A stretch of 64,000 nucleotides of DNA. Origin: an uncultured Pseudothermotoga sp. (GTDB lineage Bacteria; Thermotogota; Thermotogae; Thermotogales; DSM-5069). The stretch is from the NCBI GenBank assembly GCA_937995655.1, contig CALKJI010000005.1, positions 1 to 64,000 of the forward strand, written 5' to 3'. Below, piece by piece: positions 1 to 64,000 of this stretch; within the stretch, counting starts at the first letter, position 1; each line of letters starts with the position of its first letter. Position numbers and translations under genes: made by a program. A model generated the notes under the pieces. The model had not been told where the DNA came from, searched no databases, and saw only the letters and a program-made list of their open reading frames with translations.

Positions 1-1077
1 TTCTCCTTCCTTGGCTGCACTGTTGACCTGTGAAGCCCTCTCTGTAAGATTCTGTGCAGACCTTGATACATTCTGTGCACTGGCTGCTACTTCTTCTATA
101 CCACTTGTCACCTCTTGTATAGATGCACTTACGTTCTGTGCGCTCTTGTTCACATCTTCCATCTGCGAAGTCAACTCTTCACTTTTGGTAAGAACTTGTT
201 GCAATACCGATGCCAATCTCTGATTTGAAGATGAGATATTATTTGAATTCTCATCGATTCTCAAAACTAATGCAGAAAGATTTTCTGCCATCTTGTTTAA
301 TGCCATAGAAAGATTTACGAATTCTTTGCTTCTAAAATTCGATGCGATTCGATAGGTCAAATCTCCCTCACTTACCTTTGCAATGGCTTCAGATAAAGCA
401 GAGAAAGGTCTTATCAAAATAAATTGGACGAAGAGTATTCCGACGATTGTTGCAACGATGATGATTATTATTGAAAGGATTGCTAGGTTTTTAAGGAACT
501 CCTTCCGTGAATTAGCGACAATGGTATTTATGGTTTGTTGAGGTACACCAACAAAGAGAATACCTATGACATTATTTTTTTCATCGAAAATTGGGTCATA
601 TCCTGTTGCGTAGTCCTTACCCAATATTTTTGCTTGTCCAAGATATCTTTGTTTTTGCACAATGGGTCCGTAGGCTGCACTGTCCTTCCCTAAGTATGTA
701 CCGACGGCTCTTGTCCCATCATCTTTGCGAATAGAAGTTGCAACTCTTATAAAATCATCATTTTGGGCTTGAAAGATAGTGGCAACGATGTTCATCTGTT
801 TGCTGATCTTATCAACAACTTCGAACCTGTCTTTGATTGGTTTTCCATCTTTGTCAACAAGTTGAGAATTTTGGAGCCTTAAAGTACCATATTCGTATTT
901 CACGTATTCTCTTAGAACCTCAAGGGCGCCGTTGAGCATGTTTTGATACATCTGATTGGATAGTGCTGAAGCGATTTTCTGATTTTGACCTATCATTACA
1001 ACAATGAGTGGAACCAATGTGATGAAAACGATCATTAAGACAAGCAATATACCATAGAACTTCAAAGACACTCTCAC
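1..1077 (-). CDS. Methyl-accepting chemotaxis protein, C-terminus cut by window edge
   Basis: The visible 359 residues form a classical transmembrane chemoreceptor that senses a ligand outside the cell and signals to CheA/CheW inside. In order: TM1 at about residues 7-29, an extracytoplasmic Cache-type sensor to about residue 190 (it contains GTYLGKDSAAYGP and YDPIFDEKNNVIGILFVGVP, as in Cache_3/Cache_2 receptors), TM2 at about 196-219, a HAMP linker, then the start of the helical signalling domain rich in SAQNVS-type repeats. The conserved signalling tip lies beyond the window. The start is GTG at 1077 behind GGAGGG; a second GTG two codons later is possible. A likely -10 (TATAAT on the minus strand) lies at 1115-1120. 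The ligand cannot be read from the sequence. Confidence 0.9.
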   Translation of the reverse strand, partial: MRVSLKFYGILLVLMIVFITLVPLIVVMIGQNQKIASALSNQMYQNMLNGALEVLREYVKYEYGTLRLQNSQLVDKDGKPIKDRFEVVDKISKQMNIVATIFQAQNDDFIRVATSIRKDDGTRAVGTYLGKDSAAYGPIVQKQRYLGQAKILGKDYATGYDPIFDEKNNVIGILFVGVPQQTINTIVANSRKEFLKNLAILSIIIIIVATIVGILFVQFILIRPFSALSEAIAKVSEGDLTYRIASNFRSKEFVNLSMALNKMAENLSALVLRIDENSNNISSSNQRLASVLQQVLTKSEELTSQMEDVNKSAQNVSASIQEVTSGIEEVAASAQNVSRSAQNLTERASQVNSAAKEGE

Positions 1078-1251
1078 AGAAGATCCCTCCTTAAAATTAG
1101 AAGCTAATAATTTGATTATAAAAAATTCTACATAAAAAATTACGTAAAGGTTTTTTGAGTGTAAACAAGAACAGGTCACCTTGTACTTGGAAATGATAAA
1201 TAAGCTCTAAGACTCTTTCTGATATAAGGAAAGACAGTTGCTGTGATTCCC

Positions 1252-1267
1252 TAGAATATGAATTCTA
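1252..1267. repeat. Short inverted repeat in the MCP-lpd divergent intergenic region
   Basis: TAGAAT-ATGA-ATTCTA is a perfect 6-bp inverted repeat with a 4-nt loop, about 65 bp upstream of the promoter of the dehydrogenase operon. It could be an operator half-site pair or chance; no matching regulator is adjacent. The rest of the roughly 310-bp gap holds the MCP -10 at 1115-1120 and the lpd promoter at 1332-1360; I see no other gene in it. Confidence 0.25.
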
Positions 1268-1331
1268 TGTTACTGATCTGTTGTTTCATAAATTTAGGTT
1301 AGCTCTCCTTTACTTTGGTGATATCTCTAAT

Positions 1332-1360
1332 TTGAAGAATTTTGATACAAATGGTACAAT
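1332..1360 (+). promoter_or_regulatory. Sigma70-type promoter of the lpd/dehydrogenase operon
   Basis: TTGAAG (1332-1337), a 17-bp spacer and TACAAT (1355-1360) predict transcription from about 1367. That leaves a leader of about 20 nt carrying AGGAGG at 1375-1380. This placement excludes the upstream in-frame ATG at 1281 and supports the TTG start at 1389. Confidence 0.6.
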
Positions 1361-1388
1361 TTTCTTGCCAGACCAGGAGGTGATTGTT

Positions 1389-2744
1389 TTGTACGACGCA
1401 GTCGTAATAGGTGCTGGTCCAGGAGGATACGTTGCTGCGATAAAACTGGGGCAGAGAGGCAAAAAGGTTGCCTTGGTGGAAAAATCATTGGTTGGTGGTA
1501 CTTGTACAAACTGGGGCTGTATTCCGACCAAAGCCCTTTTGAGTAGTACTCATCTTTACTCAGAGCTTTCAGAAAAGGCAAAGCAGCTGGGTATCAATGC
1601 ACAAGATCTACATTACGACTTTGCTGCTATGAAAGGTCACATGAACAAAGTGGTCACCATGTCCAGAAAAGGTATTGAGTATTTATTGAAAAAATACAAC
1701 GTTGAGCTGATAAACTCAGAGGCAAAGATTGAATCACCAAACTTTGTTCGGGCTGGAGATGTAAAACTTGAGACCAAGAACGTGGTTATTGCAACTGGCT
1801 CTTTCCCATCATTGATTCCACCCTTTGATAGAGTGCCTGGTGTTTGGACAAGTGACGATGTCTTCAAAATGGAAAAGCTTCCAGAAAGTATCTTGATCGT
1901 TGGTGGAGGGGTAATAGGTGTGGAATTTGCCACCTTTTTCTCTGCGTTGAAAATACCCGTCACAATTGTTGAGCTCATGGAACATATACTTCCAACAGAA
2001 GACAGGGATGTGGCAGATATTGTCGGCAAATCTCTTAGGAAAAGAGGAGTTCAAATATATGAATCTTCAAAGGTTACCGATCTTCAAACGACCGATCAAG
2101 GTTTTAGATGTGTTATAGAGACTAAAGAAGGAACCATAGAAAGGTTAGCACAGAAGGTTCTTGTTTCTGTAGGTAGGAAACCAAAGATTACTGAAGATGT
2201 GAAGGCGCTTGGTATTGAGATACAAAGAGGTATAAAGACCAACGTCAGAATGCAGACGAATATCCCAAACATCTATGCAGTTGGAGATGTGAGAGGTCAA
2301 ATAATGTTAGCCCATGTTGCAATGTACGAGGGTGTAATTGCTGCAAAGAATATTTGTGGTGAGGAAACACAGATGGACTATTCTGCCGTGCCCAATGTTA
2401 TCTTCTCAAATCCAGAAGTTGCAAGTGTAGGTGTTCATGAAAAAGACGTCGATCCTTCAAAGGTTAAGATCTTCTCATTCCCACTTAGTGCAAACGGAAG
2501 GGCAAGAACTATAGTTGAGAGAGAAGGATTCGCCAAAGTCATCGCTGACAGAGAAACGATGAATATTCTGGGAATGACAATCGTTGGGCCTTCTGCGACT
2601 GACATGATAATGGAAGGTGTGATAGCTGTCAGAAACAAACTGAATGCGAAGGAACTTGAGGAATCTATCCATCCACATCCTACTTTGAGCGAAATGATAC
2701 TCGGCGCCATCGAAGGTATTGTAGAAATGCCAATACATCTATGA
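1389..2744 (+). CDS. lpdA: Dihydrolipoamide dehydrogenase-like FAD/NAD disulfide oxidoreductase
   Basis: A 451-residue class I pyridine nucleotide-disulfide oxidoreductase that would pass electrons between NAD(H), FAD and a redox-active disulfide. Visible: FAD motif GAGPGG at residues 8-13, the disulfide CTNWGC (Cys39/Cys44), the NAD-binding GGGVIG near 180, the second FAD motif with AVGD near 300, and C-terminal HPHPTLSE carrying the His-Glu pair. There is no fused lipoyl domain, and no E1/E2 or glycine-cleavage H protein is nearby. Start: TTG at 1389, 8 nt after AGGAGG. It heads an operon with three dehydrogenase subunits (47-bp gap to the next start), so it may serve that complex rather than pyruvate dehydrogenase. 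Family assignment is firm; the physiological partner is inferred. Confidence 0.88.
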   Translation: MYDAVVIGAGPGGYVAAIKLGQRGKKVALVEKSLVGGTCTNWGCIPTKALLSSTHLYSELSEKAKQLGINAQDLHYDFAAMKGHMNKVVTMSRKGIEYLLKKYNVELINSEAKIESPNFVRAGDVKLETKNVVIATGSFPSLIPPFDRVPGVWTSDDVFKMEKLPESILIVGGGVIGVEFATFFSALKIPVTIVELMEHILPTEDRDVADIVGKSLRKRGVQIYESSKVTDLQTTDQGFRCVIETKEGTIERLAQKVLVSVGRKPKITEDVKALGIEIQRGIKTNVRMQTNIPNIYAVGDVRGQIMLAHVAMYEGVIAAKNICGEETQMDYSAVPNVIFSNPEVASVGVHEKDVDPSKVKIFSFPLSANGRARTIVEREGFAKVIADRETMNILGMTIVGPSATDMIMEGVIAVRNKLNAKELEESIHPHPTLSEMILGAIEGIVEMPIHL

Positions 2745-2794
2745 TATATGGGGGCGCTTTAAGCTCCCTTCATAAATTCATGGAGGTGGTGTCT

Positions 2795-3103
2795 TTGCGC
2801 AGGATAATCACTCACCCGATATTTAATGTTGAAAAAACAAAGACTGTGAGATTCTTTTTTGAGGGCAGAGAACTTGAAGCTTTTGAAGGAGAAACGATAG
2901 CTGCGGCATTGGTTGCAAACGGGATTGATGTCTTTGGAATGACAGAACAATCGAGGCCCCGAGGGTTTTATTGTGCCATAGGCAAATGCTCTTCATGCCT
3001 GATGATCGTTGACGACGTTCCAAATGTTCGAAGCTGTATCACACTCGTAAAGGAAGGAATGAAAGTGAAGCGACAAATTGGTAGAGGTGAAATAACATGG
3101 TAA
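2795..3103 (+). CDS. Small [2Fe-2S] subunit of a FAD-dependent dehydrogenase (Fer2_4 type)
   Basis: A 102-residue ferredoxin-like subunit. Cysteines at residues 60, 65, 68 and 81 give C-x4-C-x2-C-x12-C, the plant-type [2Fe-2S] pattern of the Fer2_4 family found as the small subunit of sarcosine oxidase, HcnA and related amino-acid dehydrogenases. It would relay electrons between the flavin subunits encoded by the next two genes. The start is taken as TTG at 2795, 7 nt after GGAGGT; an in-frame ATG at 2780 lies before that site. Its stop overlaps the next gene by 7 nt, indicating translational coupling. Confidence 0.82.
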   Translation: MRRIITHPIFNVEKTKTVRFFFEGRELEAFEGETIAAALVANGIDVFGMTEQSRPRGFYCAIGKCSSCLMIVDDVPNVRSCITLVKEGMKVKRQIGRGEITW

Positions 3104-4899
3104 AAACAGATTTTTTGATAATCGGAGGTGGGCCAGCTGGTTTATGTGCGGCAATTGAGGCAAGTAAAAGGAATGTGAAAACATTGATCGTTGATGAAGG
3201 TGTAGAACTTGGTGGACAACTTGTCAAACAGACGCACAAATTTTTTGGACACGAGGGATTCTATGCGTCGGTTAGGGGTTTTGAAATAGCAAAGAGACTA
3301 ATATCAGAACTTGGTGAAAATGTTACAGTGATGAAACAAACAACTGTGACTGGTATTTACGAAGATGTTATAACCGCTTACGATAGGGAGAAAGATCTTG
3401 TCATTGAAATAGAACCAAAATACATTCTTATCTCTGTTGGTGCCAGTGAGCGATTCATTCCTTTCGAAAATAATTATCTTCCAGGTGTATACGGTGCAGG
3501 TGCTGTACAGACACTTATGAATCAGTTTAAGGTTTTGCCTGGTAGGAGAGTTTTGATGATTGGATCTGGCAACATTGGCTTGATTGTTTCTTATCAACTC
3601 TTACAGGCGGGCGCACAAGTTGCTGCGATCGTAGAGATAGCAGATAGAGTTGGAGGTTATCAGGTTCACGCTGATAAAGTGAAAAGGCTCGGTGTTCCAA
3701 TACTACTTAGGCACACAATCAAAAAGGCAATCGGAGAAGAAAAAGTTGAAGGTGCTGTGGTCGTCCAAGTTGATGAAAATTTCAACATGATCCCTGGAAC
3801 AGAAAAGGAGTTCGCCGTTGATGTGATATGTGTCGCCGTTGGACTTGTCCCATCGGTTGAACTTGCCCACATGGCTGGTGTAAAGATCGAATACATTCCC
3901 GAGCTGGGAGGATATGTACCTTACAGAGACAGCCATATGAGGACCAATATCAGAAACATCTTCGTTGCTGGAGATCTTGCTGGGATCGAAGAAGCAACTA
4001 CTGCTATGATAGAGGGTAGGATAGCTGGGCTTGCCGTTTCACAGGAAATCACGGGCCAGAACCTTGGATTTGAACTTGAAAAGATGCAAGAAGAGTTGAT
4101 CGAATTCAGATCTGGGCCATTCTCCCATAAGGTCCGAAAAGGGTTGGAAAGATTCTTCCCACAATATGTGAGAGATTATTCCAAAAATTCGCAGCGAGAT
4201 CTTGGACCAGCAACAAAGTTGAGACCCATAATAGAATGTTACGAAAATATACCATGTAACCCTTGCCAGACATCTTGTCCCTCTGGGGCAATCACCGTTC
4301 CTGGTAACATAAACAGCTTACCAGTCATTGACTATTCAAAGTGCACCAGTTGCGGGATATGCGTGATGAAATGCCCTGGCCTTGCAATTTTCATGGTTCA
4401 AGAGAACTATCAACCTGGCAAAGACTTGGTAGTGATACCCTACGAGTTTTTGCCGCTGCCCGAGAAGGGAGAAACGGTAATCGCTCTTGATCGTGATGGT
4501 GAAGAGGTGGCACAGGCAGAGATTTTGAAGGTCGTCAAGTCTGCCAATAAGACTCATTTAGTGTATATGTTGGTGCCTGCCGGATTGACGCAAACCGTTA
4601 GAGGTTTTCGCATTCCACAGAAGGCTCATTCATTGGTCTGTAGGTGTGAAGAAGTAAGTGTAGAGGAAATTGAAAAAGCAATAGATGAAGGTTATACAGA
4701 TTATGAAGAACTCAGGAGATATTTGAGAATTGGTATGGGACCTTGTGGTGGAAGAACTTGCAGAGTGATAACACTTGGAATTCTTGCAAGAAAGACAAGA
4801 AAGAATATTAAAGAGATTGGTTTTGGTACATTCAGACCACCTTCGATGCCAATTAAGTTTGATTCCATAATCAAAGGAGAGATTAAGGATGAAAAATGA
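3097..4899 (+). CDS. FAD/NAD(P) oxidoreductase subunit fused to 4Fe-4S and BFD-like [2Fe-2S] domains
   Basis: A 600-residue iron-sulfur flavoprotein. Domains in order: FAD-binding Rossmann fold (GGGPAG at 10-15), an inserted NAD(P) domain (GSGNIG near 153), a dicluster ferredoxin-like segment at about 385-432 (CNPCQTSCPSG, then CTSCGICVMKCPG), and a C-terminal BFD-like [2Fe-2S] domain at about 512-560 (CRCEE and GPCGGRTC). This matches the alpha/HcnB/SoxA-like subunit of dye-linked proline dehydrogenases and related amino-acid dehydrogenases. The ferredoxin and BFD parts, separate small subunits in some archaeal complexes, are fused here. It overlaps both neighbours (7 and 11 nt). The terminal acceptor is not evident; NAD+ or ferredoxin is plausible. 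Confidence 0.85.
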   Translation: MVKTDFLIIGGGPAGLCAAIEASKRNVKTLIVDEGVELGGQLVKQTHKFFGHEGFYASVRGFEIAKRLISELGENVTVMKQTTVTGIYEDVITAYDREKDLVIEIEPKYILISVGASERFIPFENNYLPGVYGAGAVQTLMNQFKVLPGRRVLMIGSGNIGLIVSYQLLQAGAQVAAIVEIADRVGGYQVHADKVKRLGVPILLRHTIKKAIGEEKVEGAVVVQVDENFNMIPGTEKEFAVDVICVAVGLVPSVELAHMAGVKIEYIPELGGYVPYRDSHMRTNIRNIFVAGDLAGIEEATTAMIEGRIAGLAVSQEITGQNLGFELEKMQEELIEFRSGPFSHKVRKGLERFFPQYVRDYSKNSQRDLGPATKLRPIIECYENIPCNPCQTSCPSGAITVPGNINSLPVIDYSKCTSCGICVMKCPGLAIFMVQENYQPGKDLVVIPYEFLPLPEKGETVIALDRDGEEVAQAEILKVVKSANKTHLVYMLVPAGLTQTVRGFRIPQKAHSLVCRCEEVSVEEIEKAIDEGYTDYEELRRYLRIGMGPCGGRTCRVITLGILARKTRKNIKEIGFGTFRPPSMPIKFDSIIKGEIKDEK

Positions 4900-6028
4900 A
4901 TATAGAGTGGCAATCATAGGTGGAGGCATAGTTGGGTGCTCAGTAGCATACCACCTTGCAAAATTTGGTGAGAGCGATGTGGTAGTTTTTGAGAAAGATT
5001 ATTTGAGTTCTGGTTCTACTGGAAGATGTGCAGGCGGTATAAGGCAACAGTGGAGTTCACCACACAACGTGATATTGGCTATGAGAAGCGTTTCGCTCTT
5101 TGAGAAACTTTCCCGTGAAACAGATATTGATATAGAGTACAAACAGGGAGGATACCTGGTTCTGTCTTATGACGACCAAGAAGCCGTACAATTTGAAAAG
5201 AATGTTCAAATGCAAAGGGAATTAGGATTAGATGTTCAGATCTTTACACCCAGACAGATTAAGGAAAGGTTCCCCTATGTAAATGTTCATGAAGTTAGGC
5301 TGGCTACCTTCTGCCAGACGGATGGTCATGCAAACCCACACCTTGCAAATTTTGCCTATGCAAGAGCTGCCCGAAAACTAGGTGTAGATATATTAACCCA
5401 CACAGAGGTTGTCGCCGTTGAGGTCCTTCACAGTGGATTTAAATTGTTTACCAACAAAGGCGCAGTGAGATCTCAGATATTGATAAATGCAGCTGGGCCA
5501 TACTCAAGAGAGGTTGCAAAAATGGTTGGAATGGATCTGCCTACAGAAAGTTATAGACACCAAATAATGGTGACAGAAGCAGTCAAGAATTTCTTCGATC
5601 CGATGGCAATAAGTTTCTCTGGGAATTTCTACATGAGACAGACCAAACATGGACACTTCATAATGGGCCAGGGTGACATAGATGAAAAACCAGGTTTGAA
5701 CAACAACGTTACATACAAATTTGAAAAAGAAATGGCAAGGAAGATGAGCAAGATCTTTCCTTTTCTATCGAAGTTGAGAATTGTACGTCACTGGTCTGGA
5801 CATTACAATATGTCACCAGATGCACAGCCAATCATTGGTGAATCACCAAAGATAGAGGGCTTTTATTACGCGGTAGGATTCAGCGGACATGGATTCATGC
5901 TCGCACCAGCCGTCGGTGAAGCGATCGCACAACTCATATTGTTGGGTAAAACCATCGAGGTTGATATCAGTGAACTGAACATCAATAGATTCGAAAAAGG
6001 TATCGTACGTGAAAAGAACGTGGTTTAG
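4889..6028 (+). CDS. FAD-dependent amino-acid dehydrogenase subunit (DAO family; proline/sarcosine type)
   Basis: A 379-residue flavoprotein of the D-amino-acid oxidase fold, probably the catalytic subunit that oxidises a secondary or small amino acid. It has GGGIVG at 11-16, the FAD-contacting STGRCAGGIRQQW stretch near 47-60, and a C-terminal GFSGHGFMLAPAVGE, typical of the sarcosine oxidase beta/L-proline dehydrogenase beta/HcnC group. SD AAGGAG lies before the ATG, which overlaps the upstream gene by 11 nt. With the two preceding genes it makes a heterotrimer in which electrons would pass from substrate FAD through Fe-S centres to the second FAD. The substrate (proline, sarcosine, glycine or an opine) cannot be decided from motifs alone. 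Confidence 0.82.
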   Translation: MKNEYRVAIIGGGIVGCSVAYHLAKFGESDVVVFEKDYLSSGSTGRCAGGIRQQWSSPHNVILAMRSVSLFEKLSRETDIDIEYKQGGYLVLSYDDQEAVQFEKNVQMQRELGLDVQIFTPRQIKERFPYVNVHEVRLATFCQTDGHANPHLANFAYARAARKLGVDILTHTEVVAVEVLHSGFKLFTNKGAVRSQILINAAGPYSREVAKMVGMDLPTESYRHQIMVTEAVKNFFDPMAISFSGNFYMRQTKHGHFIMGQGDIDEKPGLNNNVTYKFEKEMARKMSKIFPFLSKLRIVRHWSGHYNMSPDAQPIIGESPKIEGFYYAVGFSGHGFMLAPAVGEAIAQLILLGKTIEVDISELNINRFEKGIVREKNVV

Positions 6029-6036
6029 GAGGAACC

Positions 6037-6540
6037 GTGTTGCTTAAAAAGCTTACTTTTCTCTTAGTTTGGGTTGCGTTGACGGTGGCTATTTTGTATT
6101 TCTTCTACTTGTCTGGGTCGCAGGGACTGACAAGAATCTTTTTGCCTCTGTCCTTTGTGGCAATCGTGGTTTCTCTCATACAGGGACCTGTTGCTTCTGT
6201 TCTAGTGGTACTTTTAGGGGTGATTGCGAGCTTTTTCGCAACGGGTTTACCAAGTGCCCAATTCATGATACCAGCCGTTGTTGAATCGACTGTATCAGGC
6301 TTGTCAGCAACTTTCTTCTACAGGAAAACGAATAGTTTATACCTTGCAATACTATTAGCTTTCTTGGCTTCGAGGGTACTTTTAATTGTTTTGGTATATT
6401 TGTTCCGTGTAGATTTTGAGATAGCCATGGATCTTTTGATAGGTCTGGTTGGTTTGGGATTGCAACTCGTTTTTATCCCGATGGTTCACAAAATTCTGGT
6501 AAAATCATTTAGTATCCAAAATCAAAAGGGAGGTATTTAA
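6037..6540 (+). CDS. Small integral membrane protein, possibly ECF-transporter S-component-like
   Basis: A 167-residue, almost entirely hydrophobic protein with five or six predicted TM helices and a short basic C-terminus. I do not recognise the family with certainty. A region near residues 70-95 (FATGLPSAQFMIPAVVESTV followed by SGL) is reminiscent of the P-x-x-x-E-x-x-x-x-G-L signature of ECF-type vitamin-uptake S components, and the length fits, but this is only a suggestion. The GTG at 6037 lies 4 nt after AGGAGG and the next codon, TTG at 6040, 7 nt after it; either could be the start. It directly follows the dehydrogenase operon and precedes yajC by 1 nt. Confidence 0.6.
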   Translation: MLLKKLTFLLVWVALTVAILYFFYLSGSQGLTRIFLPLSFVAIVVSLIQGPVASVLVVLLGVIASFFATGLPSAQFMIPAVVESTVSGLSATFFYRKTNSLYLAILLAFLASRVLLIVLVYLFRVDFEIAMDLLIGLVGLGLQLVFIPMVHKILVKSFSIQNQKGGI

Positions 6541-6541
6541 G

Positions 6542-6922
6542 GTGCAAATAATTTACGGCGCAGTACCAGGAGGAACAAGTAGCACTCCAAGCACGACTGC
6601 AACTGGATCAGGTTTTAGTTTCATTTTTCTATTGGTGATCCTTTTTGCAATGTTCTACTTTCTCATGATTCTTCCACAAAGAAGGAGAGAAAAACAGTTT
6701 CGTGATATGATCTCCAATATGAGACGTGGTGATACTGTTATAACCGTTGGAGGGATTGTGGGAAAGATCATAGACATCAAGAAGGATACTGTCAAGATCA
6801 AGACAGCTATGACAACAGAACTTGAAATCACAAAAAGGGCTATAGCAACGGTTTTGAAGGAAGAGGTTAAAGAGAAAGAAGAAACAAAGGAACAGGAGGA
6901 AAAAGATAAGGAACAAAACTAA
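6542..6922 (+). CDS. yajC: Preprotein translocase accessory subunit YajC
   Basis: A 126-residue YajC, the single-span auxiliary subunit of the Sec holotranslocon. A short Gly/Ser/Thr-rich N-terminus is followed by one TM helix at about residues 25-45, the conserved LPQRRREKQF turn, then the cytosolic domain with RRGDTVITVGGIVGKI. The tail is very rich in Glu and Lys. GTG start at 6542 behind GGGAGGT. It sits immediately upstream of secD and secF, the canonical arrangement. Confidence 0.93.
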   Translation: MQIIYGAVPGGTSSTPSTTATGSGFSFIFLLVILFAMFYFLMILPQRRREKQFRDMISNMRRGDTVITVGGIVGKIIDIKKDTVKIKTAMTTELEITKRAIATVLKEEVKEKEETKEQEEKDKEQN

Positions 6923-6937
6923 GGAGGGAACACAATC

Positions 6938-8365
6938 ATGAGAGCGAACAGAGTGAGACTTATAGTTGTGATTGCTGTTATTTTTGCTGCCTTGCTCGCC
7001 TTGTTGTGGCCCACCAAAGGGCAAACTTACAAAGGATTAGCGGCGATTTTTCAACGTATTCCCTTGGGGCTGGACATCAAAGGTGGAGCTCGTTTGGAGT
7101 ACAAGGTTGAGGTAGAGCAAGGAGTGGAAAATCCAAGTGAAGTCATTGACAATGTTTGGACGGTTTTAAGGAATAGACTCGATGCAGCAGGATATACAGA
7201 GGCAACTGTGAGGAAAACTTTTAGAGAAAACAATTCTTTCATAGTTATTGAAATACCAGCTGCAACAGATACAACAAAGGCTGAAAAATTACTTGGTTCA
7301 ACAGGGATAATGTATTTTGGACAGGTTTTGGAGGAAAGCCAAGTTGATCCCCAAACTGACCCAAGGTTGAGGGATCTGGCTAAGGTAAAGAGAGGCGAAT
7401 GGCTCCCTGCAAGAGAGGGGAAGACTTGGTATCTTGTCAGGCAGGAAATAATGCTTATAAGGGATTTGAAACTGATCTCACCACAGATAATTTTAGCAAA
7501 TCCTGTTCCTGAAACCCGTGCAGGAAGGTTTGGATATAAGGTGACTTTTGAGCTAGCGAGCAAGGATGCGGAACTCTTCAAAAAGATCACGCAGCAGCTG
7601 GTCGTGCCAGAATCTTCCATCGGAAGCGCTGCAGCAAAGGAAAAGCGTCTTGCCATCGTTCTGGATAATGTGGTGCAGTTTGCGGGTTATGTTGTATCGG
7701 TCATACCAGACGGAAAGGCTGAAATAACTGGCAATTTTACCATCGAAGAGGCAAAACAACTTGCAGCAATTCTGCGAAGCGGTGCCTTGCCAGCAAGACT
7801 GGAAAAGGTTTCAGCAGGATGGGTTGCACCATTACTTGGTTCAGATATCGTTAGGACTTCTCTTTGGGCAGGTGTCATAGGCTTAATAATTGTTTTTGGT
7901 TATATGATCGTTGTCTATGGTATACAGGGAGTTATTGCAGACATAGCATTGATTTACAACACCATACTGCTACTTGGTGTTTTAGCTGCGACTGGTTCAA
8001 TACTAACACTTCCAGGTATCGCTGGTATTATATTCACAATCGGGACAACGGTAGATGGAAACATAATTATTGCGGAAAGAATCAAAGAAGAATTAAGAGC
8101 CGGAAAATCGATAAAGGCAGCAATAACTTCGGGATTTGGTAGATGCTTCATCACACTGTTTGATGCCAATCTCACCACTATTATTGCTGGTTTGGCCCTG
8201 TACTACTTTGGTACTGGGACTGTCAAAGGATTCGCTACTACGTTGATCATAGGAGTTCTTGGAAGCTTTTTTGTTAATATAGTTCTTTCACGACTCTTGA
8301 CTGAAACTTTCAGCTCTCTGATTCGCAAACCAGCAGTCGCTGAAGAAGGGGGAGCTCAGTCATGA
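6938..8365 (+). CDS. secD: Protein translocase subunit SecD
   Basis: A 475-residue SecD, the ion-gradient-driven subunit that pulls secreted proteins from the translocon. TM1 at about residues 7-25 is followed by the diagnostic LGLDIKGG motif at about 42-49, a large extracytoplasmic P1 domain to about residue 285, and a C-terminal bundle of five TM helices with the TVDGNIII motif of the RND-like fold. It is shorter than the E. coli protein, as usual for Gram-positive and thermophile SecD. AAGGAGGG precedes the ATG; the stop overlaps secF by 4 nt. Confidence 0.95.
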   Translation: MRANRVRLIVVIAVIFAALLALLWPTKGQTYKGLAAIFQRIPLGLDIKGGARLEYKVEVEQGVENPSEVIDNVWTVLRNRLDAAGYTEATVRKTFRENNSFIVIEIPAATDTTKAEKLLGSTGIMYFGQVLEESQVDPQTDPRLRDLAKVKRGEWLPAREGKTWYLVRQEIMLIRDLKLISPQIILANPVPETRAGRFGYKVTFELASKDAELFKKITQQLVVPESSIGSAAAKEKRLAIVLDNVVQFAGYVVSVIPDGKAEITGNFTIEEAKQLAAILRSGALPARLEKVSAGWVAPLLGSDIVRTSLWAGVIGLIIVFGYMIVVYGIQGVIADIALIYNTILLLGVLAATGSILTLPGIAGIIFTIGTTVDGNIIIAERIKEELRAGKSIKAAITSGFGRCFITLFDANLTTIIAGLALYYFGTGTVKGFATTLIIGVLGSFFVNIVLSRLLTETFSSLIRKPAVAEEGGAQS

Positions 8366-9258
8366 AACACTTTGATTTTGTGGGAAAAAGGAAAGTCTTC
8401 ATCTCAATTTCAGCTGTAATGGTCGCGATAAGTCTGATCTTTATCTTCACAAAAGGTTTCAATTTTGGTGTAGAGTTCTTAGGTGGTTCTGAGTTGATAT
8501 TGAGAGTTGAGTCATCCAACTTTACTGAAGCGGATGTAAGAAAAATCCTCAGTGATATATCTTCTGAATTTTCATCGGCAAGAGTTACAAGAGTTAGATC
8601 TATCGGAGATCCAGAAAATGTAGTCAAGTTCTCAGTGACTCTCACCAAGACTTTCACGACTGAAGAAAAAGCTGATGTTCAAGCACAGATAGAATCAAAG
8701 ATCTCTGAAAGAAATCTAAAAGGCCAGGTCATTTCTTTCAACGAAACAGGTGGCTCTGCAGCTGAAGAAATCAGAAGACTCACGTGGCGTGCAGTGATCA
8801 TAACGCTTGTTGCTATACTCGTCTATATTACACTGAGATTCAATTTTGTTTTTGGTGTAGGTGCGACACTTGCTTTGGTACATGACGTTGTTGTGACAAT
8901 GGGTTTCTTTTCTATTTTGAGTTATGAGTTGAATGTACCGGCCGTTGCGGCATTGTTGACCTTGATCGGATATTCACTGAACAACACAATAATCGTTTAC
9001 GATAGAATAAGAGAAAATATGAAAAAGTTCAAGGGCAGAGAAACGTTATCGATAGTAAATGACAGTATAAATCAGGTTTTTAGAAGAACGATAAACACCT
9101 CTGTCACGACCTTTATAGTAGTATTTGTTTTGCTATTGTTCGCAGGAAATGCAATAAAGCCCTTTGCCTTTGGTATGACCGTCGGTACTATTGTAGGAAC
9201 CTATTCTTCAATTTACGTTGCAAGTCCCTTGGTCATACGCTGGGTCAAGAGTAGATAG
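8362..9258 (+). CDS. secF: Protein translocase subunit SecF
   Basis: A 298-residue SecF, partner of SecD. It has an N-terminal TM helix at about 12-31, the F-x-GG motif in GVEFLGGSEL, an extracytoplasmic domain, and five C-terminal helices containing GYSLNNTIIVYDRIREN, the conserved SecF signature. ATG overlaps the secD stop by 4 nt (translational coupling). The gene ends 1 nt before a strong terminator. Confidence 0.95.
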   Translation: MKHFDFVGKRKVFISISAVMVAISLIFIFTKGFNFGVEFLGGSELILRVESSNFTEADVRKILSDISSEFSSARVTRVRSIGDPENVVKFSVTLTKTFTTEEKADVQAQIESKISERNLKGQVISFNETGGSAAEEIRRLTWRAVIITLVAILVYITLRFNFVFGVGATLALVHDVVVTMGFFSILSYELNVPAVAALLTLIGYSLNNTIIVYDRIRENMKKFKGRETLSIVNDSINQVFRRTINTSVTTFIVVFVLLLFAGNAIKPFAFGMTVGTIVGTYSSIYVASPLVIRWVKSR

Positions 9259-9259
9259 C

Positions 9260-9285
9260 AAAAAGCCCCCTCATGGGGGCTTTTT
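9260..9285. terminator. Bidirectional Rho-independent terminator
   Basis: AAAAAGCCCCC-TCAT-GGGGGCTTTTT: a GC-rich stem flanked by an A tract and a T tract, so it works for both strands. It separates secF (+) from the sugar nucleotidyltransferase gene (-), whose TGA begins inside the T tract. Confidence 0.95.
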
Positions 9286-10352
9286 CAGAGTTGAATTGAA
9301 CTCAGATCTCCCACAATTAATCGCGCTGCCTTTGGGACCCCACCGTTTTGAAAGACCTTAACCCCTTTACCTAGTATGGATGAGTCAATGCGGATCACGA
9401 CGTCAGTAATGCTACTTTGGTCCATGAGTATAGAATTCTCTATCTCGCACCTCTCGAGTGATACGCCGTTACCGACTGCCGTGTAGGGCCCAACATAGCT
9501 GTTGAAGATTCTGCAATTTTCTCCTATTACAACAGGTCCTCGGATCAATGAGCCTGATATGACCGATCCAGTTCCGATACATACTCTTCCTTGAATCGTA
9601 CTGGCTTTATCTATTTCACCAAAGGAGCATTCCTTTTTCATGTTATCTAGAATCTTTCTGTTTGCTTCGAGCAGGTCTTCGGGTTTTCCGGTGTCTTTCC
9701 ACCAGCCCGTTATTATATGAGCCTTCACAGAGTAGCCATTTTTTACAAGGTAAGCGATCGCATCAGTTATTTCGAGCTCTCCTCTCCACGATGGCTTTAT
9801 ATTTTCTATCGCTTTGAAAATGTCTTTGCGAAACATGTAAACGCCAACTATTGCAAGATCACTGGGTGGTTCTTTTGGTTTTTCAACAACGTATTTTATT
9901 CTTTCATTCTCCAAAACGGCTACACCATAGGCTCTTGGATCTTGAACATGTGCAAGCAATACAGTGGCGTCAGTTTCAGTCTCTGTGAAATTCTTAACGA
10001 CAGGGCTAATATCCTCAAAGATCAAGTTATCACCAAGAACCATCAAGAATGGTTCGTCTTGTATGAAATCTTTTGCCTGATACACTGCATGGGCAATTCC
10101 TTTAGGCTGTTCCTGTACAATATATTCAATGGAAAGTCCTAATTCATGGCCATCTTTCAGAGTCTCAGTGAACAAATCTTTGTTTTCTGGGCTGACAACT
10201 ATAGCTATTTGTGAAACATCGGCATTTTTCATAAAATCAAGTGTGTACTGGATAACAGGTTTATTTGCCACAGGTATAAGATGCTTTGCCGTTGTGTAGG
10301 TTAAAGGTCTGAGTCTTGTTCCTTTTCCAGCACATAAAACAAGTCCTTTCAC
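9285..10352 (-). CDS. Glucose-1-phosphate thymidylyltransferase, long form (RmlA/StrD-like)
   Basis: A 355-residue sugar-1-phosphate nucleotidyltransferase. The N-terminal GT-A-like catalytic domain has LCAGKGTRLRPLT at 6-18, the KHLIPVANKPVIQY substrate segment and a metal-site GDN near 104. The C-terminal third (about 250-345) shows the regular short repeats of a left-handed beta helix (GTGSVISGSLIRGPVVIGEN). Length and sequence match the long RmlA family (StrD-like, TIGR01208), which lacks the feedback site of the short RmlA, and makes dTDP-glucose for cell-surface or secondary sugars. UTP use and a UDP-GlcNAc role are alternatives. GTG start behind AGGAGGTG. It is the last gene of a minus-strand operon, and no rmlBCD genes are in the window. 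Confidence 0.8.
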   Translation of the reverse strand: MKGLVLCAGKGTRLRPLTYTTAKHLIPVANKPVIQYTLDFMKNADVSQIAIVVSPENKDLFTETLKDGHELGLSIEYIVQEQPKGIAHAVYQAKDFIQDEPFLMVLGDNLIFEDISPVVKNFTETETDATVLLAHVQDPRAYGVAVLENERIKYVVEKPKEPPSDLAIVGVYMFRKDIFKAIENIKPSWRGELEITDAIAYLVKNGYSVKAHIITGWWKDTGKPEDLLEANRKILDNMKKECSFGEIDKASTIQGRVCIGTGSVISGSLIRGPVVIGENCRIFNSYVGPYTAVGNGVSLERCEIENSILMDQSSITDVVIRIDSSILGKGVKVFQNGGVPKAARLIVGDLSSIQL

Positions 10353-10364
10353 TATTTCACCTCC

Positions 10365-11615
10365 TCACTGATTTATCAAAAAAGCACTAGAAAAATCAAA
10401 TCCAATGAATGGTTTTTCACCAACGAAACCAAATCGAAAACCCGTTTTCAATTCATATATTTCTTTTAGAAGATTCTTGAAACTATAAGCTATTCTGGCA
10501 AAAAGTGAGTATCGTGATTTCACATCACCAACGAGCCAATGAGTGCCAGATGGCATGGTGCCACCGTGCCAAGGTTTGTCGGGTGTTCTTGTGCCGTATA
10601 TGAGCCCTTCATAAGCCGCAGAAATTAGCCAGTTATTATTCGAGTACTCTAGTGCGATTGAACAGGCTATATTGTTTTCACCGTGCTTATAACCTATCAT
10701 GTTCTTTTCAATAGGGAAGTTTGAGTTTTCGAAATATACATATTCATATGGTTTGTTTGAACTTATTCTCTGAAAGGTGAATGCACTGGCACCTGCTACC
10801 TCAAAGGTCAGCTTATATGGTCCGCTCTTTCCTGAAAAACCAACCAAAAAAGCGATCTTATCTGGGTTCTGATAACTGTCTGGTCTAAAAAATCTATTCA
10901 TGTTGATATCATCTAAAAGAATTTCCGAATAAATGCTGTAATTGTCCGTTGTATATCTTACCCATGCGCCTATCATTGAGTTGTCATCAAGCTTAGATGT
11001 AGGGTAGCCCCAAGGTGCTTTCAAGTGCCAGAATTCCTGAATACCTGGTGCTGGGATTGGAATGAAAAAATAGTAAGGATCGAAAAACCTGTTTAGATAC
11101 AAAATACTTTCTTCGTAAGCTATCTCAAGCCCGTTTACAGGCGAATAAATGATCGATCTGTAATTGAATCCTTTGACCGGTTTGGAATCGTTTTCCAATA
11201 GCCTGAGGCCCCCCCAAAGTATCTCTATTCTCAATTTTCCATAATTTCTGAAAAAGTAAGATGGGTATGAAAAGCCTTTTTCATCGACAAAAAGCTTGTA
11301 TATATTACCAGGTCCTATGGAATGTTGCTTTACGCCGGCTTGGAGTAAAAAAAGATCTGTTTTCCACTCGATGAAGCCTTCATCCCAATACCAGTAGTTG
11401 TACCAAAGTTTATCGGCATAGGGTGGAATCACTAGATTGTCTCTCTTAAAACCACCGCTCGCCGTGAAAGATATGTCCATAAAAGGTACTATCATGGAAA
11501 ATTTTGCAAGATCTGTTGGTTCATCCAGATCGTATTCAATCCATCCATCGAATCTGAAGGTGAAACTAAAACAGAAAATACTGAAAATGATTAGAGCAAG
11601 GGTTAAGCTTTTCAC
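10365..11615 (-). CDS. Secreted beta-rich protein, possible outer-membrane barrel (Wzi-like?)
   Basis: A 416-residue exported protein of unknown function. From the GTG at 11615 (SD GGGGGTG) it begins with a signal peptide (KSLTLALIIFSIFCFSFTF) and then consists of alternating aromatic/polar stretches typical of transmembrane beta strands, ending in a strand with a terminal aromatic-like pattern. Segments such as YSIYSEILLDDINM resemble the E-x-x-x-DD motif of capsule-assembly Wzi-type barrels, but I cannot confirm it. An in-frame start at 11642 would put the signal sequence behind nine extra residues. It lies between a glycerophosphodiesterase and a sugar nucleotidyltransferase, consistent with an envelope role at the toga. 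Confidence 0.65.
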   Translation of the reverse strand: MKSLTLALIIFSIFCFSFTFRFDGWIEYDLDEPTDLAKFSMIVPFMDISFTASGGFKRDNLVIPPYADKLWYNYWYWDEGFIEWKTDLFLLQAGVKQHSIGPGNIYKLFVDEKGFSYPSYFFRNYGKLRIEILWGGLRLLENDSKPVKGFNYRSIIYSPVNGLEIAYEESILYLNRFFDPYYFFIPIPAPGIQEFWHLKAPWGYPTSKLDDNSMIGAWVRYTTDNYSIYSEILLDDINMNRFFRPDSYQNPDKIAFLVGFSGKSGPYKLTFEVAGASAFTFQRISSNKPYEYVYFENSNFPIEKNMIGYKHGENNIACSIALEYSNNNWLISAAYEGLIYGTRTPDKPWHGGTMPSGTHWLVGDVKSRYSLFARIAYSFKNLLKEIYELKTGFRFGFVGEKPFIGFDFSSAFLINQ

Positions 11616-11656
11616 ACACTGACACCCCCACAGAACAGCCAAGAGCTGCGTCTAAT

Positions 11657-12364
11657 TCAGTTTTTTCTTTTGATGTGTTCCACAAAAACACAGACATCAT
11701 TCGTTATAACACCATCTATGCTGTCCTTGATATTCTCGTACTTTTGAAGATCGTCCAGTGTCCATATAAAGATTTTCACATTTTCTTTTTTGATCATATG
11801 GCATATGGTTTTGAAATACCTTGGATAATCGGCTAATTGATGTGGAAGGTGCATTGAATAGGGTTTGTGTTCAAGTAAACTCTTGACAAGTTCGATTGGG
11901 TTTTTTCTTAACTCTTCACCAATGAGGAACCCGAACTTTATCTGTGGATATTTCTTAATCAGTTTTGCTATCAAATCATGATGAAAGGATGAAATAATAG
12001 TATTTTCGAGCAGAGAGTATCTTTTGATCAAATCTATAGCATTCTCTGCCACTTCATGTTCTTTGAACTCTGCGTTCAGCAGTTTGCCACTGGGAATGAT
12101 TGAAAGTACCTCCTCAAAGGTAGGTATGGGTTCGCCATCTTGCTGATATTTCTTTAATTCAGAGAGGGTCAACTCACAAACTTTGATTCTGTCGCCAAAG
12201 AGCCTTTCCAGATCTTCATCGTGAATCACCACAATTTTCTTGTCTGCCGTCATTCTTAAATCAAGCTCAAGACCATCTGCACCACACTCAAATCCCTTTT
12301 GGAAAGCTTTCAGGGTGTTTTCAGGGAATTTTGCAGAGAAACCTCTGTGCGCCAAGATTACCAT
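11657..12364 (-). CDS. Glycerophosphodiester phosphodiesterase
   Basis: A 235-residue cytosolic GDPD of TIM-barrel fold, hydrolysing glycerophosphodiesters to glycerol 3-phosphate and an alcohol. Catalytic and metal residues are visible: HRG at 6-8, E33 and D35 in LELDL, and H48-D49 in VIHDED. The length fits the short bacterial UgpQ-like class, and there is no signal peptide. ATG at 12364 overlaps the upstream lipoprotein gene by 7 nt. Confidence 0.92.
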   Translation of the reverse strand: MVILAHRGFSAKFPENTLKAFQKGFECGADGLELDLRMTADKKIVVIHDEDLERLFGDRIKVCELTLSELKKYQQDGEPIPTFEEVLSIIPSGKLLNAEFKEHEVAENAIDLIKRYSLLENTIISSFHHDLIAKLIKKYPQIKFGFLIGEELRKNPIELVKSLLEHKPYSMHLPHQLADYPRYFKTICHMIKKENVKIFIWTLDDLQKYENIKDSIDGVITNDVCVFVEHIKRKN

Positions 12365-12834
12365 TTTCTCAGTCCTCCAATTCTGGCAAATAGGTCCATT
12401 GCATAATTAGCAAAAACCTCGGCGTTCGAAGAGGATTCAACAACGAATAGCCAAAGATCTTTCCACCATGTAACAATGTACTTTCCATCTTTTTTTGTGC
12501 TGTACAAACCGCTAGTTGGAAAATCCAGATAGGTTCTCGAACTCCAAGTGCCAAGGCCCTTGACTACCTTTTTCCACGCATCTTTCGCTGAACTATTGTA
12601 GAATTTAAAACCGTAGAAAAGATAGTTTGCACCATCTTTTAGATAACTTGCCACGACACCTCTTTGTTTCACGCTTCCATAGCCATCTATTTCTTCAAGA
12701 AAGATCAATGCATAGCCATCTTGAACTATCTTGATAGCTGAGTTAAGAGAATACGCACTTGGTGGGACATGAACTGGCCTCAGCATACAACCAGCTAAGA
12801 ACAGAATAAATAAAACGATTACTATTTTTTTCAT
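12358..12834 (-). CDS. Predicted lipoprotein of unknown function
   Basis: A 158-residue exported protein. The N-terminus has a lipoprotein signal peptide with lipobox LAGC (Cys16), so it should be lipid-anchored after cleavage by Lsp. The mature part is rich in aromatic residues (NYLFYGFKFYN, IVTWWKDLWLF) and contains no motif I recognise. It overlaps the gene on each side by a few nucleotides (4 and 7 nt), placing it firmly in the operon. Confidence 0.75.
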   Translation of the reverse strand: MKKIVIVLFILFLAGCMLRPVHVPPSAYSLNSAIKIVQDGYALIFLEEIDGYGSVKQRGVVASYLKDGANYLFYGFKFYNSSAKDAWKKVVKGLGTWSSRTYLDFPTSGLYSTKKDGKYIVTWWKDLWLFVVESSSNAEVFANYAMDLFARIGGLRKW

Positions 12835-13445
12835 ATTGAGACCTCCTTGAGAAAAACGTTTTTCTTAAAAACATCCGCAACTGTACCATATTGCATATGC
12901 CCTGGGAGCACCAGAGAATTTGGATTCACTTCCTTGAAAAGGGTCGTCAATCTTCTCAAACTTTCCAACATAGAACCTTCATTGGATTCTGGAAAATCAG
13001 TTCTACCAACACTGTCAATAAAGATTGTATCACCGGTGAAGAATATTCCATCTAACTCAAAGACAACAGAACCTAGTGTGTGGCCTGGTGTTTCAACTAT
13101 CCGAAAATGCCAATCACCTATATTCAGTCTATCAGAAAGTAATTCACACTCACCTGAGTAACGAAAATTTATACCGAAGAAATAAGATTTGTTCATCACA
13201 GCATCTGAAAGTCCTGCCAAATCAGGTCTTGAAATATAGACCTTCAGCGGTTTGAGTTCACTCAAGCCACAGATATGATCAAAATGCATATGTGTTAAGA
13301 GAACAATGCACTCTTTATCAACGAAATTCTTTACACCATATCCGGGATCTATCACTATTGGTGGATTATTTTCAAGAATGTAGGTGTTCGTACCTATTGG
13401 GCCTGTTGAAATATGCCGCAGCCGATCATTGATCTTTGATATCAT
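12831..13445 (-). CDS. Metallo-beta-lactamase-fold hydrolase (glyoxalase II-like)
   Basis: A 204-residue MBL-fold enzyme with HMHFDH (H52, H54, D56, H57), the later PGHTLGS, a bridging aspartate in FTGDTIF and a final LPGH, giving a complete dinuclear metal site. It resembles the hydroxyacylglutathione-hydrolase-like group, but lacks its C-terminal glutathione-binding domain, so the substrate is unknown. ATG at 13445 is 8 nt after AGGAG; a GTG at 13454 lies inside the SD. The gene is the first of a five-gene minus-strand operon. The -35 of the divergent PLD promoter lies within its 5' end. Confidence 0.85.
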   Translation of the reverse strand: MISKINDRLRHISTGPIGTNTYILENNPPIVIDPGYGVKNFVDKECIVLLTHMHFDHICGLSELKPLKVYISRPDLAGLSDAVMNKSYFFGINFRYSGECELLSDRLNIGDWHFRIVETPGHTLGSVVFELDGIFFTGDTIFIDSVGRTDFPESNEGSMLESLRRLTTLFKEVNPNSLVLPGHMQYGTVADVFKKNVFLKEVSI

Positions 13446-13465
13446 CCATATCACTCCTGTATAAT
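13436..13465 (+). promoter_or_regulatory. Promoter of the PLD-like gene, predicting a leaderless mRNA
   Basis: TTGATA (13436-13441), an 18-bp spacer and a consensus TATAAT (13460-13465). Initiation about 7 nt downstream falls on 13471-13473, and the ATG is at 13473, so the mRNA would have essentially no leader. No Shine-Dalgarno sequence is present between the -10 and the ATG. Confidence 0.6.
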
Positions 13466-13472
13466 CTTTCTG

Positions 13473-14354
13473 ATGAAATACACTATTCTGTTTTTAATAA
13501 TATCATGTCTAACTTTGGCACATGAACTTATCTTTACGCCACTCGATTCATCTGCTTCTATTGCAGATATCATTGATCTTGCTGAGTTTAGCGTATCGGT
13601 CTGTACCTTCTCTATAGATGAGCCAAAGATAGTTCTTGCCCTTGAAAATGCCGCAAGAAGGGGTGTCAAAGTTAGAGTAATCTCTGAGAAACCAATTACA
13701 AACCACTATATCCCAGTGAAAATAGATGCTGAAAGTTCTTTGTTTCATATGAAATCTATAATAGTCGATGAAAAGGTACTCATCATTGGTTCTGCAAACT
13801 TTACTACCCACAGTTTGTTCAGTTCTTACAATGATATCCTTATTATCAGAGATGCAATTTTGAGCGAAGCCTTCCAACAGTTTTTCGATGACCTCTGGGT
13901 TGGTTTGGAAAGAAGATTTGAAATCGCCTCTTCGAAGATCCATATGCGAAATTTTGAGATTGAAGAAAAGGTACTTGGAGAGATAAGCAAAGCAAGCAAA
14001 ACGCTTGACATAGCTATGTATGCATTAACTCATCCAAAGGTTTGGGCGGCGATTAAAATATTATCGAGCAGAGGAGTTCGTGTCAGGGTTCTTTTAGATG
14101 AATGGTTCTTTAAAAACTCGAATTTGTCAAAGTTGCCCTTTGCTGGTATTCAACTCAAAGTGATACGAGGTTTTACACTACACAGTAAGTTATTTATAAT
14201 CGATGAGCGAATAGTCTTGACAGGCTCTGCTAATGCAACAAAGAGTGGGTATTCGAGTAATGCAGAAATGATAATTCTCATTCAAGATAGAGAACTGTGC
14301 CAAAGATACAGACAATACTTTGAACAAATCTGGATGGAAGGAGAGAGACCTTGA
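13473..14354 (+). CDS. Secreted phospholipase D-superfamily protein with two HKD motifs
   Basis: A 293-residue PLD-fold protein. A short hydrophobic N-terminus (KYTILFLIISCLTLA) suggests export. Two HxK-x4-D motifs are present: HMKSIIVDEKVLIIGSANFT at about 92-111 and HSKLFIIDERIVLTGSANAT at about 235-254, so one chain contains the full two-half active site. This pattern is shared by Nuc-type endonucleases, cardiolipin synthases and phospholipases; the size and lack of TM pairs favour a Nuc/PLD-like hydrolase over cardiolipin synthase. The substrate is unresolved. It overlaps the following HAD gene by 4 nt. Confidence 0.85.
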   Translation: MKYTILFLIISCLTLAHELIFTPLDSSASIADIIDLAEFSVSVCTFSIDEPKIVLALENAARRGVKVRVISEKPITNHYIPVKIDAESSLFHMKSIIVDEKVLIIGSANFTTHSLFSSYNDILIIRDAILSEAFQQFFDDLWVGLERRFEIASSKIHMRNFEIEEKVLGEISKASKTLDIAMYALTHPKVWAAIKILSSRGVRVRVLLDEWFFKNSNLSKLPFAGIQLKVIRGFTLHSKLFIIDERIVLTGSANATKSGYSSNAEMIILIQDRELCQRYRQYFEQIWMEGERP

Positions 14355-15154
14355 AAATATTCGTTTTCGACCTGGATGGGACAATTTTACAAGATAGTCA
14401 CGATATTCACCCAAAGAATCTTGAAGCCATCGAGAAACTTATGGAACTTGGAAAAGAAATCGTTTTTGCAAGCGGTCGAATGCTACCATCAATGATGAAA
14501 TTGCTGAGGAGGTATTTTTCGCAACAGTTCCCAATGATTGCTTACAACGGTTCCGTTGCCTGGCTACCAGAGGTTGGGAAGATACTGGATGTCAAAATAG
14601 ACCCTCATACAGCCGCTAAAGTCATTGAAATTCTCAGAGAAATGAAGATTCACAGACAAGCCTATATTGAAGACCGACTCGTTGTTGAGGAAGAAAATGA
14701 ACAAGCAAAAGCATACAGTGACCATTCACAGATCGAGCTGACTATTGTGCCCGATCTGGTTGAAGCTGTTAAAGAGAATGGTGCAACGAAGTTGCTCGCT
14801 ATAGACGAACCCGATAAACTAGAATCAATTATTGCTTTTCTGAAAAGTACCTTCCCAAACCTTGCCATTTTCAAATCCTTTGCCAATTACCTTGATTTCG
14901 TCCCCGCACAAGTCGATAAAGGTCGAGCACTTCAGTTGATAGCGAATCATAAGAAATGGGACCTGAGCGAAGCTGTTGCCTTCGGGGACAACGATAACGA
15001 CATAGCATTACTCAAAGCCGTAGGTCTGAAAGTTGCAGTGAAGAATGGTACCCAAACGTTGAGGGAGGTAGCGGATGTCATTGTTGAAGAAAACACACAA
15101 GGTGGCCCTGGTATTTTTATTCTTGATATGCTCCAACGCGGTGCTATCGGTTGA
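14351..15154 (+). CDS. Cof-type HAD-superfamily phosphatase
   Basis: A 267-residue HAD hydrolase of the Cof/IIB subfamily. Motif I is FDLDGT (nucleophile D7, acid/base D9), motif II is in FASGRM, motif III is a lysine in DKGRAL near 195, and motif IV is GDNDNDIALL near 217-226. The central cap domain is of the Cof type. These enzymes dephosphorylate sugar phosphates, FMN or pyridoxal phosphate, and the specificity is not readable. TTG start at 14351, overlapping the PLD gene. The last 80 nt also encode the signal peptide of the next gene. Confidence 0.88.
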   Translation: MKIFVFDLDGTILQDSHDIHPKNLEAIEKLMELGKEIVFASGRMLPSMMKLLRRYFSQQFPMIAYNGSVAWLPEVGKILDVKIDPHTAAKVIEILREMKIHRQAYIEDRLVVEEENEQAKAYSDHSQIELTIVPDLVEAVKENGATKLLAIDEPDKLESIIAFLKSTFPNLAIFKSFANYLDFVPAQVDKGRALQLIANHKKWDLSEAVAFGDNDNDIALLKAVGLKVAVKNGTQTLREVADVIVEENTQGGPGIFILDMLQRGAIG

Positions 15155-15857
15155 AATCGTTTTCGAACTTCGAAATGCGCCGAAGGAATCGATTCTGTTT
15201 GTACCACTTCAAGAGATTGTGAAAGATGTCAGCCTGCTTTCACTGGGATGTAATCAGAATCTTGAAATTGCACGAGATGTTGGTTTTGTCGCTGGTATGG
15301 TGGCACGTTCTTATGGTTTTGAGTATTTTGTTTTCGGAACACTTGACACACTCGATGAATCTGATCCAAATCCGCTCGATAGGATTTCTCGATCTGCATT
15401 CATTACAGCACAAGTTCTCACCTACCTTAGCGAAGGTTTGTTCAACAGTGGAGTCATACCAGTTTTGAACGGCTTAGACAGAACCGATCCTGATGTTGTG
15501 AAGGCGTTGATAAATAGAAAAGCAATCCTTCCTACTCTTGTGGAAAATGAACCAAAGGCTGAGAAGCTCACAAGACTTGGTTATGATACACTGTTCGTCT
15601 TCATGGATGGAAAAACGAATGGAAAACTACCAAAGAATAAGTTGGATCTGAGTGTGGATCTTTCGACAGTTGAGAGTATTCGAAGGCGAGTGCTTGAGGG
15701 TGCCATAGTTTTACTAAGTAGATCCGACAAGATCGTTAATGTGAATAGACCGTTCGCCAAAGCAGGTGTTTTAATCTTTTCTGGTGAAGAATGGTTGGTT
15801 GAAATTGCAAAGCAAGTTCTCGATGGGAATAGACCATCAACTGGCAGAATACCTTGA
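15075..15857 (+). CDS. Secreted degenerate GH3-like protein
   Basis: A 260-residue exported protein starting inside the HAD gene: ATG 15075 is 5 nt after GGGAGGT and begins a clear signal peptide (KKTHKVALVFLFLICSNAVLS). Residues about 65-130 follow the layout of a GH3 N-terminal barrel: an A-x-x-Y-GF pair, a DESDPNPLDRISRS stretch like the 'D-x-NP..RSF' element, and a Gly-rich LSEGLFNSGVIPV like the 'GL..GVIPV.KHFPG' element. The KHFPG loop is replaced by LNGLD, and the domain is far shorter than active GH3 enzymes, so catalysis is doubtful. The 3' end overlaps ispF tail-to-tail by 21 bp. Existence of the gene is well supported; the GH3 link is a suggestion. Confidence 0.6.
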   Translation: MSLLKKTHKVALVFLFLICSNAVLSVEIVFELRNAPKESILFVPLQEIVKDVSLLSLGCNQNLEIARDVGFVAGMVARSYGFEYFVFGTLDTLDESDPNPLDRISRSAFITAQVLTYLSEGLFNSGVIPVLNGLDRTDPDVVKALINRKAILPTLVENEPKAEKLTRLGYDTLFVFMDGKTNGKLPKNKLDLSVDLSTVESIRRRVLEGAIVLLSRSDKIVNVNRPFAKAGVLIFSGEEWLVEIAKQVLDGNRPSTGRIP

Positions 15858-16319
15858 AATCAGACACACAGCCATTGCTGAAACACCTTCTGTTGATTCA
15901 AAACCCAGCTGATTTGAACTCTTAAATTTGATTGAAATACACTCTTTTGACATCTTTAGAACCTTTGACAAATTATCGATCATCTGATCTCTATAACCAG
16001 AGAGTTTGACAGCACCACAAATCACCGTTGCATCGATGTTAACTATCTCCCAATTTCTGTTCCTGAGCAATTGAGCAGTTCTCATGAGCATCTGCAAACT
16101 ATTAGCATCTTTCCATTCCACAGTTTCAGGAAAATGTGTCCCTATGTCTTGTAAACAAGATGCTCCAAGCAAAGAATCAATTATTGCATGGCATAAAACA
16201 TCTGCGTCTGAATGTCCATCAAGACCCAGGGGAAAATCTATCTGAACACCACCAAGGATAAACCTTCTTTCCTTTTTGAAGGGATGTCGATCGATTCCAA
16301 TGCCTACTCTCAGATTCAT
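15837..16319 (-). CDS. ispF: 2-C-methyl-D-erythritol 2,4-cyclodiphosphate synthase
   Basis: A 160-residue IspF, which cyclises CDP-ME 2-phosphate to MEcPP in the MEP isoprenoid pathway. Metal ligands D10, H12 (GIDRHPF) and H44 are present, as is DGHSDADVLCHAIIDSLLGA. The C-terminal substrate motif reads SSNQLGFESTEGVSAMAV, a slightly unusual version of the TT-x-x-LGF-x-G-x-EGIAA element. It overlaps dnaB by 4 nt, so the two are cotranscribed. Confidence 0.93.
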   Translation of the reverse strand: MNLRVGIGIDRHPFKKERRFILGGVQIDFPLGLDGHSDADVLCHAIIDSLLGASCLQDIGTHFPETVEWKDANSLQMLMRTAQLLRNRNWEIVNIDATVICGAVKLSGYRDQMIDNLSKVLKMSKECISIKFKSSNQLGFESTEGVSAMAVCLISRYSAS

Positions 16320-17671
16320 TCTCTTACCGCCTGTTCTACTTCATAGAATGAAGCGGTCTTTGGCTCAAACATGAGTATCACAGTACCTATCGGTCCATTT
16401 CTTTGTTTTCCTATGATTATCTCAGCTTCGTGAGGTTCATGTATGCGATCACTCTTCTTATAGTATTCATCCCTATATATGAAAAGGACGGTATCTGCGT
16501 CCTGCTCAATTGCGCCAGATTCTCTCAAATCACTTAGGCGGGGTCTCTTGTCCTCTCGAGCCTCCACGGCTCGCGAGAGCTGAGAAAGGGCAACGACCAC
16601 TATGTTCAGTTCTCTGGATAGCAGCTTTAAAGACCTTGAGATCTCCGAAATCTCCTGCTGGCGGCTTTCAGAAAAACCACCACGCACATGCATCAGTTGC
16701 AGGTAGTCGATGAAAATAGCATCGATATTGTATTCTCTCTTCATTCTTCGAGCTTTCGCGCGTAACGTTCTTGGGTCTAAAGAAGGTTCATCATCAACGA
16801 TCAAGTTGGCTTTATAAAGTACTGAAGCACCTACAGTCAACCTATCCCATTCTTCGTTAGTAAGGAAACCTGTTCGAAGTTTGTGTAAGTCAACCCTCGA
16901 TTCTGTGCAAAGTAATCTTTGAGCGAGTTGCTCTTTTGACATTTCTAAGCTGAAAAGGCCAATGGAAAAATTGAATTTGACTGCCATGTTTCGTGCAATT
17001 GTCAGAGCGAAAGCAGTTTTTCCAACGGAAGGGCGTGCTGCAACAATCACAAGATCAGACTTGTGAAAGCCTGTTGTCTGTCTGTCCAGGGATTTCAGAC
17101 CTGTTGGCAATCCACTCACAACCGCCCCTGGTTCCAAGACATTTGAACTTCTTGTTCTCAAATCTTCAAGGTTTTCAAATACTTGGTGCATGATAGCACC
17201 GATGTGTTCATAAGTTTTTGTAGTCCGAGATTCTGCTATGTCAAAGACAACTCTCTCGGCTTCATCCAAAATATCATCAACTTCTTTTTCGCCGTAGGCA
17301 GATTCAACAATATTTCTTCCTGCTTCGATGAGACTTCGCAAGATTGATTTGTCTCTGACTATCTTCGCATAGTGCATTACGTGGGCTGAAGTTGGTACAC
17401 TTTCAGCTAGTTTCGCAACGTCTAAGTCAGTACCTACGAATTTCATTTGTCCATTCTTTCTCAGTTCTTCACAAACGGAAAGTATATCAATAGGATCTCC
17501 TCTCTCATATAGTCTTTCCATTACTGAAAAAATAGCTTGATGTTTCTTTGAATAAAAATCCCCGTTTCTGAGTATTTCCATCACATCGTTGACAACACTT
17601 GGATCGATTAAGATACTCCCCAATACTGCTTCTTCGGCTTCGAGATTGTTTGGTGGGACCATCTGCGTCAT
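16316..17671 (-). CDS. dnaB: Replicative DNA helicase DnaB
   Basis: A 451-residue hexameric replication-fork helicase. The N-terminal collar domain begins PPNNLEAEEAVLGSIL, then a linker, then the RecA-like motor with Walker A ARPSVGKTAFALT, Walker B-like IDAIFIDYLQLM, and the arginine-containing KQRNGPIG near the end. No intein is present. The start is ATG at 17671 behind GGAG; an upstream in-frame GTG at 17812 must be rejected because that extension would translate the tRNA-Ala gene and its terminator. No convincing promoter is seen between that terminator and the ATG. Confidence 0.96.
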   Translation of the reverse strand: MTQMVPPNNLEAEEAVLGSILIDPSVVNDVMEILRNGDFYSKKHQAIFSVMERLYERGDPIDILSVCEELRKNGQMKFVGTDLDVAKLAESVPTSAHVMHYAKIVRDKSILRSLIEAGRNIVESAYGEKEVDDILDEAERVVFDIAESRTTKTYEHIGAIMHQVFENLEDLRTRSSNVLEPGAVVSGLPTGLKSLDRQTTGFHKSDLVIVAARPSVGKTAFALTIARNMAVKFNFSIGLFSLEMSKEQLAQRLLCTESRVDLHKLRTGFLTNEEWDRLTVGASVLYKANLIVDDEPSLDPRTLRAKARRMKREYNIDAIFIDYLQLMHVRGGFSESRQQEISEISRSLKLLSRELNIVVVALSQLSRAVEAREDKRPRLSDLRESGAIEQDADTVLFIYRDEYYKKSDRIHEPHEAEIIIGKQRNGPIGTVILMFEPKTASFYEVEQAVRE

Positions 17672-17700
17672 ATGATCACTCCCAATAGAGAATTTAGCAC

Positions 17701-17727
17701 AAAAAACGGAGCTTATGAAGCTCCGTT
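17701..17727 (-). terminator. Terminator of tRNA-Ala transcript
   Basis: On the minus strand a perfect 10-bp stem (AACGGAGCTT / AAGCTCCGTT, 3-nt loop) starts immediately after the encoded CCA and is followed by a run of T. It separates the tRNA from dnaB, although dnaB may depend partly on read-through. Confidence 0.85.
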
Positions 17728-17803
17728 TGGTGGAGCCGATGGGATTCGAACCCACGGCTTCTACCTTGCGAAGGTAGCGCTCTCCCAGCTGAGCTACGGC
17801 CCC
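17728..17803 (-). tRNA. tRNA-Ala (anticodon CGC)
   Basis: A 76-nt cloverleaf with encoded CCA: acceptor GGGGCCG/CGGCTCC, D arm GCTC..GAGC, anticodon stem CTACC/GGTAG with loop TTCGCAA, T arm GTGGG-TTCGAAT-CCCAT. Anticodon CGC reads GCG (Ala). Confidence 0.97.
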
Positions 17804-17813
17804 AACACACAAG

Positions 17814-17841
17814 ATTATATCTTATGTACCGAATTTTTCAA
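17814..17841 (-). promoter_or_regulatory. Promoter of tRNA-Ala
   Basis: On the minus strand TTGAAA (17836-17841), a 16-bp spacer and TATAAT (17814-17819). Initiation near 17807 is 4 nt upstream of the tRNA. The -35 overlaps the 3' end of the tetR gene. Confidence 0.75.
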
Positions 17842-18395
17842 CTTTCTTTCATCAAACCACGTAGGATCAAAGCTTGTATGGCCTCAGTTGCAGAAGATCC
17901 ACTCATAACTTGCGCAATCAATTTTGCAGCGGCCTTGGAATCAACATCTGGATGTACAATTTGATTTTGCTTACCTTCTTCTATGAGTTTTGCCACTTTG
18001 TCTACAAAAACATCATAGCGTTCTTTCAAACGTGACCAGGTCGTCTCAGATTCCTCAGTGCTGGTATTGAGAACGGCTGGCCTTTCCCTTTCTATAACTT
18101 TTGATAGGATCTTTCTGCTCGTGACAAAGTCTATGTAAGCCTTCAGAAATCGCTTGATCTTTTTCACATAATAATTTTCATTCTCTATTTCCCTGAAGAT
18201 ATGCTTTTCAAGTTCTTCAAGAGCATTGTTCCAGATCTCCTCGAAGAGAATTTCCTTACTGGGAAAGTAGTAATATATCAGTGCTTTACGTACTCCTGCA
18301 CGCTGAGCGATTTCTTCGACACTCACGCCGTCAAAACCTTTTTCAGAAAAGGCATTTCTCGCTGCCTCAAGAATCCTTTCACGTGTATCTGACAT
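17838..18395 (-). CDS. TetR/AcrR-family transcriptional regulator
   Basis: A 185-residue one-domain repressor. The N-terminal helix-turn-helix is canonical: RERILEAARNAFSEKGFDGV, then VEEIAQRAGVRKALIYYYFPSKE (about 5-50). The C-terminal ligand domain has no specific signature. The start is ATG 18395, 7 nt after AAGGAG; an in-frame upstream start at 18413 would lie in the leader. It follows the radical SAM gene on the same strand after 42 nt containing two hairpins. A palindrome at 19904-19917 in front of the radical SAM gene is a good candidate for its operator, giving negative autoregulation of the pair (inference). Confidence 0.92.
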   Translation of the reverse strand: MSDTRERILEAARNAFSEKGFDGVSVEEIAQRAGVRKALIYYYFPSKEILFEEIWNNALEELEKHIFREIENENYYVKKIKRFLKAYIDFVTSRKILSKVIERERPAVLNTSTEESETTWSRLKERYDVFVDKVAKLIEEGKQNQIVHPDVDSKAAAKLIAQVMSGSSATEAIQALILRGLMKES

Positions 18396-18404
18396 TCTTT
18401 CACT

Positions 18405-18444
18405 CCTTGCCAATGCAAGGAAGTGAGGGTAGATCCCTCACTTC
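18405..18444 (-). promoter_or_regulatory. Two adjacent hairpins between radical SAM gene and tetR; one masks the tetR SD
   Basis: On the transcribed minus strand a perfect 10-bp stem with 5-nt loop (18420-18429 pairs with 18435-18444) covers the radical SAM stop codon. Next to it a 6-bp stem CCTTGC/GCAAGG (18405-18410 with 18415-18420) includes part of the AAGGAG that serves tetR. No U tract follows, so this is not a classical terminator. It could lower tetR translation or stabilise the upstream mRNA. Confidence 0.5.
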
Positions 18445-19886
18445 AATTTCTTATCGACGGCAAGAGCTTCTTCTTTGTTTGCGTATCGCTTCATGCGTGT
18501 TTCATAATTGTATATTCCCCTGTTTACAGGATATCTGTCAGCATATCCATGTTCATACCAAAGTTTGTCGGCATAGGTTTTCCATTCTTCAGCTAACTTG
18601 TCAAGTTCATCTGACAGGTCTTCTACTACTCTCTCTGAGCCTTCATGCTGTGGTATAGCATTGAAATGCTTCACCATGGCTCTGTAAACCTTTGGATTAT
18701 CGATGATTGGACATGGCCTGAACAAATTATTCGAATAGGGTACCATTCGTTTGTAAGATTCAAAGAATGGTGATTTGAGTATTTCCAAGACAGATTTCTC
18801 TCTGATGCTGTCAACTGCGAATTGCTGGAAGACACAGGGTTCGACATATCCTTTGGCATTGACATGGAAGTACTTTGCGCCTGCCGCAAGACAGCCATGA
18901 GTCAAAAATCCATGGTTCCAAAAGTCGGCTACGAACGCAAATTTCCCACCAAGTCTAACTTCGTCGGTTTTAAAAAATCTCTCATATCTCTGCTGAGCCG
19001 TTGGGACAAGGTCCATCGATGCATTGATTCCCACTGGCATGTACTGAAAGACCCAGGCATATACAACTTGTTGTTCTTCAAGGAACTTCCAGAATTCATC
19101 TTTCATCAATGTATCATGATTCATTCTGGTCGCAGTAATTGATGCCCCAAAAGGCACACCGTGTTTTCTCAGTCTCTCCCAAGTCTCCATGATTGATTTG
19201 AAAACGCCCCTGCCACGTCTCCAATCTGTATCAAGTTCAAAACCTTCGACGGATATTGCAGGTGTTGCATTTCCAAGTTTCGAGAGTTTTTCTGCTACGT
19301 CATCGGTTATGAGAGTTCCATTGGTATATATGAGAAAGTAGTTATCATCAAACTCTTCAAGTATTTCGAGCAGATGAGGCCAATAGAACGGTTCTCCACC
19401 AGTGATAACCCAGAAATAAATTCCCAGGTCGTTAGCCTCTCTAATGACCTTCTCGACTTCTTCTTTTGTAAGCTCGTACTTTCGACCATACATTCCTGCA
19501 TAACAACCGACGCAGTTCAGGTTGCAGGCGTAAGTGGGGCTTATAACACCAAGTTTAGGCAGAACAACCTTATGTTCATGCATTTTCTGCTGTCTCAAAG
19601 GTTCCCCAATTGCAAATTCGTTGATTATGAGGTTGTTTACAATTTTTTCAACACACTTTGGGCTCGATCTTCTAAAAACATTGACCCAACTTGTTATCAT
19701 AGGGTGTTTTTCTTTAGCCATGATTGCCAGTTTTTTCAAACCACTCTTTGCTGGTTCTTTTGTAAACGCACTCAGTGTAGAAAAAAGTCTATACAGTCCA
19801 TCTTCATCTGTGTGATGAAGAACTGTTGAGACAAGCTTTCCCGCTTGCCTGTAAATCACTCCTTTGATTCCTCCCACCACAGGCAT
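18438..19886 (-). CDS. Radical SAM protein with SPASM/twitch-like C-terminus
   Basis: A 482-residue radical SAM enzyme. The first 110 residues form an extra N-terminal domain I do not recognise. The cluster motif is CNLNCVGC (Cys121, 125, 128), followed by the GGEP motif at about 163-166 that contacts SAM. Further C-terminal cysteines (332 in GCLAAG, 351 in EPCVF, 392 in RPCPII) resemble a twitch/SPASM auxiliary-cluster site, as in peptide-modifying and anaerobic maturation enzymes. The start is ATG 19886, 7 nt after AGGAGG; ATG 19892 is too close. No small precursor peptide is seen beside it. Paired with a TetR gene and a palindromic operator. The substrate is unknown. Confidence 0.85.
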   Translation of the reverse strand: MPVVGGIKGVIYRQAGKLVSTVLHHTDEDGLYRLFSTLSAFTKEPAKSGLKKLAIMAKEKHPMITSWVNVFRRSSPKCVEKIVNNLIINEFAIGEPLRQQKMHEHKVVLPKLGVISPTYACNLNCVGCYAGMYGRKYELTKEEVEKVIREANDLGIYFWVITGGEPFYWPHLLEILEEFDDNYFLIYTNGTLITDDVAEKLSKLGNATPAISVEGFELDTDWRRGRGVFKSIMETWERLRKHGVPFGASITATRMNHDTLMKDEFWKFLEEQQVVYAWVFQYMPVGINASMDLVPTAQQRYERFFKTDEVRLGGKFAFVADFWNHGFLTHGCLAAGAKYFHVNAKGYVEPCVFQQFAVDSIREKSVLEILKSPFFESYKRMVPYSNNLFRPCPIIDNPKVYRAMVKHFNAIPQHEGSERVVEDLSDELDKLAEEWKTYADKLWYEHGYADRYPVNRGIYNYETRMKRYANKEEALAVDKKLK

Positions 19887-19903
19887 AATCATACCTCCTT
19901 TAC

Positions 19904-19917
19904 TGACTGGTCGGTCA
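19904..19917. promoter_or_regulatory. Palindromic operator, probably for the adjacent TetR regulator
   Basis: TGACTG-GT-CGGTCA: 6-bp half sites, one mismatch, 2-bp centre. It lies just upstream of the SD of the radical SAM gene. On the minus strand CATAAT-like and TATATC-like sequences lie just upstream, so the site would overlap or follow the promoter. The GAC-x-G-x-x-x-GTC form is common in TetR-family operators. Confidence 0.55.
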
Positions 19918-19961
19918 AATTATGAAGGATATAAGTGACATTTAAATTACTAAAAGGTAAC

Positions 19962-21194
19962 TCAATTATTGCGAAGGGAGTTCAGCCTCTCCCATATCAT
20001 CTTGGTGGCACGAGTATCGTCTTCGTTATAATCGAGGACCGTCTTCAAGTAAGATTCGTCATGTGTGCTCAACCAAAGTTGGAAATACCTGCTTGCTCTC
20101 AAACCGTCAAGGTTCGTGCGCCAACGAAAGTCGTACAGACGTGCCACACTCTTGAGCGAATAGGTAAAAAGAGGAAGTGCAATATGCTTGCAGAGAATCT
20201 GATAAATATCGACAAATCTTTTCTTGATCTTTAGAACCGAAGATCTGAATTCTGGCCACCTCTCCGATAGACTAGAAAATCTCGCGGGTTCATAAGGGCA
20301 GTAATGATAGATAGGTCCGTCGGTCTGGTCAAGAAAAGTAATAACTTTCGCAAAGACCGTTTGTTCTTGCTCTTCATTTTCAGACAAGAAGGGGATATAA
20401 CTTTCGTCTAATAGGATACCAAACAGATAGTCAAAGTTTCTGTTGGCGTGGGATTCGATATCGAGAAAAACGCCATCAGGAAGCTCTTGATATTCAGACA
20501 GAACAATCTCTCTTTTCTCGATGAGGGCGACCGCTTTCTTTTTGATTTTTTCAAGACTCTCCTTGGAGATATTTTTGAATTCTTTGGTTTGAATGAGTGC
20601 TGTCAAGCTATCGATACCATCTTCGATCAATCTGATCCTTGTTTTGTCCTTCAGTCCATGTATTGCCAGCAAGTCTTGTTTCTTCACCAAGACATCGGTA
20701 CAGCTCAAAACATGAGGGCAGGTCTTGCATTGTGAAACGGGTTTTGGCTCTGGTAGATCTTGAGTTTTAAGTTCCGCAATATTTTCGATCAAAGCAAACA
20801 AGCGCGTCAAACCGTCCCTCCAGTCGATTTGTCTTGTGAAATGTGGTGAGTCTATAAGTATTTGCGAGACGATATATCCGGCACTTGAAAAAACATAGCC
20901 ATGAAAAGCGGCTTCTATGATGTATTTGTTCTTAAAACTTTTGGCGGTCTTTCTGAGTACTATTTTCCATTTATCACCGTCTGGGACAGCCGCCTGTGGA
21001 TCAGAAACAAGGTTCAGACCGAACAACTCTGTACTCAGAATGGGTTTTTCAACTGAAAAACCAAGCCTCATCATCTCTCTTGTTTCTTGCTCAGAAAGAA
21101 TATCTTGTCTGTTTCTGTATTCTTTTTCCAAAGAATATTTTCTTGGGCATATCAAGAATTGTTCTATATCCTCAAACCAGACCTCTTCATGCAT
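19962..21194 (-). CDS. TM0106-family RecB-like putative nuclease
   Basis: A 410-residue protein of the TM0106 family (TIGR03491). It has an N-terminal WFEDIEQFLICPRKYSLE segment typical of RecB/Cas4-like nucleases, then QCKTCPHVLSC, whose cysteines could bind a metal or Fe-S cluster. A middle helical part resembles helix-hairpin-helix repeats (ASLAIHGLKDKTRIRLIEDGI-like). The C-terminal RNase H-like domain has DIES near 256 and a terminal DYNEDDTRAT. The natural substrate is unknown. Start ATG at 21194 within the hutH stop region (8-nt overlap), behind GGTGGAAAG. An upstream in-frame start at 21242 would lie deep in hutH. Confidence 0.85.
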   Translation of the reverse strand: MHEEVWFEDIEQFLICPRKYSLEKEYRNRQDILSEQETREMMRLGFSVEKPILSTELFGLNLVSDPQAAVPDGDKWKIVLRKTAKSFKNKYIIEAAFHGYVFSSAGYIVSQILIDSPHFTRQIDWRDGLTRLFALIENIAELKTQDLPEPKPVSQCKTCPHVLSCTDVLVKKQDLLAIHGLKDKTRIRLIEDGIDSLTALIQTKEFKNISKESLEKIKKKAVALIEKREIVLSEYQELPDGVFLDIESHANRNFDYLFGILLDESYIPFLSENEEQEQTVFAKVITFLDQTDGPIYHYCPYEPARFSSLSERWPEFRSSVLKIKKRFVDIYQILCKHIALPLFTYSLKSVARLYDFRWRTNLDGLRASRYFQLWLSTHDESYLKTVLDYNEDDTRATKMIWERLNSLRNN

Positions 21195-22701
21195 GATCTT
21201 TCCACCATTCATATGCGACTGATCTGACCTTAGTTTCGACAAAGTTTCGAACCCTTAGAAATTGATCGTTGAGGAAGGTGTCGTCAGAAGAATCTTCCAA
21301 AAGCGGTCTAATTTGATCAGCCAATGCTTCGTTTTTCACAGAAGACCTCAAAGGTCGACGAAATTCAAGGGCTTTTACAGCGCACATCAGTTCGATAGAA
21401 ATTAGCGAGACAACATTTTCAAGAATTTTTAAAGCCTTCAGACATGCATTCATACCCATGCTTACGTGATCTTCTTGGTAAGCACTTGTTGGGATTGAAT
21501 CAACCGATGCCGGATACGCCAAGACTTTATTCTCGTTACACAAGGCAGCTGCTGTGTATTGCCAAATCATATAACCAGAGTTGAGCCCACTTCTTTGAGA
21601 TAAGAACGGTGGCAGGCCTTCATTGACCTTCGGGTTCAGAATCCTGTCAATTCTCCTTTCAATGATATTGCCAAGATCGGTTAAGGCTATTGAAAGAAAA
21701 TCTGCCGCGAGCGCCAAGGGTTCTCCATGAAAATTGCCCTGGGATATGATCTGATCGTTGAAGACCAAGGGGTTGTCTGTAGCTGAATTGATTTCTGTTT
21801 GCGTTGTTTTTCTCACATAATTTACTGTATCTAGAACAGCACCATAGACTTGCGGTATACACCTCAACGAATAGGCATCCTGCACCCTTGGACAATTTCT
21901 ATGTGATTCCCTTAACTGGCTGCCTTCGAGAAAATCTTTCATCATTCTTGCAATTATCCTTTGTCCCTCATGTGGCCTTGCAAGCCAAACGATGTCTTCA
22001 TAGGCATCGGAGGAAGAAAAAAGAATATCTGCCGATAGGGAAGCAACTTGGGTTGCAAAATATACCAAATTCAAAACATCGTTGACAGCAGTGCATAGAT
22101 TTGCCGACATCGCCTGTGTACCGTTCACAAGACTCAGTCCTTCTTTTTCTGCCAAATTAATGGGCTCTATCTGCTTTTCTTTCAAAATTTTACTCGATGG
22201 TACTTTAGCACCATTTTCTAATACATAACCTTCACCAGTGATCACCAAAGCCATGTGAGCAAGTGGAGCCAAATCGCCACTGGCACCGACCGATCCCTTC
22301 GCCGGAACAAAGGGTGTGACTCTTTTGTTGAGGAGCTCGCAGATCTTCTGTACTACAACGGGTCTGACACCTGAAAAACCAAGGGCCAACGAATTTGCTC
22401 TTATCAACATCATAGCTCGGACGGTTTCTTCGCTGAGGGGTTCACCTACACCACAGGCATGGGATAGTAAAATGTTGCGCTGAATTTTTATCAAATCATC
22501 TTTTGTAATCCTTGTAGTTGCCAGCGCGCCAAATCCTGTATTCACACCATAAACGGTTCTTTCACTCTGAAGAACTTTCTCGACGACTTGTCTACTCTTT
22601 TGCATCTTTTGAATTGCTGTAGATGGGAGTGAAACTTGTTCGAAGTATCTGGAGACTTTGATAACATCTTGGATTGTCAAGAATTCTCCGATTGTTATCA
22701 T
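21187..22701 (-). CDS. hutH: Histidine ammonia-lyase
   Basis: A 504-residue MIO-dependent ammonia-lyase converting L-histidine to urocanate. The Ala-Ser-Gly that cyclises to MIO is at 140-142 (GSVGASGDLAPLAHM). H81 (LLSHACG) and the QEDHVSMG segment correspond to the histidine-specific residues of Pseudomonas HutH, arguing against phenylalanine or tyrosine lyases. Y51 and the VYGVNTGFG loop are present. Start ATG 22701 behind GGGGG. No hutU, hutI or formiminoglutamase lies nearby; it is followed only by a nuclease gene. A -10 (TATACT) is seen at 22734-22739 on the minus strand. Confidence 0.93.
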   Translation of the reverse strand: MITIGEFLTIQDVIKVSRYFEQVSLPSTAIQKMQKSRQVVEKVLQSERTVYGVNTGFGALATTRITKDDLIKIQRNILLSHACGVGEPLSEETVRAMMLIRANSLALGFSGVRPVVVQKICELLNKRVTPFVPAKGSVGASGDLAPLAHMALVITGEGYVLENGAKVPSSKILKEKQIEPINLAEKEGLSLVNGTQAMSANLCTAVNDVLNLVYFATQVASLSADILFSSSDAYEDIVWLARPHEGQRIIARMMKDFLEGSQLRESHRNCPRVQDAYSLRCIPQVYGAVLDTVNYVRKTTQTEINSATDNPLVFNDQIISQGNFHGEPLALAADFLSIALTDLGNIIERRIDRILNPKVNEGLPPFLSQRSGLNSGYMIWQYTAAALCNENKVLAYPASVDSIPTSAYQEDHVSMGMNACLKALKILENVVSLISIELMCAVKALEFRRPLRSSVKNEALADQIRPLLEDSSDDTFLNDQFLRVRNFVETKVRSVAYEWWKDHA

Positions 22702-22733
22702 TCAATCGCCCCCAATTTTTACCGTCCAATCAT

Positions 22734-22771
22734 AGTATAGCGAAAAAAATACGATTCAGTTGTGATATACT
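22734..22771. promoter_or_regulatory. Divergent promoters for hutH (-) and the zapA-murI operon (+)
   Basis: Minus strand: TATACT at 22734-22739 with only a weak -35. Plus strand: extended -10 TGATATACT at 22763-22771, with no -35 hexamer. The two -10 elements are about 25 bp apart in a 92-bp gap, so polymerases compete for the same DNA. Confidence 0.5.
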
Positions 22772-22793
22772 TTATTTTCAAGGGGTGAAAACG

Positions 22794-23048
22794 TTGGACA
22801 AACTCAACGAACTTGAAACTCTTGTTGAGAAAGTTTTACAGGATTACCAAAGGCTGAAAGAGGAAAACGAGCAACTTTGGAGTCAAATGAATGAAGCTTT
22901 GAGCAAAATTGAAAGGCTGGATAAGGAAAAAAGGGAGCTCGAGACACTTGTAGAAAGTTATCGTAATTCTTTAAGTTCGCTCGTTGAAAGATTGCAAAAA
23001 ATAATAGGGGTTACGGAGAATGCATATGAAGAAAAGTATCACAGTTAG
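22794..23048 (+). CDS. Small coiled-coil protein upstream of zapA (ZapB-like?)
   Basis: An 84-residue protein that is almost wholly a predicted coiled coil (LNELETLVEKVLQDYQRLKE onward, with regular Leu/Ile heptads), ending in a short polar tail. The start is TTG at 22794, 8 nt after AAGGGG; a longer in-frame start at 22674 would read into the hutH 5' end. Position before zapA and size suggest a cell-division accessory protein of ZapB type, but coiled coils give little specific similarity. Overlaps zapA by 23 nt. Confidence 0.7.
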   Translation: MDKLNELETLVEKVLQDYQRLKEENEQLWSQMNEALSKIERLDKEKRELETLVESYRNSLSSLVERLQKIIGVTENAYEEKYHS

Positions 23049-23286
23049 ACTTGGTGAAAAAACATATGATCTCATGACTGATGCAAATGAGGAAGAGCTC
23101 ATAAATGTTCTGAATCGACTTCAAACCCAGTATTCTCAAATCAGAAACAATGCAAAAGATGCGCAGATAGATGAAATTCTGATCGTGATGCTCGCAAATA
23201 CTTTGTTGGATCAGGTTAGATATGAAAAGGCTATTTCTCAGCTCGTTACAAAACTCAATCGGTTTGCTGAAAGAAAGGGGATTTAA
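23026..23286 (+). CDS. zapA: ZapA-like cell division protein
   Basis: An 86-residue protein with the ZapA layout: a short beta N-terminus (KSITVRLGEKTYDLMTDA), then a helix with LANTLLDQVRYEKAISQLVTKL, the tetramer-forming coiled coil. ZapA promotes FtsZ bundling at the Z ring. ATG 23026 is 7 nt after GGAG; the in-frame ATG at 23020 is too close to it. Embedded between a coiled-coil gene and murI, a wall/division setting. Confidence 0.78.
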   Translation: MKKSITVRLGEKTYDLMTDANEEELINVLNRLQTQYSQIRNNAKDAQIDEILIVMLANTLLDQVRYEKAISQLVTKLNRFAERKGI

Positions 23287-23287
23287 G

Positions 23288-24058
23288 TTGAGAATAGGAC
23301 TTTTCGACTCAGGTATTGGTGGTCTGACGGTATTAGCTCAGCTTGTAAAGTACACTCCAGAGGCTGAGTATTTTTATGTTGCTGACACGCTGAACGCTCC
23401 CTTTGGGACTAAAACGCAAGATCAAGTACTGACGATATCTCTTAAAGTCATCAGTTTTCTGCAGAAACTTGGTGTTGATTGCGTTGTGACTGCATGCAAC
23501 ACAGCTGATTCGTCAATCCGATCAGCAAGAATAGACTTACAGATACCGTATTTTGGAATTCTTGATTTTGAGATCCCCGAAGATATGAAAAAAGCCGCTG
23601 TGATCGCGACAAAGTTCACTGCTGAAAGCGGAGTTTATTCCAGGATTCTGAGGTCAAAAGGTGTCGAAGAAGTGATCGAAATCCCATGCCAGAGTTTTGT
23701 CAAGATAGTTGAAGAAGATTTGATAAATTCACCTATGGCAGACGAGGAAATCGAAAATTGTATGAGTACTATCAGAAACACCGATATTTCCAATTTGATC
23801 TTGGGCTGTACTCATTTTCCTTTCTTGGCAGACCGAATAAAGGCTCACTTCCCAAAGTTGACCCTCTTTGACCCCGCACAAAGCGTCGCAAAAAAAGTCT
23901 CACAAAAATTTGTGAAAACCAATGATAATCAGGGAAAAGTGAATTTTTACGTCACAAAAGATCCTTCAGGTTTTTTGGCGAAAATTGTAAAATATCAATC
24001 GCTTTTCTCATTACCTTTCACAGTCCAGCAAATTGATTTGGAGGATTCACAAAGGTGA
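23288..24058 (+). CDS. murI: Glutamate racemase
   Basis: A 256-residue racemase making D-glutamate for peptidoglycan. It contains FDSGIGGLTVL at 6-16, catalytic Cys70 in TACNTADS and the second Cys near 175 in LGCTHFPF, plus the NAPFGTK turn equivalent to the usual PYG. Start TTG 23288 with AAAGGGG 7 nt upstream; an in-frame ATG at 23222 lies inside zapA. Overlaps rapZ by 4 nt. Confidence 0.94.
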   Translation: MRIGLFDSGIGGLTVLAQLVKYTPEAEYFYVADTLNAPFGTKTQDQVLTISLKVISFLQKLGVDCVVTACNTADSSIRSARIDLQIPYFGILDFEIPEDMKKAAVIATKFTAESGVYSRILRSKGVEEVIEIPCQSFVKIVEEDLINSPMADEEIENCMSTIRNTDISNLILGCTHFPFLADRIKAHFPKLTLFDPAQSVAKKVSQKFVKTNDNQGKVNFYVTKDPSGFLAKIVKYQSLFSLPFTVQQIDLEDSQR

Positions 24059-24891
24059 GAAAACTCTTGGTTGTTTCGGGACTATCAGGTGCAGGTAAAA
24101 GTACTGCCGTTAAGGTTCTTGAAGATCTCGGATTTTTCTGCATTGACAATCTGCCGCCTATCCTGATCAAGGATTTCATAGCCCTTTTGGCTAATTCATC
24201 TGTTGAGAAGGTAGCACTGGTCATAGACGTAAGAAGTGCTCAATTAGGTGATGCTGTTCAGGCAGTTCAGAAATTGATTGAGAACTATGGTAATTCTGTC
24301 ATGGTGATTTTCCTTGAAGCTTCTGTTGAGGAATTGCTCAGAAGGTTTGCAACGACACGCAGACGTCATCCTCTTGAAGGAGCTTTAAGTTTGCAACAAG
24401 CGATTTTGAAAGAGAAAGAAATGCTTGAAGAGATTAGAGAAATATCAACAGTCATAGATACTACAGATCTCGATATACATTCCCTACGAGAAAAAATAAG
24501 CTCTTTGCTGAAAGAAGAAGAACAATTCATGATTAGAATCAGGAGTTTTGGATTTAAATACGGTATGCCGCTCGACACAGACTTTGTGATAGATACCCGT
24601 TTCTTGCCCAATCCTTTTTATGAAAAGGAATTGGCGTCGCTCGATGGTAGAGATGAGAAAATAAAGGAATTTTTTAAAAAGCACGATGTTGTAGAACGAT
24701 TCATAAAAAATGCTGCAGAGATGATAATCCTGGCTTCAGAGGGGTACACAAAAGAAGGAAGGACGACTATGACTGTTTCAGTAGGCTGTACTGGTGGAAG
24801 GCACAGATCGGTTTACGTGGTCGAGAGACTTTGTGAAGTTCTCAAGGGTGACTTCATAATTCATGTGGAACACAGGGATGTGAACAGATGA
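24055..24891 (+). CDS. rapZ: RapZ/YvcJ-family nucleotide-binding protein
   Basis: A 278-residue P-loop protein. Walker A GLSGAGKST is at 9-17. The C-terminal RapZ domain has the GCTGGRHRSVYVVERL signature near 244-259. In enterobacteria RapZ steers RNase E to GlmZ and senses GlcN6P; in Gram-positives YvcJ binds GTP/ATP and its role is less clear, so a small-RNA adaptor role is not implied here. GTG start overlapping murI by 4 nt. The order rapZ-yvcK-whiA is the widely conserved one. Confidence 0.93.
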   Translation: MRKLLVVSGLSGAGKSTAVKVLEDLGFFCIDNLPPILIKDFIALLANSSVEKVALVIDVRSAQLGDAVQAVQKLIENYGNSVMVIFLEASVEELLRRFATTRRRHPLEGALSLQQAILKEKEMLEEIREISTVIDTTDLDIHSLREKISSLLKEEEQFMIRIRSFGFKYGMPLDTDFVIDTRFLPNPFYEKELASLDGRDEKIKEFFKKHDVVERFIKNAAEMIILASEGYTKEGRTTMTVSVGCTGGRHRSVYVVERLCEVLKGDFIIHVEHRDVNR

Positions 24892-25841
24892 AGGTTGTTG
24901 CCATTGGTGGTGGAACAGGCCTTTCTGTACTTTTGAGGGGCTTGAAGAATTATGACATTGATTTAACGGCGGTCGTGGCTGTAACTGATGAAGGGGGAAG
25001 CTCAGGTAGAATCAGGCAAGAGCTGGAGATTCCGCCCCCTGGTGATGTGAGAAACAATATCATAGCGCTTGCGCAAGATGAAGGTTTGATGAGTCAAATC
25101 TTTTCCTACAGATTTCAAAGTAATGGTGACCTTGCGAATCATAGTGTTGGAAATATCATTTTGGCTGCATTGACAAGAATGACTGGGAGTTTCAATATGG
25201 CCGTTAAGTTAGCTTCAAAGATTCTCGCAATAAAAGGCAGAGTTCTGCCTGTGTGTGAAGAGCTGATTAGGTTGGTGGCTCATTATGCTGATGACACAAT
25301 AGTAGTTGGAGAAACCCATATCACTCAAAGGTGTGCAAGAATAATTTCTGTGAAACTTGACAAACCAGCCAAAGCCCTTAGTGAAGTTGTCGAAGCTTTG
25401 GAAACATCTGATGCGATACTCATCGGCCCCGGTAGTCTTTATACAAGTGTGATAACTAATTTATTAGTTGATGGTGTTTCAGAGGCAATAAATCAAAACA
25501 AGAAAGCTGTCAAAGTCTATATTGCCAACATAATGACACAGCCCGGCGAAACACTGAATATGAGTCTGCAAGACCATGTTCAGGAGGTAGAGAAATATCT
25601 GAAAAATTCAGTAGATTTTATTGTTGCAAACAGTTCAAAATTTCCAAAGGAAATAATTGATTCCTATTCACTTCAAGGAGCTGAGCCCGTGATTCCAAGG
25701 GGTTCAATTGACAAAAGGTATGTCTTGAGACCCTTACTCCAGACGGTCTATGAGCCAAGTGATCCTCGACTCAAGGCAAGACATGACAGCAATCTACTTG
25801 CCAAGGTTGTTCTTGAGATCTGCGGAGGAAAAGCTGAATGA
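24888..25841 (+). CDS. yvcK: YvcK-family gluconeogenesis factor
   Basis: A 317-residue protein of the YvcK/CofD fold. It starts KVVAIGGGTGLSVLLRGLK and carries DEGGSSGRIR and PPGDVRNN, the family's nucleotide-sugar-binding signatures, followed by IGPGSLYTS near 180. In Bacillus YvcK binds UDP-GlcNAc and is needed for growth on gluconeogenic carbon and for envelope balance. Overlaps both neighbours by 4 nt. Confidence 0.94.
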   Translation: MKVVAIGGGTGLSVLLRGLKNYDIDLTAVVAVTDEGGSSGRIRQELEIPPPGDVRNNIIALAQDEGLMSQIFSYRFQSNGDLANHSVGNIILAALTRMTGSFNMAVKLASKILAIKGRVLPVCEELIRLVAHYADDTIVVGETHITQRCARIISVKLDKPAKALSEVVEALETSDAILIGPGSLYTSVITNLLVDGVSEAINQNKKAVKVYIANIMTQPGETLNMSLQDHVQEVEKYLKNSVDFIVANSSKFPKEIIDSYSLQGAEPVIPRGSIDKRYVLRPLLQTVYEPSDPRLKARHDSNLLAKVVLEICGGKAE

Positions 25842-26767
25842 AGAAAATGAGTTTCTCGGAGAAAGTTAGATATGAACTGTGTTCAACAAAGATCTCTAAT
25901 GTAAGTGAAGCCAGAGCTGAACTGATGGGTTTTATGAAAGCCAAGGGTTTTCTCAAATTATCCAGGGAAGATAAGATTATTTCGATAACCCTACCCAACA
26001 TACAAATCTCAAGAAGATTTCTAAGGCTTCTGAATTTTCTTTCTATCAACGAACATGAGACGATGATTGTGCAAACTCAACAACTGTTCAAACAAAAGGG
26101 GGTTCAGTTCAATTTACCCATCCAGTTTCTTGAAAATCTAAGAGAAGAACTTTTTACCGAACAGATACCAGATAAAATATCACAAGATCCTGCTTTGTTT
26201 GGTGTTTTCTTCAGAGGGTTTTACCTGGCATCTGGTTCGATAGTTGACCCCACTATTTCCTATCATTTGGAAGTTACCAGTAGTTCCCAAGAATTTTTGG
26301 AACAGATCCGCACTTTGCTGAAAAATAAATTTGGCATAGACTCAAAACTTTGGCAATCTCATCAAAATTACAAACTTTACATTAGAAGAGCGAATGATTT
26401 GATTGAAACTCTCAACTTGATTGGAGCTATCGAGGCTGCAGCAGTTGTTGAACAAATAATGCAAAAACGTTCTGTAGCATCTGATGTTAACAGAACTATG
26501 AACTTTCTGTCTGCAAACGCTGATAGAATAGGAACTAGTACTGTAAAACAAATGAGGGCCATAGAAATAATCGATAAAAGTATCGGAATAGATTCGCTGG
26601 AAGACGATCTGAAAAAATTGGCTAAATTGCGAATTGAGAACGAAGATCTCAGCCTGAGAGAACTTGGTGAGATGATGGAACCAAAGATGAGTAAGTCAAT
26701 GGTTTATGCAAGGATGAGGAAGATTATGCAACTTGCACATAAAATAGAAAGAGGGCAGATGGGATGA
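25838..26767 (+). CDS. whiA: WhiA-family DNA-binding protein
   Basis: A 309-residue WhiA with the two-part architecture of the family. An N-terminal homing-endonuclease-like domain (LAGLIDADG fold without catalytic acids) includes the [12 protein letters not shown] segment at about 129-140. A C-terminal helix-turn-helix includes [20 protein letters not shown] near 270-290. WhiA controls sporulation genes in actinomycetes and affects division and chromosome segregation in Bacillus. In this non-sporulating lineage a division or growth role is more likely. Confidence 0.93.
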
Positions 26768-27231
26768 AATGCCCTTTTTGTGGTTTTCCAGACAGCAGAG
26801 TTTTGGATTCACGACCTACACTCGACGGAACAGCTATTAGAAGACGAAGAGAGTGTCCAGAATGTGGTGCGAGGTTCACAACTTATGAGAGGTACGAATT
26901 ATTACCTCTGATAGTGGTAAAAAAGGATGGTCGGAGAGAGACCTTCGACCGCTCAAAATTGTTGAATGGCGTTTTAAAGGCTTGTGAGAAGAGACCAATT
27001 TCTTATGAAACTCTTGAAAAGCTAGTTGAAGAAGTTGAGTTAGCTCTCCAGAGGCAAGGAAGTACCGAGATACCTTCAAAGTTCATAGGTGAGTTGGTCA
27101 TGGCAAGGCTTAGACAGATAGATCAAGTTGCCTATGTGAGATTTGCGTCTGTTTACAAGGATTTTCGTGAAATAGACCAATTCCTCGAAATCGTGAAAGA
27201 ATTGAAAAAGGATCAGGAGGTGGAAAAATGA
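26764..27231 (+). CDS. nrdR: Transcriptional repressor NrdR
   Basis: A 155-residue NrdR with an N-terminal zinc ribbon (CPFCG ... CPECG, Cys3, 6, 31, 34) followed by an ATP-cone ([19 protein letters not shown]) that reads dATP/ATP. It represses ribonucleotide reductase genes through NrdR boxes; no such gene or box pair is seen in this window. ATG overlaps whiA by 4 nt and the stop overlaps greA by 4 nt. Confidence 0.95.
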
Positions 27232-27719
27232 ATAGGAAGAACGTGATTCAACTGACAAAGGAAGGATACGAGGAACTCAAGCAGGAGTTAGACTCACTCA
27301 AACAAAAACTCATGTACGAGATTTCACAGAGGATAAAGGAAGCGCGCGAACTTGGTGATCTTGCAGAAAACACCGAGTATGACGAAGCAAAAAATGAACA
27401 AGGAAGGATAGGAAGTAGAATAGCTGAACTAGAACAAATCCTGAACAACTCTGAGGTCATCGAAAATATGGATTCAACTCAGATTTCTGTGGGTTCGTGG
27501 GTTCTCATAAAGAACCTAAACACGGGTGAAGAACGCTCGGTGAGGCTTGTCAACCCACAGGAAGCCGATGTGTTCTCCAACAAAATAAGTGTCGACTCAC
27601 CTGTGGGTAGGGCTTTAGTTGGAAGAAAAGTTGGTGAGATTGTGAAACTGAAGGCTCCTTCGGGTTCTGTCAGATATGAAATAATCGGTATAAGCATTAA
27701 ATCGATGGAGCAAGAATGA
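27228..27719 (+). CDS. greA: Transcription elongation factor GreA
   Basis: A 163-residue GreA that rescues backtracked RNA polymerase by stimulating transcript cleavage. The N-terminal coiled coil contains [16 protein letters not shown], and the acidic tip residues are in [17 protein letters not shown] (about 42-58). The C-terminal FKBP-like domain has [23 protein letters not shown] lies before the ATG. It overlaps nrdR by 4 nt. Confidence 0.96.
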
Positions 27720-27728
27720 GGTGATCTT

Positions 27729-29228
27729 GTGATAGAAGAAGTACGCAAACAACGTGCAAAAGAAGTGGAGGAACTCAGGTCACATGGAATCAACCCATAC
27801 CCATACAGATTTGAAAAGAGGCATGATACCAAGGCAATTCGTCAAGCCTATGATTTTCTTCAACCTGGACAGCTATTGGAGAACGAAAAGATCATAACGG
27901 CAGGTCGAGTGATGACGATCAGGTTGCACGGCAAGTCGTGTTTCTTTACGGTACGTGATTTCGAAGGTAAGATTCAAGCCTATATCAGACAAGAAGAGGT
28001 CTTAGAGCAAAAGTATGAAATTTTCAAAAAGTATATTGCGCCGGGTGATTTTGTAGGCATAATTGGATTTCCTTTCAAGAGCAAGACAGGAGAATTGACC
28101 ATATATGTCAAAGAGTATCAACTTTTGAGTAAGGCAAGAAGGCCTCTTCCGGAAAAATGGCATGGTCTTAAAGACAAAGAAGTGGCATACAGAAGACGTT
28201 ATGTGGATATGATAGCCAACGATTCGACCTTGGAGAGATTCAAGATTCGTTACCAGGCCATTTCTTTCATAAGAGATTTCTTGACCAAAAGAGGATTTGT
28301 CGAAGTTGAAACGCCCATATTGAATTTCATACCCGGTGGCGGTGCAGCAAAACCCTTTGTTACAAAACTTGAAGCCCTAGATTGTGAAATGTATTTAAGA
28401 ATAGCACCTGAGCTTCATCTAAAAAGGTATATAGTTGGTGGGTTTGAAAAAGTGTTCGAGCTTGGTAAGAATTTTAGGAACGAAGGTATATCGTACAAAC
28501 ATAGCCCGGAATTCACATCTATTGAAGTATACCAAGCCTATGCAGATTATCACGACATGATGGAACTTACCGAGACGTTGATCTCAAGTCTTGTATTTCA
28601 TTTATACGGTTCCTACAAAATAAACTACCAAGGCACTGAACTCGATTTCACTCCTCCTTGGAGAAGACTTAAAATGAGAGAGTTTATAAGAGATAAACTC
28701 GGTGTCGATATACTCGAAGATGAAGAACGAATACTTGAGAGGACTTTGAAAGATAAAGGTGTGGAACTGGATACAAACACGAGAGCAAGAATGATCGAAA
28801 AACTTTGGGATCTGGTTGAAGATCAAGTCATTCAACCCACCTTCTTGATGGATCACCCAGTTGAAATCTCTCCTCTTGCGAAAAGACATAGGGAAGATCC
28901 CAGATTGACTGAAAGATTTGAGCCCATTATTTATGGGATGGAGCTGGGTAATGCATTCAGTGAATTGAATGACCCGGAAGATCAACTCGAAAGGTTCAAG
29001 TCCCAGTTAAAACTCAGGGATGCTGGTGATGAAGAGGCACACAGAATGGATTTTGATTTCATAAGGGCTTTGGAGTATGGATTGCCGCCCACAGGAGGGC
29101 TTGGGATAGGTATCGACAGATTGATGATGCTTCTGACAGATTCACCATCAATTAGAGATGTCATAGCCTTTCCACTTGTAACTCAAAGTGATGACGAAGA
29201 CGTAACTGAAGGGAGTGCAGCAGAATGA
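27729..29228 (+). CDS. lysS: Lysyl-tRNA synthetase, class II
   Basis: A 499-residue class II LysRS. It has an N-terminal OB-fold anticodon-binding domain ([20 protein letters not shown] at about 57-76) and the catalytic domain with motif 2 ([20 protein letters not shown] near 255) and motif 3 ([13 protein letters not shown] near 458). Start GTG 27729 after GAGGTGATC. The stop overlaps the next gene by 4 nt. Confidence 0.96.
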
Positions 29229-30826
29229 GAGAATGGTTCAAGAGATGGCAAAAGGTCATAGTCTGGATTATAGCTGGTTCTTTCATCGCTGGGATAGCTT
29301 GGTGGTCGGTTGCTAGCTATTTCTCTGGAAGGACTCCAACTGGGAATTCTTCTATTGATCAAGCGGTTGGTTATATCAAAATCAAAGGTTCATCGATCTT
29401 GGATGTTGCAACATGGGTCTTGCCATCGGAACTTGATAGCGAGTACAGTAATCTCCTCAGCAGGTATGGTATAAATATGCTTGACCCACTATTCCAGGAG
29501 CCACAGCAAAAAGCTAGTTTACTTACACAGTTGCTGAGAGAAAAGGTGATAATACATTACGCCAAAGAAAATAAGTTAACTGCTACAAAAAAGGAGATAG
29601 AGGCTAAACTGAACGAATACAAGAAACAGATAGAGAAAGATCAATACTTATCCCAGTATTTTAAACAGTACTATGGAAGTGTTGATGCCTATCTGACAAA
29701 GGTTTTAAAGCCAGCGATTGAAAAATCCCTGATTCAAGAAAAGGTAATGAACAGTGTTGCAAAGATAGATACGGATGAAATGAAGAAGTATTTTGAAGAA
29801 AATCTGGATCTTCTGAGGCAAAAATACGACAAAGCCGATGTGAAATTGTTATCTTTTTCTGATGAAAATCAGGCAAAAACTTTTATGGGAAAACTTCTGA
29901 AACTTGACTTCGATTCTGCTGCGAGCGAAATGAACCTGAGTGTAATGAATTATCCTGGTCTGACTCGTGGTATCTTCGATGAAAAATATGAAAATGACAT
30001 ATTCTCCGGTGCAACCGGGACCGTTATTGGTCCAGTTCCACTGGGCAGTTCATGGTATGTCCTGCAAGTAGAAAACGCATCGATTATTAAAGATTTCGAT
30101 TCTTTCATGCTATCAGATGCCTATGAGACAGAAAAGGGTTCATTGCAGTCACAGAAAATGCAGAAATGGTATGACAGTTTTGTGAAACAGAACGATATAG
30201 AACTAGTTTTTGCAAACGAGATTTACGATTACTGGAAAAGGATCAGTGAAACGTCAACATTGACCGAGCTTGAGCAGATTCAAGAAAATCTCAAGAAAAG
30301 AGTATTTTCTCAAGATGGCACTGTACTCTCAGACGCGCCTGATACACTCAAGAGTGCGTACATCGTCTTGATTGAAAAAATTCAGGATTCTTTAGGTTCA
30401 GACAATAGTGAATCTAAACAAAAATGGGAAAAATTAGAGGGCGAGAGAAAGCTACTCGTGAAGAATCTGTACGAACAGTACCCCAGTTCGTTAGAGGTAG
30501 TCAGACGCATGTATGATTTTGATAAAGAGAATTTGCAAGTCAAGTACAATTACTTCTCCTTGCTCTATTCTGAAATAAAACCTTATCTATATCCTGAATA
30601 TCTTCAGTACTTACTCCAAAGTATTATAGAAGTTCAATCAGGTTTTTCAAGTATAGCACTGGATACAAAGGCATCTACAGAGATGCGTGCAAGTTCATAT
30701 TACAATCTTTATGATCTGAGTAAATCCCTTGAGGACGCAACAAGTGCAAGATTTTACTTGGAAGAACTCAGAAAGATCGATCCAAATTACATTGATTTTG
30801 AAGCAGCACTCGGTGAACTCAAATAG
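29225..30826 (+). CDS. Membrane-anchored SurA/PpiC-like chaperone with helical C-terminus
   Basis: A 533-residue exported protein. One TM anchor is at about residues 12-33, then a SurA_N-like helical region ([20 protein letters not shown] near 99), then a parvulin-like segment at about 200-300 ([17 protein letters not shown]). The C-terminal 200 residues are helical and TPR-like. It probably assists folding of exported and outer-membrane (toga) proteins. The parvulin part is divergent and catalytic activity is uncertain. Last gene of the operon starting at 22794, followed by a terminator. Confidence 0.78.
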
Positions 30827-30843
30827 AAACGCCACAAAAAGGT

Positions 30844-30870
30844 AAAAGCGGGCAAAAGCCCGCTTTTATT
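30844..30870 (+). terminator. Rho-independent terminator of the zapA-lysS operon
   Basis: AAAAGCGGGC-AAAA-GCCCGCTTTT is a perfect 10-bp stem with a T-rich tail. It lies 18 nt after the SurA-like gene. On the minus strand it also directly follows tRNA-Gln and would end that transcript, since the A tract becomes a T tract. Confidence 0.93.
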
Positions 30871-30946
30871 TGGCTGGGGCGGGAGGATTCGAACCTCCGA
30901 ATGTCGGATCCAAAGTCCGATGCCTTACCAGCTTGGCGACGCCCCA
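30871..30946 (-). tRNA. tRNA-Gln (anticodon UUG)
   Basis: A 76-nt tRNA with encoded CCA: acceptor TGGGGCG pairs with CGCCCCA (U1-A72 as typical for bacterial tRNA-Gln), anticodon stem TCGGA/TCCGA with loop CTTTGGA, T arm CGGAGG-TTCGAAT-CCTCC. Anticodon TTG reads CAA and CAG. Confidence 0.96.
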
Positions 30947-30949
30947 CCG

Positions 30950-30958
30950 TGTTATAAT
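30950..30958 (+). promoter_or_regulatory. Extended -10 promoter of the uridine-kinase operon
   Basis: TGTTATAAT (extended TGn plus consensus TATAAT at 30953-30958), with no good -35. Initiation at about 30965 gives a 42-nt leader to the TTG at 31008. It overlaps the tRNA-Gln promoter on the other strand. Confidence 0.5.
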
Positions 30959-30985
30959 TTTACCATCGTCAGGGAACAACGTCAA
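30957..30985 (-). promoter_or_regulatory. Promoter of tRNA-Gln
   Basis: On the minus strand TTGACG (30980-30985), a 17-bp spacer and TAAAAT (30957-30962). Initiation near 30950 is 4 nt before the tRNA. Confidence 0.75.
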
Positions 30986-31007
30986 CAGTTTAAAGGGGTG
31001 ATGTATT

Positions 31008-32681
31008 TTGGAAAAAATAAGACTTAAGATCAAAAATAATAACGAAGAATTAACAATTGAACGAGGTGAAAAATTGATAGATCATCTTTCCAGATACGTC
31101 AAAGATCATGAAACCCCGATTGTTGCAGCAAAGGTCGATAATGCAATCGTGGAATTGAATAAGCCACTTGACAGAGGTGGAGTGGTTGAATTCATAGATC
31201 TTTCTACCATGGATGGTTTGAGAATCTACCAAAGAGGTGTACTATTCTTGTTACACATGGTGTTGAAAGAACTTTATAGAGACTACCAATTGTGGGTATT
31301 ACATTCCATCGGTAACGCCCTGTACTGTGAATTGAGGAAAAATGGCGAAAGAAAGAGCTTTACAGACGAAGATGTTTCCAGAATAAAGAACAGAATGTGT
31401 CAGCTGGTCCAAGAGAATATCCCCTTTGAAAAGCGTGAATTTTACAAAAACGAAGCTTTTGAGATTTTCTCTAGCCAAGGTGATGTTGACAGAATAAGGT
31501 TGTTCAAGTTCAGGAAGAAGAAGACAATAAAACTTTACAGATGTTTGGGATACTATGATTATTACTATGGTTACATGCCGCCGAGTACTGGTTATCTAAA
31601 ATATTTTGATCTTGAAAACCAAAAAGACGGTTTACTATTGATCCTACCAGATAGGTCTGATCCGAAAAATATCAAAAGGCCGAATCCCTTACCAAAATTG
31701 TCCTCGGTTTTCCTGGAGTATGCTCGATGGCTTGATGTAATAGGAATAAACACGGTGGCTGATTTGAATGAACTCATTGCAACTGGCGAACGCACTGTGA
31801 TCGATCTAATGCTGCTTAGTGAAGCATTACACGAGAAGAAAATCGCTCAAATTGCCGAACAATTTGCCAACAGTGGTGCTCGGTTGATCCTCATAGCTGG
31901 TCCATCTTCTTCGGGTAAGACTACCTTTGCAAAACGTTTGCTGATTCAGTTGAAGGTTTTTGGTTTCAAACCGCTGAGTATTTCTCTTGATGATTACTTC
32001 GTAGATAGAGAAAAAACACCTCGGGACGAATCAGGAAATTTTGATTTTGAGGCAATTGAGGCAATAGATCTGGAGCTCTTCAACCAGCATCTGATAGATT
32101 TATTAGAGGGCAGAGAGGTGCGATTACCTCGATTTGATTTTAAGACAGGTAGAAGAATCTGGTTAGACAAACCAATCAAGCTTGATAAGAACCAGCCAAT
32201 AGTTGTTGAAGGTATCCATGGTTTGAATGAGAGATTGACTTCTTCAATAGATAGATCGTACAAATTTAAGATCTATGTCAGTGCATTGACCCAGCTCAAT
32301 CTTGATGCGCATAATAGAATAACGACAACAGATACGAGGTTGCTGAGGAGGATTGTACGTGATTACAAATTCAGAGGACATTCGGCGTTAGATACACTTA
32401 GAATGTGGCCAAGCGTGAGAAGAGGAGAAGAAAAGTACATCTTTCCATTTCAGGAAGAAGCAGATGTTATGTTCAATTCAGCAATTGTATATGAACTCGC
32501 CGTGCTTAAGATCTTTGCAGAACAGCTCTTGGTTCAGATCCTTCCAGACGAACCCGAGTATTCGGAGGCATTAAGATTGACAAAGCTTTTAGATTACTTT
32601 CTGCCAATCACCAATGTTGAAGATATACCAAGGAGTTCTATACTCAGAGAATTTGTTGGAAGGAGTGTTTTTAAGTATTGA
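31008..32681 (+). CDS. TGS-domain uridine kinase-like nucleoside kinase
   Basis: A 557-residue fusion of a threonyl-tRNA-synthetase-like N-terminal part (TGS-type domain at about 1-65, then an editing-domain-like region to about 230) with a C-terminal P-loop kinase of the uridine kinase/phosphoribulokinase family. Walker A is AGPSSSGKTTFAKRL near 296-310, followed by the SLDDYFVDREKTPRDESG segment near 325 that is typical of Udk. Such fusions are common in Thermotogota and Firmicutes and are presumed to phosphorylate uridine or another nucleoside. TTG start 31008 behind AAAGGGGTG; the ATG at 31001 is out of frame. It begins a long operon. Confidence 0.88.
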   Translation: MEKIRLKIKNNNEELTIERGEKLIDHLSRYVKDHETPIVAAKVDNAIVELNKPLDRGGVVEFIDLSTMDGLRIYQRGVLFLLHMVLKELYRDYQLWVLHSIGNALYCELRKNGERKSFTDEDVSRIKNRMCQLVQENIPFEKREFYKNEAFEIFSSQGDVDRIRLFKFRKKKTIKLYRCLGYYDYYYGYMPPSTGYLKYFDLENQKDGLLLILPDRSDPKNIKRPNPLPKLSSVFLEYARWLDVIGINTVADLNELIATGERTVIDLMLLSEALHEKKIAQIAEQFANSGARLILIAGPSSSGKTTFAKRLLIQLKVFGFKPLSISLDDYFVDREKTPRDESGNFDFEAIEAIDLELFNQHLIDLLEGREVRLPRFDFKTGRRIWLDKPIKLDKNQPIVVEGIHGLNERLTSSIDRSYKFKIYVSALTQLNLDAHNRITTTDTRLLRRIVRDYKFRGHSALDTLRMWPSVRRGEEKYIFPFQEEADVMFNSAIVYELAVLKIFAEQLLVQILPDEPEYSEALRLTKLLDYFLPITNVEDIPRSSILREFVGRSVFKY

Positions 32682-33601
32682 AAAGATTGCTGCTTTTCCT
32701 TTTGATCATTGTTTCGGTGAAGAGTTTTTCATTTGACCTATACGTTGGTAAGAAACTTATATACTCATCGGCGGATCTTGAGAATATAATGAGCTGGTCA
32801 TCCTTTGTTTCCTTCATGGAGAATTACGCAAGAATGATGGGAATGGATAACCTCTCGACTGGTGAAATCGGTGATTTTCACTATCTCGTTTGGAGGGGTC
32901 ACACCGTTGGCTATGCTATGAATTCTAATGTGTTTGTAGTAGATGGTGTTACAACCAGAAGTAAAGCCGTTCCTGTAGACAATATTTTATCGGTATTTCA
33001 GCTTCCTTTCCTTCGGAGGGAATCAGAAATCGTTTTGGCTGATATGATAATAAACAAAATAATTAAGACAGATGATATAATTGATATAGTTTATGATGGT
33101 GCAAATGAGCTTGTATTTGTGCAGAAACAAAATCAGATAGAAGTTGTGAGTAATAGTTTTGTTGCAGTGAATGGCTATATTTATAAACCTGGCGAGCTCG
33201 TTTTGGTCATCCAGACTGACAAAAAAATCGACCAAAAGATTGAAATGCCTGGACTAACACGTGTCGTACTCATCAAAGAGACTTTCTTGAATGATAAGGT
33301 CGTTACACTGAAATTTGGAGAGGTTTCCCAAATTCCCGAAGATGGTATTCTAATTTTCTATTCAGACGGTGACGATAGAATCATCATCAGGCCTTATTCG
33401 CCAGATTTTGAAGGTTCCGATTGGCCAGTTTATGCACAAAACAAGAGGATAGCTCAACAAATAGCCACGCGTTTCGGTCTCAAATTGGAGTTATGTCCAT
33501 TGTATAGCCTACCTGTGGGAAGAATAGCGATGGTTTTGTTGCTTTCAGACGATACCAAGATACAGAAGATCGAGGAGTATCTGAAGGAGTTGCTTCGGTA
33601 A
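32678..33601 (+). CDS. Exported protein, possibly degenerate amidase-like
   Basis: A 307-residue exported protein beginning with a signal peptide (KRLLLFLLIIVSVKSFSF). Function unknown. The last 90 residues (NKRIAQQIATRFGL, then LPVGRIAMVLLLSDDTKIQK) follow the order of helices and strands near the end of N-acetylmuramoyl-L-alanine amidases of the LytC/AmiC type, but the zinc-binding H-x-GH and Glu are not visible, so any link would be to a catalytically dead form. TTG start overlaps the kinase gene by 4 nt. It sits directly upstream of a GerMN-like gene, a neighbour often found with wall amidases. Confidence 0.55.
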   Translation: MKRLLLFLLIIVSVKSFSFDLYVGKKLIYSSADLENIMSWSSFVSFMENYARMMGMDNLSTGEIGDFHYLVWRGHTVGYAMNSNVFVVDGVTTRSKAVPVDNILSVFQLPFLRRESEIVLADMIINKIIKTDDIIDIVYDGANELVFVQKQNQIEVVSNSFVAVNGYIYKPGELVLVIQTDKKIDQKIEMPGLTRVVLIKETFLNDKVVTLKFGEVSQIPEDGILIFYSDGDDRIIIRPYSPDFEGSDWPVYAQNKRIAQQIATRFGLKLELCPLYSLPVGRIAMVLLLSDDTKIQKIEEYLKELLR

Positions 33602-34060
33602 ATGAGAAGACAATTGTTGATTTTTTTAGTTCTGCTACCAGTTGTCATCTTTTGTAGAAATTACGTCCTATTTTATTTGGACCAAAAGTTGTTGCCAGTC
33701 AGTGTGACTGTGAGTTATGATAAAGATGACGCACTGAACTTCTTGTTTGATAAACTTGCAGAGCCAGTACCAGGTACAGTGAGCTTTGTTCCAAGGAATC
33801 TTCTGAGGGCGTATTTTTTCGTTGAAAAAGCCTTGGTCATCGATCTTAGATCAACAGTCTTAGTAGGTATCGATTTTCAACAGGAACGGTATTTGATCCA
33901 TCAACTTTTGAGGACCGTTTTTGAAAACTTCAAGGCGATAGATTCTGTTTACATTACAGTCGATGGTAAAAGGAAAGATAAACTTGTTAATTATGTAGAT
34001 GTGCGTTACGGATTTCCAAAACAAATATGGTCCAGCTGGCCAATTGAGGGAGAGAGATGA
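33602..34060 (+). CDS. Exported GerMN-domain-like protein
   Basis: A 152-residue exported protein with a signal peptide (RRQLLIFLVLLPVVIFC). The rest follows the GerMN domain: 'YVLFYLDQKLLPVSVTV' early on, DALNFLFDKLAEPVPGTVSF in the middle, KALVIDLRSTV, then the helix RYLIHQLLRTVFENFKAIDS and a final VYITVDGKR strand. GerMN domains occur in spore-germination and cell-wall proteins; here a peptidoglycan-related role outside sporulation is inferred. ATG starts directly after the preceding stop and the gene overlaps trmI by 4 nt. Confidence 0.68.
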   Translation: MRRQLLIFLVLLPVVIFCRNYVLFYLDQKLLPVSVTVSYDKDDALNFLFDKLAEPVPGTVSFVPRNLLRAYFFVEKALVIDLRSTVLVGIDFQQERYLIHQLLRTVFENFKAIDSVYITVDGKRKDKLVNYVDVRYGFPKQIWSSWPIEGER

Positions 34061-34830
34061 AAAGCAATCTTGTGAAACTCAACGACAGGGTACTGCTTGC
34101 CTTTGAAGATGGTTCAAATTTCATAGTGCAGGTTCAGGATGGAACTCTTGGTACTCACAAAGGCATCATTGATTTAACAACTTTGATTGGCAAACCCTAC
34201 GGCAGTAGGTGTGAGTCAAAAAATGGTAATTACTTTAGAATAATGCGTCCTCGACTTGTTGATGAGATTTTCAAGATGAATAGGAGGACACAAATTGTTT
34301 ACCCAAAAGATATGGGCTATATATTGTTGATGCTTGATGTAAAAGAAGGCGACCTCGTGATAGACGCTGGAATTGGTAGTGGAGCTATGTGTGCAGCCCT
34401 TGCAAGGTGTGTTGGCCCCTCTGGAAAAGTTTTTGCATACGAGAAGAGGGAGGATTTTAAAAATCTTGCACAATCCAATCTATCAAAATGGGGATTGTTA
34501 GAAAGAGTTGTTGTTAAACTAAGGGATATAAAAGAAGGCTTCGACGAGACTGCAGATGCCATTTTTTTAGATGTGCCTGATCCCTGGAATTATATCCTCC
34601 ATTGTTACAACGCATTGGTCGGATCGGGTAACATAGCTATTGTATGTCCAACGACCAATCAAGTGCAGATGGTTCTTGCGGAGCTTGAAAAGTATAGTTT
34701 TGTTGACATCGAAGTATGGGAAAGCCTTTTTAGACAATACAAACCTGTCCACGAAAGACTGAGACCATTTGATAGAATGGTGGCTCATACGGCTTTTATG
34801 ATATTCGCGCGAAAAGTAAGTGAGTTTTGA
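34057..34830 (+). CDS. trmI: tRNA (adenine-N1)-methyltransferase TrmI
   Basis: A 257-residue class I methyltransferase, predicted to make m1A58 in the T loop of tRNA, a modification that stabilises tRNA in thermophiles. An N-terminal beta domain is followed by the Rossmann fold with SAM motif DAGIGSGAMCAALARCVGP near 103-121 and motif IV FLDVPDPWNY near 170. The QIVYPKDMGYILLML stretch is characteristic of the family. ATG overlaps the GerMN-like gene by 4 nt. Confidence 0.9.
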   Translation: MKSNLVKLNDRVLLAFEDGSNFIVQVQDGTLGTHKGIIDLTTLIGKPYGSRCESKNGNYFRIMRPRLVDEIFKMNRRTQIVYPKDMGYILLMLDVKEGDLVIDAGIGSGAMCAALARCVGPSGKVFAYEKREDFKNLAQSNLSKWGLLERVVVKLRDIKEGFDETADAIFLDVPDPWNYILHCYNALVGSGNIAIVCPTTNQVQMVLAELEKYSFVDIEVWESLFRQYKPVHERLRPFDRMVAHTAFMIFARKVSEF

Positions 34831-34842
34831 GGAGGGATGAGA

Positions 34843-36054
34843 ATGAAAAGAAATTCTTTGTTATTTGTCATCGTGCTCTCAATCTCCGTGATTGTGGCAA
34901 GTTGGATTCTTTCGGCTGCCATTACACCAAAAGATGTGAATAAAGCGCTTGAACCTTTTTATCAGACCCTATCATACATATTGAATGCCTATTATCAGAG
35001 AGATCAGATTAATTTGAACAAACTCATGGATTCTGCCATAGACGGTCTGGTAAAAGGTTTGGGTGATGACTTTTCTTATTATGAAAATCCCCAAGCGATG
35101 CAAGAAAAGCAAATAGAACTCGAGGGAGAATATGGCGGACTCGGTATTGAGGTCACGTACGACAGTGAATACAAAGCCGTGAAAGTTGTGTCACCAATGT
35201 ATGGTACGCCTGCATGGAGAGCCGGTCTGAAAGCCGGTGATAGGATAGTCACCATAGATGATCAACCTGTCAGTGAGATGGAATATATGGAAGCAGTGAG
35301 AAGGCTGCGTGGACAACCTGGATCGACAGTTAGGATAAAGGTCCTCAGAGAAGGTGTTGATTCTCTGTTGACTTTTGAGATCGTAAGAGAGAAGATACAG
35401 ATAATTCCTGTAAAGCATGCATTCATTGAAACATCCAAAGGGCGAATTGGATATACACTCATAACGAGGTTTGGAGCAAAGACATCGGAAGAGATGTCAG
35501 AGGCGCTGAACGAAATCTTTCAGAAGGGTGTCAAAGGTTTGATCATAGACCTAAGGAACAACCCTGGTGGATACTTAAACAGTGCCATCGAGGTTGCAAG
35601 TTATTTCATAGACAAGGGCGTTGTTGTTAAAACGAAAAACGGATATGGAATCGAAGAAGTTTATGAATCTAAGGGCAACAATTATCCAAATGTACCGATC
35701 GTTGTTTTGGTGAATAAAGGTTCCGCTTCGGCATCTGAAATATTGACAGGAGCTTTGAAAGATTATCAAATTGCGAAGGTTGTTGGTCAAAGGACCTTTG
35801 GAAAAGGATCAGTTCAGACGGGGTTTCCACTCAGTAACGGTGGGACGCTCTATTTGACCACAGCACATTACATGACACCATCTGGAAAGGACATTCACAA
35901 AATAGGAATCGATCCAGATGTTTTTGTTGAAGAAGCCTCAAGTACTGAACGTGTTTCGACTGCGGTAGATTATACTAAGAAGGTTATTGAAATTGACATG
36001 AATGATCCCTACATAATTAAAGGACTGGAGGTTCTTATGGAGATGGTTAAATGA
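34843..36054 (+). CDS. ctpA: Carboxyl-terminal processing protease (S41 family)
   Basis: A 403-residue exported protease. An N-terminal signal/anchor (LLFVIVLSISVIVASWILSA) is followed by a PDZ domain at about 85-175 (GEYGGLGIEV, AGLKAGDRIVTIDDQPV). The S41 domain has nucleophile Ser in NKGSASASEIL near 290-300 and Lys in FGKGSVQT near 320, the Ser/Lys dyad. It would trim or degrade envelope proteins. Start ATG 34843, about 6 nt after AGGAGGG; the in-frame ATG at 34837 is too close. Confidence 0.93.
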   Translation: MKRNSLLFVIVLSISVIVASWILSAAITPKDVNKALEPFYQTLSYILNAYYQRDQINLNKLMDSAIDGLVKGLGDDFSYYENPQAMQEKQIELEGEYGGLGIEVTYDSEYKAVKVVSPMYGTPAWRAGLKAGDRIVTIDDQPVSEMEYMEAVRRLRGQPGSTVRIKVLREGVDSLLTFEIVREKIQIIPVKHAFIETSKGRIGYTLITRFGAKTSEEMSEALNEIFQKGVKGLIIDLRNNPGGYLNSAIEVASYFIDKGVVVKTKNGYGIEEVYESKGNNYPNVPIVVLVNKGSASASEILTGALKDYQIAKVVGQRTFGKGSVQTGFPLSNGGTLYLTTAHYMTPSGKDIHKIGIDPDVFVEEASSTERVSTAVDYTKKVIEIDMNDPYIIKGLEVLMEMVK

Positions 36055-36647
36055 CATCTGCGGGAATGGCTGTGGTGGTTTTCCTCGTTTGTTTCACTGT
36101 TTTCTTACTTATTTATTTTTCAGTGAACAGACAGGGTGAATTCTTCACCATAAACCCATTCCCGCGTGTCGTAATAGCTTCACCCTTCGGTCCGTTGCTG
36201 GACGAACTTAAAGTCATCGCGGAACAAATTTTTTTTTATAAAAGGGCACTTTCCATGGGACAAAAGATAGTATTAAACTTGTCATTCAAGGACTCTGTCG
36301 TTCATGTAGGATCATTTTCTGCGTATTCAGAAATGATAAATGAAATCGAAAAAAAGTCCGGTACAAGACCGGCTGAAAAGAAAATCATTTTGAAAATACA
36401 AAATTATGAATACTTGATACATGCTTCCTTTGTTTTCAACGATGTCCTATTTATATATAGGCCAAGAGTTGTTTTAGCAGATAAGGGATATACTCTTGGT
36501 GACCATATTGACGTTGCAAAGGTGATCTTGATGGCTCTGAATGGTGAGGGACCAGATATCGATCTGCAGCAAAGTGAAGAACAATTGCTGAGCTCGCTTG
36601 TGCTGATGTCTCAAAGGTATGGTATAGAGGTGGTAAAAACCAAATGA
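36051..36647 (+). CDS. Membrane-anchored protein of unknown function
   Basis: A 198-residue protein with one N-terminal TM helix (about 5-25) and a soluble remainder that I do not recognise. The region after the TM (FPRVVIASPFGPLLDELKVI) and a C-terminal helical end look like a compact alpha/beta domain. It overlaps ctpA and the following gene by 4 nt each, so it is a genuine operon member. Confidence 0.65.
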   Translation: MTSAGMAVVVFLVCFTVFLLIYFSVNRQGEFFTINPFPRVVIASPFGPLLDELKVIAEQIFFYKRALSMGQKIVLNLSFKDSVVHVGSFSAYSEMINEIEKKSGTRPAEKKIILKIQNYEYLIHASFVFNDVLFIYRPRVVLADKGYTLGDHIDVAKVILMALNGEGPDIDLQQSEEQLLSSLVLMSQRYGIEVVKTK

Positions 36648-37108
36648 GCTATTTGGGACTTCTATATTCACCAAAGAAAATAGCAAAGGTTGCTGACTAT
36701 TGGACTTTGTTGATACCTTTCATACTCACCAACACACTGTGGTTTTCCTTGTCCGATAAGATACGGTATGTACTTTTGAATACAAATTATTTTGTTGGTT
36801 ATATTCAATTCAACACAATAGTCTTTGTCTATGTTACCATTCTTTGTGGAGTCACTGCATTGGTTGAGAGAGATTTCAAAAAGATCTTTTCGATGCCATT
36901 GTTTTTCCTTCCTTATCTTTTTGTACCAATCTATTTCAGGATTCTTGAATTTTTTGGTTTACCTTCTATACTTTCTCTTTCCATAGGTTTTGTTCATTCC
37001 TTGTTATCTTCTTTTGATTACTATAAACCATCAGTTCACGTAATTCGGACGATTGCTTGTATCCTGGTGATGATGGTGGTGAGACGGTGGTTTACGGTAA
37101 CTTTGTAG
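36644..37108 (+). CDS. Small multispan membrane protein (Yip1-like)
   Basis: A 154-residue hydrophobic protein with four or five predicted TM helices. The N-terminal MSYLGLLYSPKKIAK resembles the pre-TM segment of Yip1-domain proteins, followed by helices around LLIPFILTNTLWF and IVFVYVTILCGVTAL. Function unknown. The 3' end overlaps the RND exporter gene by 22 nt. Confidence 0.62.
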   Translation: MSYLGLLYSPKKIAKVADYWTLLIPFILTNTLWFSLSDKIRYVLLNTNYFVGYIQFNTIVFVYVTILCGVTALVERDFKKIFSMPLFFLPYLFVPIYFRILEFFGLPSILSLSIGFVHSLLSSFDYYKPSVHVIRTIACILVMMVVRRWFTVTL

Positions 37109-39417
37109 TGAAGTATCGGTTGTTACTTCTCATAATCTTTGCTGTTCTTTCGGTTATACTTGGGTACTATGGAATAGCAAATCTCACCATCAATTCAGAT
37201 TTAGCCAGTCTTGCCCCTGCAGGTGCAGATTCTTATGCCGAGCAGATCGACTTCTTGGTTCAAAAATTGTCTTCAAATACCCTTACCATAATCGCTTACA
37301 CAGATGGGAATGTAGAGAGGGCCAAATCGGCCTTGGAAAAACTGAAGGAGAAGTTTGAACAAACTGATTATATTGTTGAAACGATGAAGCTCGACAATCC
37401 CGAAGTCTTTGTCAAATATGGATTTCTGGCAATGGATTCCAGTAGTCTAAAAGGTATAAACAATTCTTTCAATTTGAATATCAACAATATGTTGGATTTC
37501 TCAGAATATAGGAAACTCGCACAGTCCTTTATGACCGTTGAACAGTTGTTGAAAGAATACGAAAAAAGAAAAGGTATAGAACAATACACAATGGTTTCAC
37601 CTGACCAGCGTGTGATCATAATCAATTTTGTGTTGAAAGACAGCATCATAGATGTTGGGCGTGTTAGTCGATCCATAATGGATCTGAAAAAGATCGCTGA
37701 GCAAGTTACAAAAGAAACAGGTGTGAGGCTTCTTTTCACAGGTACCGCTGTAGGTGTTTTTGAGTCCAATGAACAGGTGGCGAAAGACTTTCTCTTGACA
37801 ACCCTTATATCCTTTACCGGCATCTGTCTTGTGATTTACATAGGTTATGGAAGTATTTCCATTCTAGGACTTTTGCTAACGTCAATGGCTGTGGCCATGT
37901 GTATAACCCTGGGAATTACAAAATTATTTTTGGGTGAGATAAACATCGTGACCTCCTTTGTAAACGCAATGGTTCTTGGATTAGGTATCGACTATGGAAT
38001 TCACATGATCACAAAGGTGACCTCCCATGCACAAGAGGGGAAAGTCGAAGAAACTACCGTAACAACTGCTATTTCTGAGTTCATGCGTCCAGCCAGTGCA
38101 GCTCTTTTGACAACGATAGGTGCTTTTTCTTCCATGTTCTTTGGTTTGTCAAAACCATTCGTGCAGATGGGTTTATTTGCCATAATAGGTCTGTCTATAT
38201 TCTTTGTCACGATGCTTTTGTTTCTTCCATCACTTTTACTTGTCTTTAGACCGAAGGTGAGAGAAAACAGGAATCGAATGGACTTCTCCTTTTTCTTCAG
38301 AGGTAAGACAAAGCAATTGATCAGGATCGTAACCATAGGCGTAGTTTTTGCTTTCTTACCTTTGGGAATACTGAACCTAAAAAATTATTGGTATACTCCT
38401 TCAGGGTTAGTCTCAGAAAAAGCAGAGTCTTCAGTGGCCTTTGAAGAAGTCAAAAGAAGTTTTCAGAAAGTTGGTTTTGGAGAGATCTGTGTTTTAGCCG
38501 ACGATCTTGAAGATCTAAAGAGAATAGACTATATCATAAGAAATTCTGGTTTCCTCATTGCACCACTCTCTATTTTGAACATCTTGGAATATGCATCTGA
38601 TGATGTTGTAAAAGCTTTGCCAAGCGTCTATTCTAATCTATTTGAGGTAGTGAATAATCCTGTGTTGATCGCTTTGTTCAAAAGAGTTGGGGTATACAGC
38701 CAGATCCTTGAGATGCTGTCGATGGTGCGAAATTCCAAGAATATGCAGAACATATTAGATGAATTGAAGAAGGATGTCCCAATGTTGTTTTACGAAAGGG
38801 GAGGTAAAACAAAATTTGTCTTGTACACCGACACCATCCAAGATCTTTATAAACAGAACAGAATAAAGGAAGTCTACAACTTTTTTCAGAGAAACAATGT
38901 CAAATCCTATGGTTATCCGGCAATACTTTACAATGTAATGAACGACATGAAAGGGACAATTTATTGGCTTTCCTTTTTCGTTTGTCTTGGTGTTCTTGGT
39001 ATGTTATTGATAGATACAAGATCAGTGAAGACAACTTTATTGATACTTAGCTCGGTTATTGTTTCGATCGTAGTCGCTTTTGGTATAGGTTCGATTCTCG
39101 GAGTTCATGCTACTTTCATGACATTACTTTTGATACCAATACTTGTTGGGACAGGTGTAGATGGCTTAATCCATATGTATCATGTATCAAGAGCTAAGGA
39201 TTTTGATGGACTCGTGCGAACGTTGAAATCAATCACCTTCTGCACCTTTACAACGGTTGTTGCTTTTGGTAGTTTCTCATTGGCAGAGGGGAAACTTTTG
39301 AAAGAATTTGGCATCTTGATGGGGATGGGGCTGTTAATAAACTGGCTCATAGCAATCTTCGTAACAGAATATTTTTTCAAAGGTGGTGATATTGTTGAAA
39401 ATCGCCATGTTCACTGA
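37087..39417 (+). CDS. RND-superfamily (MMPL/SSD-like) exporter
   Basis: A 776-residue membrane protein with about 12 TM helices in two similar halves. TM1 near residue 10 is followed by an extracytoplasmic loop to about 235, then TM2-6 with the conserved GLGIDYGIHMITK near 297 and the RPASAALLTTIGAFSSMFFG segment; the second half repeats this with GTGVDGLIHMY and TFTTVVAFGSFSLA. It is likely a proton-driven lipid or hydrophobic-compound exporter, or a hopanoid-transporter-like protein. The start is GTG 37087, shortly after GGTGGTG; the ATG at 37057 lies deep in the upstream gene. Confidence 0.85.
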   Translation: MVYGNFVVKYRLLLLIIFAVLSVILGYYGIANLTINSDLASLAPAGADSYAEQIDFLVQKLSSNTLTIIAYTDGNVERAKSALEKLKEKFEQTDYIVETMKLDNPEVFVKYGFLAMDSSSLKGINNSFNLNINNMLDFSEYRKLAQSFMTVEQLLKEYEKRKGIEQYTMVSPDQRVIIINFVLKDSIIDVGRVSRSIMDLKKIAEQVTKETGVRLLFTGTAVGVFESNEQVAKDFLLTTLISFTGICLVIYIGYGSISILGLLLTSMAVAMCITLGITKLFLGEINIVTSFVNAMVLGLGIDYGIHMITKVTSHAQEGKVEETTVTTAISEFMRPASAALLTTIGAFSSMFFGLSKPFVQMGLFAIIGLSIFFVTMLLFLPSLLLVFRPKVRENRNRMDFSFFFRGKTKQLIRIVTIGVVFAFLPLGILNLKNYWYTPSGLVSEKAESSVAFEEVKRSFQKVGFGEICVLADDLEDLKRIDYIIRNSGFLIAPLSILNILEYASDDVVKALPSVYSNLFEVVNNPVLIALFKRVGVYSQILEMLSMVRNSKNMQNILDELKKDVPMLFYERGGKTKFVLYTDTIQDLYKQNRIKEVYNFFQRNNVKSYGYPAILYNVMNDMKGTIYWLSFFVCLGVLGMLLIDTRSVKTTLLILSSVIVSIVVAFGIGSILGVHATFMTLLLIPILVGTGVDGLIHMYHVSRAKDFDGLVRTLKSITFCTFTTVVAFGSFSLAEGKLLKEFGILMGMGLLINWLIAIFVTEYFFKGGDIVENRHVH

Positions 39418-40681
39418 TACATACATACCACAGGTTAATGGGGTAGCGACGTCGGTCAGCCTCTATAAGCGAGCTCTTGAGAAACTTGGTCATGAAGTTT
39501 ATGTAGTGGCCCCGATAGGTCCTAAAGATGACAGTATTTTTGCGATAGGTGGAATACAATTTAAGTGGGAGAAAAACCATGTGATACCTAACAGTGGAAG
39601 ATTATTGCCATTGCTGAACTTCGTACGACAGAAAAAAATAGAGGTGATTCACAGTCACGCTCCTTTTGCACTTGGTTTTAGAGCACTTACTGTTCAAAGG
39701 CGGTTGCAGATCCCGCACCTTCATACTTACCATACCTTGCTGGTGGAATACAGACATTATATTCCAAAGCCGCTCACTCCTTCTGCAAGGAGTGTAGAGG
39801 AATTTTCGGCGTGGTTTTGCAACAAGGTAAATAGGGTGATCGCGCCTACCCAAAAGATCAAGGATGAACTGCTCAGATATGGTGTGAACAGACCTGTAGA
39901 TGTGATTCCAACGGGTATCGATGTGGAGCTCTTTGACAGTGCAGATGAGTTCAACATAAGAAAGCGTCACAACATCGACGACAGAACAAAGATCCTTTTG
40001 TTTGTTGGGAGACTCGCGAAGGAAAAGAATGTGGTCTTTGTGATCCAAGTTCTGAAAGAGTTGCTACAGAGAAAACTTGACGCTCACTTGATTATCGTAG
40101 GTGATGGCCCTGAAAGAAATTCTTTGGAAAAGGTCGTCAGAGAATTTGACATAGAATCACATGTGACTTTCACTGGATATATGCCAAGAAAGGTACTTGT
40201 AAATTACTATAGACAAGCTGATTTGTTCACCTTTGCATCGGAAAGCGAAACCCAGGGTTTGGTAGTACTTGAGTCACTTGCAGCAGGCACACCTGTGGTA
40301 GCGGTAGCGAAGATGGGTATAGCTGATGTGTTGGAAGATGGGCAAGGCGCACTGCTGATAAAAGAACCCATTCTTTCGGAATTTGTCGAAAAAATTGAAG
40401 GGTTACTCTGTGACACAATTTTTTATGAACGTATGTGCCAGATTGGAAAGCAATATGTCATCAAGAATTGGTCAATAGATGCAAAAGCTCTTCTGCTAGA
40501 GGCTTCCTATAGAAAGGCCATTGAGGAGGGAGCATGTCAGCATGATTTCCGCGATAATGTCTGGATTGAAATCATGGTGGAAAAGATGCGAAATATCCCT
40601 GCAAGAATCTTTGAAACCATCAACAGTGGAGGTGTAAAAGGTGTTAGGGTTAAACATCTTACTCGGTCACGTCGTAGCTGA
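39395..40681 (+). CDS. Family GT4 glycosyltransferase (diacylglycerol glucosyltransferase-like)
   Basis: A 428-residue GT-B retaining glycosyltransferase. The start KIAMFTDTYIPQVNGVATSV is typical of glycolipid synthases (1,2-diacylglycerol 3-glucosyltransferase, PimB, MgdA). The C-terminal domain has VGRLAKEKN near 208 and the nucleotide-sugar motif ESETQGLVVLESLAAGTPVV near 283, with E-x7-E. It may make a membrane glycolipid, consistent with an exporter upstream, but the acceptor is unknown. The start is TTG 39395, 8 nt after AAAGGTGG; earlier in-frame codons lie inside that SD. Overlaps the exporter gene by 23 nt. Confidence 0.85.
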   Translation: MKIAMFTDTYIPQVNGVATSVSLYKRALEKLGHEVYVVAPIGPKDDSIFAIGGIQFKWEKNHVIPNSGRLLPLLNFVRQKKIEVIHSHAPFALGFRALTVQRRLQIPHLHTYHTLLVEYRHYIPKPLTPSARSVEEFSAWFCNKVNRVIAPTQKIKDELLRYGVNRPVDVIPTGIDVELFDSADEFNIRKRHNIDDRTKILLFVGRLAKEKNVVFVIQVLKELLQRKLDAHLIIVGDGPERNSLEKVVREFDIESHVTFTGYMPRKVLVNYYRQADLFTFASESETQGLVVLESLAAGTPVVAVAKMGIADVLEDGQGALLIKEPILSEFVEKIEGLLCDTIFYERMCQIGKQYVIKNWSIDAKALLLEASYRKAIEEGACQHDFRDNVWIEIMVEKMRNIPARIFETINSGGVKGVRVKHLTRSRRS

Positions 40682-41273
40682 TCATGCTTTCACAAACAAT
40701 GCGAAGATCCGAACTTATTCTGGTATTAAGTTGATTGGTCATATCATCTGGTCGGTTTTGGCGATCTTGGCTTTTACTTTCGATACACTCTTGAAATCCT
40801 TTACAGGGATTGCTATATTAGCTGGTTTTTCCTCTTTTCACGCCATTCTTGATGTCTTGAGGGTGAAGTGGTACCAGAAAAACAAGAAGGTTATCGATCT
40901 CATTGAACTGATCGGTATTGCTGTAGCGCTTACGATCAACTTGATCTTTGCTTCTTTGCTTCAAAATTCTTACCTATCTCCGCAGTTTGTACAGTACCTC
41001 ATGGGCATGAGTGTTGTTTCGGTAGGAATTACCTACATTTTTCGTAATTATTATCCAGGCGATGAGTTCTTGCCCGATGTAGATGGCATATCTGAAAGAC
41101 TTGCCATCTTTGTTTTCACCTTGGCATCAAAGCCATTACTTACTCTGATCAGCATAGGCATTGGGTTACTGTACAGGCTTCTATTTGTGAAAAGAGTGAA
41201 CCACACCTGGTGGATCAGTCCTGTGAGTGGGATCCTTTTGAGCCTTTTGTGGAAGTGGATCATCTATTCATGA
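40641..41273 (+). CDS. DUF3307-like integral membrane protein
   Basis: A 210-residue membrane protein with about six TM helices. The first helix carries LLGHVVADHAFTNNAKI, matching the 'L-x-x-HL-x-x-DF-x-x-Q' start of DUF3307 proteins, with further His/Asp in FSSFHAILDVLRVKW. Function unknown. GTG start behind GGAGGTG inside the glycosyltransferase gene (41-nt overlap); its stop overlaps the birA start (ATGA). Confidence 0.68.
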   Translation: MLGLNILLGHVVADHAFTNNAKIRTYSGIKLIGHIIWSVLAILAFTFDTLLKSFTGIAILAGFSSFHAILDVLRVKWYQKNKKVIDLIELIGIAVALTINLIFASLLQNSYLSPQFVQYLMGMSVVSVGITYIFRNYYPGDEFLPDVDGISERLAIFVFTLASKPLLTLISIGIGLLYRLLFVKRVNHTWWISPVSGILLSLLWKWIIYS

Positions 41274-41992
41274 TAGGCGAAAAGGTCATTTGGGTTGCAA
41301 CTTTGCCCTCTACAAACGATTTTGTAAAAGAAAATTGGCAAAGGCTGTTGCACGGAACTGTTGTGGTTGCTGAATATCAAACGGCTGGTAAGGGTAGGTA
41401 TAACAGATACTGGCATTCGCCAGAAGGTGGTTTATGGTTTTCAATTCTCTTCAAGCCAAGGAAACAGATCAAGCCAACCTTTTTCACAAAAATTTGTTCT
41501 GTTGCCATCGTCAAAGCACTCTCCTTGACTGAGGTAGATACAAGGATCAAATGGCCAAATGACATTTACTGCGAAGGTAAAAAGTTGGCTGGCATTTTGA
41601 GTGAATCTGTTTTTGAAGAGAATACATTGAAGGCAGTCATTGTAGGCATTGGTATCAACGTGAATAATACTATTCCTCAGGAGCTAAGAGACAAGGCAAT
41701 AAGCCTTCATGAGATTTCTACTAAGGTTTATGATACGCGGATAATTCTTAGACTCCTTCTTAAGTACATCAATCAACTGTTGAAAAGATACTCAAATGAA
41801 CCTGAAGCACTGACAAGAATCTGGAAAGGTTTGTTGATTCAAAAAGAGGGACAAATGATAACTTTCAAATTAAACGATGTCATAAAGACAGGAAAGATTG
41901 TGAAAATAGACGATGAAAAGATTATCTTAGAAGTAGAGAATCAACAGATGCAGTTGAGTTCTTTAGAGATTCTAGAGCCTCGGTTGATTTAA
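41270..41992 (+). CDS. birA: Biotin-[acetyl-CoA-carboxylase] ligase, short (non-repressor) form
   Basis: A 240-residue biotin-protein ligase. The biotin loop is AGKGRYNRYWHSPEGGLWFS (the GRGRxxR-like loop, here GKGRYNR) near 41-60, catalytic TRIKWPND near 90-97, then KLAGIL and VIVGIGINVN. There is no N-terminal helix-turn-helix, so it does not repress biotin genes. The C-terminal SH3-like domain is present. ATG overlaps the DUF3307-like stop. The gene overlaps rqcP tail-to-tail by 21 bp. Confidence 0.93.
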   Translation: MIGEKVIWVATLPSTNDFVKENWQRLLHGTVVVAEYQTAGKGRYNRYWHSPEGGLWFSILFKPRKQIKPTFFTKICSVAIVKALSLTEVDTRIKWPNDIYCEGKKLAGILSESVFEENTLKAVIVGIGINVNNTIPQELRDKAISLHEISTKVYDTRIILRLLLKYINQLLKRYSNEPEALTRIWKGLLIQKEGQMITFKLNDVIKTGKIVKIDDEKIILEVENQQMQLSSLEILEPRLI

Positions 41993-42196
41993 GATGTCGT
42001 ATTCTGTCTCTGAGATCACAAGTACAACTACCTCTTTGAATGGATGAATAATTTTCACAGTATCACCAGGTTTTATTTCATAGGACGGTTTGACCACCCT
42101 GTCATTGACCAAGACTTTTCCGTGCAAAAGCATCTGCTGAGCTATTGTTCTTCTTTTCACTAACCTTGTTGATTTGAGATATTTATCTATTCTCAA
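41972..42196 (-). CDS. rqcP: S4-domain RNA-binding protein (RqcP/YabO-like)
   Basis: A 74-residue protein that is a single S4 domain (RIDKYLKSTRLVKRRTIAQQMLLHGKVLVN). It matches the RqcP/Hsp15 family, which binds the 50S subunit-peptidyl-tRNA complex during ribosome-associated quality control. TTG start behind GGGAGG. It is transcribed alone on the minus strand from a promoter at 42221-42248. The rqcP name is an inference from size and motif. Confidence 0.8.
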   Translation of the reverse strand: MRIDKYLKSTRLVKRRTIAQQMLLHGKVLVNDRVVKPSYEIKPGDTVKIIHPFKEVVVLVISETEYDILNQPRL

Positions 42197-42220
42197 TATC
42201 TTGTCCTCCCTTTCTATTCT

Positions 42221-42248
42221 ATTATAGCGCGACCCTGTGAGATGTTCA
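42221..42248 (-). promoter_or_regulatory. Promoter of rqcP
   Basis: On the minus strand TGAACA (42243-42248), a 16-bp spacer and consensus TATAAT (42221-42226). The leader is about 20 nt and carries GGGAGG. Confidence 0.6.
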
Positions 42249-42285
42249 TTTGTTCTTTACGGCCAGTATTTGCTGAAAAGAATCA

Positions 42286-42294
42286 TGTTATAAT
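42286..42294 (+). promoter_or_regulatory. Extended -10 promoter of the HD-GYP sensor gene
   Basis: TGTTATAAT: extended TGn plus consensus TATAAT at 42289-42294, no clear -35. Initiation at about 42301 leaves a leader of about 27 nt with GAGGAG. Confidence 0.5.
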
Positions 42295-42327
42295 TCTATC
42301 AACACCTCATAGAGGAGCGCAAAAGCA

Positions 42328-44256
42328 ATGAAATGGTTAGTCTTTCTGTGTACTGCAGTCGTATGTTGTTGTTTTCCAATAACACTGAAAATTGGTGTTT
42401 ATCACAATCCTCCTTTGATAGATTTTTCCGATGGCAAAGTATCTGGTTTGTATGCTCAGATACTTGAACAAATACTGTCACAGAACAACTGGAAAGCCGA
42501 GTATGTTTTCGACGATTTCAATTTATTGCTCAACAGACTCAAAGACGGACAGATCGATCTCATGACGGCGATAGCCTACACGCCAGATCGTTCTAAACTG
42601 TTCGATTTTAACAACCAAGCAGTGATAATCAACTGGGGTGTTGTTTGCGTGAAAGAGACCTTGAAGAGCTTGTTAGATCTTCAAAACAAGGTAGTCGCAG
42701 CAGTTGAAGATGATGTTTATGGTGATTATTTCAGAAAACTAGTCGAGGAATTCAAGATGAACGTAAGATACTTCTACGTTCAGGACTATGAAGCAGCCTT
42801 TAAAGCTGTTAAGAATGATCTGGCCGACGCCTGCGTTGTCAGTCGAATCTTCGCTCATAAGAACGCATCACGCTATTCATTGAATGTCAGTGGGATAGTC
42901 TTCTCACCTGTAGAACTAAGATTTGGACTTACCAAAGGTTCAGAGAAAAATCAGCTACTTATAGAAACTATAGACAGTTATCTGTATCAGATTAAATCTG
43001 ACCAGCAGGGTTATAACCAATTACTTAGTCGTTATCTTGGTATATATGTAGAGAAGAGTGTGCTTCCTGATTGGGTTAGAACGATTTTGATCTCAACGGC
43101 TGTTGTGATAGGATTGTTTGTCTTGTGGACGACCTCTTTGAGAAAAATGGTGACAGCTCGCACTAGTGAGTTGAACAAAACTTTACAGGAACTCCATAAG
43201 AAGAAGGAAGAATTGCTTGCGGCAAATGAGGAAATTACAGCACAAAGTCAAGAATTGGAAGCCACGAATGAGGAACTAAATAAAACGCTGACTCTACTGG
43301 AAAAAGCAATCCACAGGTTCACCAAATCTATGGACCTTTTGGACAAAATTGCTACTTTCACAAAAGATGAAGAATTCTGCTGGAACTTTCTTGACATGGT
43401 AAGATCTGTGGTTCCCACCTGTTCGGTAGCCTTTTCATACATGAATTTGGGATACCTTTATACGAAAGATGGCGCCAGAATAATCTGGACAATTTATGGT
43501 CATGATCTACCTTACACTCTTGATGAGAAGGTCTATGAAACTATCAACATTGAATCAGCGAACAACTCGAGTTTGACTCTTTTCAACCATTCAGAACAAA
43601 ATCTTACAAGTGATATCATCAATTTGGTGAAAAGTCTCCTGAATATAGCAAGAGTCTTTCTCAAGCTAAGAACCTTTGAGGCCAATGAAAGGCAGTTTGT
43701 CAAAAGAATTAATGATGTTTTGATTACCATTTTAAACTACCATGAACCCTATACGGCTTCACATTCAAATCGATCCAGCGATTATGCCGTGGGAATTGCA
43801 AAACGTTTGTTTTTGGACGATGAAGCGGTCGTGAGGGTTTACTGGGCAAGTCTCATTCACGATATTGGAAAGATCGTGATACCAAGAGAAATATTGAACA
43901 AAAGTTCAAAGCTGTCGCCGGAAGAATTTGAAGTAGTGAAGACTCATCCAGTTGTAGCTGCTGACCTACTGAGAATGGCGGGATTGGATGATATAGCTAA
44001 GATAGTGCGCCATCATCACGAGCGATTCGATGGAGCTGGTTATCCAGACGGCTTAAGGGGTGAGCAAATACCGATCGAATCAAGAATCATTGCGGTGGTG
44101 GATGCGTATGACGCTATGACCAGCGAAAGATCTTACAGAAGAATGCTAACGAATGAAGAAGCAATCGAGGAACTCAAGGCAAACTCTGGCACTCAGTTTG
44201 ACCCTTTGATTGTACGCACATTCATTGAGTTACTGAAAGATTCAAAGAAGGAGTGA
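42328..44256 (+). CDS. Membrane sensor: solute-binding domain fused to HD-GYP phosphodiesterase
   Basis: A 642-residue hybrid sensor. A signal peptide leads a bacterial solute-binding protein family 3 domain (about 20-240; KIGVYHNPPLIDF, ending in LLSRYLGIYV). Then come a TM helix at about 248-270, a coiled coil at about 275-330 (KKEELLAANEEITAQSQELE), a poorly conserved GAF-like region at about 345-470, and a C-terminal HD-GYP domain with HDIGK near 511, HHERFDGAGYPDG near 563-575, and DAYDAM. The HD-GYP residues look complete, so it should hydrolyse c-di-GMP in response to a periplasmic small molecule such as an amino acid (inference). GAGGAG lies before the ATG. Confidence 0.88.
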   Translation: MKWLVFLCTAVVCCCFPITLKIGVYHNPPLIDFSDGKVSGLYAQILEQILSQNNWKAEYVFDDFNLLLNRLKDGQIDLMTAIAYTPDRSKLFDFNNQAVIINWGVVCVKETLKSLLDLQNKVVAAVEDDVYGDYFRKLVEEFKMNVRYFYVQDYEAAFKAVKNDLADACVVSRIFAHKNASRYSLNVSGIVFSPVELRFGLTKGSEKNQLLIETIDSYLYQIKSDQQGYNQLLSRYLGIYVEKSVLPDWVRTILISTAVVIGLFVLWTTSLRKMVTARTSELNKTLQELHKKKEELLAANEEITAQSQELEATNEELNKTLTLLEKAIHRFTKSMDLLDKIATFTKDEEFCWNFLDMVRSVVPTCSVAFSYMNLGYLYTKDGARIIWTIYGHDLPYTLDEKVYETINIESANNSSLTLFNHSEQNLTSDIINLVKSLLNIARVFLKLRTFEANERQFVKRINDVLITILNYHEPYTASHSNRSSDYAVGIAKRLFLDDEAVVRVYWASLIHDIGKIVIPREILNKSSKLSPEEFEVVKTHPVVAADLLRMAGLDDIAKIVRHHHERFDGAGYPDGLRGEQIPIESRIIAVVDAYDAMTSERSYRRMLTNEEAIEELKANSGTQFDPLIVRTFIELLKDSKKE

Positions 44257-44261
44257 TAACT

Positions 44262-45083
44262 TTGATCTATTTTTACTTGCTGGCTACACTGCTTATTTGG
44301 TCTTCCATGGAGGTTCTCACCAAACCCATGATGAATCAAGTCGATCCTTTCTTTGTGACCTTCTTCAGATTTTTTATTGGAGGTCTTTTTTTGTTGATCT
44401 TCATCCGTAAAAAGATACCATTGAGAGATTTGACTCTAATTGCTTTGATTGGTTCCATCAATGGCCTATTGTCGATGTCACTTTTGCAATTTTCTGTTAA
44501 ATTGTCAAACGCATCAACGGCGGCGACACTCGTTGCTACTAATCCCTTGTTTGTGACAGTTTTTTCGGCATTGCTTGGTAAAGAAAGACTCACGACAAAA
44601 AGGCTTTTGAGTGTTGGCATGGGATTAGCGGGGGTCTTGATCCTCTCTTATGGCAGGATAGAGGGTGATAGTGTTGCCGGTTTGCTCTGTGGCATTGGTG
44701 CCGCGATAACATTTGCTCTCTACGTGGTACTTATGAGGGATTTCACGTCAAAATATGGCTCGGTGAATGCCACAGCAGTATCAATCTTTGCATCGGGAAT
44801 GATATATGGTGTACTGCTCGTTTCAACTAGGAGTCTGAATGTGCCCCATATAGGTATCTGGCAATGGTTTATTCTAATCTACGCCGGTGTTTGTGTAACG
44901 GGACTTGCATATGTTACCTACTTTAAAGCGATGGAAAAACTTGGGCCGTCTCGAACGAGCCTTGTTTTTTACCTCAAACCAGCCGTTGCAAGTTTTTTGG
45001 CTTTCCTGATCCTTTCAGAACCGATTGGTATCTTCAAGTTCCTGGGTACTGGTATCATTATATTTGCGTTACTGTTGAGGTGA
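44262..45083 (+). CDS. EamA/DMT-family transporter
   Basis: A 273-residue transporter with about ten TM helices in two EamA repeats (first around ATLLIWSSMEVLTKPMM, second around GLLCGIGAAITFALYVVLMR). The first half contains LVATNPLFVTVFSALLGKE, typical of drug/metabolite exporters of the RhaT/YdcZ kind. The start is TTG 44262, 8 nt after AAGGAG; a GTG at 44253 lies inside that SD. Substrate unknown. Confidence 0.87.
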   Translation: MIYFYLLATLLIWSSMEVLTKPMMNQVDPFFVTFFRFFIGGLFLLIFIRKKIPLRDLTLIALIGSINGLLSMSLLQFSVKLSNASTAATLVATNPLFVTVFSALLGKERLTTKRLLSVGMGLAGVLILSYGRIEGDSVAGLLCGIGAAITFALYVVLMRDFTSKYGSVNATAVSIFASGMIYGVLLVSTRSLNVPHIGIWQWFILIYAGVCVTGLAYVTYFKAMEKLGPSRTSLVFYLKPAVASFLAFLILSEPIGIFKFLGTGIIIFALLLR

Positions 45084-45110
45084 GAATATCTTTTGTGGGG
45101 AGGTGGTGCG

Positions 45111-46397
45111 GTGAAAACTGTCATGTCAGTTTTCTTCTTAGTAATCTTGATGGTGCTTTTGAATGCCGATCAAATGGTGATGTCTCCCACCATTGGCATG
45201 ATCGAAGAAGAGTTTCATGTAACCGATGCACACATAGGTCTAGTGGGAGCTGTCTTCACTGTTTTAGGTGCGCTGATAAGCCTGATATGGGGTTATTTGT
45301 CTGACAAGTACAATCGAAAAAATTTGTTGATTTACTCTATCCTTGTTGGAGAAGTTCCCTGTCTTATGACAGCCTTTTCTACATCCTTTGGTCAACTCTT
45401 TTTCTGGCGTGTACTGACTGGAATTGGTGTAGGTGCTAGTTTTCCGATTGTATACTCTTTAGTTGGAGATATGTTTGACGAAGTAAATAGGGGAAAGGTC
45501 GTAGCTATCTTGGCATCTGCAATGTCTATAGGTGGCATTTTAGGTATGATCGTTGGAGGGTTCGTAGGTCCCACATTTGGTTGGAGGATTCCTTTCATAT
45601 TGGTTTCCCTTCCCAATATATTACTTGCATTGATTGCAATGTTTGTGTTGAAGGAACCAAGAAGGGGTGCCTTTGAAAAAGGCATCGGCGAATTGGTACA
45701 AGCTGGATATGCATATCCAAAACTGCCAAAGATACAAGATTATGCTAAGTTGATAACAGTTAAGACCAATCTCTTCCTGTTCTTTCAAGGTATACTTGGT
45801 ACAGTGCCATGGGGTGCTATACCTTACTTTCTCGTGGAATACTTTAGAAGGGAGAGAAATTTATCTATCGAAATGGCCACATTGATTTTCTTGGTTTTTG
45901 GCATAGGTAATATTCTTGGTACAGTCTTTGGTGGTTGGATCGGCTCAAAGTTATACAAAATATCTAAACCATCTGTACCAATCTTCTGTGCTGTCACTAC
46001 AGCGCTTGGAGTATGGCTCACAGTTCTCACAATCGATTATTCGGCTGTTGGGTCAAGGGGTCTCATTATCCTTGGCGTGCTTGGTTTGTTCGCCGCGTTG
46101 ATGGATAGTCTAACAGGAGCGAATGTAAAGTTCATGCTCTTGAATGTCAACGAACCTCAAGATCGAGGAAGGATCTTTTCCATTTTCAACCTGACTGATT
46201 CACTCGGAACTGGTGTTGGAAGATGGATTGGTGGCTCACTCTCGGTCCTCTTGGGCTCTCTTGGAGCTGCCATGAAGGTATCGGCGTATTTCTGGTTTGG
46301 TTGTTCAGTTTTCTTGTTTTTGCTGACCTTCTATTTTGCAAGGGATGTGCAGTCACTTGAACAAAAGATGATCGCGCTTGGACAAGAAAGGGGGTAG
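45111..46397 (+). CDS. MFS transporter
   Basis: A 428-residue major facilitator with 12 TM helices. The first half has GLVGAVFTVLGALISLIWGY followed by LSDKYNRKNLLI (the loop 2-3 signature D-K-x-x-R-K). It resembles spinster-like/general MFS carriers with no clear substrate. The start is GTG 45111, about 8 nt after GGGAGG; an in-frame earlier start at 45093 lies in the leader. The GH1 glycosidase gene follows 4 nt later, so a sugar or glycoside substrate is plausible. Confidence 0.88.
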   Translation: MKTVMSVFFLVILMVLLNADQMVMSPTIGMIEEEFHVTDAHIGLVGAVFTVLGALISLIWGYLSDKYNRKNLLIYSILVGEVPCLMTAFSTSFGQLFFWRVLTGIGVGASFPIVYSLVGDMFDEVNRGKVVAILASAMSIGGILGMIVGGFVGPTFGWRIPFILVSLPNILLALIAMFVLKEPRRGAFEKGIGELVQAGYAYPKLPKIQDYAKLITVKTNLFLFFQGILGTVPWGAIPYFLVEYFRRERNLSIEMATLIFLVFGIGNILGTVFGGWIGSKLYKISKPSVPIFCAVTTALGVWLTVLTIDYSAVGSRGLIILGVLGLFAALMDSLTGANVKFMLLNVNEPQDRGRIFSIFNLTDSLGTGVGRWIGGSLSVLLGSLGAAMKVSAYFWFGCSVFLFLLTFYFARDVQSLEQKMIALGQERG

Positions 46398-46401
46398 TTC
46401 G

Positions 46402-47871
46402 ATGTTTGGGGAGAACTTTCTTTTTGGTGCATCGATGGCAGGGTTTCAAGTTGAAATGGGATATGCAAGAGATGACGTGGATCCAAACACAGATTGGTTT
46501 GTATGGGTCAGAGAACCTGAAAATCTCATAACGGGTGCCGTGAGTGGACATTTACCAGAATATGGTGTCGGATACTGGAACAATTATCCTCTTTTGCATC
46601 AACTTGCTGTAAATTTTGGAATGAATGCTCTTAGAACCAACGTTGAATGGTCCAGGATCTTTCCGAATCCCACCCTTGATGTTCAAGTTATCGTTGAGGT
46701 TCAAGACGGTATAAGAAAAGTACAAATAAACCAGGAAGATCTTCAAAAACTAGACAAGTTTGCAAACAAAGAGGCCGTTGAGCACTACAGACAGATTTTC
46801 AAAGACATGAAAGATCGCGGATTGAAAGTCATACTCAATCTATCTCACTTCACACTTCCACTTTGGATCCACGATCCAGTATCTGTCCATAAAGGCTTAC
46901 AGACGGAAAAAACAGGCTGGGTGAACGATCAAACCGTTATAGAATTTGCCAAATTTGCTGCCTACGTTGCTTGGAAATTTGACGATCTTGTCGACATGTA
47001 TTCCACGATGAACGAACCGAATGTTGTGAGTCAAATGGGATATATCATGAGCAGATTTGGCTTTCCACCATCTTATTTCAGCCCAGAAATGTACATAAAG
47101 AGCCTTTTGAACCAAGCACAGGCGCATGCGAGAGCGTATGACAGTATTAAATCGCTCAGTAAGAAACCTGTCGGAATAATCTATTCAGCCTCGGCGTACG
47201 AATCGGTGAACCAAGACAAGGTCATCGAAGAAAATGCCAACTATCTAATGAATTATCTTTTCTTGGATGTCATCACAAGTGGTAAAGTATTCTTTCAAGA
47301 ACGTCAGGATTTGAAAAATAAAGTCGATTTCATTGGGCTGAATTATTACACAAGAACAGTGATAGACCGAATTAAACCGGTTGATTTTGGTGTGCTCTCG
47401 CTCGAATGGACTATCGTTGATGGCTATGGATACAATTGTGTACCAGGTGGTATCTCAAAAGACTGTAGGCCAGTTAGTGACTTTGGATGGGAGATATATC
47501 CAGAAGGTTTGTTGAAGGTTCTTAAGTTGATCTACAACAGATATAGGTTACCAATAATTGTGAGCGAAAATGGGATCGCAGATTCCAGAGATTGGCTCAG
47601 ACCATACTATCTGGTAGGACACCTTTATGCTATAGAGAGGGCTATTCAAGAGGAGATAAAGGTAATTGGTTATCTACATTGGTCTATAGTTGATAATTAT
47701 GAATGGGCAAGAGGATATCACATGCGCTTTGGACTTGCAGAAACAGATTATGAGACAAAGAAACTGACTCCAAGGCCGTCTATGTTCATTTTTAGAGAGC
47801 TCGTGAAAAATGGTAGTTGTGATAAGTTCTACAGATACCTCAAATCACCTTACGAAATATGGAGAATCTAA
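46402..47871 (+). CDS. Archaeal-type GH1 beta-glycosidase
   Basis: A 489-residue glycoside hydrolase family 1 enzyme. It starts FGENFLFGASMAGFQVEMG and has DPNTDWFVWVREPEN, close in order and wording to Sulfolobus LacS and Pyrococcus CelB rather than bacterial BglA. The acid/base Glu is in STMNEPNVV near 206 and the nucleophile Glu in VSENGIAD near 388. WSIVDNYEWARGYHMRFGL near 427 is present. The extra segments between strands match the archaeal subfamily. It probably cleaves beta-galactosides/glucosides in the cytosol (no signal peptide). SD AAAGGGGG precedes ATG 46402; earlier in-frame ATGs lie inside the MFS gene. Confidence 0.93.
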   Translation: MFGENFLFGASMAGFQVEMGYARDDVDPNTDWFVWVREPENLITGAVSGHLPEYGVGYWNNYPLLHQLAVNFGMNALRTNVEWSRIFPNPTLDVQVIVEVQDGIRKVQINQEDLQKLDKFANKEAVEHYRQIFKDMKDRGLKVILNLSHFTLPLWIHDPVSVHKGLQTEKTGWVNDQTVIEFAKFAAYVAWKFDDLVDMYSTMNEPNVVSQMGYIMSRFGFPPSYFSPEMYIKSLLNQAQAHARAYDSIKSLSKKPVGIIYSASAYESVNQDKVIEENANYLMNYLFLDVITSGKVFFQERQDLKNKVDFIGLNYYTRTVIDRIKPVDFGVLSLEWTIVDGYGYNCVPGGISKDCRPVSDFGWEIYPEGLLKVLKLIYNRYRLPIIVSENGIADSRDWLRPYYLVGHLYAIERAIQEEIKVIGYLHWSIVDNYEWARGYHMRFGLAETDYETKKLTPRPSMFIFRELVKNGSCDKFYRYLKSPYEIWRI

Positions 47872-49916
47872 AGGTGGGAGTTAGCCCACCTTTTTCTTGA
47901 AAAGAGTATTCTCATAGAGTTGACTGTACACAAAAGCGCTACGCCAGTGTCTGCAAAAACACCTTGCCACATAGTCGCATTACCAGTTGCTGCAAGGGTT
48001 ATGAAGAACAACTTAGTTGCGATTGCAAAGATTATGTTTTCTAGAACGATTTTCTTTGTCAATTTGGCGATCTCTATCGATTCAACTACTTTTATAGGTT
48101 CTCCACTCATGACAACAACATCTGCTATTTCAATAACAGCATCGTTGCCGAACCCATTCATGGCGATACCAACATCTGCTCTTGCGAGTGCTGGTGTATC
48201 ATTTATACCATCTCCAACGAATGCGGTTTTCCCAGTTTTCATTATCTTTTCTTCAAGTATTCTGAGCTTATCTTGCGCAAGTAATTGAGCATAGTAATTG
48301 ACCCCATGTAGTTTCTCTGAGATGATGGACGTCTTTTCGCTGCTATCACCCGTGAGTATGTAAACATCTATGTCTTTTTTCTGAAGAAGTTTTACAGCAT
48401 CTACAGAAGTTCTTTTAAGTCTTTCATTCAGGTGAATGTTGCCTGCGTATTCTTTGTCAATAGCAACGTGTACAGCAGAGTTTTTATCCAAATCGCATAC
48501 AGTGTGCGGGTGTGGGATCTTTTCAAAGTGCAAAAGTTTGTCGTTTCCAACATGAACCATTTTTCCATTCACAGAGCATTTGACACCTAAGCCATTCACC
48601 TCATGAAAATCCTTGACGATGGAATGATCGATCTGTCTGTAAGCTTTGGTGATCGATACAGCAACTGGATGGTTGGAATTGGCTTCAGCATGGGCAGAGT
48701 ACATTAATACTTCGTCTTGTGAAAAACCGTTCACACCGTTTATCTTTGATATTTCGAAATCTCCATGCGTCAGAGTACCAGTTTTGTCAAAAACAACGTT
48801 CTTGACATTGGCAAGCACATCCAAAAAGGTTGCACCTTTCACAAGAATGCCCTTTTTGGATAACTTCCCTATTGCCGCAAAATAAGCTAAAGGTACAGCT
48901 AAAACCAACGCACATGGACATGAAATGACAAGTAGAATCAGTCCACGATTGATCCACTGACTTATGCTTTGTCTTGTTAATAAGGGTATCACAAAAGCTA
49001 TCAGTGCCGAGAAAGATACAACAGCAGGTGTGTAATATCTTGCAAAGGTTGTGATGAATCTTTCTGTTTTGGCTTTTCTCTCTGATGCACTTTCCACTAG
49101 TCTGAGAATATTTGTCATCGATGAATCTTCATACCTTTTCAGAACTTTCACCTTCATGGGTGTTTCTTTTACTATAACGCCAGCAGGAACATTTTCCCAC
49201 TCAGTGATATATCTTGGTGTAGATTCACCCGTTATGGGCGAGGTATCCAGATAACCGTTACCCTCTACGATTACACCGTCCACTGGCACTTTTTCACCAG
49301 GTTTTACTAAAATCACTTGCCCTACTTCAAGGTCTTGAGGATCGACTTGTTGAAGCTGAGAACCTTGTACAAGCCAGGTTTTCTTTGGCATCGCTTCGAT
49401 GAGTAATCTCACAGACCTTCGTGAACGATTAACAGCCATTTCTTGTAAGAACTCTCCAAACTTGTATAAGAGCATCACTGTGGCAGCCTCTTCATACTGT
49501 TTCAAAAAGATAGCCCCAATTGTAGCTATACTCATCAAGAAATTCTCATCAAGCACAAAGCCTTTCCTTAAATTCTTAACTGCCTTTATCAAAACATCGT
49601 AACCGACCAACAGGTATGACAGAATGAAAAGGTACCAGAAATTAAAGACGAAGGAAAGAACAAACAAAGTGGAAGCCAGGATTATTGGAAAAAGTTCAGA
49701 GTATTTCCTCCCATCGTGCTCGACTAGCCTGATATCTTTTTCTATGGAGCTGACAATTCCTTCCACATCAACATCACCATCAGATTCAACATCGAGGACA
49801 CCCAAGGAGAAGTTCAGTTTCACTTTTTTCACGTTATTCACCTTTGACAGGGTTCTTTCGATTTTTGTTGCACAGTCAGGACAGTGTAGATTCTCAAGAT
49901 AGTAACGTTTTTTCAT
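47868..49916 (-). CDS. Heavy-metal-translocating P1B-type ATPase (Zn/Cd/Pb type)
   Basis: A 682-residue metal efflux pump. An N-terminal heavy-metal domain has CPDC (Cys12, Cys15). Then come TM helices, the A domain with SPITGESTP, the CPC motif in SCPCALVLAVPLA near 330, DKTGTLTHG near 374, and GDGINDTPALARADVGIAMN near 575. The last TM contains FADTGVALLCTVNSMRIL, where a conserved Asp marks Zn2+/Cd2+/Pb2+ pumps (ZntA/CadA group) rather than Cu pumps. The last nine codons read through a transcription terminator. ATG overlaps the ArsR/SmtB gene by 4 nt; the two form a regulated operon. Confidence 0.9.
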   Translation of the reverse strand: MKKRYYLENLHCPDCATKIERTLSKVNNVKKVKLNFSLGVLDVESDGDVDVEGIVSSIEKDIRLVEHDGRKYSELFPIILASTLFVLSFVFNFWYLFILSYLLVGYDVLIKAVKNLRKGFVLDENFLMSIATIGAIFLKQYEEAATVMLLYKFGEFLQEMAVNRSRRSVRLLIEAMPKKTWLVQGSQLQQVDPQDLEVGQVILVKPGEKVPVDGVIVEGNGYLDTSPITGESTPRYITEWENVPAGVIVKETPMKVKVLKRYEDSSMTNILRLVESASERKAKTERFITTFARYYTPAVVSFSALIAFVIPLLTRQSISQWINRGLILLVISCPCALVLAVPLAYFAAIGKLSKKGILVKGATFLDVLANVKNVVFDKTGTLTHGDFEISKINGVNGFSQDEVLMYSAHAEANSNHPVAVSITKAYRQIDHSIVKDFHEVNGLGVKCSVNGKMVHVGNDKLLHFEKIPHPHTVCDLDKNSAVHVAIDKEYAGNIHLNERLKRTSVDAVKLLQKKDIDVYILTGDSSEKTSIISEKLHGVNYYAQLLAQDKLRILEEKIMKTGKTAFVGDGINDTPALARADVGIAMNGFGNDAVIEIADVVVMSGEPIKVVESIEIAKLTKKIVLENIIFAIATKLFFITLAATGNATMWQGVFADTGVALLCTVNSMRILFSRKRWANSHL
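47870..47895 (+). terminator. Terminator after the GH1 gene, overlapping the ATPase 3' end
   Basis: AAAGGTGGG-AGTTAG-CCCACCTTT followed by further T on the plus strand; a 9-bp stem. It overlaps the last codons and stop of the P-type ATPase on the minus strand, where the trailing T run is short, so it is stronger for the plus strand. Confidence 0.82.
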
Positions 49917-50272
49917 CTTTGTTCCTCCTTGACATGTTCAAGAGCCGCTTTGAGAAGTTCTACCACATGCTGATCAGACAGGCTAAAGAAGATCTGTTTT
50001 CCTTGTCTTCGACATTTGACCAGCTTTGTCAACTTCAAAATTCTCATTTGATGAGACACAGCAGATTTTGTGATTCCCGTGATTGCACAAAGGTCGCACC
50101 CACACAACTCTGCCTTTTCCAGCGCAAGCAATATCTTGAGTCTTGTGGGGTCTGAAAGGGCTGAGAATAGTGTTGACATATCATTTATTGTCTGATTGTC
50201 TTGAAAATTCTCAGTAACTAACCTTACTCGATCCTTGTGAACTTCATCTGTTGAGCAGAGATATTTGTTCAT
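49913..50272 (-). CDS. ArsR/SmtB-family metal-responsive repressor (CadC-like)
   Basis: A 119-residue winged-helix repressor of the P-type ATPase next to it. The alpha3 metal site is ELCGCD (Cys57, Cys59), preceded by Cys6 in the N-terminus, as in CadC. The alpha5 zinc site D-x-H-x10-H-x2-E is also complete (DQHVVELLKAALEHVKEE). The recognition helix is in ITKSAVSHQMRIL. ATG 50272 follows AAAGGTG; in-frame codons upstream to 50494 cross the promoter and operator and are not translated. It likely releases DNA on Cd/Pb/Zn binding (inference). Confidence 0.9.
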   Translation of the reverse strand: MNKYLCSTDEVHKDRVRLVTENFQDNQTINDMSTLFSALSDPTRLKILLALEKAELCGCDLCAITGITKSAVSHQMRILKLTKLVKCRRQGKQIFFSLSDQHVVELLKAALEHVKEEQR

Positions 50273-50287
50273 ACAATCACCTTTACA

Positions 50288-50305
50288 GTTGAACAGTTGC
50301 TCAAC
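50288..50305. promoter_or_regulatory. Operator for the CadC/SmtB-type repressor
   Basis: On the minus strand GTTGAGC-AACT-GTTCAAC, an inverted repeat with 7-bp arms and one mismatch. It covers the transcription start region just downstream of the -10 at 50309-50314, the expected position for repression. The GTTGAAC/GTTCAAC arms resemble SmtB/ArsR-family operators. Confidence 0.7.
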
Positions 50306-50308
50306 CAT

Positions 50309-50337
50309 ATTATATACCAAAAAATCTCTATTGTCCA
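50309..50337 (-). promoter_or_regulatory. Promoter of the metal-efflux operon
   Basis: On the minus strand TGGACA (50332-50337), 17-bp spacer, consensus TATAAT (50309-50314). Initiation near 50302 falls inside the operator palindrome. Confidence 0.8.
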
Positions 50338-50522
50338 TACCTATAAATTTCGAAAAAGACAAATCTTGTGTTAAAACAGAAAAACCAAAAGATCCATGAT
50401 AGCCTTGGTAAAATGTAATAACAAGGCATATCCCGTCTTTTGGAGATTTATTAAAGTCTTCGGAGGATGATGGTATACAGATCGAACAAGCCAAAGAAGG
50501 TCAATACGATGAACTATTTGAA

Positions 50523-50918
50523 ATGATGCTCAAGTATTCCTCACATTATTTACAAACGGCAGCCATCAAATTGAATCTTTCTATGGAGCAATTCAAAGAG
50601 TCCTTCAAGACAATAGGGAAGGTCTTCGTGGTGTATCTTCAAGGGGAGACCGCTGGCTTCTTCTGGATTGAAAAACGAGACGATGTACTGTATATACATG
50701 CTTTGATAATCAAAGAACAATTTCAAGGCAGAGGGCTTGGCAAGCAAATACTACATCTGATCCAGGATGAATACATTTTGGGAGCCAGAACACTCGAACT
50801 AGGAGTTCATTTTTCAAATGATAAGGCGCTCAAACTATATGAAAGCTTTGGTTTTGCGAAAGTTAAGCAGTTAGATGATATTGGATTCATAGTTATGCAA
50901 AAGTACGTGGAGAGATAG
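50523..50918 (+). CDS. GNAT-family acetyltransferase with disturbed 5' end
   Basis: A 131-residue GNAT fold with the acetyl-CoA-binding QGRGLGKQILHLI near 68 and an ARTLELGVHFSNDKALKLYESFGF tail. The ATG at 50523 has no SD. In the same frame the sequence remains open upstream and reads IQIEQAKEGQYDELFEM from 50475, which is a plausible missing GNAT beta1-alpha1. A GGAGG lies at 50462-50466, but the ATGs behind it (50467, 50470) are in another frame, so one inserted base would join them. Either the gene is a frameshifted allele or sequencing error, or it starts at a non-standard codon such as ATA 50475. Substrate unknown. Confidence 0.75.
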   Translation: MMLKYSSHYLQTAAIKLNLSMEQFKESFKTIGKVFVVYLQGETAGFFWIEKRDDVLYIHALIIKEQFQGRGLGKQILHLIQDEYILGARTLELGVHFSNDKALKLYESFGFAKVKQLDDIGFIVMQKYVER

Positions 50919-50921
50919 AAG

Positions 50922-53504
50922 TCATCTCTCACGTTTTGCGAAAATGGCTCTCAGTCCGTTCATAAAGGGCTCAACATGCACAGTCTTAAAACCAATTTCT
51001 GCAAGTTCTTCCTTCACCTTCTTAGTCGTTCTCAAAATTCGAAAACCTGGGTAATACCAGACAATGTCATCTTGTTTTGATATGTTCGGTACATGATAAA
51101 ACATAACGATTTGTCCAGCATCTGAAAGAAGTGTTTTCAATTCTGGTGTTTGTTCTACCCCCTGTATTAAGAGTACATTTTCTGATCTTTCCGTTAAGTG
51201 GATACCAAGCTCTGAAAAGACGTCATGGAAATTCTCAAGGTGTGCATCTGCCCTTAGATCATGCCAGTCAAGATTCAGAAGGACTTTGTAAAGTTCATCG
51301 GGCTTTACAGTGAAAGGTATATTTTGGTAATATTGCTTCTCAAAATCCCCGTAAGCTTTTATCGATTCGTTCGCCGGATAAGGCTTTGCATACATCAATC
51401 CATTCTTTGCTCTGAACCAAGCTCTAACGGGATGAATAACTCCAAAAGTAGTGAATTTCTCTGATATATTGCCCACCCAAAGGATCTCGTCGTTATCGTC
51501 GAACCAGTTCAGTATAATATTTGGATAGAGACCAGTATAACCAAACGTACCGGCTACTATATCAGCAAGTTTCTCATTTTCTTCCAAGGCCTTTATATGA
51601 TAAGACAATGATTTCTTTTTATCTATCTTTGAATAAAACTTTGCAAGGCGGTAATAGTACATGGGGAATTTATGAGGTTCCCTTATCCTTTCGAGCAGTT
51701 CGATAGCCTTTTTTTCATCTTGCATATGAACTGCAGAAACGTACAAAGCCATGTCGTTGTCAGAAAGTAGGTATAGTTTGTTTACATCATTCCCTAAGTA
51801 TTTTTTGAAATCAATCAGAAATTCTTTCTGCTTTGAATAGAAATGATATAGCTCCTCATAAACTCCATCTATCGTTGGATCCAACCTGGTTTTGAGATCT
51901 TCTACTATGGGTTTTATAAACTGTGAAAGTTCAGGTACCAGTTGTATGGCATCTCTATATGATCTTATTGCATCCAAAAACTTTGATTCCTTCAATAAAT
52001 GATCGGCTAAAATCGCCTTTGCAACGCCACGAACTGTGCTGTCTTCATCTTCTGTGAATTTTTCTAGGAATCCTTTTTTCTGAGATTCTTCTAAAAGTGA
52101 ATAGAGAAAGAGTAGACCGCCAACACCATTTTCTTTGACTACGTTTTTCACATTCTCTGAACTTAAGAACGTCAAAAGAAGATCTTGTTTGGTCTCCATT
52201 CTCTTAAGAAGGGCAAAGCTGAGTGGAGTGACATCCTTTACAACGATATTCGAAAGTTCTACAGCAACACCTTTTTCAACGATTTTTTCGTATACAGGTT
52301 GCATATTCACCTTTATCTCTTTTCTTCTGACAAAACTCGTCAGATATTTCAAAGCCGGTAAACATCTTTCAACGTTCTTTTCAGCGATCTTGTTGATCAA
52401 ATTTTGAATCAAATTCACCAAAATGTCGTCGTCTTTGGAAAATCTTTCCTGTGCAAGTTCGTTAAATCTTTCGTACCTTTCAAGTTCAATGTAGCCAATC
52501 ATCCCAGCAATCTCTGCCGTCGGGATATCTTTGAAGGACATGATTGTCCAACTAAATTTCTCTGTCTTTTTCAAAGCGTTTTCGACCACGTCTCTGAACT
52601 TTTCGTAATATTCCACAATCTTTGCCCAATCTTTTCTTCTCAGATATATATTGATCATCGCCAGGTATGGATCGGGATATTCGGGAACGGCATCAATAGC
52701 ACTCTGAGCAACCTGTATTGCAAGATCATCCAAGCCAGCATTCATCAAGTCAATAGAGAAGATATACAGAAACTCCAGACCGATGGCAGGTATTGAAGAA
52801 AGCTTTTTCATCAAGTTTAGAGATTCCCAACCAATTTGAGCAGCCTGGTGGGGTTTCCCGCCAGTTTTCTCTGTTTTGTAGAGCTGAACAAGATAATAAA
52901 GTCTTTCTTGATCGTTTCTGCAATGCTGGAGATGTTTTCTTATGAGATTTGCCGTACGTTCGTACTTTTGCTTTTTCAGTTTTCTGGTCCAGATATAGCC
53001 ATAATGGTATATGAGAAAATTAGCATTCACAATCTTCGGCTTACAGACAGCTTGGTTGTGCACAATATTTTCATAATGGACTGTACCGTTTCTGAAGATC
53101 CGTGGTGTCGAAGCTATCTCGGTGCGCTTGAAATCCCAGTCGAGGTAACTTATAGTGGGTAAATAGACGGTATTGACGTCCTTTGGAAGAGACTTCAAGA
53201 ACTCCCTTATTCCATTTATAAAGTCCTTTGAAACTTCTTCATCGGCATCGAAAATGAATACCCATTCACATGTTGGGTACTTCAGCGAGTTATTTCTTGC
53301 TTCAGAAAAATCGTTTTTCCATGGATGAAAGTATAGTTTGTCTGTATATTCTCTCACGATATTAGGGGTATTGTCACTCGAACCAGTATCGACGACGACT
53401 ATTTCGTCTACCACATTTTTAATACTGTCTAGAGCGCGTCTTATATTGTTTTCCTCATCTTTCACGATCATTGCCACTGACAACAAGCAACGTTGTTCTT
53501 TCAC
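50922..53504 (-). CDS. Family GT2 glycosyltransferase with long TPR-like C-terminus
   Basis: An 860-residue protein. The N-terminal GT-A domain (about 1-230) starts LLSVAMIVKDEENNIRRAL, with DTGSSDNT and the metal-site FDADEE near 90. The remaining roughly 600 residues are helical and TPR-like, with repeating A-x-x-A-I-x-A/Y patterns (AIQVAQSAIDAVPEYPDPYL, FLDAIRSYRDAIQLVPEL), likely a protein-interaction scaffold. The last 60 residues return to an alpha/beta pattern (NVLLIQGVEQTPELKTLLS). GTG start 53504 behind GGGGG; earlier in-frame codons lack an SD. Acceptor unknown. Confidence 0.85.
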   Translation of the reverse strand: MKEQRCLLSVAMIVKDEENNIRRALDSIKNVVDEIVVVDTGSSDNTPNIVREYTDKLYFHPWKNDFSEARNNSLKYPTCEWVFIFDADEEVSKDFINGIREFLKSLPKDVNTVYLPTISYLDWDFKRTEIASTPRIFRNGTVHYENIVHNQAVCKPKIVNANFLIYHYGYIWTRKLKKQKYERTANLIRKHLQHCRNDQERLYYLVQLYKTEKTGGKPHQAAQIGWESLNLMKKLSSIPAIGLEFLYIFSIDLMNAGLDDLAIQVAQSAIDAVPEYPDPYLAMINIYLRRKDWAKIVEYYEKFRDVVENALKKTEKFSWTIMSFKDIPTAEIAGMIGYIELERYERFNELAQERFSKDDDILVNLIQNLINKIAEKNVERCLPALKYLTSFVRRKEIKVNMQPVYEKIVEKGVAVELSNIVVKDVTPLSFALLKRMETKQDLLLTFLSSENVKNVVKENGVGGLLFLYSLLEESQKKGFLEKFTEDEDSTVRGVAKAILADHLLKESKFLDAIRSYRDAIQLVPELSQFIKPIVEDLKTRLDPTIDGVYEELYHFYSKQKEFLIDFKKYLGNDVNKLYLLSDNDMALYVSAVHMQDEKKAIELLERIREPHKFPMYYYRLAKFYSKIDKKKSLSYHIKALEENEKLADIVAGTFGYTGLYPNIILNWFDDNDEILWVGNISEKFTTFGVIHPVRAWFRAKNGLMYAKPYPANESIKAYGDFEKQYYQNIPFTVKPDELYKVLLNLDWHDLRADAHLENFHDVFSELGIHLTERSENVLLIQGVEQTPELKTLLSDAGQIVMFYHVPNISKQDDIVWYYPGFRILRTTKKVKEELAEIGFKTVHVEPFMNGLRAIFAKRER

Positions 53505-53529
53505 AAAGGTGCCCCCTTCTGTGAACAAA

Positions 53530-53751
53530 CTGTCCCAAGTTATAACGCTTTAGATTTTCACATTTTTACAGATCTATTAAAATGATTTCTCCCTGGTGAT
53601 CTCTTAATTTTTTCGGTACAAAAACACCGATCTTGATGATAAAAGTCATGGTCTAGAATTCAACTTCTCCAGCAACTGAATCTTTCCTACGATGTCTCTG
53701 CCATATAATTATCCTACCAGAATTAGGTTCTGTGGTAACTCTCGTTGAATT
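53530..53751. other. Intergenic region without a supported gene
   Basis: This AT-rich stretch lies between the glycosyltransferase start and the leuS terminator. It contains a -10-like GTTATAAC on the minus strand (plus coordinates 53539-53544) for the glycosyltransferase gene, with no good -35. An open frame of about 84 codons runs from 53656 on the plus strand but has no start with SD and overlaps leuS antisense. I see no RNA gene or repeat. Confidence 0.5.
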
Positions 53752-53781
53752 CGAAAAAGCCAAGGTCATAGACCTTGGCTT
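53752..53781 (-). terminator. Rho-independent terminator downstream of leuS
   Basis: AAGCCAAGGTC-ATA-GACCTTGGCTT: 11-bp perfect stem, 3-nt loop. On the minus strand it is followed by a T run. It lies about 45 nt after the leuS stop. Confidence 0.88.
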
Positions 53782-53824
53782 GATACAAAGGGAAGTTGTT
53801 TTTCTAACCCATTTACGCCAGCTT

Positions 53825-56272
53825 TTAGACAACTATATTGAGCAATCTCTTTGGAATGTACAAGACCTTCTTCGGTTGCCCATCGACAAATTTGTTGACC
53901 TTCTCGCTTGAAAGGGCTATCTTTAGCACTTCATCCTGACTGGCATCCACAGGTATTGTAATTCTATCTCTCACCTTTCCGTTGACCTGAACAGCTATTT
54001 CGATTTCTTCAACAATTAAGGCATCTTGATCATACTGAGGCCATCTTTCCTTCATTATCGAAGTAGTCTTACCCATCCTGTGCCAAAGTTCCTCCGCAAA
54101 GTGTGGAGCAAAAGGAGAAATCATCAACAGGAAGTTGTGAACAAATTCAAGAAGGATTTGTGTGTTCCATTTTTCTTGAGGTATCTCTTCCATGTAATCA
54201 GAGACGCCGTTGACAAGTTCCATTAGGCTACTGACTGCGGTATTGAACTTGAACCCGCCTTCCATATCCTGTGTAATCTTTTTCAGAGAGAGGTGGAGTT
54301 TTCTCCTTAGATCCCTTTCCTTTTCTGTGACAATATATTCATCCTTTTTTGGTGATGAAAGTATCTGATCTATCACTGTCCAAGCCTTTCTAATAAATCT
54401 ATGAACGCCTTCTATGCCGGAATCATTCCACTCGGCATCTCTCTCGGGCGGTCCCATGAACAAGATGTACATCCTGAGTGTATCGGCACCATATTTTTCA
54501 ATCATATCATCTGGTGAAACAACGTTACCTTTACTCTTTGACATCTTGGCACCGTCTTTGTAAATCATTCCCTGTGTGAAAAGATTCTGGAAGGGTTCTT
54601 CAAAACCTAGATATCCTAAATCGTGTAATACCTTTGTTATGAATCTTGAGTAAAGTAAGTGCAGTATCGCGTGTTCAACGCCACCAACGTATTGATCGAC
54701 AGGTAACCAATAATCGACATCTTCCTTGATAAATGGAGCACTATCCAACTTTGGATTGACATATCTCAAAAAGTACCATGAAGAATCAACAAAAGTATCC
54801 ATCGTATCTGCTTCCCTAAGTGCTGGCCCGCCACATTTTGGACAAACAGTCTTTCTGAACTCTTCACTCAGCATCAGAGGTGATTGACCGGTGGGAAGAA
54901 ACTCTACTTTGTATGGGAGCTTCACCGGTAGATCCTTCTCTGGTACTGGAACTATTCCACAATGATCACAATAGACTACTGGTATAGGAGCACCCCAGTA
55001 ACGCTGGCGAGATATGAGCCAGTCTCTTAATTTATACTGTACAGCCCTTTTTCCGAAACCTTTTTCCTCAAGGAATGAAAGAACTTTTTCCATGCCTTCC
55101 GGGACTGGTGTGCCGTCCAGTGGACCACTGTTGATCATTACACCAGGTCCATCGTATGCTTTGTCGAACGAGATTTCCTTTATGGGTTTTATCACCTGTC
55201 TTATAGGTATCCTGTATCTCACTGCGAACTCAAAATCCCGTTGATCGTGTGCAGGTACGCCCATTACGGCACCTGTACCGTATTCCATCAGCACATAATT
55301 GGCAACATATATGGGTATTTTTTCGTTGTTAACAGGATTAATCGCATATCTTCCTGTGAAGAATCCTTCTTTTTCAACGTCCAGTGCGCCTCTTTTGAAT
55401 CTGTCTTGCTGACCAACATATTTCAAAAACTTTTCAAGTTCTCCGTGTAATTGAGGAAGTACCAGCTGTTCAACGAGTGGTGATTCTGGAGCCAACGCCA
55501 TAAAGGTTACTCCCCAGAGTGTGTCAGGTCTTGTTGTGAAAACTTCAATTCGTGTATCCAGGCCATCTACTTTGAAATTTATTCTTGCTCCTTTACTTTC
55601 TCCTATCCAGTTCTTCTGCATCGTTTTCACATGTTCAGGCCATCCAGTGAGTTTGTCTAAGTCCCTCAAAAGTCTTTCTGCGTAATCAGTTATTTTGAAA
55701 AACCATTGTTCTAGATGTTTTATTGTCACTGGCGTATCGCATCTTTCGCATCTCCCGTCTTTCACTTGTTCATTTGCTAAGGATGTCATGCACTTTGGGC
55801 ACCAGTTGACAGCAGCTTTTTTCTTGTAGGCAAGACCAGCTTCATAGAGTTTCAAGAACACCCATTCCGTCCACTTATAATAAGACTCAATGCAGGTTAT
55901 AACCTCTCTATTCCAGTCATAGCTGATACCGAGCTTCTTTATCTGCCCTCTTATTGTGTTGATATTCTTCATCGTCCAGTCGTGCGGATGAATTTTTCTT
56001 TCAATTGCAGCATTCTCAGCAGGGAGTCCAAAGGCGTCGTAACCAAAAGGATGTAAGACATTATAACCGCACATTCTCTTATACCGTGCCACGGCATCAC
56101 CTATGACATAGTTTTTTACATGACCAACGTGCAGTGTACCAGATGGGTATGGGAACATCACAAGCATATAATATTTTTGAAGGTCAGAGCGCTGGGCAGT
56201 GGTAAACATACCATTTTCTTCCCAGTACTTTTGCCATTTCGCTTCTATTTCCTTTGGTTCATACTTCGACAC
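53825..56272 (-). CDS. leuS: Leucyl-tRNA synthetase
   Basis: An 815-residue class I synthetase. The HIGH-type motif is HVGH within YPSGTLHVGHVKNY (about 41-54). A zinc-like CPKCMTS..CERCD pair is near 150-175. The CP1 editing insertion has TTRPDTLWG near 242. KMSKS is within GAKMSKSKGNVVSPDD near 575, and the C-terminal VNGKVRDRI is present. GTG start behind GGAGGTGATC. Confidence 0.97.
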   Translation of the reverse strand: MSKYEPKEIEAKWQKYWEENGMFTTAQRSDLQKYYMLVMFPYPSGTLHVGHVKNYVIGDAVARYKRMCGYNVLHPFGYDAFGLPAENAAIERKIHPHDWTMKNINTIRGQIKKLGISYDWNREVITCIESYYKWTEWVFLKLYEAGLAYKKKAAVNWCPKCMTSLANEQVKDGRCERCDTPVTIKHLEQWFFKITDYAERLLRDLDKLTGWPEHVKTMQKNWIGESKGARINFKVDGLDTRIEVFTTRPDTLWGVTFMALAPESPLVEQLVLPQLHGELEKFLKYVGQQDRFKRGALDVEKEGFFTGRYAINPVNNEKIPIYVANYVLMEYGTGAVMGVPAHDQRDFEFAVRYRIPIRQVIKPIKEISFDKAYDGPGVMINSGPLDGTPVPEGMEKVLSFLEEKGFGKRAVQYKLRDWLISRQRYWGAPIPVVYCDHCGIVPVPEKDLPVKLPYKVEFLPTGQSPLMLSEEFRKTVCPKCGGPALREADTMDTFVDSSWYFLRYVNPKLDSAPFIKEDVDYWLPVDQYVGGVEHAILHLLYSRFITKVLHDLGYLGFEEPFQNLFTQGMIYKDGAKMSKSKGNVVSPDDMIEKYGADTLRMYILFMGPPERDAEWNDSGIEGVHRFIRKAWTVIDQILSSPKKDEYIVTEKERDLRRKLHLSLKKITQDMEGGFKFNTAVSSLMELVNGVSDYMEEIPQEKWNTQILLEFVHNFLLMISPFAPHFAEELWHRMGKTTSIMKERWPQYDQDALIVEEIEIAVQVNGKVRDRITIPVDASQDEVLKIALSSEKVNKFVDGQPKKVLYIPKRLLNIVV

Positions 56273-56286
56273 AAGATCACCTCCAA

Positions 56287-56871
56287 CTACTTGAAAAAAA
56301 TTATAGCACTGAGTTTTTCGAAAAGAGCATTGAAGGCTTTATATCTATGACTCAGTTTATGCTTTTCTTCACCCATTTCGCCAAAGGTAGTCTCATATCC
56401 ATTTGGTATAAAGATCGGGTCATAGCCAAATCCACCGGTACCCCTAATGCCATGACTAATTTTGCCATCAACAGCTCCTTCGCAGCACAAAACGACTTTT
56501 TCAACAGGGTCGTAATAAGCAGCCGCACATACAAACCTTGCGGTTCTGTCTTGTTTACTCTTGAGCATCTCTAATATGAATATCATCCTCTGTTCGTATG
56601 AAGAATCTTTCATGAACCTTGCTGAATGAACACCAGGAAAGCCATCAAGACTGTCTATCAAAAGTCCAGAATCGTCGGCTATGGTTCTTTGTTTTGTCAT
56701 GTTTCCATAGAAGATAGCCTTTTTAATGGCATTTTCGACAAAGTTATTCCCATCTTCGGGGGCTTCCAACTTCACGTCCAAATCATCAAGCGAAAGAATT
56801 TTCACTTCCAAAGGAACGAATCTCTTTATTTCTTCTACTTTATGTTTATTTCTTGTCGCAATTAGGAGCAT
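56287..56871 (-). CDS. rdgB: XTP/dITP diphosphatase (Ham1/RdgB)
   Basis: A 194-residue house-cleaning pyrophosphatase that removes dITP/XTP from the nucleotide pool. It starts LLIATRNKHKVEEIKRF, has the metal/active-site ADDSGLLIDSL near 64 and GFGYDPIFIP near 146, with MGEEKHKLSHRYKAF near 165. SD GGAGGAG precedes ATG 56871. Overlaps rpe by 10 nt. Confidence 0.95.
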   Translation of the reverse strand: MLLIATRNKHKVEEIKRFVPLEVKILSLDDLDVKLEAPEDGNNFVENAIKKAIFYGNMTKQRTIADDSGLLIDSLDGFPGVHSARFMKDSSYEQRMIFILEMLKSKQDRTARFVCAAAYYDPVEKVVLCCEGAVDGKISHGIRGTGGFGYDPIFIPNGYETTFGEMGEEKHKLSHRYKAFNALFEKLSAIIFFK

Positions 56872-57512
56872 TGTATCTCCTCCAATTTCTTTTTGAAGGA
56901 TGCAGGATCGTATTTGAAAATTCCGTATCCCATCACCAGTATCTGTGCACCACTATACACTACTTCTTTCACTGTATTTTCGTTTATTCCACCATCAACC
57001 ATGATCTTCACATTCAAATTCTTTTGTTTGATTGTATTTGAGAGTTTCTTGATCTTTTCCACCGTTGATCTTATGAACTTTTGACCTGAAAATCCTGGAT
57101 TAACAGTCATTATAAGAACTCCGTCGATGTCGCTCAGAATATCCGACAGCATTTCCACAGGTGTGTGTGGATTCAATGCCACATAGGCTTGTGCACCTTT
57201 GTCTTTGATTTGATATACAGTTCTATGCAAGTGTAAGCATGCTTCGTAATGGACGGTAACTATCGAAGAACCAGCTTCAACGAATCTTTCCACGTATTTT
57301 TCTGGTTGAACTATCATTAAATGTGCGTCTATTGGCAGATTGGTACACTTTTTTACAGCCTCAACCAATGGGAGTCCAAAGGTTATATTCGGTACGAAGA
57401 CACCATCCATCACATCCAAATGAACCATGTCTATGTATTGCTCAACTCTCTTGATCTCCTCACCAAGTTTTGATAGATCACTAGCCAAAATCGAAGCAGA
57501 AATCATTATCAT
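56862..57512 (-). CDS. rpe: Ribulose-phosphate 3-epimerase
   Basis: A 216-residue TIM-barrel epimerase of the pentose phosphate pathway, interconverting ribulose 5-phosphate and xylulose 5-phosphate. It has HLDVMDGVFVPNITFG near 31-46 (His and Asp catalytic/metal residues), DAHLMIVQPEKY near 63, MTVNPGFSGQKF near 134 and VDGGINENTV near 170. ATG 57512 overlaps the rsgA stop (ATGA); a second in-frame ATG lies two codons in. Confidence 0.95.
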   Translation of the reverse strand: MIMISASILASDLSKLGEEIKRVEQYIDMVHLDVMDGVFVPNITFGLPLVEAVKKCTNLPIDAHLMIVQPEKYVERFVEAGSSIVTVHYEACLHLHRTVYQIKDKGAQAYVALNPHTPVEMLSDILSDIDGVLIMTVNPGFSGQKFIRSTVEKIKKLSNTIKQKNLNVKIMVDGGINENTVKEVVYSGAQILVMGYGIFKYDPASFKKKLEEIQCS

Positions 57513-58381
57513 TGCCCAACCACTTCCTTGTATATTTCACGATAATTCTCATATCTACTCAAAGCGATCTCACCCTTCTGAACGAGTTCTTTGATCTTAC
57601 ACCCGGGCTCATCCAAGTGAGTACAGTCTTTGAAAAGACAGTTGTTACTCTCAAGCATTTCAGGGAAATACAGTTTCAGATTCCCAGGTTTAATATGGTC
57701 AACCTCTATCAAAGAAAAGCCAGGAGTATCAACAACAAGACCCCCAAAAGGCAAACGAATGAGCTCGGCTGCTGTAGTTGTGTGTTTTCCTCTTTCAAGT
57801 TTCTCGGAGATCTCTTGTGTCCTTAAGTTTATCCCGGGACAGATGGCGTTCAAAAGGCTGCTCTTTCCTACACCAGAAGGTCCGGCAAAAACAGACAGTC
57901 TATCCTTGAAATGGCCTTTTAACTCTTCGATACCTTCACCAGTTTTTGTGCTTGTACAAACAACTGGATAGATTTTTGTGTACGTTTCGATGAAAGACTT
58001 CTTCTTATCTTCGTCCGATTTGTCAAGCAAGTCTATTTTATTCAGTACAAGAAGGACATTCAACTTTGATTCTTCAACTAAAACAAGTAGTTTGTCCAGC
58101 ATTAAAAGGGGTACTTCAGGTTTCTTGATAGTGTAGACACATACCACCTGATCTACATTAGCTACTCTCGGTTTCAATAATTCATTTTTTCTTTTCAAAA
58201 CAGATTCAACCACGCCCGTATCGCCCACCTTACTGTATTCAACAACATCTCCCACGATAGGCCTCAATCCCTGAAGTTTAAAACGTCCCCTCAAAAAACA
58301 TCTTATTCTTTCACCAGTCTTTGAATCTTCTACTATCAACACGTTGGACATGAATTTCACAACTATTCCTTTATTTCTCAG
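57509..58381 (-). CDS. rsgA: Ribosome small-subunit GTPase RsgA, probable CTG start
   Basis: A 290-residue circularly permuted GTPase acting in 30S maturation. An OB fold (RNKGIVVKFMSNVLIVED) is followed by permuted motifs NKIDLL (G4), GPSGVGKSSLLNAI (G1), TTTAAELI, DTPGF (G3), and the C-terminal zinc domain C-x5-C-x-H-x5-C (NNCLFKDCTHLDEPGC). GGAGGG sits 8 nt before a CTG at 58381, which would give an N-terminus like that of Thermotoga RsgA (the RRRGIVV type). In-frame TTG 58414 lacks an SD and GTG 58360 has a weaker AAAGGA. Overlaps the PASTA gene by 11 nt. Confidence 0.9.
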   Translation of the reverse strand: MRNKGIVVKFMSNVLIVEDSKTGERIRCFLRGRFKLQGLRPIVGDVVEYSKVGDTGVVESVLKRKNELLKPRVANVDQVVCVYTIKKPEVPLLMLDKLLVLVEESKLNVLLVLNKIDLLDKSDEDKKKSFIETYTKIYPVVCTSTKTGEGIEELKGHFKDRLSVFAGPSGVGKSSLLNAICPGINLRTQEISEKLERGKHTTTAAELIRLPFGGLVVDTPGFSLIEVDHIKPGNLKLYFPEMLESNNCLFKDCTHLDEPGCKIKELVQKGEIALSRYENYREIYKEVVGQ

Positions 58382-58901
58382 TATCCAATCCCTCCCCTGG
58401 TTCCCCAGAATCAACTAAAATAGTTACCTCACTGTTCTGCTTCAAAGGACTTCCTGCTGGGGGATGAATTCCCAGCACTCTACCATCGGTTCCCTTGAAG
58501 GGCATCTGGATGATTCTTATTTGGAACCCCATGGCAGATAGAATTTTCACAGCTGTTTCCTTTGGTGCACCCACAAGATCTGGAACAATCATTTGCTGTG
58601 GTTCTCTCAAAAAGATGACAACGCTCCTGTTTTTCCGCACCTTTTGTCCGGCATCGGGGTAAGTGTGGTCCACCAAACCACTTCCAAATATCTGACCTGG
58701 TTTGACTCCTGCTTTTTTCAGTTCATCTATGGCTCTATCAGCTTCAAAACCCTTTACATTTGGAATCTCAACTATCGGGGGCCGGATTAAAAAGTATGTT
58801 AGAAAGATCATCCCGCCAACGATCATTCCAAGGAACAAGTAAAGTAGAAAAATGATCACTTTTCTCACTTTTGAAGATGTCTGATCCTTAGTTGTCCGCA
58901 T
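58371..58901 (-). CDS. Membrane-anchored PASTA-domain protein
   Basis: A 176-residue protein with a short cytosolic N-terminus, one TM helix (about 17-38) and two PASTA repeats outside the membrane: VEIPNVKGFEADRAIDELKK at about 43-62, then IVPDLVGAPKETAVKILSAM at about 107-126. No kinase domain precedes them, so it is not a complete PknB. PASTA domains bind peptidoglycan fragments. It lies between rlmN (37-nt overlap) and rsgA. A classical PP2C/PknB gene pair is not in the window. Confidence 0.85.
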   Translation of the reverse strand: MRTTKDQTSSKVRKVIIFLLYLFLGMIVGGMIFLTYFLIRPPIVEIPNVKGFEADRAIDELKKAGVKPGQIFGSGLVDHTYPDAGQKVRKNRSVVIFLREPQQMIVPDLVGAPKETAVKILSAMGFQIRIIQMPFKGTDGRVLGIHPPAGSPLKQNSEVTILVDSGEPGEGLDTEK

Positions 58902-59902
58902 GCTGCTTCTATGTCCGCTCCTTTCTCATATCTTACTTCTGCTTCTATTCCCGATTCAAGCAATATCTCTTTGAATCTGTTGATCTTCCATTGTGTTGGC
59001 CTTTCCATGTTGGAGACAACGGGATTTATTGGGATCAAGTTCACAAAAACCTTCATACCTTTGAGTAGTTTTGCAAGTCTTCTTGCATCTTCATCAAAAT
59101 CATTGAATTCTCTTATTAGAATATATTCTATGGTTACCCTACGATCTGAATTCTCTTGATAGATCTTTGCAGCATGGAGCACTTCTTCTATGGTATATCT
59201 TCTGTTCATTGGAATTATCTGATCTCTTTTTTCGTTGCTTGCAGCGTGTAGAGATATTGCGAGATTTAAATCCAGTCCTTCCTGAGATAACCTCACTATT
59301 TTATCAGGTATACCCACAGTGCTTACTGTTATACGTCTCACACCAACATTTTTTGTTTTTTCATCTATCAGTACTCTCACGCTTTTAAGAACGTTGTCAT
59401 AGTTCAGCAATGGCTCCCCCATACCCATGTAAACTATATTTCTTATTGTTTGATTTGTGTCGTTTTCAATTGCAAGGATCTGTGAAACAATTTCTCCGGC
59501 TGATAGATTCCTAATAAAACCACTTTTTCCTGTTGCACAAAAACTGCATTTTACGGGACATCCCACTTGTGTGGATATACAGGCTGTTGCGTAACCTTCA
59601 TGAAATAACAGTACAGATTCTATAGTATTCCCGTCCTGTAGTTTATAAAGATACTTAGTTGTGTGGTCTAAAGGAGAGACCCTCTTGTCCAAAGCTTCGG
59701 GTAGATCTATAGAAAAGTTTCTTGCAAGGAGATTTCTATGTTCCTTAGAAAGATTTGTCATCTTTTCAAAAACGAAGATGTGCTTTTTGTAAACCCAGTC
59801 AAGCACTTGATCTGCTCGATATCTTTCAAGTCCAAGGTCCTTGATTGCCATTAGAAATTCATCATAAGTCATTTCCAAGATGTTCAGGGCAACACACCTC
59901 AC
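58865..59902 (-). CDS. rlmN: 23S rRNA (adenine2503-C2)-methyltransferase RlmN
   Basis: A radical SAM methyltransferase of 345 residues from the GTG at 59902. It has CPVKCSFCATGKSGF with the C-x3-C-x2-C cluster near 113, YMGMGEPLLNYDNV near 160, and the C-terminal Cys near 337 (EAACGQL) that pairs with the upstream methyl-carrier Cys. It also acts on tRNA A37 in some bacteria. The start is uncertain: the -10 at 59909-59914 puts initiation near 59902 (leaderless GTG), while GAGGTG is 7 nt before a CTG at 59887. Overlaps the PASTA gene by 37 nt. Confidence 0.9.
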   Translation of the reverse strand: MRCVALNILEMTYDEFLMAIKDLGLERYRADQVLDWVYKKHIFVFEKMTNLSKEHRNLLARNFSIDLPEALDKRVSPLDHTTKYLYKLQDGNTIESVLLFHEGYATACISTQVGCPVKCSFCATGKSGFIRNLSAGEIVSQILAIENDTNQTIRNIVYMGMGEPLLNYDNVLKSVRVLIDEKTKNVGVRRITVSTVGIPDKIVRLSQEGLDLNLAISLHAASNEKRDQIIPMNRRYTIEEVLHAAKIYQENSDRRVTIEYILIREFNDFDEDARRLAKLLKGMKVFVNLIPINPVVSNMERPTQWKINRFKEILLESGIEAEVRYEKGADIEAACGQLRIRHLQK

Positions 59903-59908
59903 AAAATA

Positions 59909-59998
59909 ATTATAAGGCGATACGGATTGGTTCTACTACTTTTGCAATATCTTAAAGTTAATGAGACCAAAAAGGGTCATTGGATTGAGTGATATAAT
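59909..59998. promoter_or_regulatory. Divergent promoters of rlmN (-) and the MoxR module (+)
   Basis: Minus strand: consensus TATAAT at 59909-59914, no clear -35. Plus strand: extended -10 TGATATAAT at 59990-59998 (TATAAT 59993-59998). For the plus strand initiation would fall near 60005, at the AGGAGGTG itself (60004-60011), so the leader of the moxR-like gene is very short. Confidence 0.5.
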
Positions 59999-60018
59999 TC
60001 AACAGGAGGTGTCTTCTT

Positions 60019-61083
60019 TTGACAGTGAATGAAGCGCTACTGCTGAGCAAGAAAATTATGGAAGCTGGCGAAGTCCCATTGCTAGTGGGACATTTCGGTG
60101 TTGGAAAAACCGACATGGCAAGACAAATTGCCGAACAAACTGGCAAAAGACTCATAATACTCATTCTTTCGCAGATGGAACCAGGTGATCTTATAGGACT
60201 CCCAACAAGACAAAATGAACAAACCGTTTTCCTTAAACCTGATTGGTGGCCAGAAGACGGCAAGGTGATAATCCTGTTGGACGAGATAAATCGTGCGCAT
60301 AGATCCATAAGAAATGCAATTATGCAACTTGTGATAGACAAAAGAATACACAATCATCTTTTACCGGATGGTACTTGGATCATGGCAACTATGAATCCAC
60401 CTGACGAAGAGTACGACCAAGCCGACTTGATAACAGACCCTGCCTTCATCTCCCGCTTCTTCATAATCGACATATCGCCCTCCATTGAAGAGTGGCAAAG
60501 ATGGGCAGAGCAGAACAATGTTGATAAAAGCGTAACTGAATTCATCAAGAAATTCCCTGAGTTTCTATACACGCGATCTCCCTTGTCGCTCAGAGTTGAA
60601 CTCAGGCCAAGTCCCAGAAGCTGGTATAAGCTGAGCAACGTCTTGAAAACCCTCACCGATGAAGAGAAAAAGAAATACACTTACTCCTTGGCTTGTGGAA
60701 TACTTGGTCCAGAAGCTGCTAAGGCATTTGTCGAATTTGGTTACAATGAATCAGTTCCAATACCACAACTGATTCTACTGCATGGTTTTAGAGAGATACT
60801 GAAGGACGACACAGATAAGGCTAATTCTTTAACACTTCGGCTTATAGATTATCTTTCTAAACTGGATGATGAAGCGACCCAGTTGCTTCAGGCAAATATT
60901 TGGAGAGTGGCAAAGAACATAAGTGAACTTGCATCGATTCTCCCTACAGATTCCTTCTACGCTCTGATTAGGTATATTACCGACAGGGCATCGAGTGACG
61001 AAAAGAATTCTCAGTTTTTCGACAAACTCGTTGAACAACTGGCAACCTTCGATCAGGTTAAATCTGTTCTCAATGAAATCTAA
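60019..61083 (+). CDS. MoxR-family AAA+ ATPase
   Basis: A 354-residue AAA+ ATPase of the MoxR group. Walker A is GHFGVGKTDMA near 24-34, Walker B is VIILLDEINRAHRSIRNAIM near 82, sensor 1 is WIMATMNPPDE near 121, and the arginine finger is in FISRFF. MoxR proteins act as chaperones that insert metal or assemble complexes together with a VWA partner, encoded here by the next gene. TTG start 7 nt after AGGAGGTG. The next gene begins 1 nt after the stop. Confidence 0.87.
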   Translation: MTVNEALLLSKKIMEAGEVPLLVGHFGVGKTDMARQIAEQTGKRLIILILSQMEPGDLIGLPTRQNEQTVFLKPDWWPEDGKVIILLDEINRAHRSIRNAIMQLVIDKRIHNHLLPDGTWIMATMNPPDEEYDQADLITDPAFISRFFIIDISPSIEEWQRWAEQNNVDKSVTEFIKKFPEFLYTRSPLSLRVELRPSPRSWYKLSNVLKTLTDEEKKKYTYSLACGILGPEAAKAFVEFGYNESVPIPQLILLHGFREILKDDTDKANSLTLRLIDYLSKLDDEATQLLQANIWRVAKNISELASILPTDSFYALIRYITDRASSDEKNSQFFDKLVEQLATFDQVKSVLNEI

Positions 61084-61084
61084 T

Positions 61085-62260
61085 ATGGAAAAAATCATCT
61101 TGAATCTTGGTAGAAGATCACCTTTCTATCTCTATCTTCTATTGAATATCTCACGTGTACCTTCAAAAGAAGTGAGAACGATTGAGCTTTCTTTTTCAAA
61201 GCAATCAAGACCGGTGCTTCACTACAACCCGGACTGGGTTTCAAACAAAGACCCAGATTTTGTGGAGGGTATGATTTTGCATCACTTGATGCATTTGATA
61301 AATCTACATTTCCTCATAAAACCAAAGGATAGCAGAGACAGAATGATCTGGGACCTTGCTATGGACGCGGCAATCAACCAATATATACCGCAGCTTTCAG
61401 CATTCGGAGTTCCTTTGAATCTCTTGATCGAAGAAGGTCACGGTGCTGATAACGAAAAACTTTTTGTACTCCCTCCTGATTGGATGCCTGACAAGAGTGC
61501 AGAGGAATACCACAGATGGATCTTACAGAAAATGGATGAACTTGGTAGATACGATATCGCCATAGTTGCCCACTTGAGAGAAAATTCCTCTGATTCTCAC
61601 ACCGGTATTTATCAAACGCAAGATATCGATATGATCCTTGAACTAACCAAAAGCGATATGAAGAAAGCCTTCAATCTCTATGGTTCAGAGCTTGAATCTG
61701 GTGTCAAAAGAATGGTTGAGTTATCTATATCGAAGCCTCTCCTGAACTGGAAGGACAAGATAAGGCACTTTGCAGGCGTTTCAGAATACGGTGAAAGATA
61801 CACGACTGTGCTCAGACCAAATAGAAGGTATGATCAGCAACCAGGATGGAAGATATCTTACATGGCACGACTTGGCATCGTTGTCGACACCAGTGGGAGC
61901 ATAATAGAAGAAGAATTTGACGACTTCTTTTCTGAAATCGAAGCCCTTTCAAGATACTTGGACACCAATTTTGTGCTCCTTCAAGTGGATCGTGCAGTGA
62001 ATTTGGAAATAAGGTATTCCAAAGGTACTTACAGGAACATGGAGATAATAGGTGGCGGCGATACGGATCTGCAACCAGCCGTTGATCATCTCCAGGAAAA
62101 ATACCATCCTGAGGGAATAGTAATCTTTACCGATGGGTACACGGATCTACCCGTTGTCAAAAGACGTGTTCTTTTCGTACTTTCAAAGTACCATAACGAA
62201 GAATTCTTGACTCAGGCAAGAAAGGTCTATGGGCACTCGAGTGTGGTGGTGTTAAGATGA
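61085..62260 (+). CDS. VWA/metallopeptidase-like (DUF2201-type) partner of MoxR
   Basis: A 391-residue protein that fits the COG3864/DUF2201 layout. The N-terminal half carries the putative metallopeptidase region, where the usual HExxH reads HHLMH near residue 65 (E replaced by H), so proteolytic activity is doubtful. The C-terminal half is a VWA domain with MIDAS motif DTSGS (in GIVVDTSGSIIEE near 265) and GGGDTDL near 325. VWA-MIDAS/MoxR pairs often work together. The start is taken as ATG 61085, 1 nt after the upstream stop (coupled); ATG 61073 is an alternative. Overlaps the next gene by 4 nt. Confidence 0.8.
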   Translation: MEKIILNLGRRSPFYLYLLLNISRVPSKEVRTIELSFSKQSRPVLHYNPDWVSNKDPDFVEGMILHHLMHLINLHFLIKPKDSRDRMIWDLAMDAAINQYIPQLSAFGVPLNLLIEEGHGADNEKLFVLPPDWMPDKSAEEYHRWILQKMDELGRYDIAIVAHLRENSSDSHTGIYQTQDIDMILELTKSDMKKAFNLYGSELESGVKRMVELSISKPLLNWKDKIRHFAGVSEYGERYTTVLRPNRRYDQQPGWKISYMARLGIVVDTSGSIIEEEFDDFFSEIEALSRYLDTNFVLLQVDRAVNLEIRYSKGTYRNMEIIGGGDTDLQPAVDHLQEKYHPEGIVIFTDGYTDLPVVKRRVLFVLSKYHNEEFLTQARKVYGHSSVVVLR

Positions 62261-63051
62261 TTGGATACGGACCAACTCTGGTTGTGCAAAAACTGAAAGA
62301 GTCTCTGGATCACTTGCCAGTCCAAGCATCTATGAGCGAACTTGAAAGATACAAAGAAAAACTCGACCAGTACCACAGACATATCTTTCTTTCAACAGCT
62401 TTTTCTAAAGACAGCTTCTGCATTTTTTCGGCGATCGACACGGCAGGAAGGCGTGTCGTTGGCCTTTCTATTTCTGACCCTTTTGAAAAAAACCTTGTTA
62501 TCTACAGTTCCACCATTGAACACGATGTTCTTAATACCCTTTACAAAAATGTGTTCGGCAAAGAAGTACAGTTCTTCAAAAGCGGTATTGTAAGACTACC
62601 TTTTCAATATAAGGTTATAGCAGTTGTTGGCGATGATGATTTTGTGCAAAGAGAGATATTGAAGGAAAAGGTCTATGGTATTCAAAATTTGTCCTTCTCC
62701 CAGAGCATCGACCAAGAATATTTTGATAAACTTTGCAGACTGAACCAAAAAAAAGTAGACTTTGCTGTCATTTATCCTTTGGATGAGTATATCGTCTGCA
62801 TTTTGACTATGCCAGAGCATATTGATAAAGACTACGCACCTTTGCTTTCTGAAATATCACGAATCTACAAAGGAAAGTACGGACCAGCCTATCAAGGAAA
62901 TGTCGAGAGAATAAAAAGACTAAAGTCCGTTCTTGGCGCCTTTGTCGTTTCTTACGAAAACTTTCTGAAAGGGTTCGATATAGAAAAAAATTGCCTTGAA
63001 TTGTGCCAGAAGATAAAAAAGGCATACAAATGCGTCATAGATCTTTCTTGA
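62257..63051 (+). CDS. Third gene of the MoxR/VWA module, unknown function
   Basis: A 264-residue soluble protein that I do not recognise. It has no signal peptide and no TM helix. A helical N-terminus (LVVQKLKESLDHLPVQASMS) precedes an alpha/beta core rich in beta strands (FCIFSAIDTAGRRVVGLSIS, VIAVVGDDDF). There is no known catalytic motif. ATG overlaps the VWA gene stop (ATGA), so it is part of the same operon and probably of the same complex. Its 3' end overlaps the DnaN-like gene tail-to-tail by 17 bp. Confidence 0.7.
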   Translation: MIGYGPTLVVQKLKESLDHLPVQASMSELERYKEKLDQYHRHIFLSTAFSKDSFCIFSAIDTAGRRVVGLSISDPFEKNLVIYSSTIEHDVLNTLYKNVFGKEVQFFKSGIVRLPFQYKVIAVVGDDDFVQREILKEKVYGIQNLSFSQSIDQEYFDKLCRLNQKKVDFAVIYPLDEYIVCILTMPEHIDKDYAPLLSEISRIYKGKYGPAYQGNVERIKRLKSVLGAFVVSYENFLKGFDIEKNCLELCQKIKKAYKCVIDLS

Positions 63052-64000
63052 TTTTGATGATGATGTATTTCCCTTTTTGATCTTCTATCCTCACAAATTC
63101 ATCAAAGATTGTCACAAAAGTTCTTGAGCTCATCCTCGAAAAGGCAGATCTCAACCTATGTGGAGAGACCTCTATTTCAAAGGGTTTTTGAAGACTCATA
63201 TCCAACTCCGCTTTGTACTGTATCACACCATACGAACCGTGAAAGTGTATCTTCTTTCCAGTTCCAGTGATTCTTAAAGTGGTATCTTTCGGTAGTAACC
63301 AAGCAGCTTTAGAAACAAATTTGGCAAAGGTGGAAAAGAGTGGTTGTGAATCTGCACGACATAGAAATTGCTCAACTTTCAATTGATTTGAATCCTTCTC
63401 ACCACAGACCTGCATAGCAAAATCTTCGCAGATCAGACTGAACCACGCATCACCGATTGCCAGAGTCAGTAGAGAGTCTCTCTCATAGACTTTCAAAGCT
63501 TTCACGATGTGTCTGCTACTCATGTAGGGGATTGAGAATGAGAACTCTTCATCAATACTGTCATCAACTTTGCAAAGACTGACGATTGTTCTTGAAGGAG
63601 ATATCATTATCAACGAATTGTCGAAGGAGCCGATGTATGTCATATCTCCTTCTTCCAACGCTGCCGTGGAGAAATCAAGAAAATTCATGAACTTGATCAG
63701 ATTAGTTCTTCCGACCTCTTTGAAGGGTTTCATTTGTTCTCTTTCCTTGGGTTGTGATGTCTTTATTTTCAAAGTTTCTTGGTACCCTTGCAATATGATC
63801 TGATCACCGGAAATTGAAAGTACGATCTGCTTTGATTTTTCTCCCATTAGAAACCCTTTCAAAAGTCTTAACCCAATAGGTACCTCACCATAAAATGGTT
63901 CTGATTCAGTGATCTTCATCCAGCATGTCAGGCACCCATCTGTGGCTTTCAACACCAAGCCATCTTTGTATGAAAGGAAAACGTTTCCAAAACTGTATTC
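63035..64000 (-). CDS. Divergent DNA sliding-clamp (DnaN)-like protein, N-terminus cut by window edge
   Basis: The visible 321 residues run to the window end with no start, so the N-terminal portion is missing. The order of features resembles the three-domain bacterial beta clamp. Domain 1: FLSYKDGLVLKATDG, as in the clamp's L-x-x-x-ATD element, then VPIGLRLLKGFL. Domain 2: FKEVGRTNLIKFMNFLDFST and a central SLCKVDDSIDEEFSFSIPYM stretch. Domain 3 ends KPFEIEVSPHRLRSAFSRMS. The final Y-x-x-x-MP-x-R-type C-terminus is replaced by YIIIKIKK. Identity to ordinary DnaN looks low, so it may be a second clamp paralogue with a different role. Confidence 0.6.
   Translation of the reverse strand, partial: EYSFGNVFLSYKDGLVLKATDGCLTCWMKITESEPFYGEVPIGLRLLKGFLMGEKSKQIVLSISGDQIILQGYQETLKIKTSQPKEREQMKPFKEVGRTNLIKFMNFLDFSTAALEEGDMTYIGSFDNSLIMISPSRTIVSLCKVDDSIDEEFSFSIPYMSSRHIVKALKVYERDSLLTLAIGDAWFSLICEDFAMQVCGEKDSNQLKVEQFLCRADSQPLFSTFAKFVSKAAWLLPKDTTLRITGTGKKIHFHGSYGVIQYKAELDMSLQKPFEIEVSPHRLRSAFSRMSSRTFVTIFDEFVRIEDQKGKYIIIKIKKDL

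Follow-up and report, generated by a model that had tools for sequence, protein, structure and literature searches.

A LacS/CelB-type beta-glycosidase that looks long established in Thermotogota and its apparently later pairing with an MFS carrier in a Pseudothermotoga-like family

Introduction

How did a bacterial genome come to hold a beta-glycosidase that resembles archaeal enzymes, and did the carrier encoded beside it come by the same route? These questions are raised by a locus of an uncultured Pseudothermotoga sp. (assembly GCA_937995655.1, contig CALKJI010000005.1, positions 1 to 64,000; this whole stretch of 64,000 nucleotides is called the window here). The initial annotation read the GH1 gene as archaeal in type and proposed horizontal transfer from a thermophilic archaeon, together with the adjacent MFS gene. 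Solved structures of such enzymes include 6KDC from Fervidobacterium pennivorans and 1UWQ from Saccharolobus solfataricus, according to a figure legend (PMC10974336) that also names an Alicyclobacillus sequence in an alignment of enzymes of this kind.

Here, we have typed the GH1 protein, followed GH1 and MFS through separate trees, and compared the neighbourhoods of both genes in Thermotogota and archaea.

Results

The GH1 protein is of the LacS/CelB type

The GH1 open reading frame is complete, running from an ATG at 46402 to a stop ending at 47871 with no internal stops (Table 1). The mechanical ORF list begins it at a TTG at 46378; a G-rich stretch immediately precedes the ATG at 46402, which is the point at which the family relatives align from residue 1. 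Two matches in the window genome fall in this single open frame, which is the one GH1 gene found there.

Table 1. Genes at the GH1 locus and its flanks (window positions).
Feature	Position	Strand	Remarks
SBP_bac_3 + HD-domain protein	42328..44256	+	in the block conserved in the family
EamA-type transporter	44253..45083	+	start overlaps the preceding stop; in the family's conserved block
MFS carrier, 428 aa	45111..46397	+	4 bases separate it from GH1; belongs to a Thermotogota MFS clade; galactoside/galactose carrier predicted from homologue context
GH1 beta-glycosidase, LacS/CelB (BgaS) type, 489 aa	46402..47871	+	E205 acid/base and E389 nucleophile by alignment
Heavy-metal P-type ATPase	47868..49916	-	faces GH1 tail to tail with a 4-base overlap; conserved flank
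ArsR-type regulator	49913..50494	-	adjoins the P-type ATPase; conserved flank

Pfam assigns the protein to GH1 (214 bits). It passes the cut-off of the NCBIfam BgaS model (NF041004) with 647.1 bits against 475, and stays below that of the bacterial BGL model (TIGR03356) with 197.1 bits against 478.5, which places it outside the BglA type. Judged by its sequence, the enzyme is of an already known kind, the LacS/CelB (BgaS) type. That it is LacS/CelB-like rather than BglA-like had been recognised in the initial annotation, and these scores, like the separate position of bacterial-type GH1 in the tree below, agree with it.

LacS of Saccharolobus (1uwq) aligns with the window protein over residues 2-481, including the catalytic contexts, the DPNTDW block and the stretch around residues 93-120. 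The alignment pairs DPNTDWFVWVREPEN of the window with DPNTDWYKWVHDPEN of 1uwq; STMNEPN is present in both, VSENGIAD stands against VTENGIAD, and WSIVDNYEW against WSLADNYEW. The motifs on which the first typing leaned do match 1uwq, but part of them is shared more widely: bacterial-type GH1 rows also have the C-terminal E-W (21/21), the acid/base Glu (21/21) and the nucleophile Glu (20/21). Such features belong to GH1 at large, so the type is decided by the family models and the tree rather than by these motifs.

Both catalytic Glu residues are kept in all 42 Thermotogota and all 84 archaeal rows. The window protein has Q16, H149, N204, E205, Y316, E389, W427, E434 and W435 at the aligned positions, which we take to comprise the acid/base and nucleophile Glu and the residues that bind sugar in the -1 site. 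Position 150 is Phe in 42/42 Thermotogota rows; among the 84 archaeal rows it is Trp in 46, Phe in 26 and Gln in 12. No signal-peptide-like stretch was seen by eye in the protein, so the enzyme is predicted to be cytosolic.

Among solved structures matched by sequence, 6kdc is best (562 bits), followed by 4ha3, 1uwq and others, with 1qvb and 3apg further down. The Fervidobacterium enzyme (6KDC), from a genus that likewise belongs to Thermotogota, has the same Phe at position 150. Its 465-aa chain lacks a stretch near residues 97-112 that the window GH1 retains, and rows of family f3, where 6KDC is placed by inference, adjoin a LacI gene (12/12). LacS (1uwq) differs in having Trp at position 150; the window GH1 has a bacterial host and sits behind an MFS gene. 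Pyrococcus beta-glucosidase CelB (3apg, 456 bits) is of the same wider type. It is absent from the tree, where the Thermococci rows taken as CelB-like form a branch separate from the window GH1; unlike the window GH1, nearly all of these rows have an SBP5 gene on the opposite strand. Other Thermococci GH1 rows fall within the LacS-type group. BglA-type GH1 (1od0, TIGR03356) shares the family and the catalytic motifs, but 1od0 scores 112 bits only and the window protein lies below the BGL cut-off.

The gene is widespread in the phylum

In the window's family, f1, the gene is present in 10 of 11 genomes including the window's, at 65-100% identity, and the single genome with no GH1 match is 71% complete. 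The label Pseudothermotoga-like for this family comes from L033 (Pseudothermotoga sp. RSWP20), which has the same GH1 sequence as G010; likewise, f11 is labelled Kosmotogaceae-like from L050, which is identical to L196/G076. A GH1 match of some type was found in 54 of 61 genomes (the window's included), and the BgaS cut-off was passed in 38 of 103 Thermotogota genomes, with 0/7 in genus g5, presumably Thermotoga.

The nearest relatives of the window GH1 found outside Thermotogota are archaeal. Two archaeal classes were searched at E 1e-60 or better: that of G104 (a Staphylothermus MAG) gave matches in 59 of 229 genomes and that of G105 (a Thermococcaceae MAG) in 40 of 101. In the phylum of G112 (a Dictyoglomaceae MAG), 5/7 genomes have such matches and 0/7 pass the BgaS cut-off; in that of G110 (a Deltaproteobacteria MAG) the figures are 9/297 and 0/297, and two of the 297 genomes encode full-length BgaS-like proteins below the cut-off (386 and 330 bits). 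As the sampling covers part of the bacterial phyla and an Alicyclobacillus sequence appears in the legend cited above, we do not claim that Thermotogota are the sole bacterial holders.

One GH1 copy, at G090:C13:24255-25682, is of BgaS type with one in-frame TGA and lies beside a weaker bacterial-type GH1; it is a pseudogene or an assembly error.

The GH1 tree points to an old exchange with archaea

Of 219 ORF hits, 149 distinct rows were kept, after hits spanning fewer than 400 query residues were dropped and identical ones merged; the copies of G003 (cut at a contig end) and G090 (contains a stop) were lost at this step. A fast tree used 139 of these rows. A careful tree used 99 (467 columns). 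Near-copies, long branches and the two odd MAG rows were removed from it, and it lacks 4 of the 42 Thermotogota and 13 of the 21 outgroup rows; a second set for topology tests kept 86 of the 99, with long branches removed. L064, from a Deltaproteobacteria MAG, is a long branch and was excluded from the careful trees.

In the careful tree, all 38 Thermotogota rows fall into a single clade (support 100/99, recovered in 100% of 200 bootstrap trees). A branch with 100/100 support sets 8 bacterial-type GH1 rows apart from the other 91 (53 archaeal and 38 Thermotogota), so that the phylogeny proposed as a check in the initial annotation does not place the window protein among ordinary bacterial GH1 enzymes. 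The Thermotogota clade is sister to 35 archaeal LacS-type rows, the crenarchaeal LacS-type among them (89/87), with L044 next (94/88). Outside these stand a Thermococci/Bathyarchaeota-type (CelB) group and a Ferroplasma/Bathyarchaeota pair. An ancient exchange of GH1 between archaea and Thermotogota is therefore likely. Since the best tree nests the Thermotogota rows inside archaeal rows, it favours transfer from archaeon to bacterium. This direction is probable as a reading of the best tree only: constraining the archaeal rows to be monophyletic costs 14.95 lnL in the 99-row set (p-AU 0.189) and 5.91 lnL in the 86-row set (p-AU 0.328) and is rejected in neither. The claim of an archaeal source thus stands as to the nearest relatives and is left without its direction.

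The same tests leave room for Thermotogota as the donor, the LacS/CelB type having arisen or persisted in bacteria before it moved to archaea. The occurrence of the BgaS type across the phylum and the two sub-cut-off proteins in the phylum of G110 would fit such a history. We consider it unlikely, as the best tree places Thermotogota between archaeal groups and none of the 7 and 297 genomes searched in the two other bacterial phyla has a BgaS protein over the cut-off. An ancient exchange, probably from archaeon to bacterium, is our preferred reading of the tree.

Within the phylum, an f9 copy groups with f2 and second f1 copies group with f11, and these cross-family placements make it likely that GH1 has also been transferred within Thermotogota. 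In the fast tree, all 42 Thermotogota rows form one clade together with L051, from an Acidobacteriota MAG. The GH1 of L051 (1674-3017) groups with a Kosmotogaceae-like f11 row and has the identical kind of LacI/Opp neighbours; the contig is probably contamination or mis-binned.

The locus is conserved and of native composition

In the relatives examined, the conserved block comprises the genes for the HD protein, EamA, MFS, GH1, P-type ATPase and ArsR; in genus g3 the first two change places. MFS and GH1 are adjacent in 8/8 of the relatives' loci, and the ATPase lies beyond GH1 in 7/8, the eighth contig ending within GH1. The SBP_bac_3 domain is fused to a C-terminal HD domain in the protein encoded upstream of EamA, conserved in this block with the transporters and GH1; this fusion protein may sense a small solute.

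The composition of the GH1 gene is native: relative to 61 mechanical ORFs of the window its z scores are 0.14 (GC) and 0.27 (GC3), and in codon divergence it is 19th of the 25 ORFs that reach 350 aa. The MFS gene departs mildly (z 1.26 for GC, 0.59 for GC3; codon rank 5/25). The comparison of codon use and GC suggested in the initial annotation thus shows no anomaly in GH1, and the implied status of a newcomer does not agree with the gene order kept across the family, the presence in 38 of 103 phylum genomes or the single phylum clade. GH1 looks vertically inherited within the Pseudothermotoga-like family and long established in the phylum. A recently acquired genomic island is ruled out by the native composition, the synteny and the distribution over family and phylum.

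A view in which a thermophilic archaeon recently passed GH1 and MFS together to this lineage could call upon the archaeal type of the enzyme, the ready-made pairs of GH1 and an MFS homologue in several archaea, and the somewhat high codon divergence of the MFS gene. We give this history almost no credence: identity declines from 85 to 65% across the family while the flanks stay conserved, the GH1 clade is phylum-wide, GH1 is native in GC3 and codon use, and a joint origin is rejected by the MFS tree.

The MFS carrier has its own history

For the MFS gene, the mechanical list gives an alternative start, TTG at 45093. None of the 25 NCBIfam models listed for it is over its cut-off as a subfamily, and an AlphaFold model from a 6-row alignment is poor (mean pLDDT 59.3). 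The MFS protein finds a match at E 1e-20 or better in 58 of 103 Thermotogota genomes; beyond the window's family, identity is mostly 49-71%. An MFS orthologue in an f3 genome (G016:C1:452725-453928, genus g8) lies in three pieces, two with a stop, as if decaying. Plasmid-borne kin were considered and discarded: 36 records matched, all at less than 60% identity, and at 28% or less among the 15 listed.

A careful MFS tree was built from 55 of 69 rows. The ten f1 rows cluster together (95/89) and are grouped with f2 and f8 rows (95/99), and all Thermotogota rows form one clade (100/100) on a long branch (1.63), standing with Thermococci and five other Thermoproteia rows (93/72, midpoint root). 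A constraint that unites the ten f1 rows with the crenarchaeal clade, in which 7 of 10 rows adjoin a BgaS GH1, is 107.4 lnL worse and is rejected (p-AU 2e-5); we conclude that GH1 and MFS did not come in as one unit. A joint arrival of GH1 and MFS is ruled out by the tree and the AU test, and the proposal that the carrier came along with the enzyme falls with it. On this phylogeny, the MFS looks like a native Thermotogota carrier with a history separate from that of GH1, and the adjacency in the window's family looks later.

GH1 has different neighbours elsewhere in the phylum

Among the 33 Thermotogota GH1 rows other than the family's main copy, 32 have a LacI gene on the same strand at a distance of 1.6 kb or less (the exception is L028), 25 likewise have an OppF-type gene, and none has the MFS within 1.6 kb. 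The main-copy rows of the family have MFS beside GH1 in 9/9, the window included, and LacI in 0/9. In these tallies L107, a Thermotogota row with a wrong group label, was counted in f9. One GH1 operon named in full by Pfam reads SBP5, OppB, OppC, OppD, OppF, GH1, LacI, GH5.

The window genome has a similar operon, SBP5-OppB-OppC-OppD-OppF-LacI (L332:3264-9879, equal to G000 contig C11:19763-26378), with no glycosidase between OppF and LacI: the OppF stop ends at 8880 and the LacI ORF runs from 8887, six bases lying between. A GH3 gene on the opposite strand adjoins this operon. Its closest counterparts are in G002 and G001 (LacI 67 and 62%, OppF 68 and 59%), where an alpha-galactosidase-type gene occupies the equivalent slot along with a second GH1, which groups with f11 rows. 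As the slot is without a glycosidase in the window genome, we found no GH1 there other than the copy beside the MFS. In the family ancestor, GH1 would have moved from an Opp-type ABC/LacI setting to an MFS-coupled pair.

In six Thermococci LacS-type GH1 loci (L166-L171), OppF- and OppD-type genes are found no more than 0.9 kb away and on the same strand, a likeness to most of the other Thermotogota rows. It is possible that these and the Thermotogota GH1-Opp loci share an operon history.

An ancient co-transfer, in which the pair entered the Thermotogota ancestor and was later split everywhere but in the window's family, would account for GH1-MFS pairs in both domains and for the single clade of Thermotogota MFS rows. 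It seems very improbable to us. The f1 GH1 branch is nested among LacI-adjacent GH1 rows, where one switch suffices in place of many splits, and the Thermotogota MFS clade does not stand with the crenarchaeal clade that holds seven BgaS-linked rows. A later switch of GH1 to a native carrier is the history we retain.

Crenarchaea show a parallel pairing

Of 15 crenarchaeal MFS loci returned, 11 lie directly beside GH1, which is of BgaS type in seven and of a weaker, other type in four; among the four loci without GH1, one MFS runs to the contig end. Seen from the enzyme, 9 of 84 archaeal GH1 rows have an MFS homologue within 1.6 kb, and in three of these (L054, L059, L062) the MFS is on the opposite strand and of a distant MFS branch. 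The crenarchaeal pairs of GH1 with a related MFS suggest convergent pairing. Among the matches listed from a literature search of titles and abstract openings, no paper dealt with GH1-MFS pairing, which is not a claim that none is in print.

Neighbours of MFS homologues hint at the substrate. The 20 Thermococci MFS loci lie beside members of a GH57 cluster (20), a galactokinase cluster (15), another GH1 (8) and a GalT cluster (3), clusters being made by BLAST with one member of each named by Pfam; PIG-L and GH4 neighbours occur in 11/20 as well. Since the GH57 neighbour gives only weak branching-enzyme matches and PIG-L and GH4 stand among the neighbours, a galactose cluster is our reading of these loci. 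In Thermotogota, G090 (f9) has LacI, alpha-galactosidase, GalT, galactokinase and MFS in that order. Most other Thermotogota MFS loci viewed carry little substrate information, with PrmA, ribosomal L21, GTPase and GlyS, an alpha/beta hydrolase or a weak alpha-amylase match as neighbours. From the galactose-gene context in Thermococci and G090, we propose a galactoside or galactose carrier. By this guilt by association, the MFS is likely the partner of a cytosolic enzyme predicted, as GH1 of this type, to be a beta-galactosidase/beta-glucosidase. Scans for promoters and terminators gave no more than in shuffled sequences.

Discussion

We argue that the window GH1 is a LacS/CelB-type cytosolic beta-glycosidase that has been in Thermotogota since early on, after an old exchange with archaea, was inherited vertically in the Pseudothermotoga-like family, and now lies behind a native MFS carrier; we consider this account as a whole quite probable. 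The enzyme would be a retaining beta-galactosidase/beta-glucosidase, held since early in the phylum after a transfer that probably went from archaeon to bacterium. The usual setting of its gene in the rest of the phylum is an Opp-type ABC operon that includes a LacI regulator, whereas the gene lies behind the carrier in the Pseudothermotoga-like family. The two genes may be co-transcribed. As an ion symporter, the MFS would bring in a short beta-galactoside (alternatively galactose or a beta-glucoside), and the imported sugar would be hydrolysed by GH1 inside the cell.

A broader reading is that this MFS family of thermophiles is a galactoside/galactose carrier that joined GH1 independently at least twice, once in Thermoproteia and once in a Pseudothermotoga-like ancestor that left the Opp-type ABC/LacI setting. 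We put this forward tentatively, as an idea about as likely to fail as to hold and perhaps a little more so. It would give a probable substrate class to an MFS family with no curated model over cut-off among those listed.

The locus corrects a tempting story of recent transfer: archaeal likeness here marks an old gene of the phylum, and the carrier has its own history. The new point is a modest one, namely the switch of carrier from ABC with LacI to MFS and its crenarchaeal parallel. If true, it would be a case of convergence across domains in operon design, in which ATP-driven uptake was swapped for ion-driven uptake.
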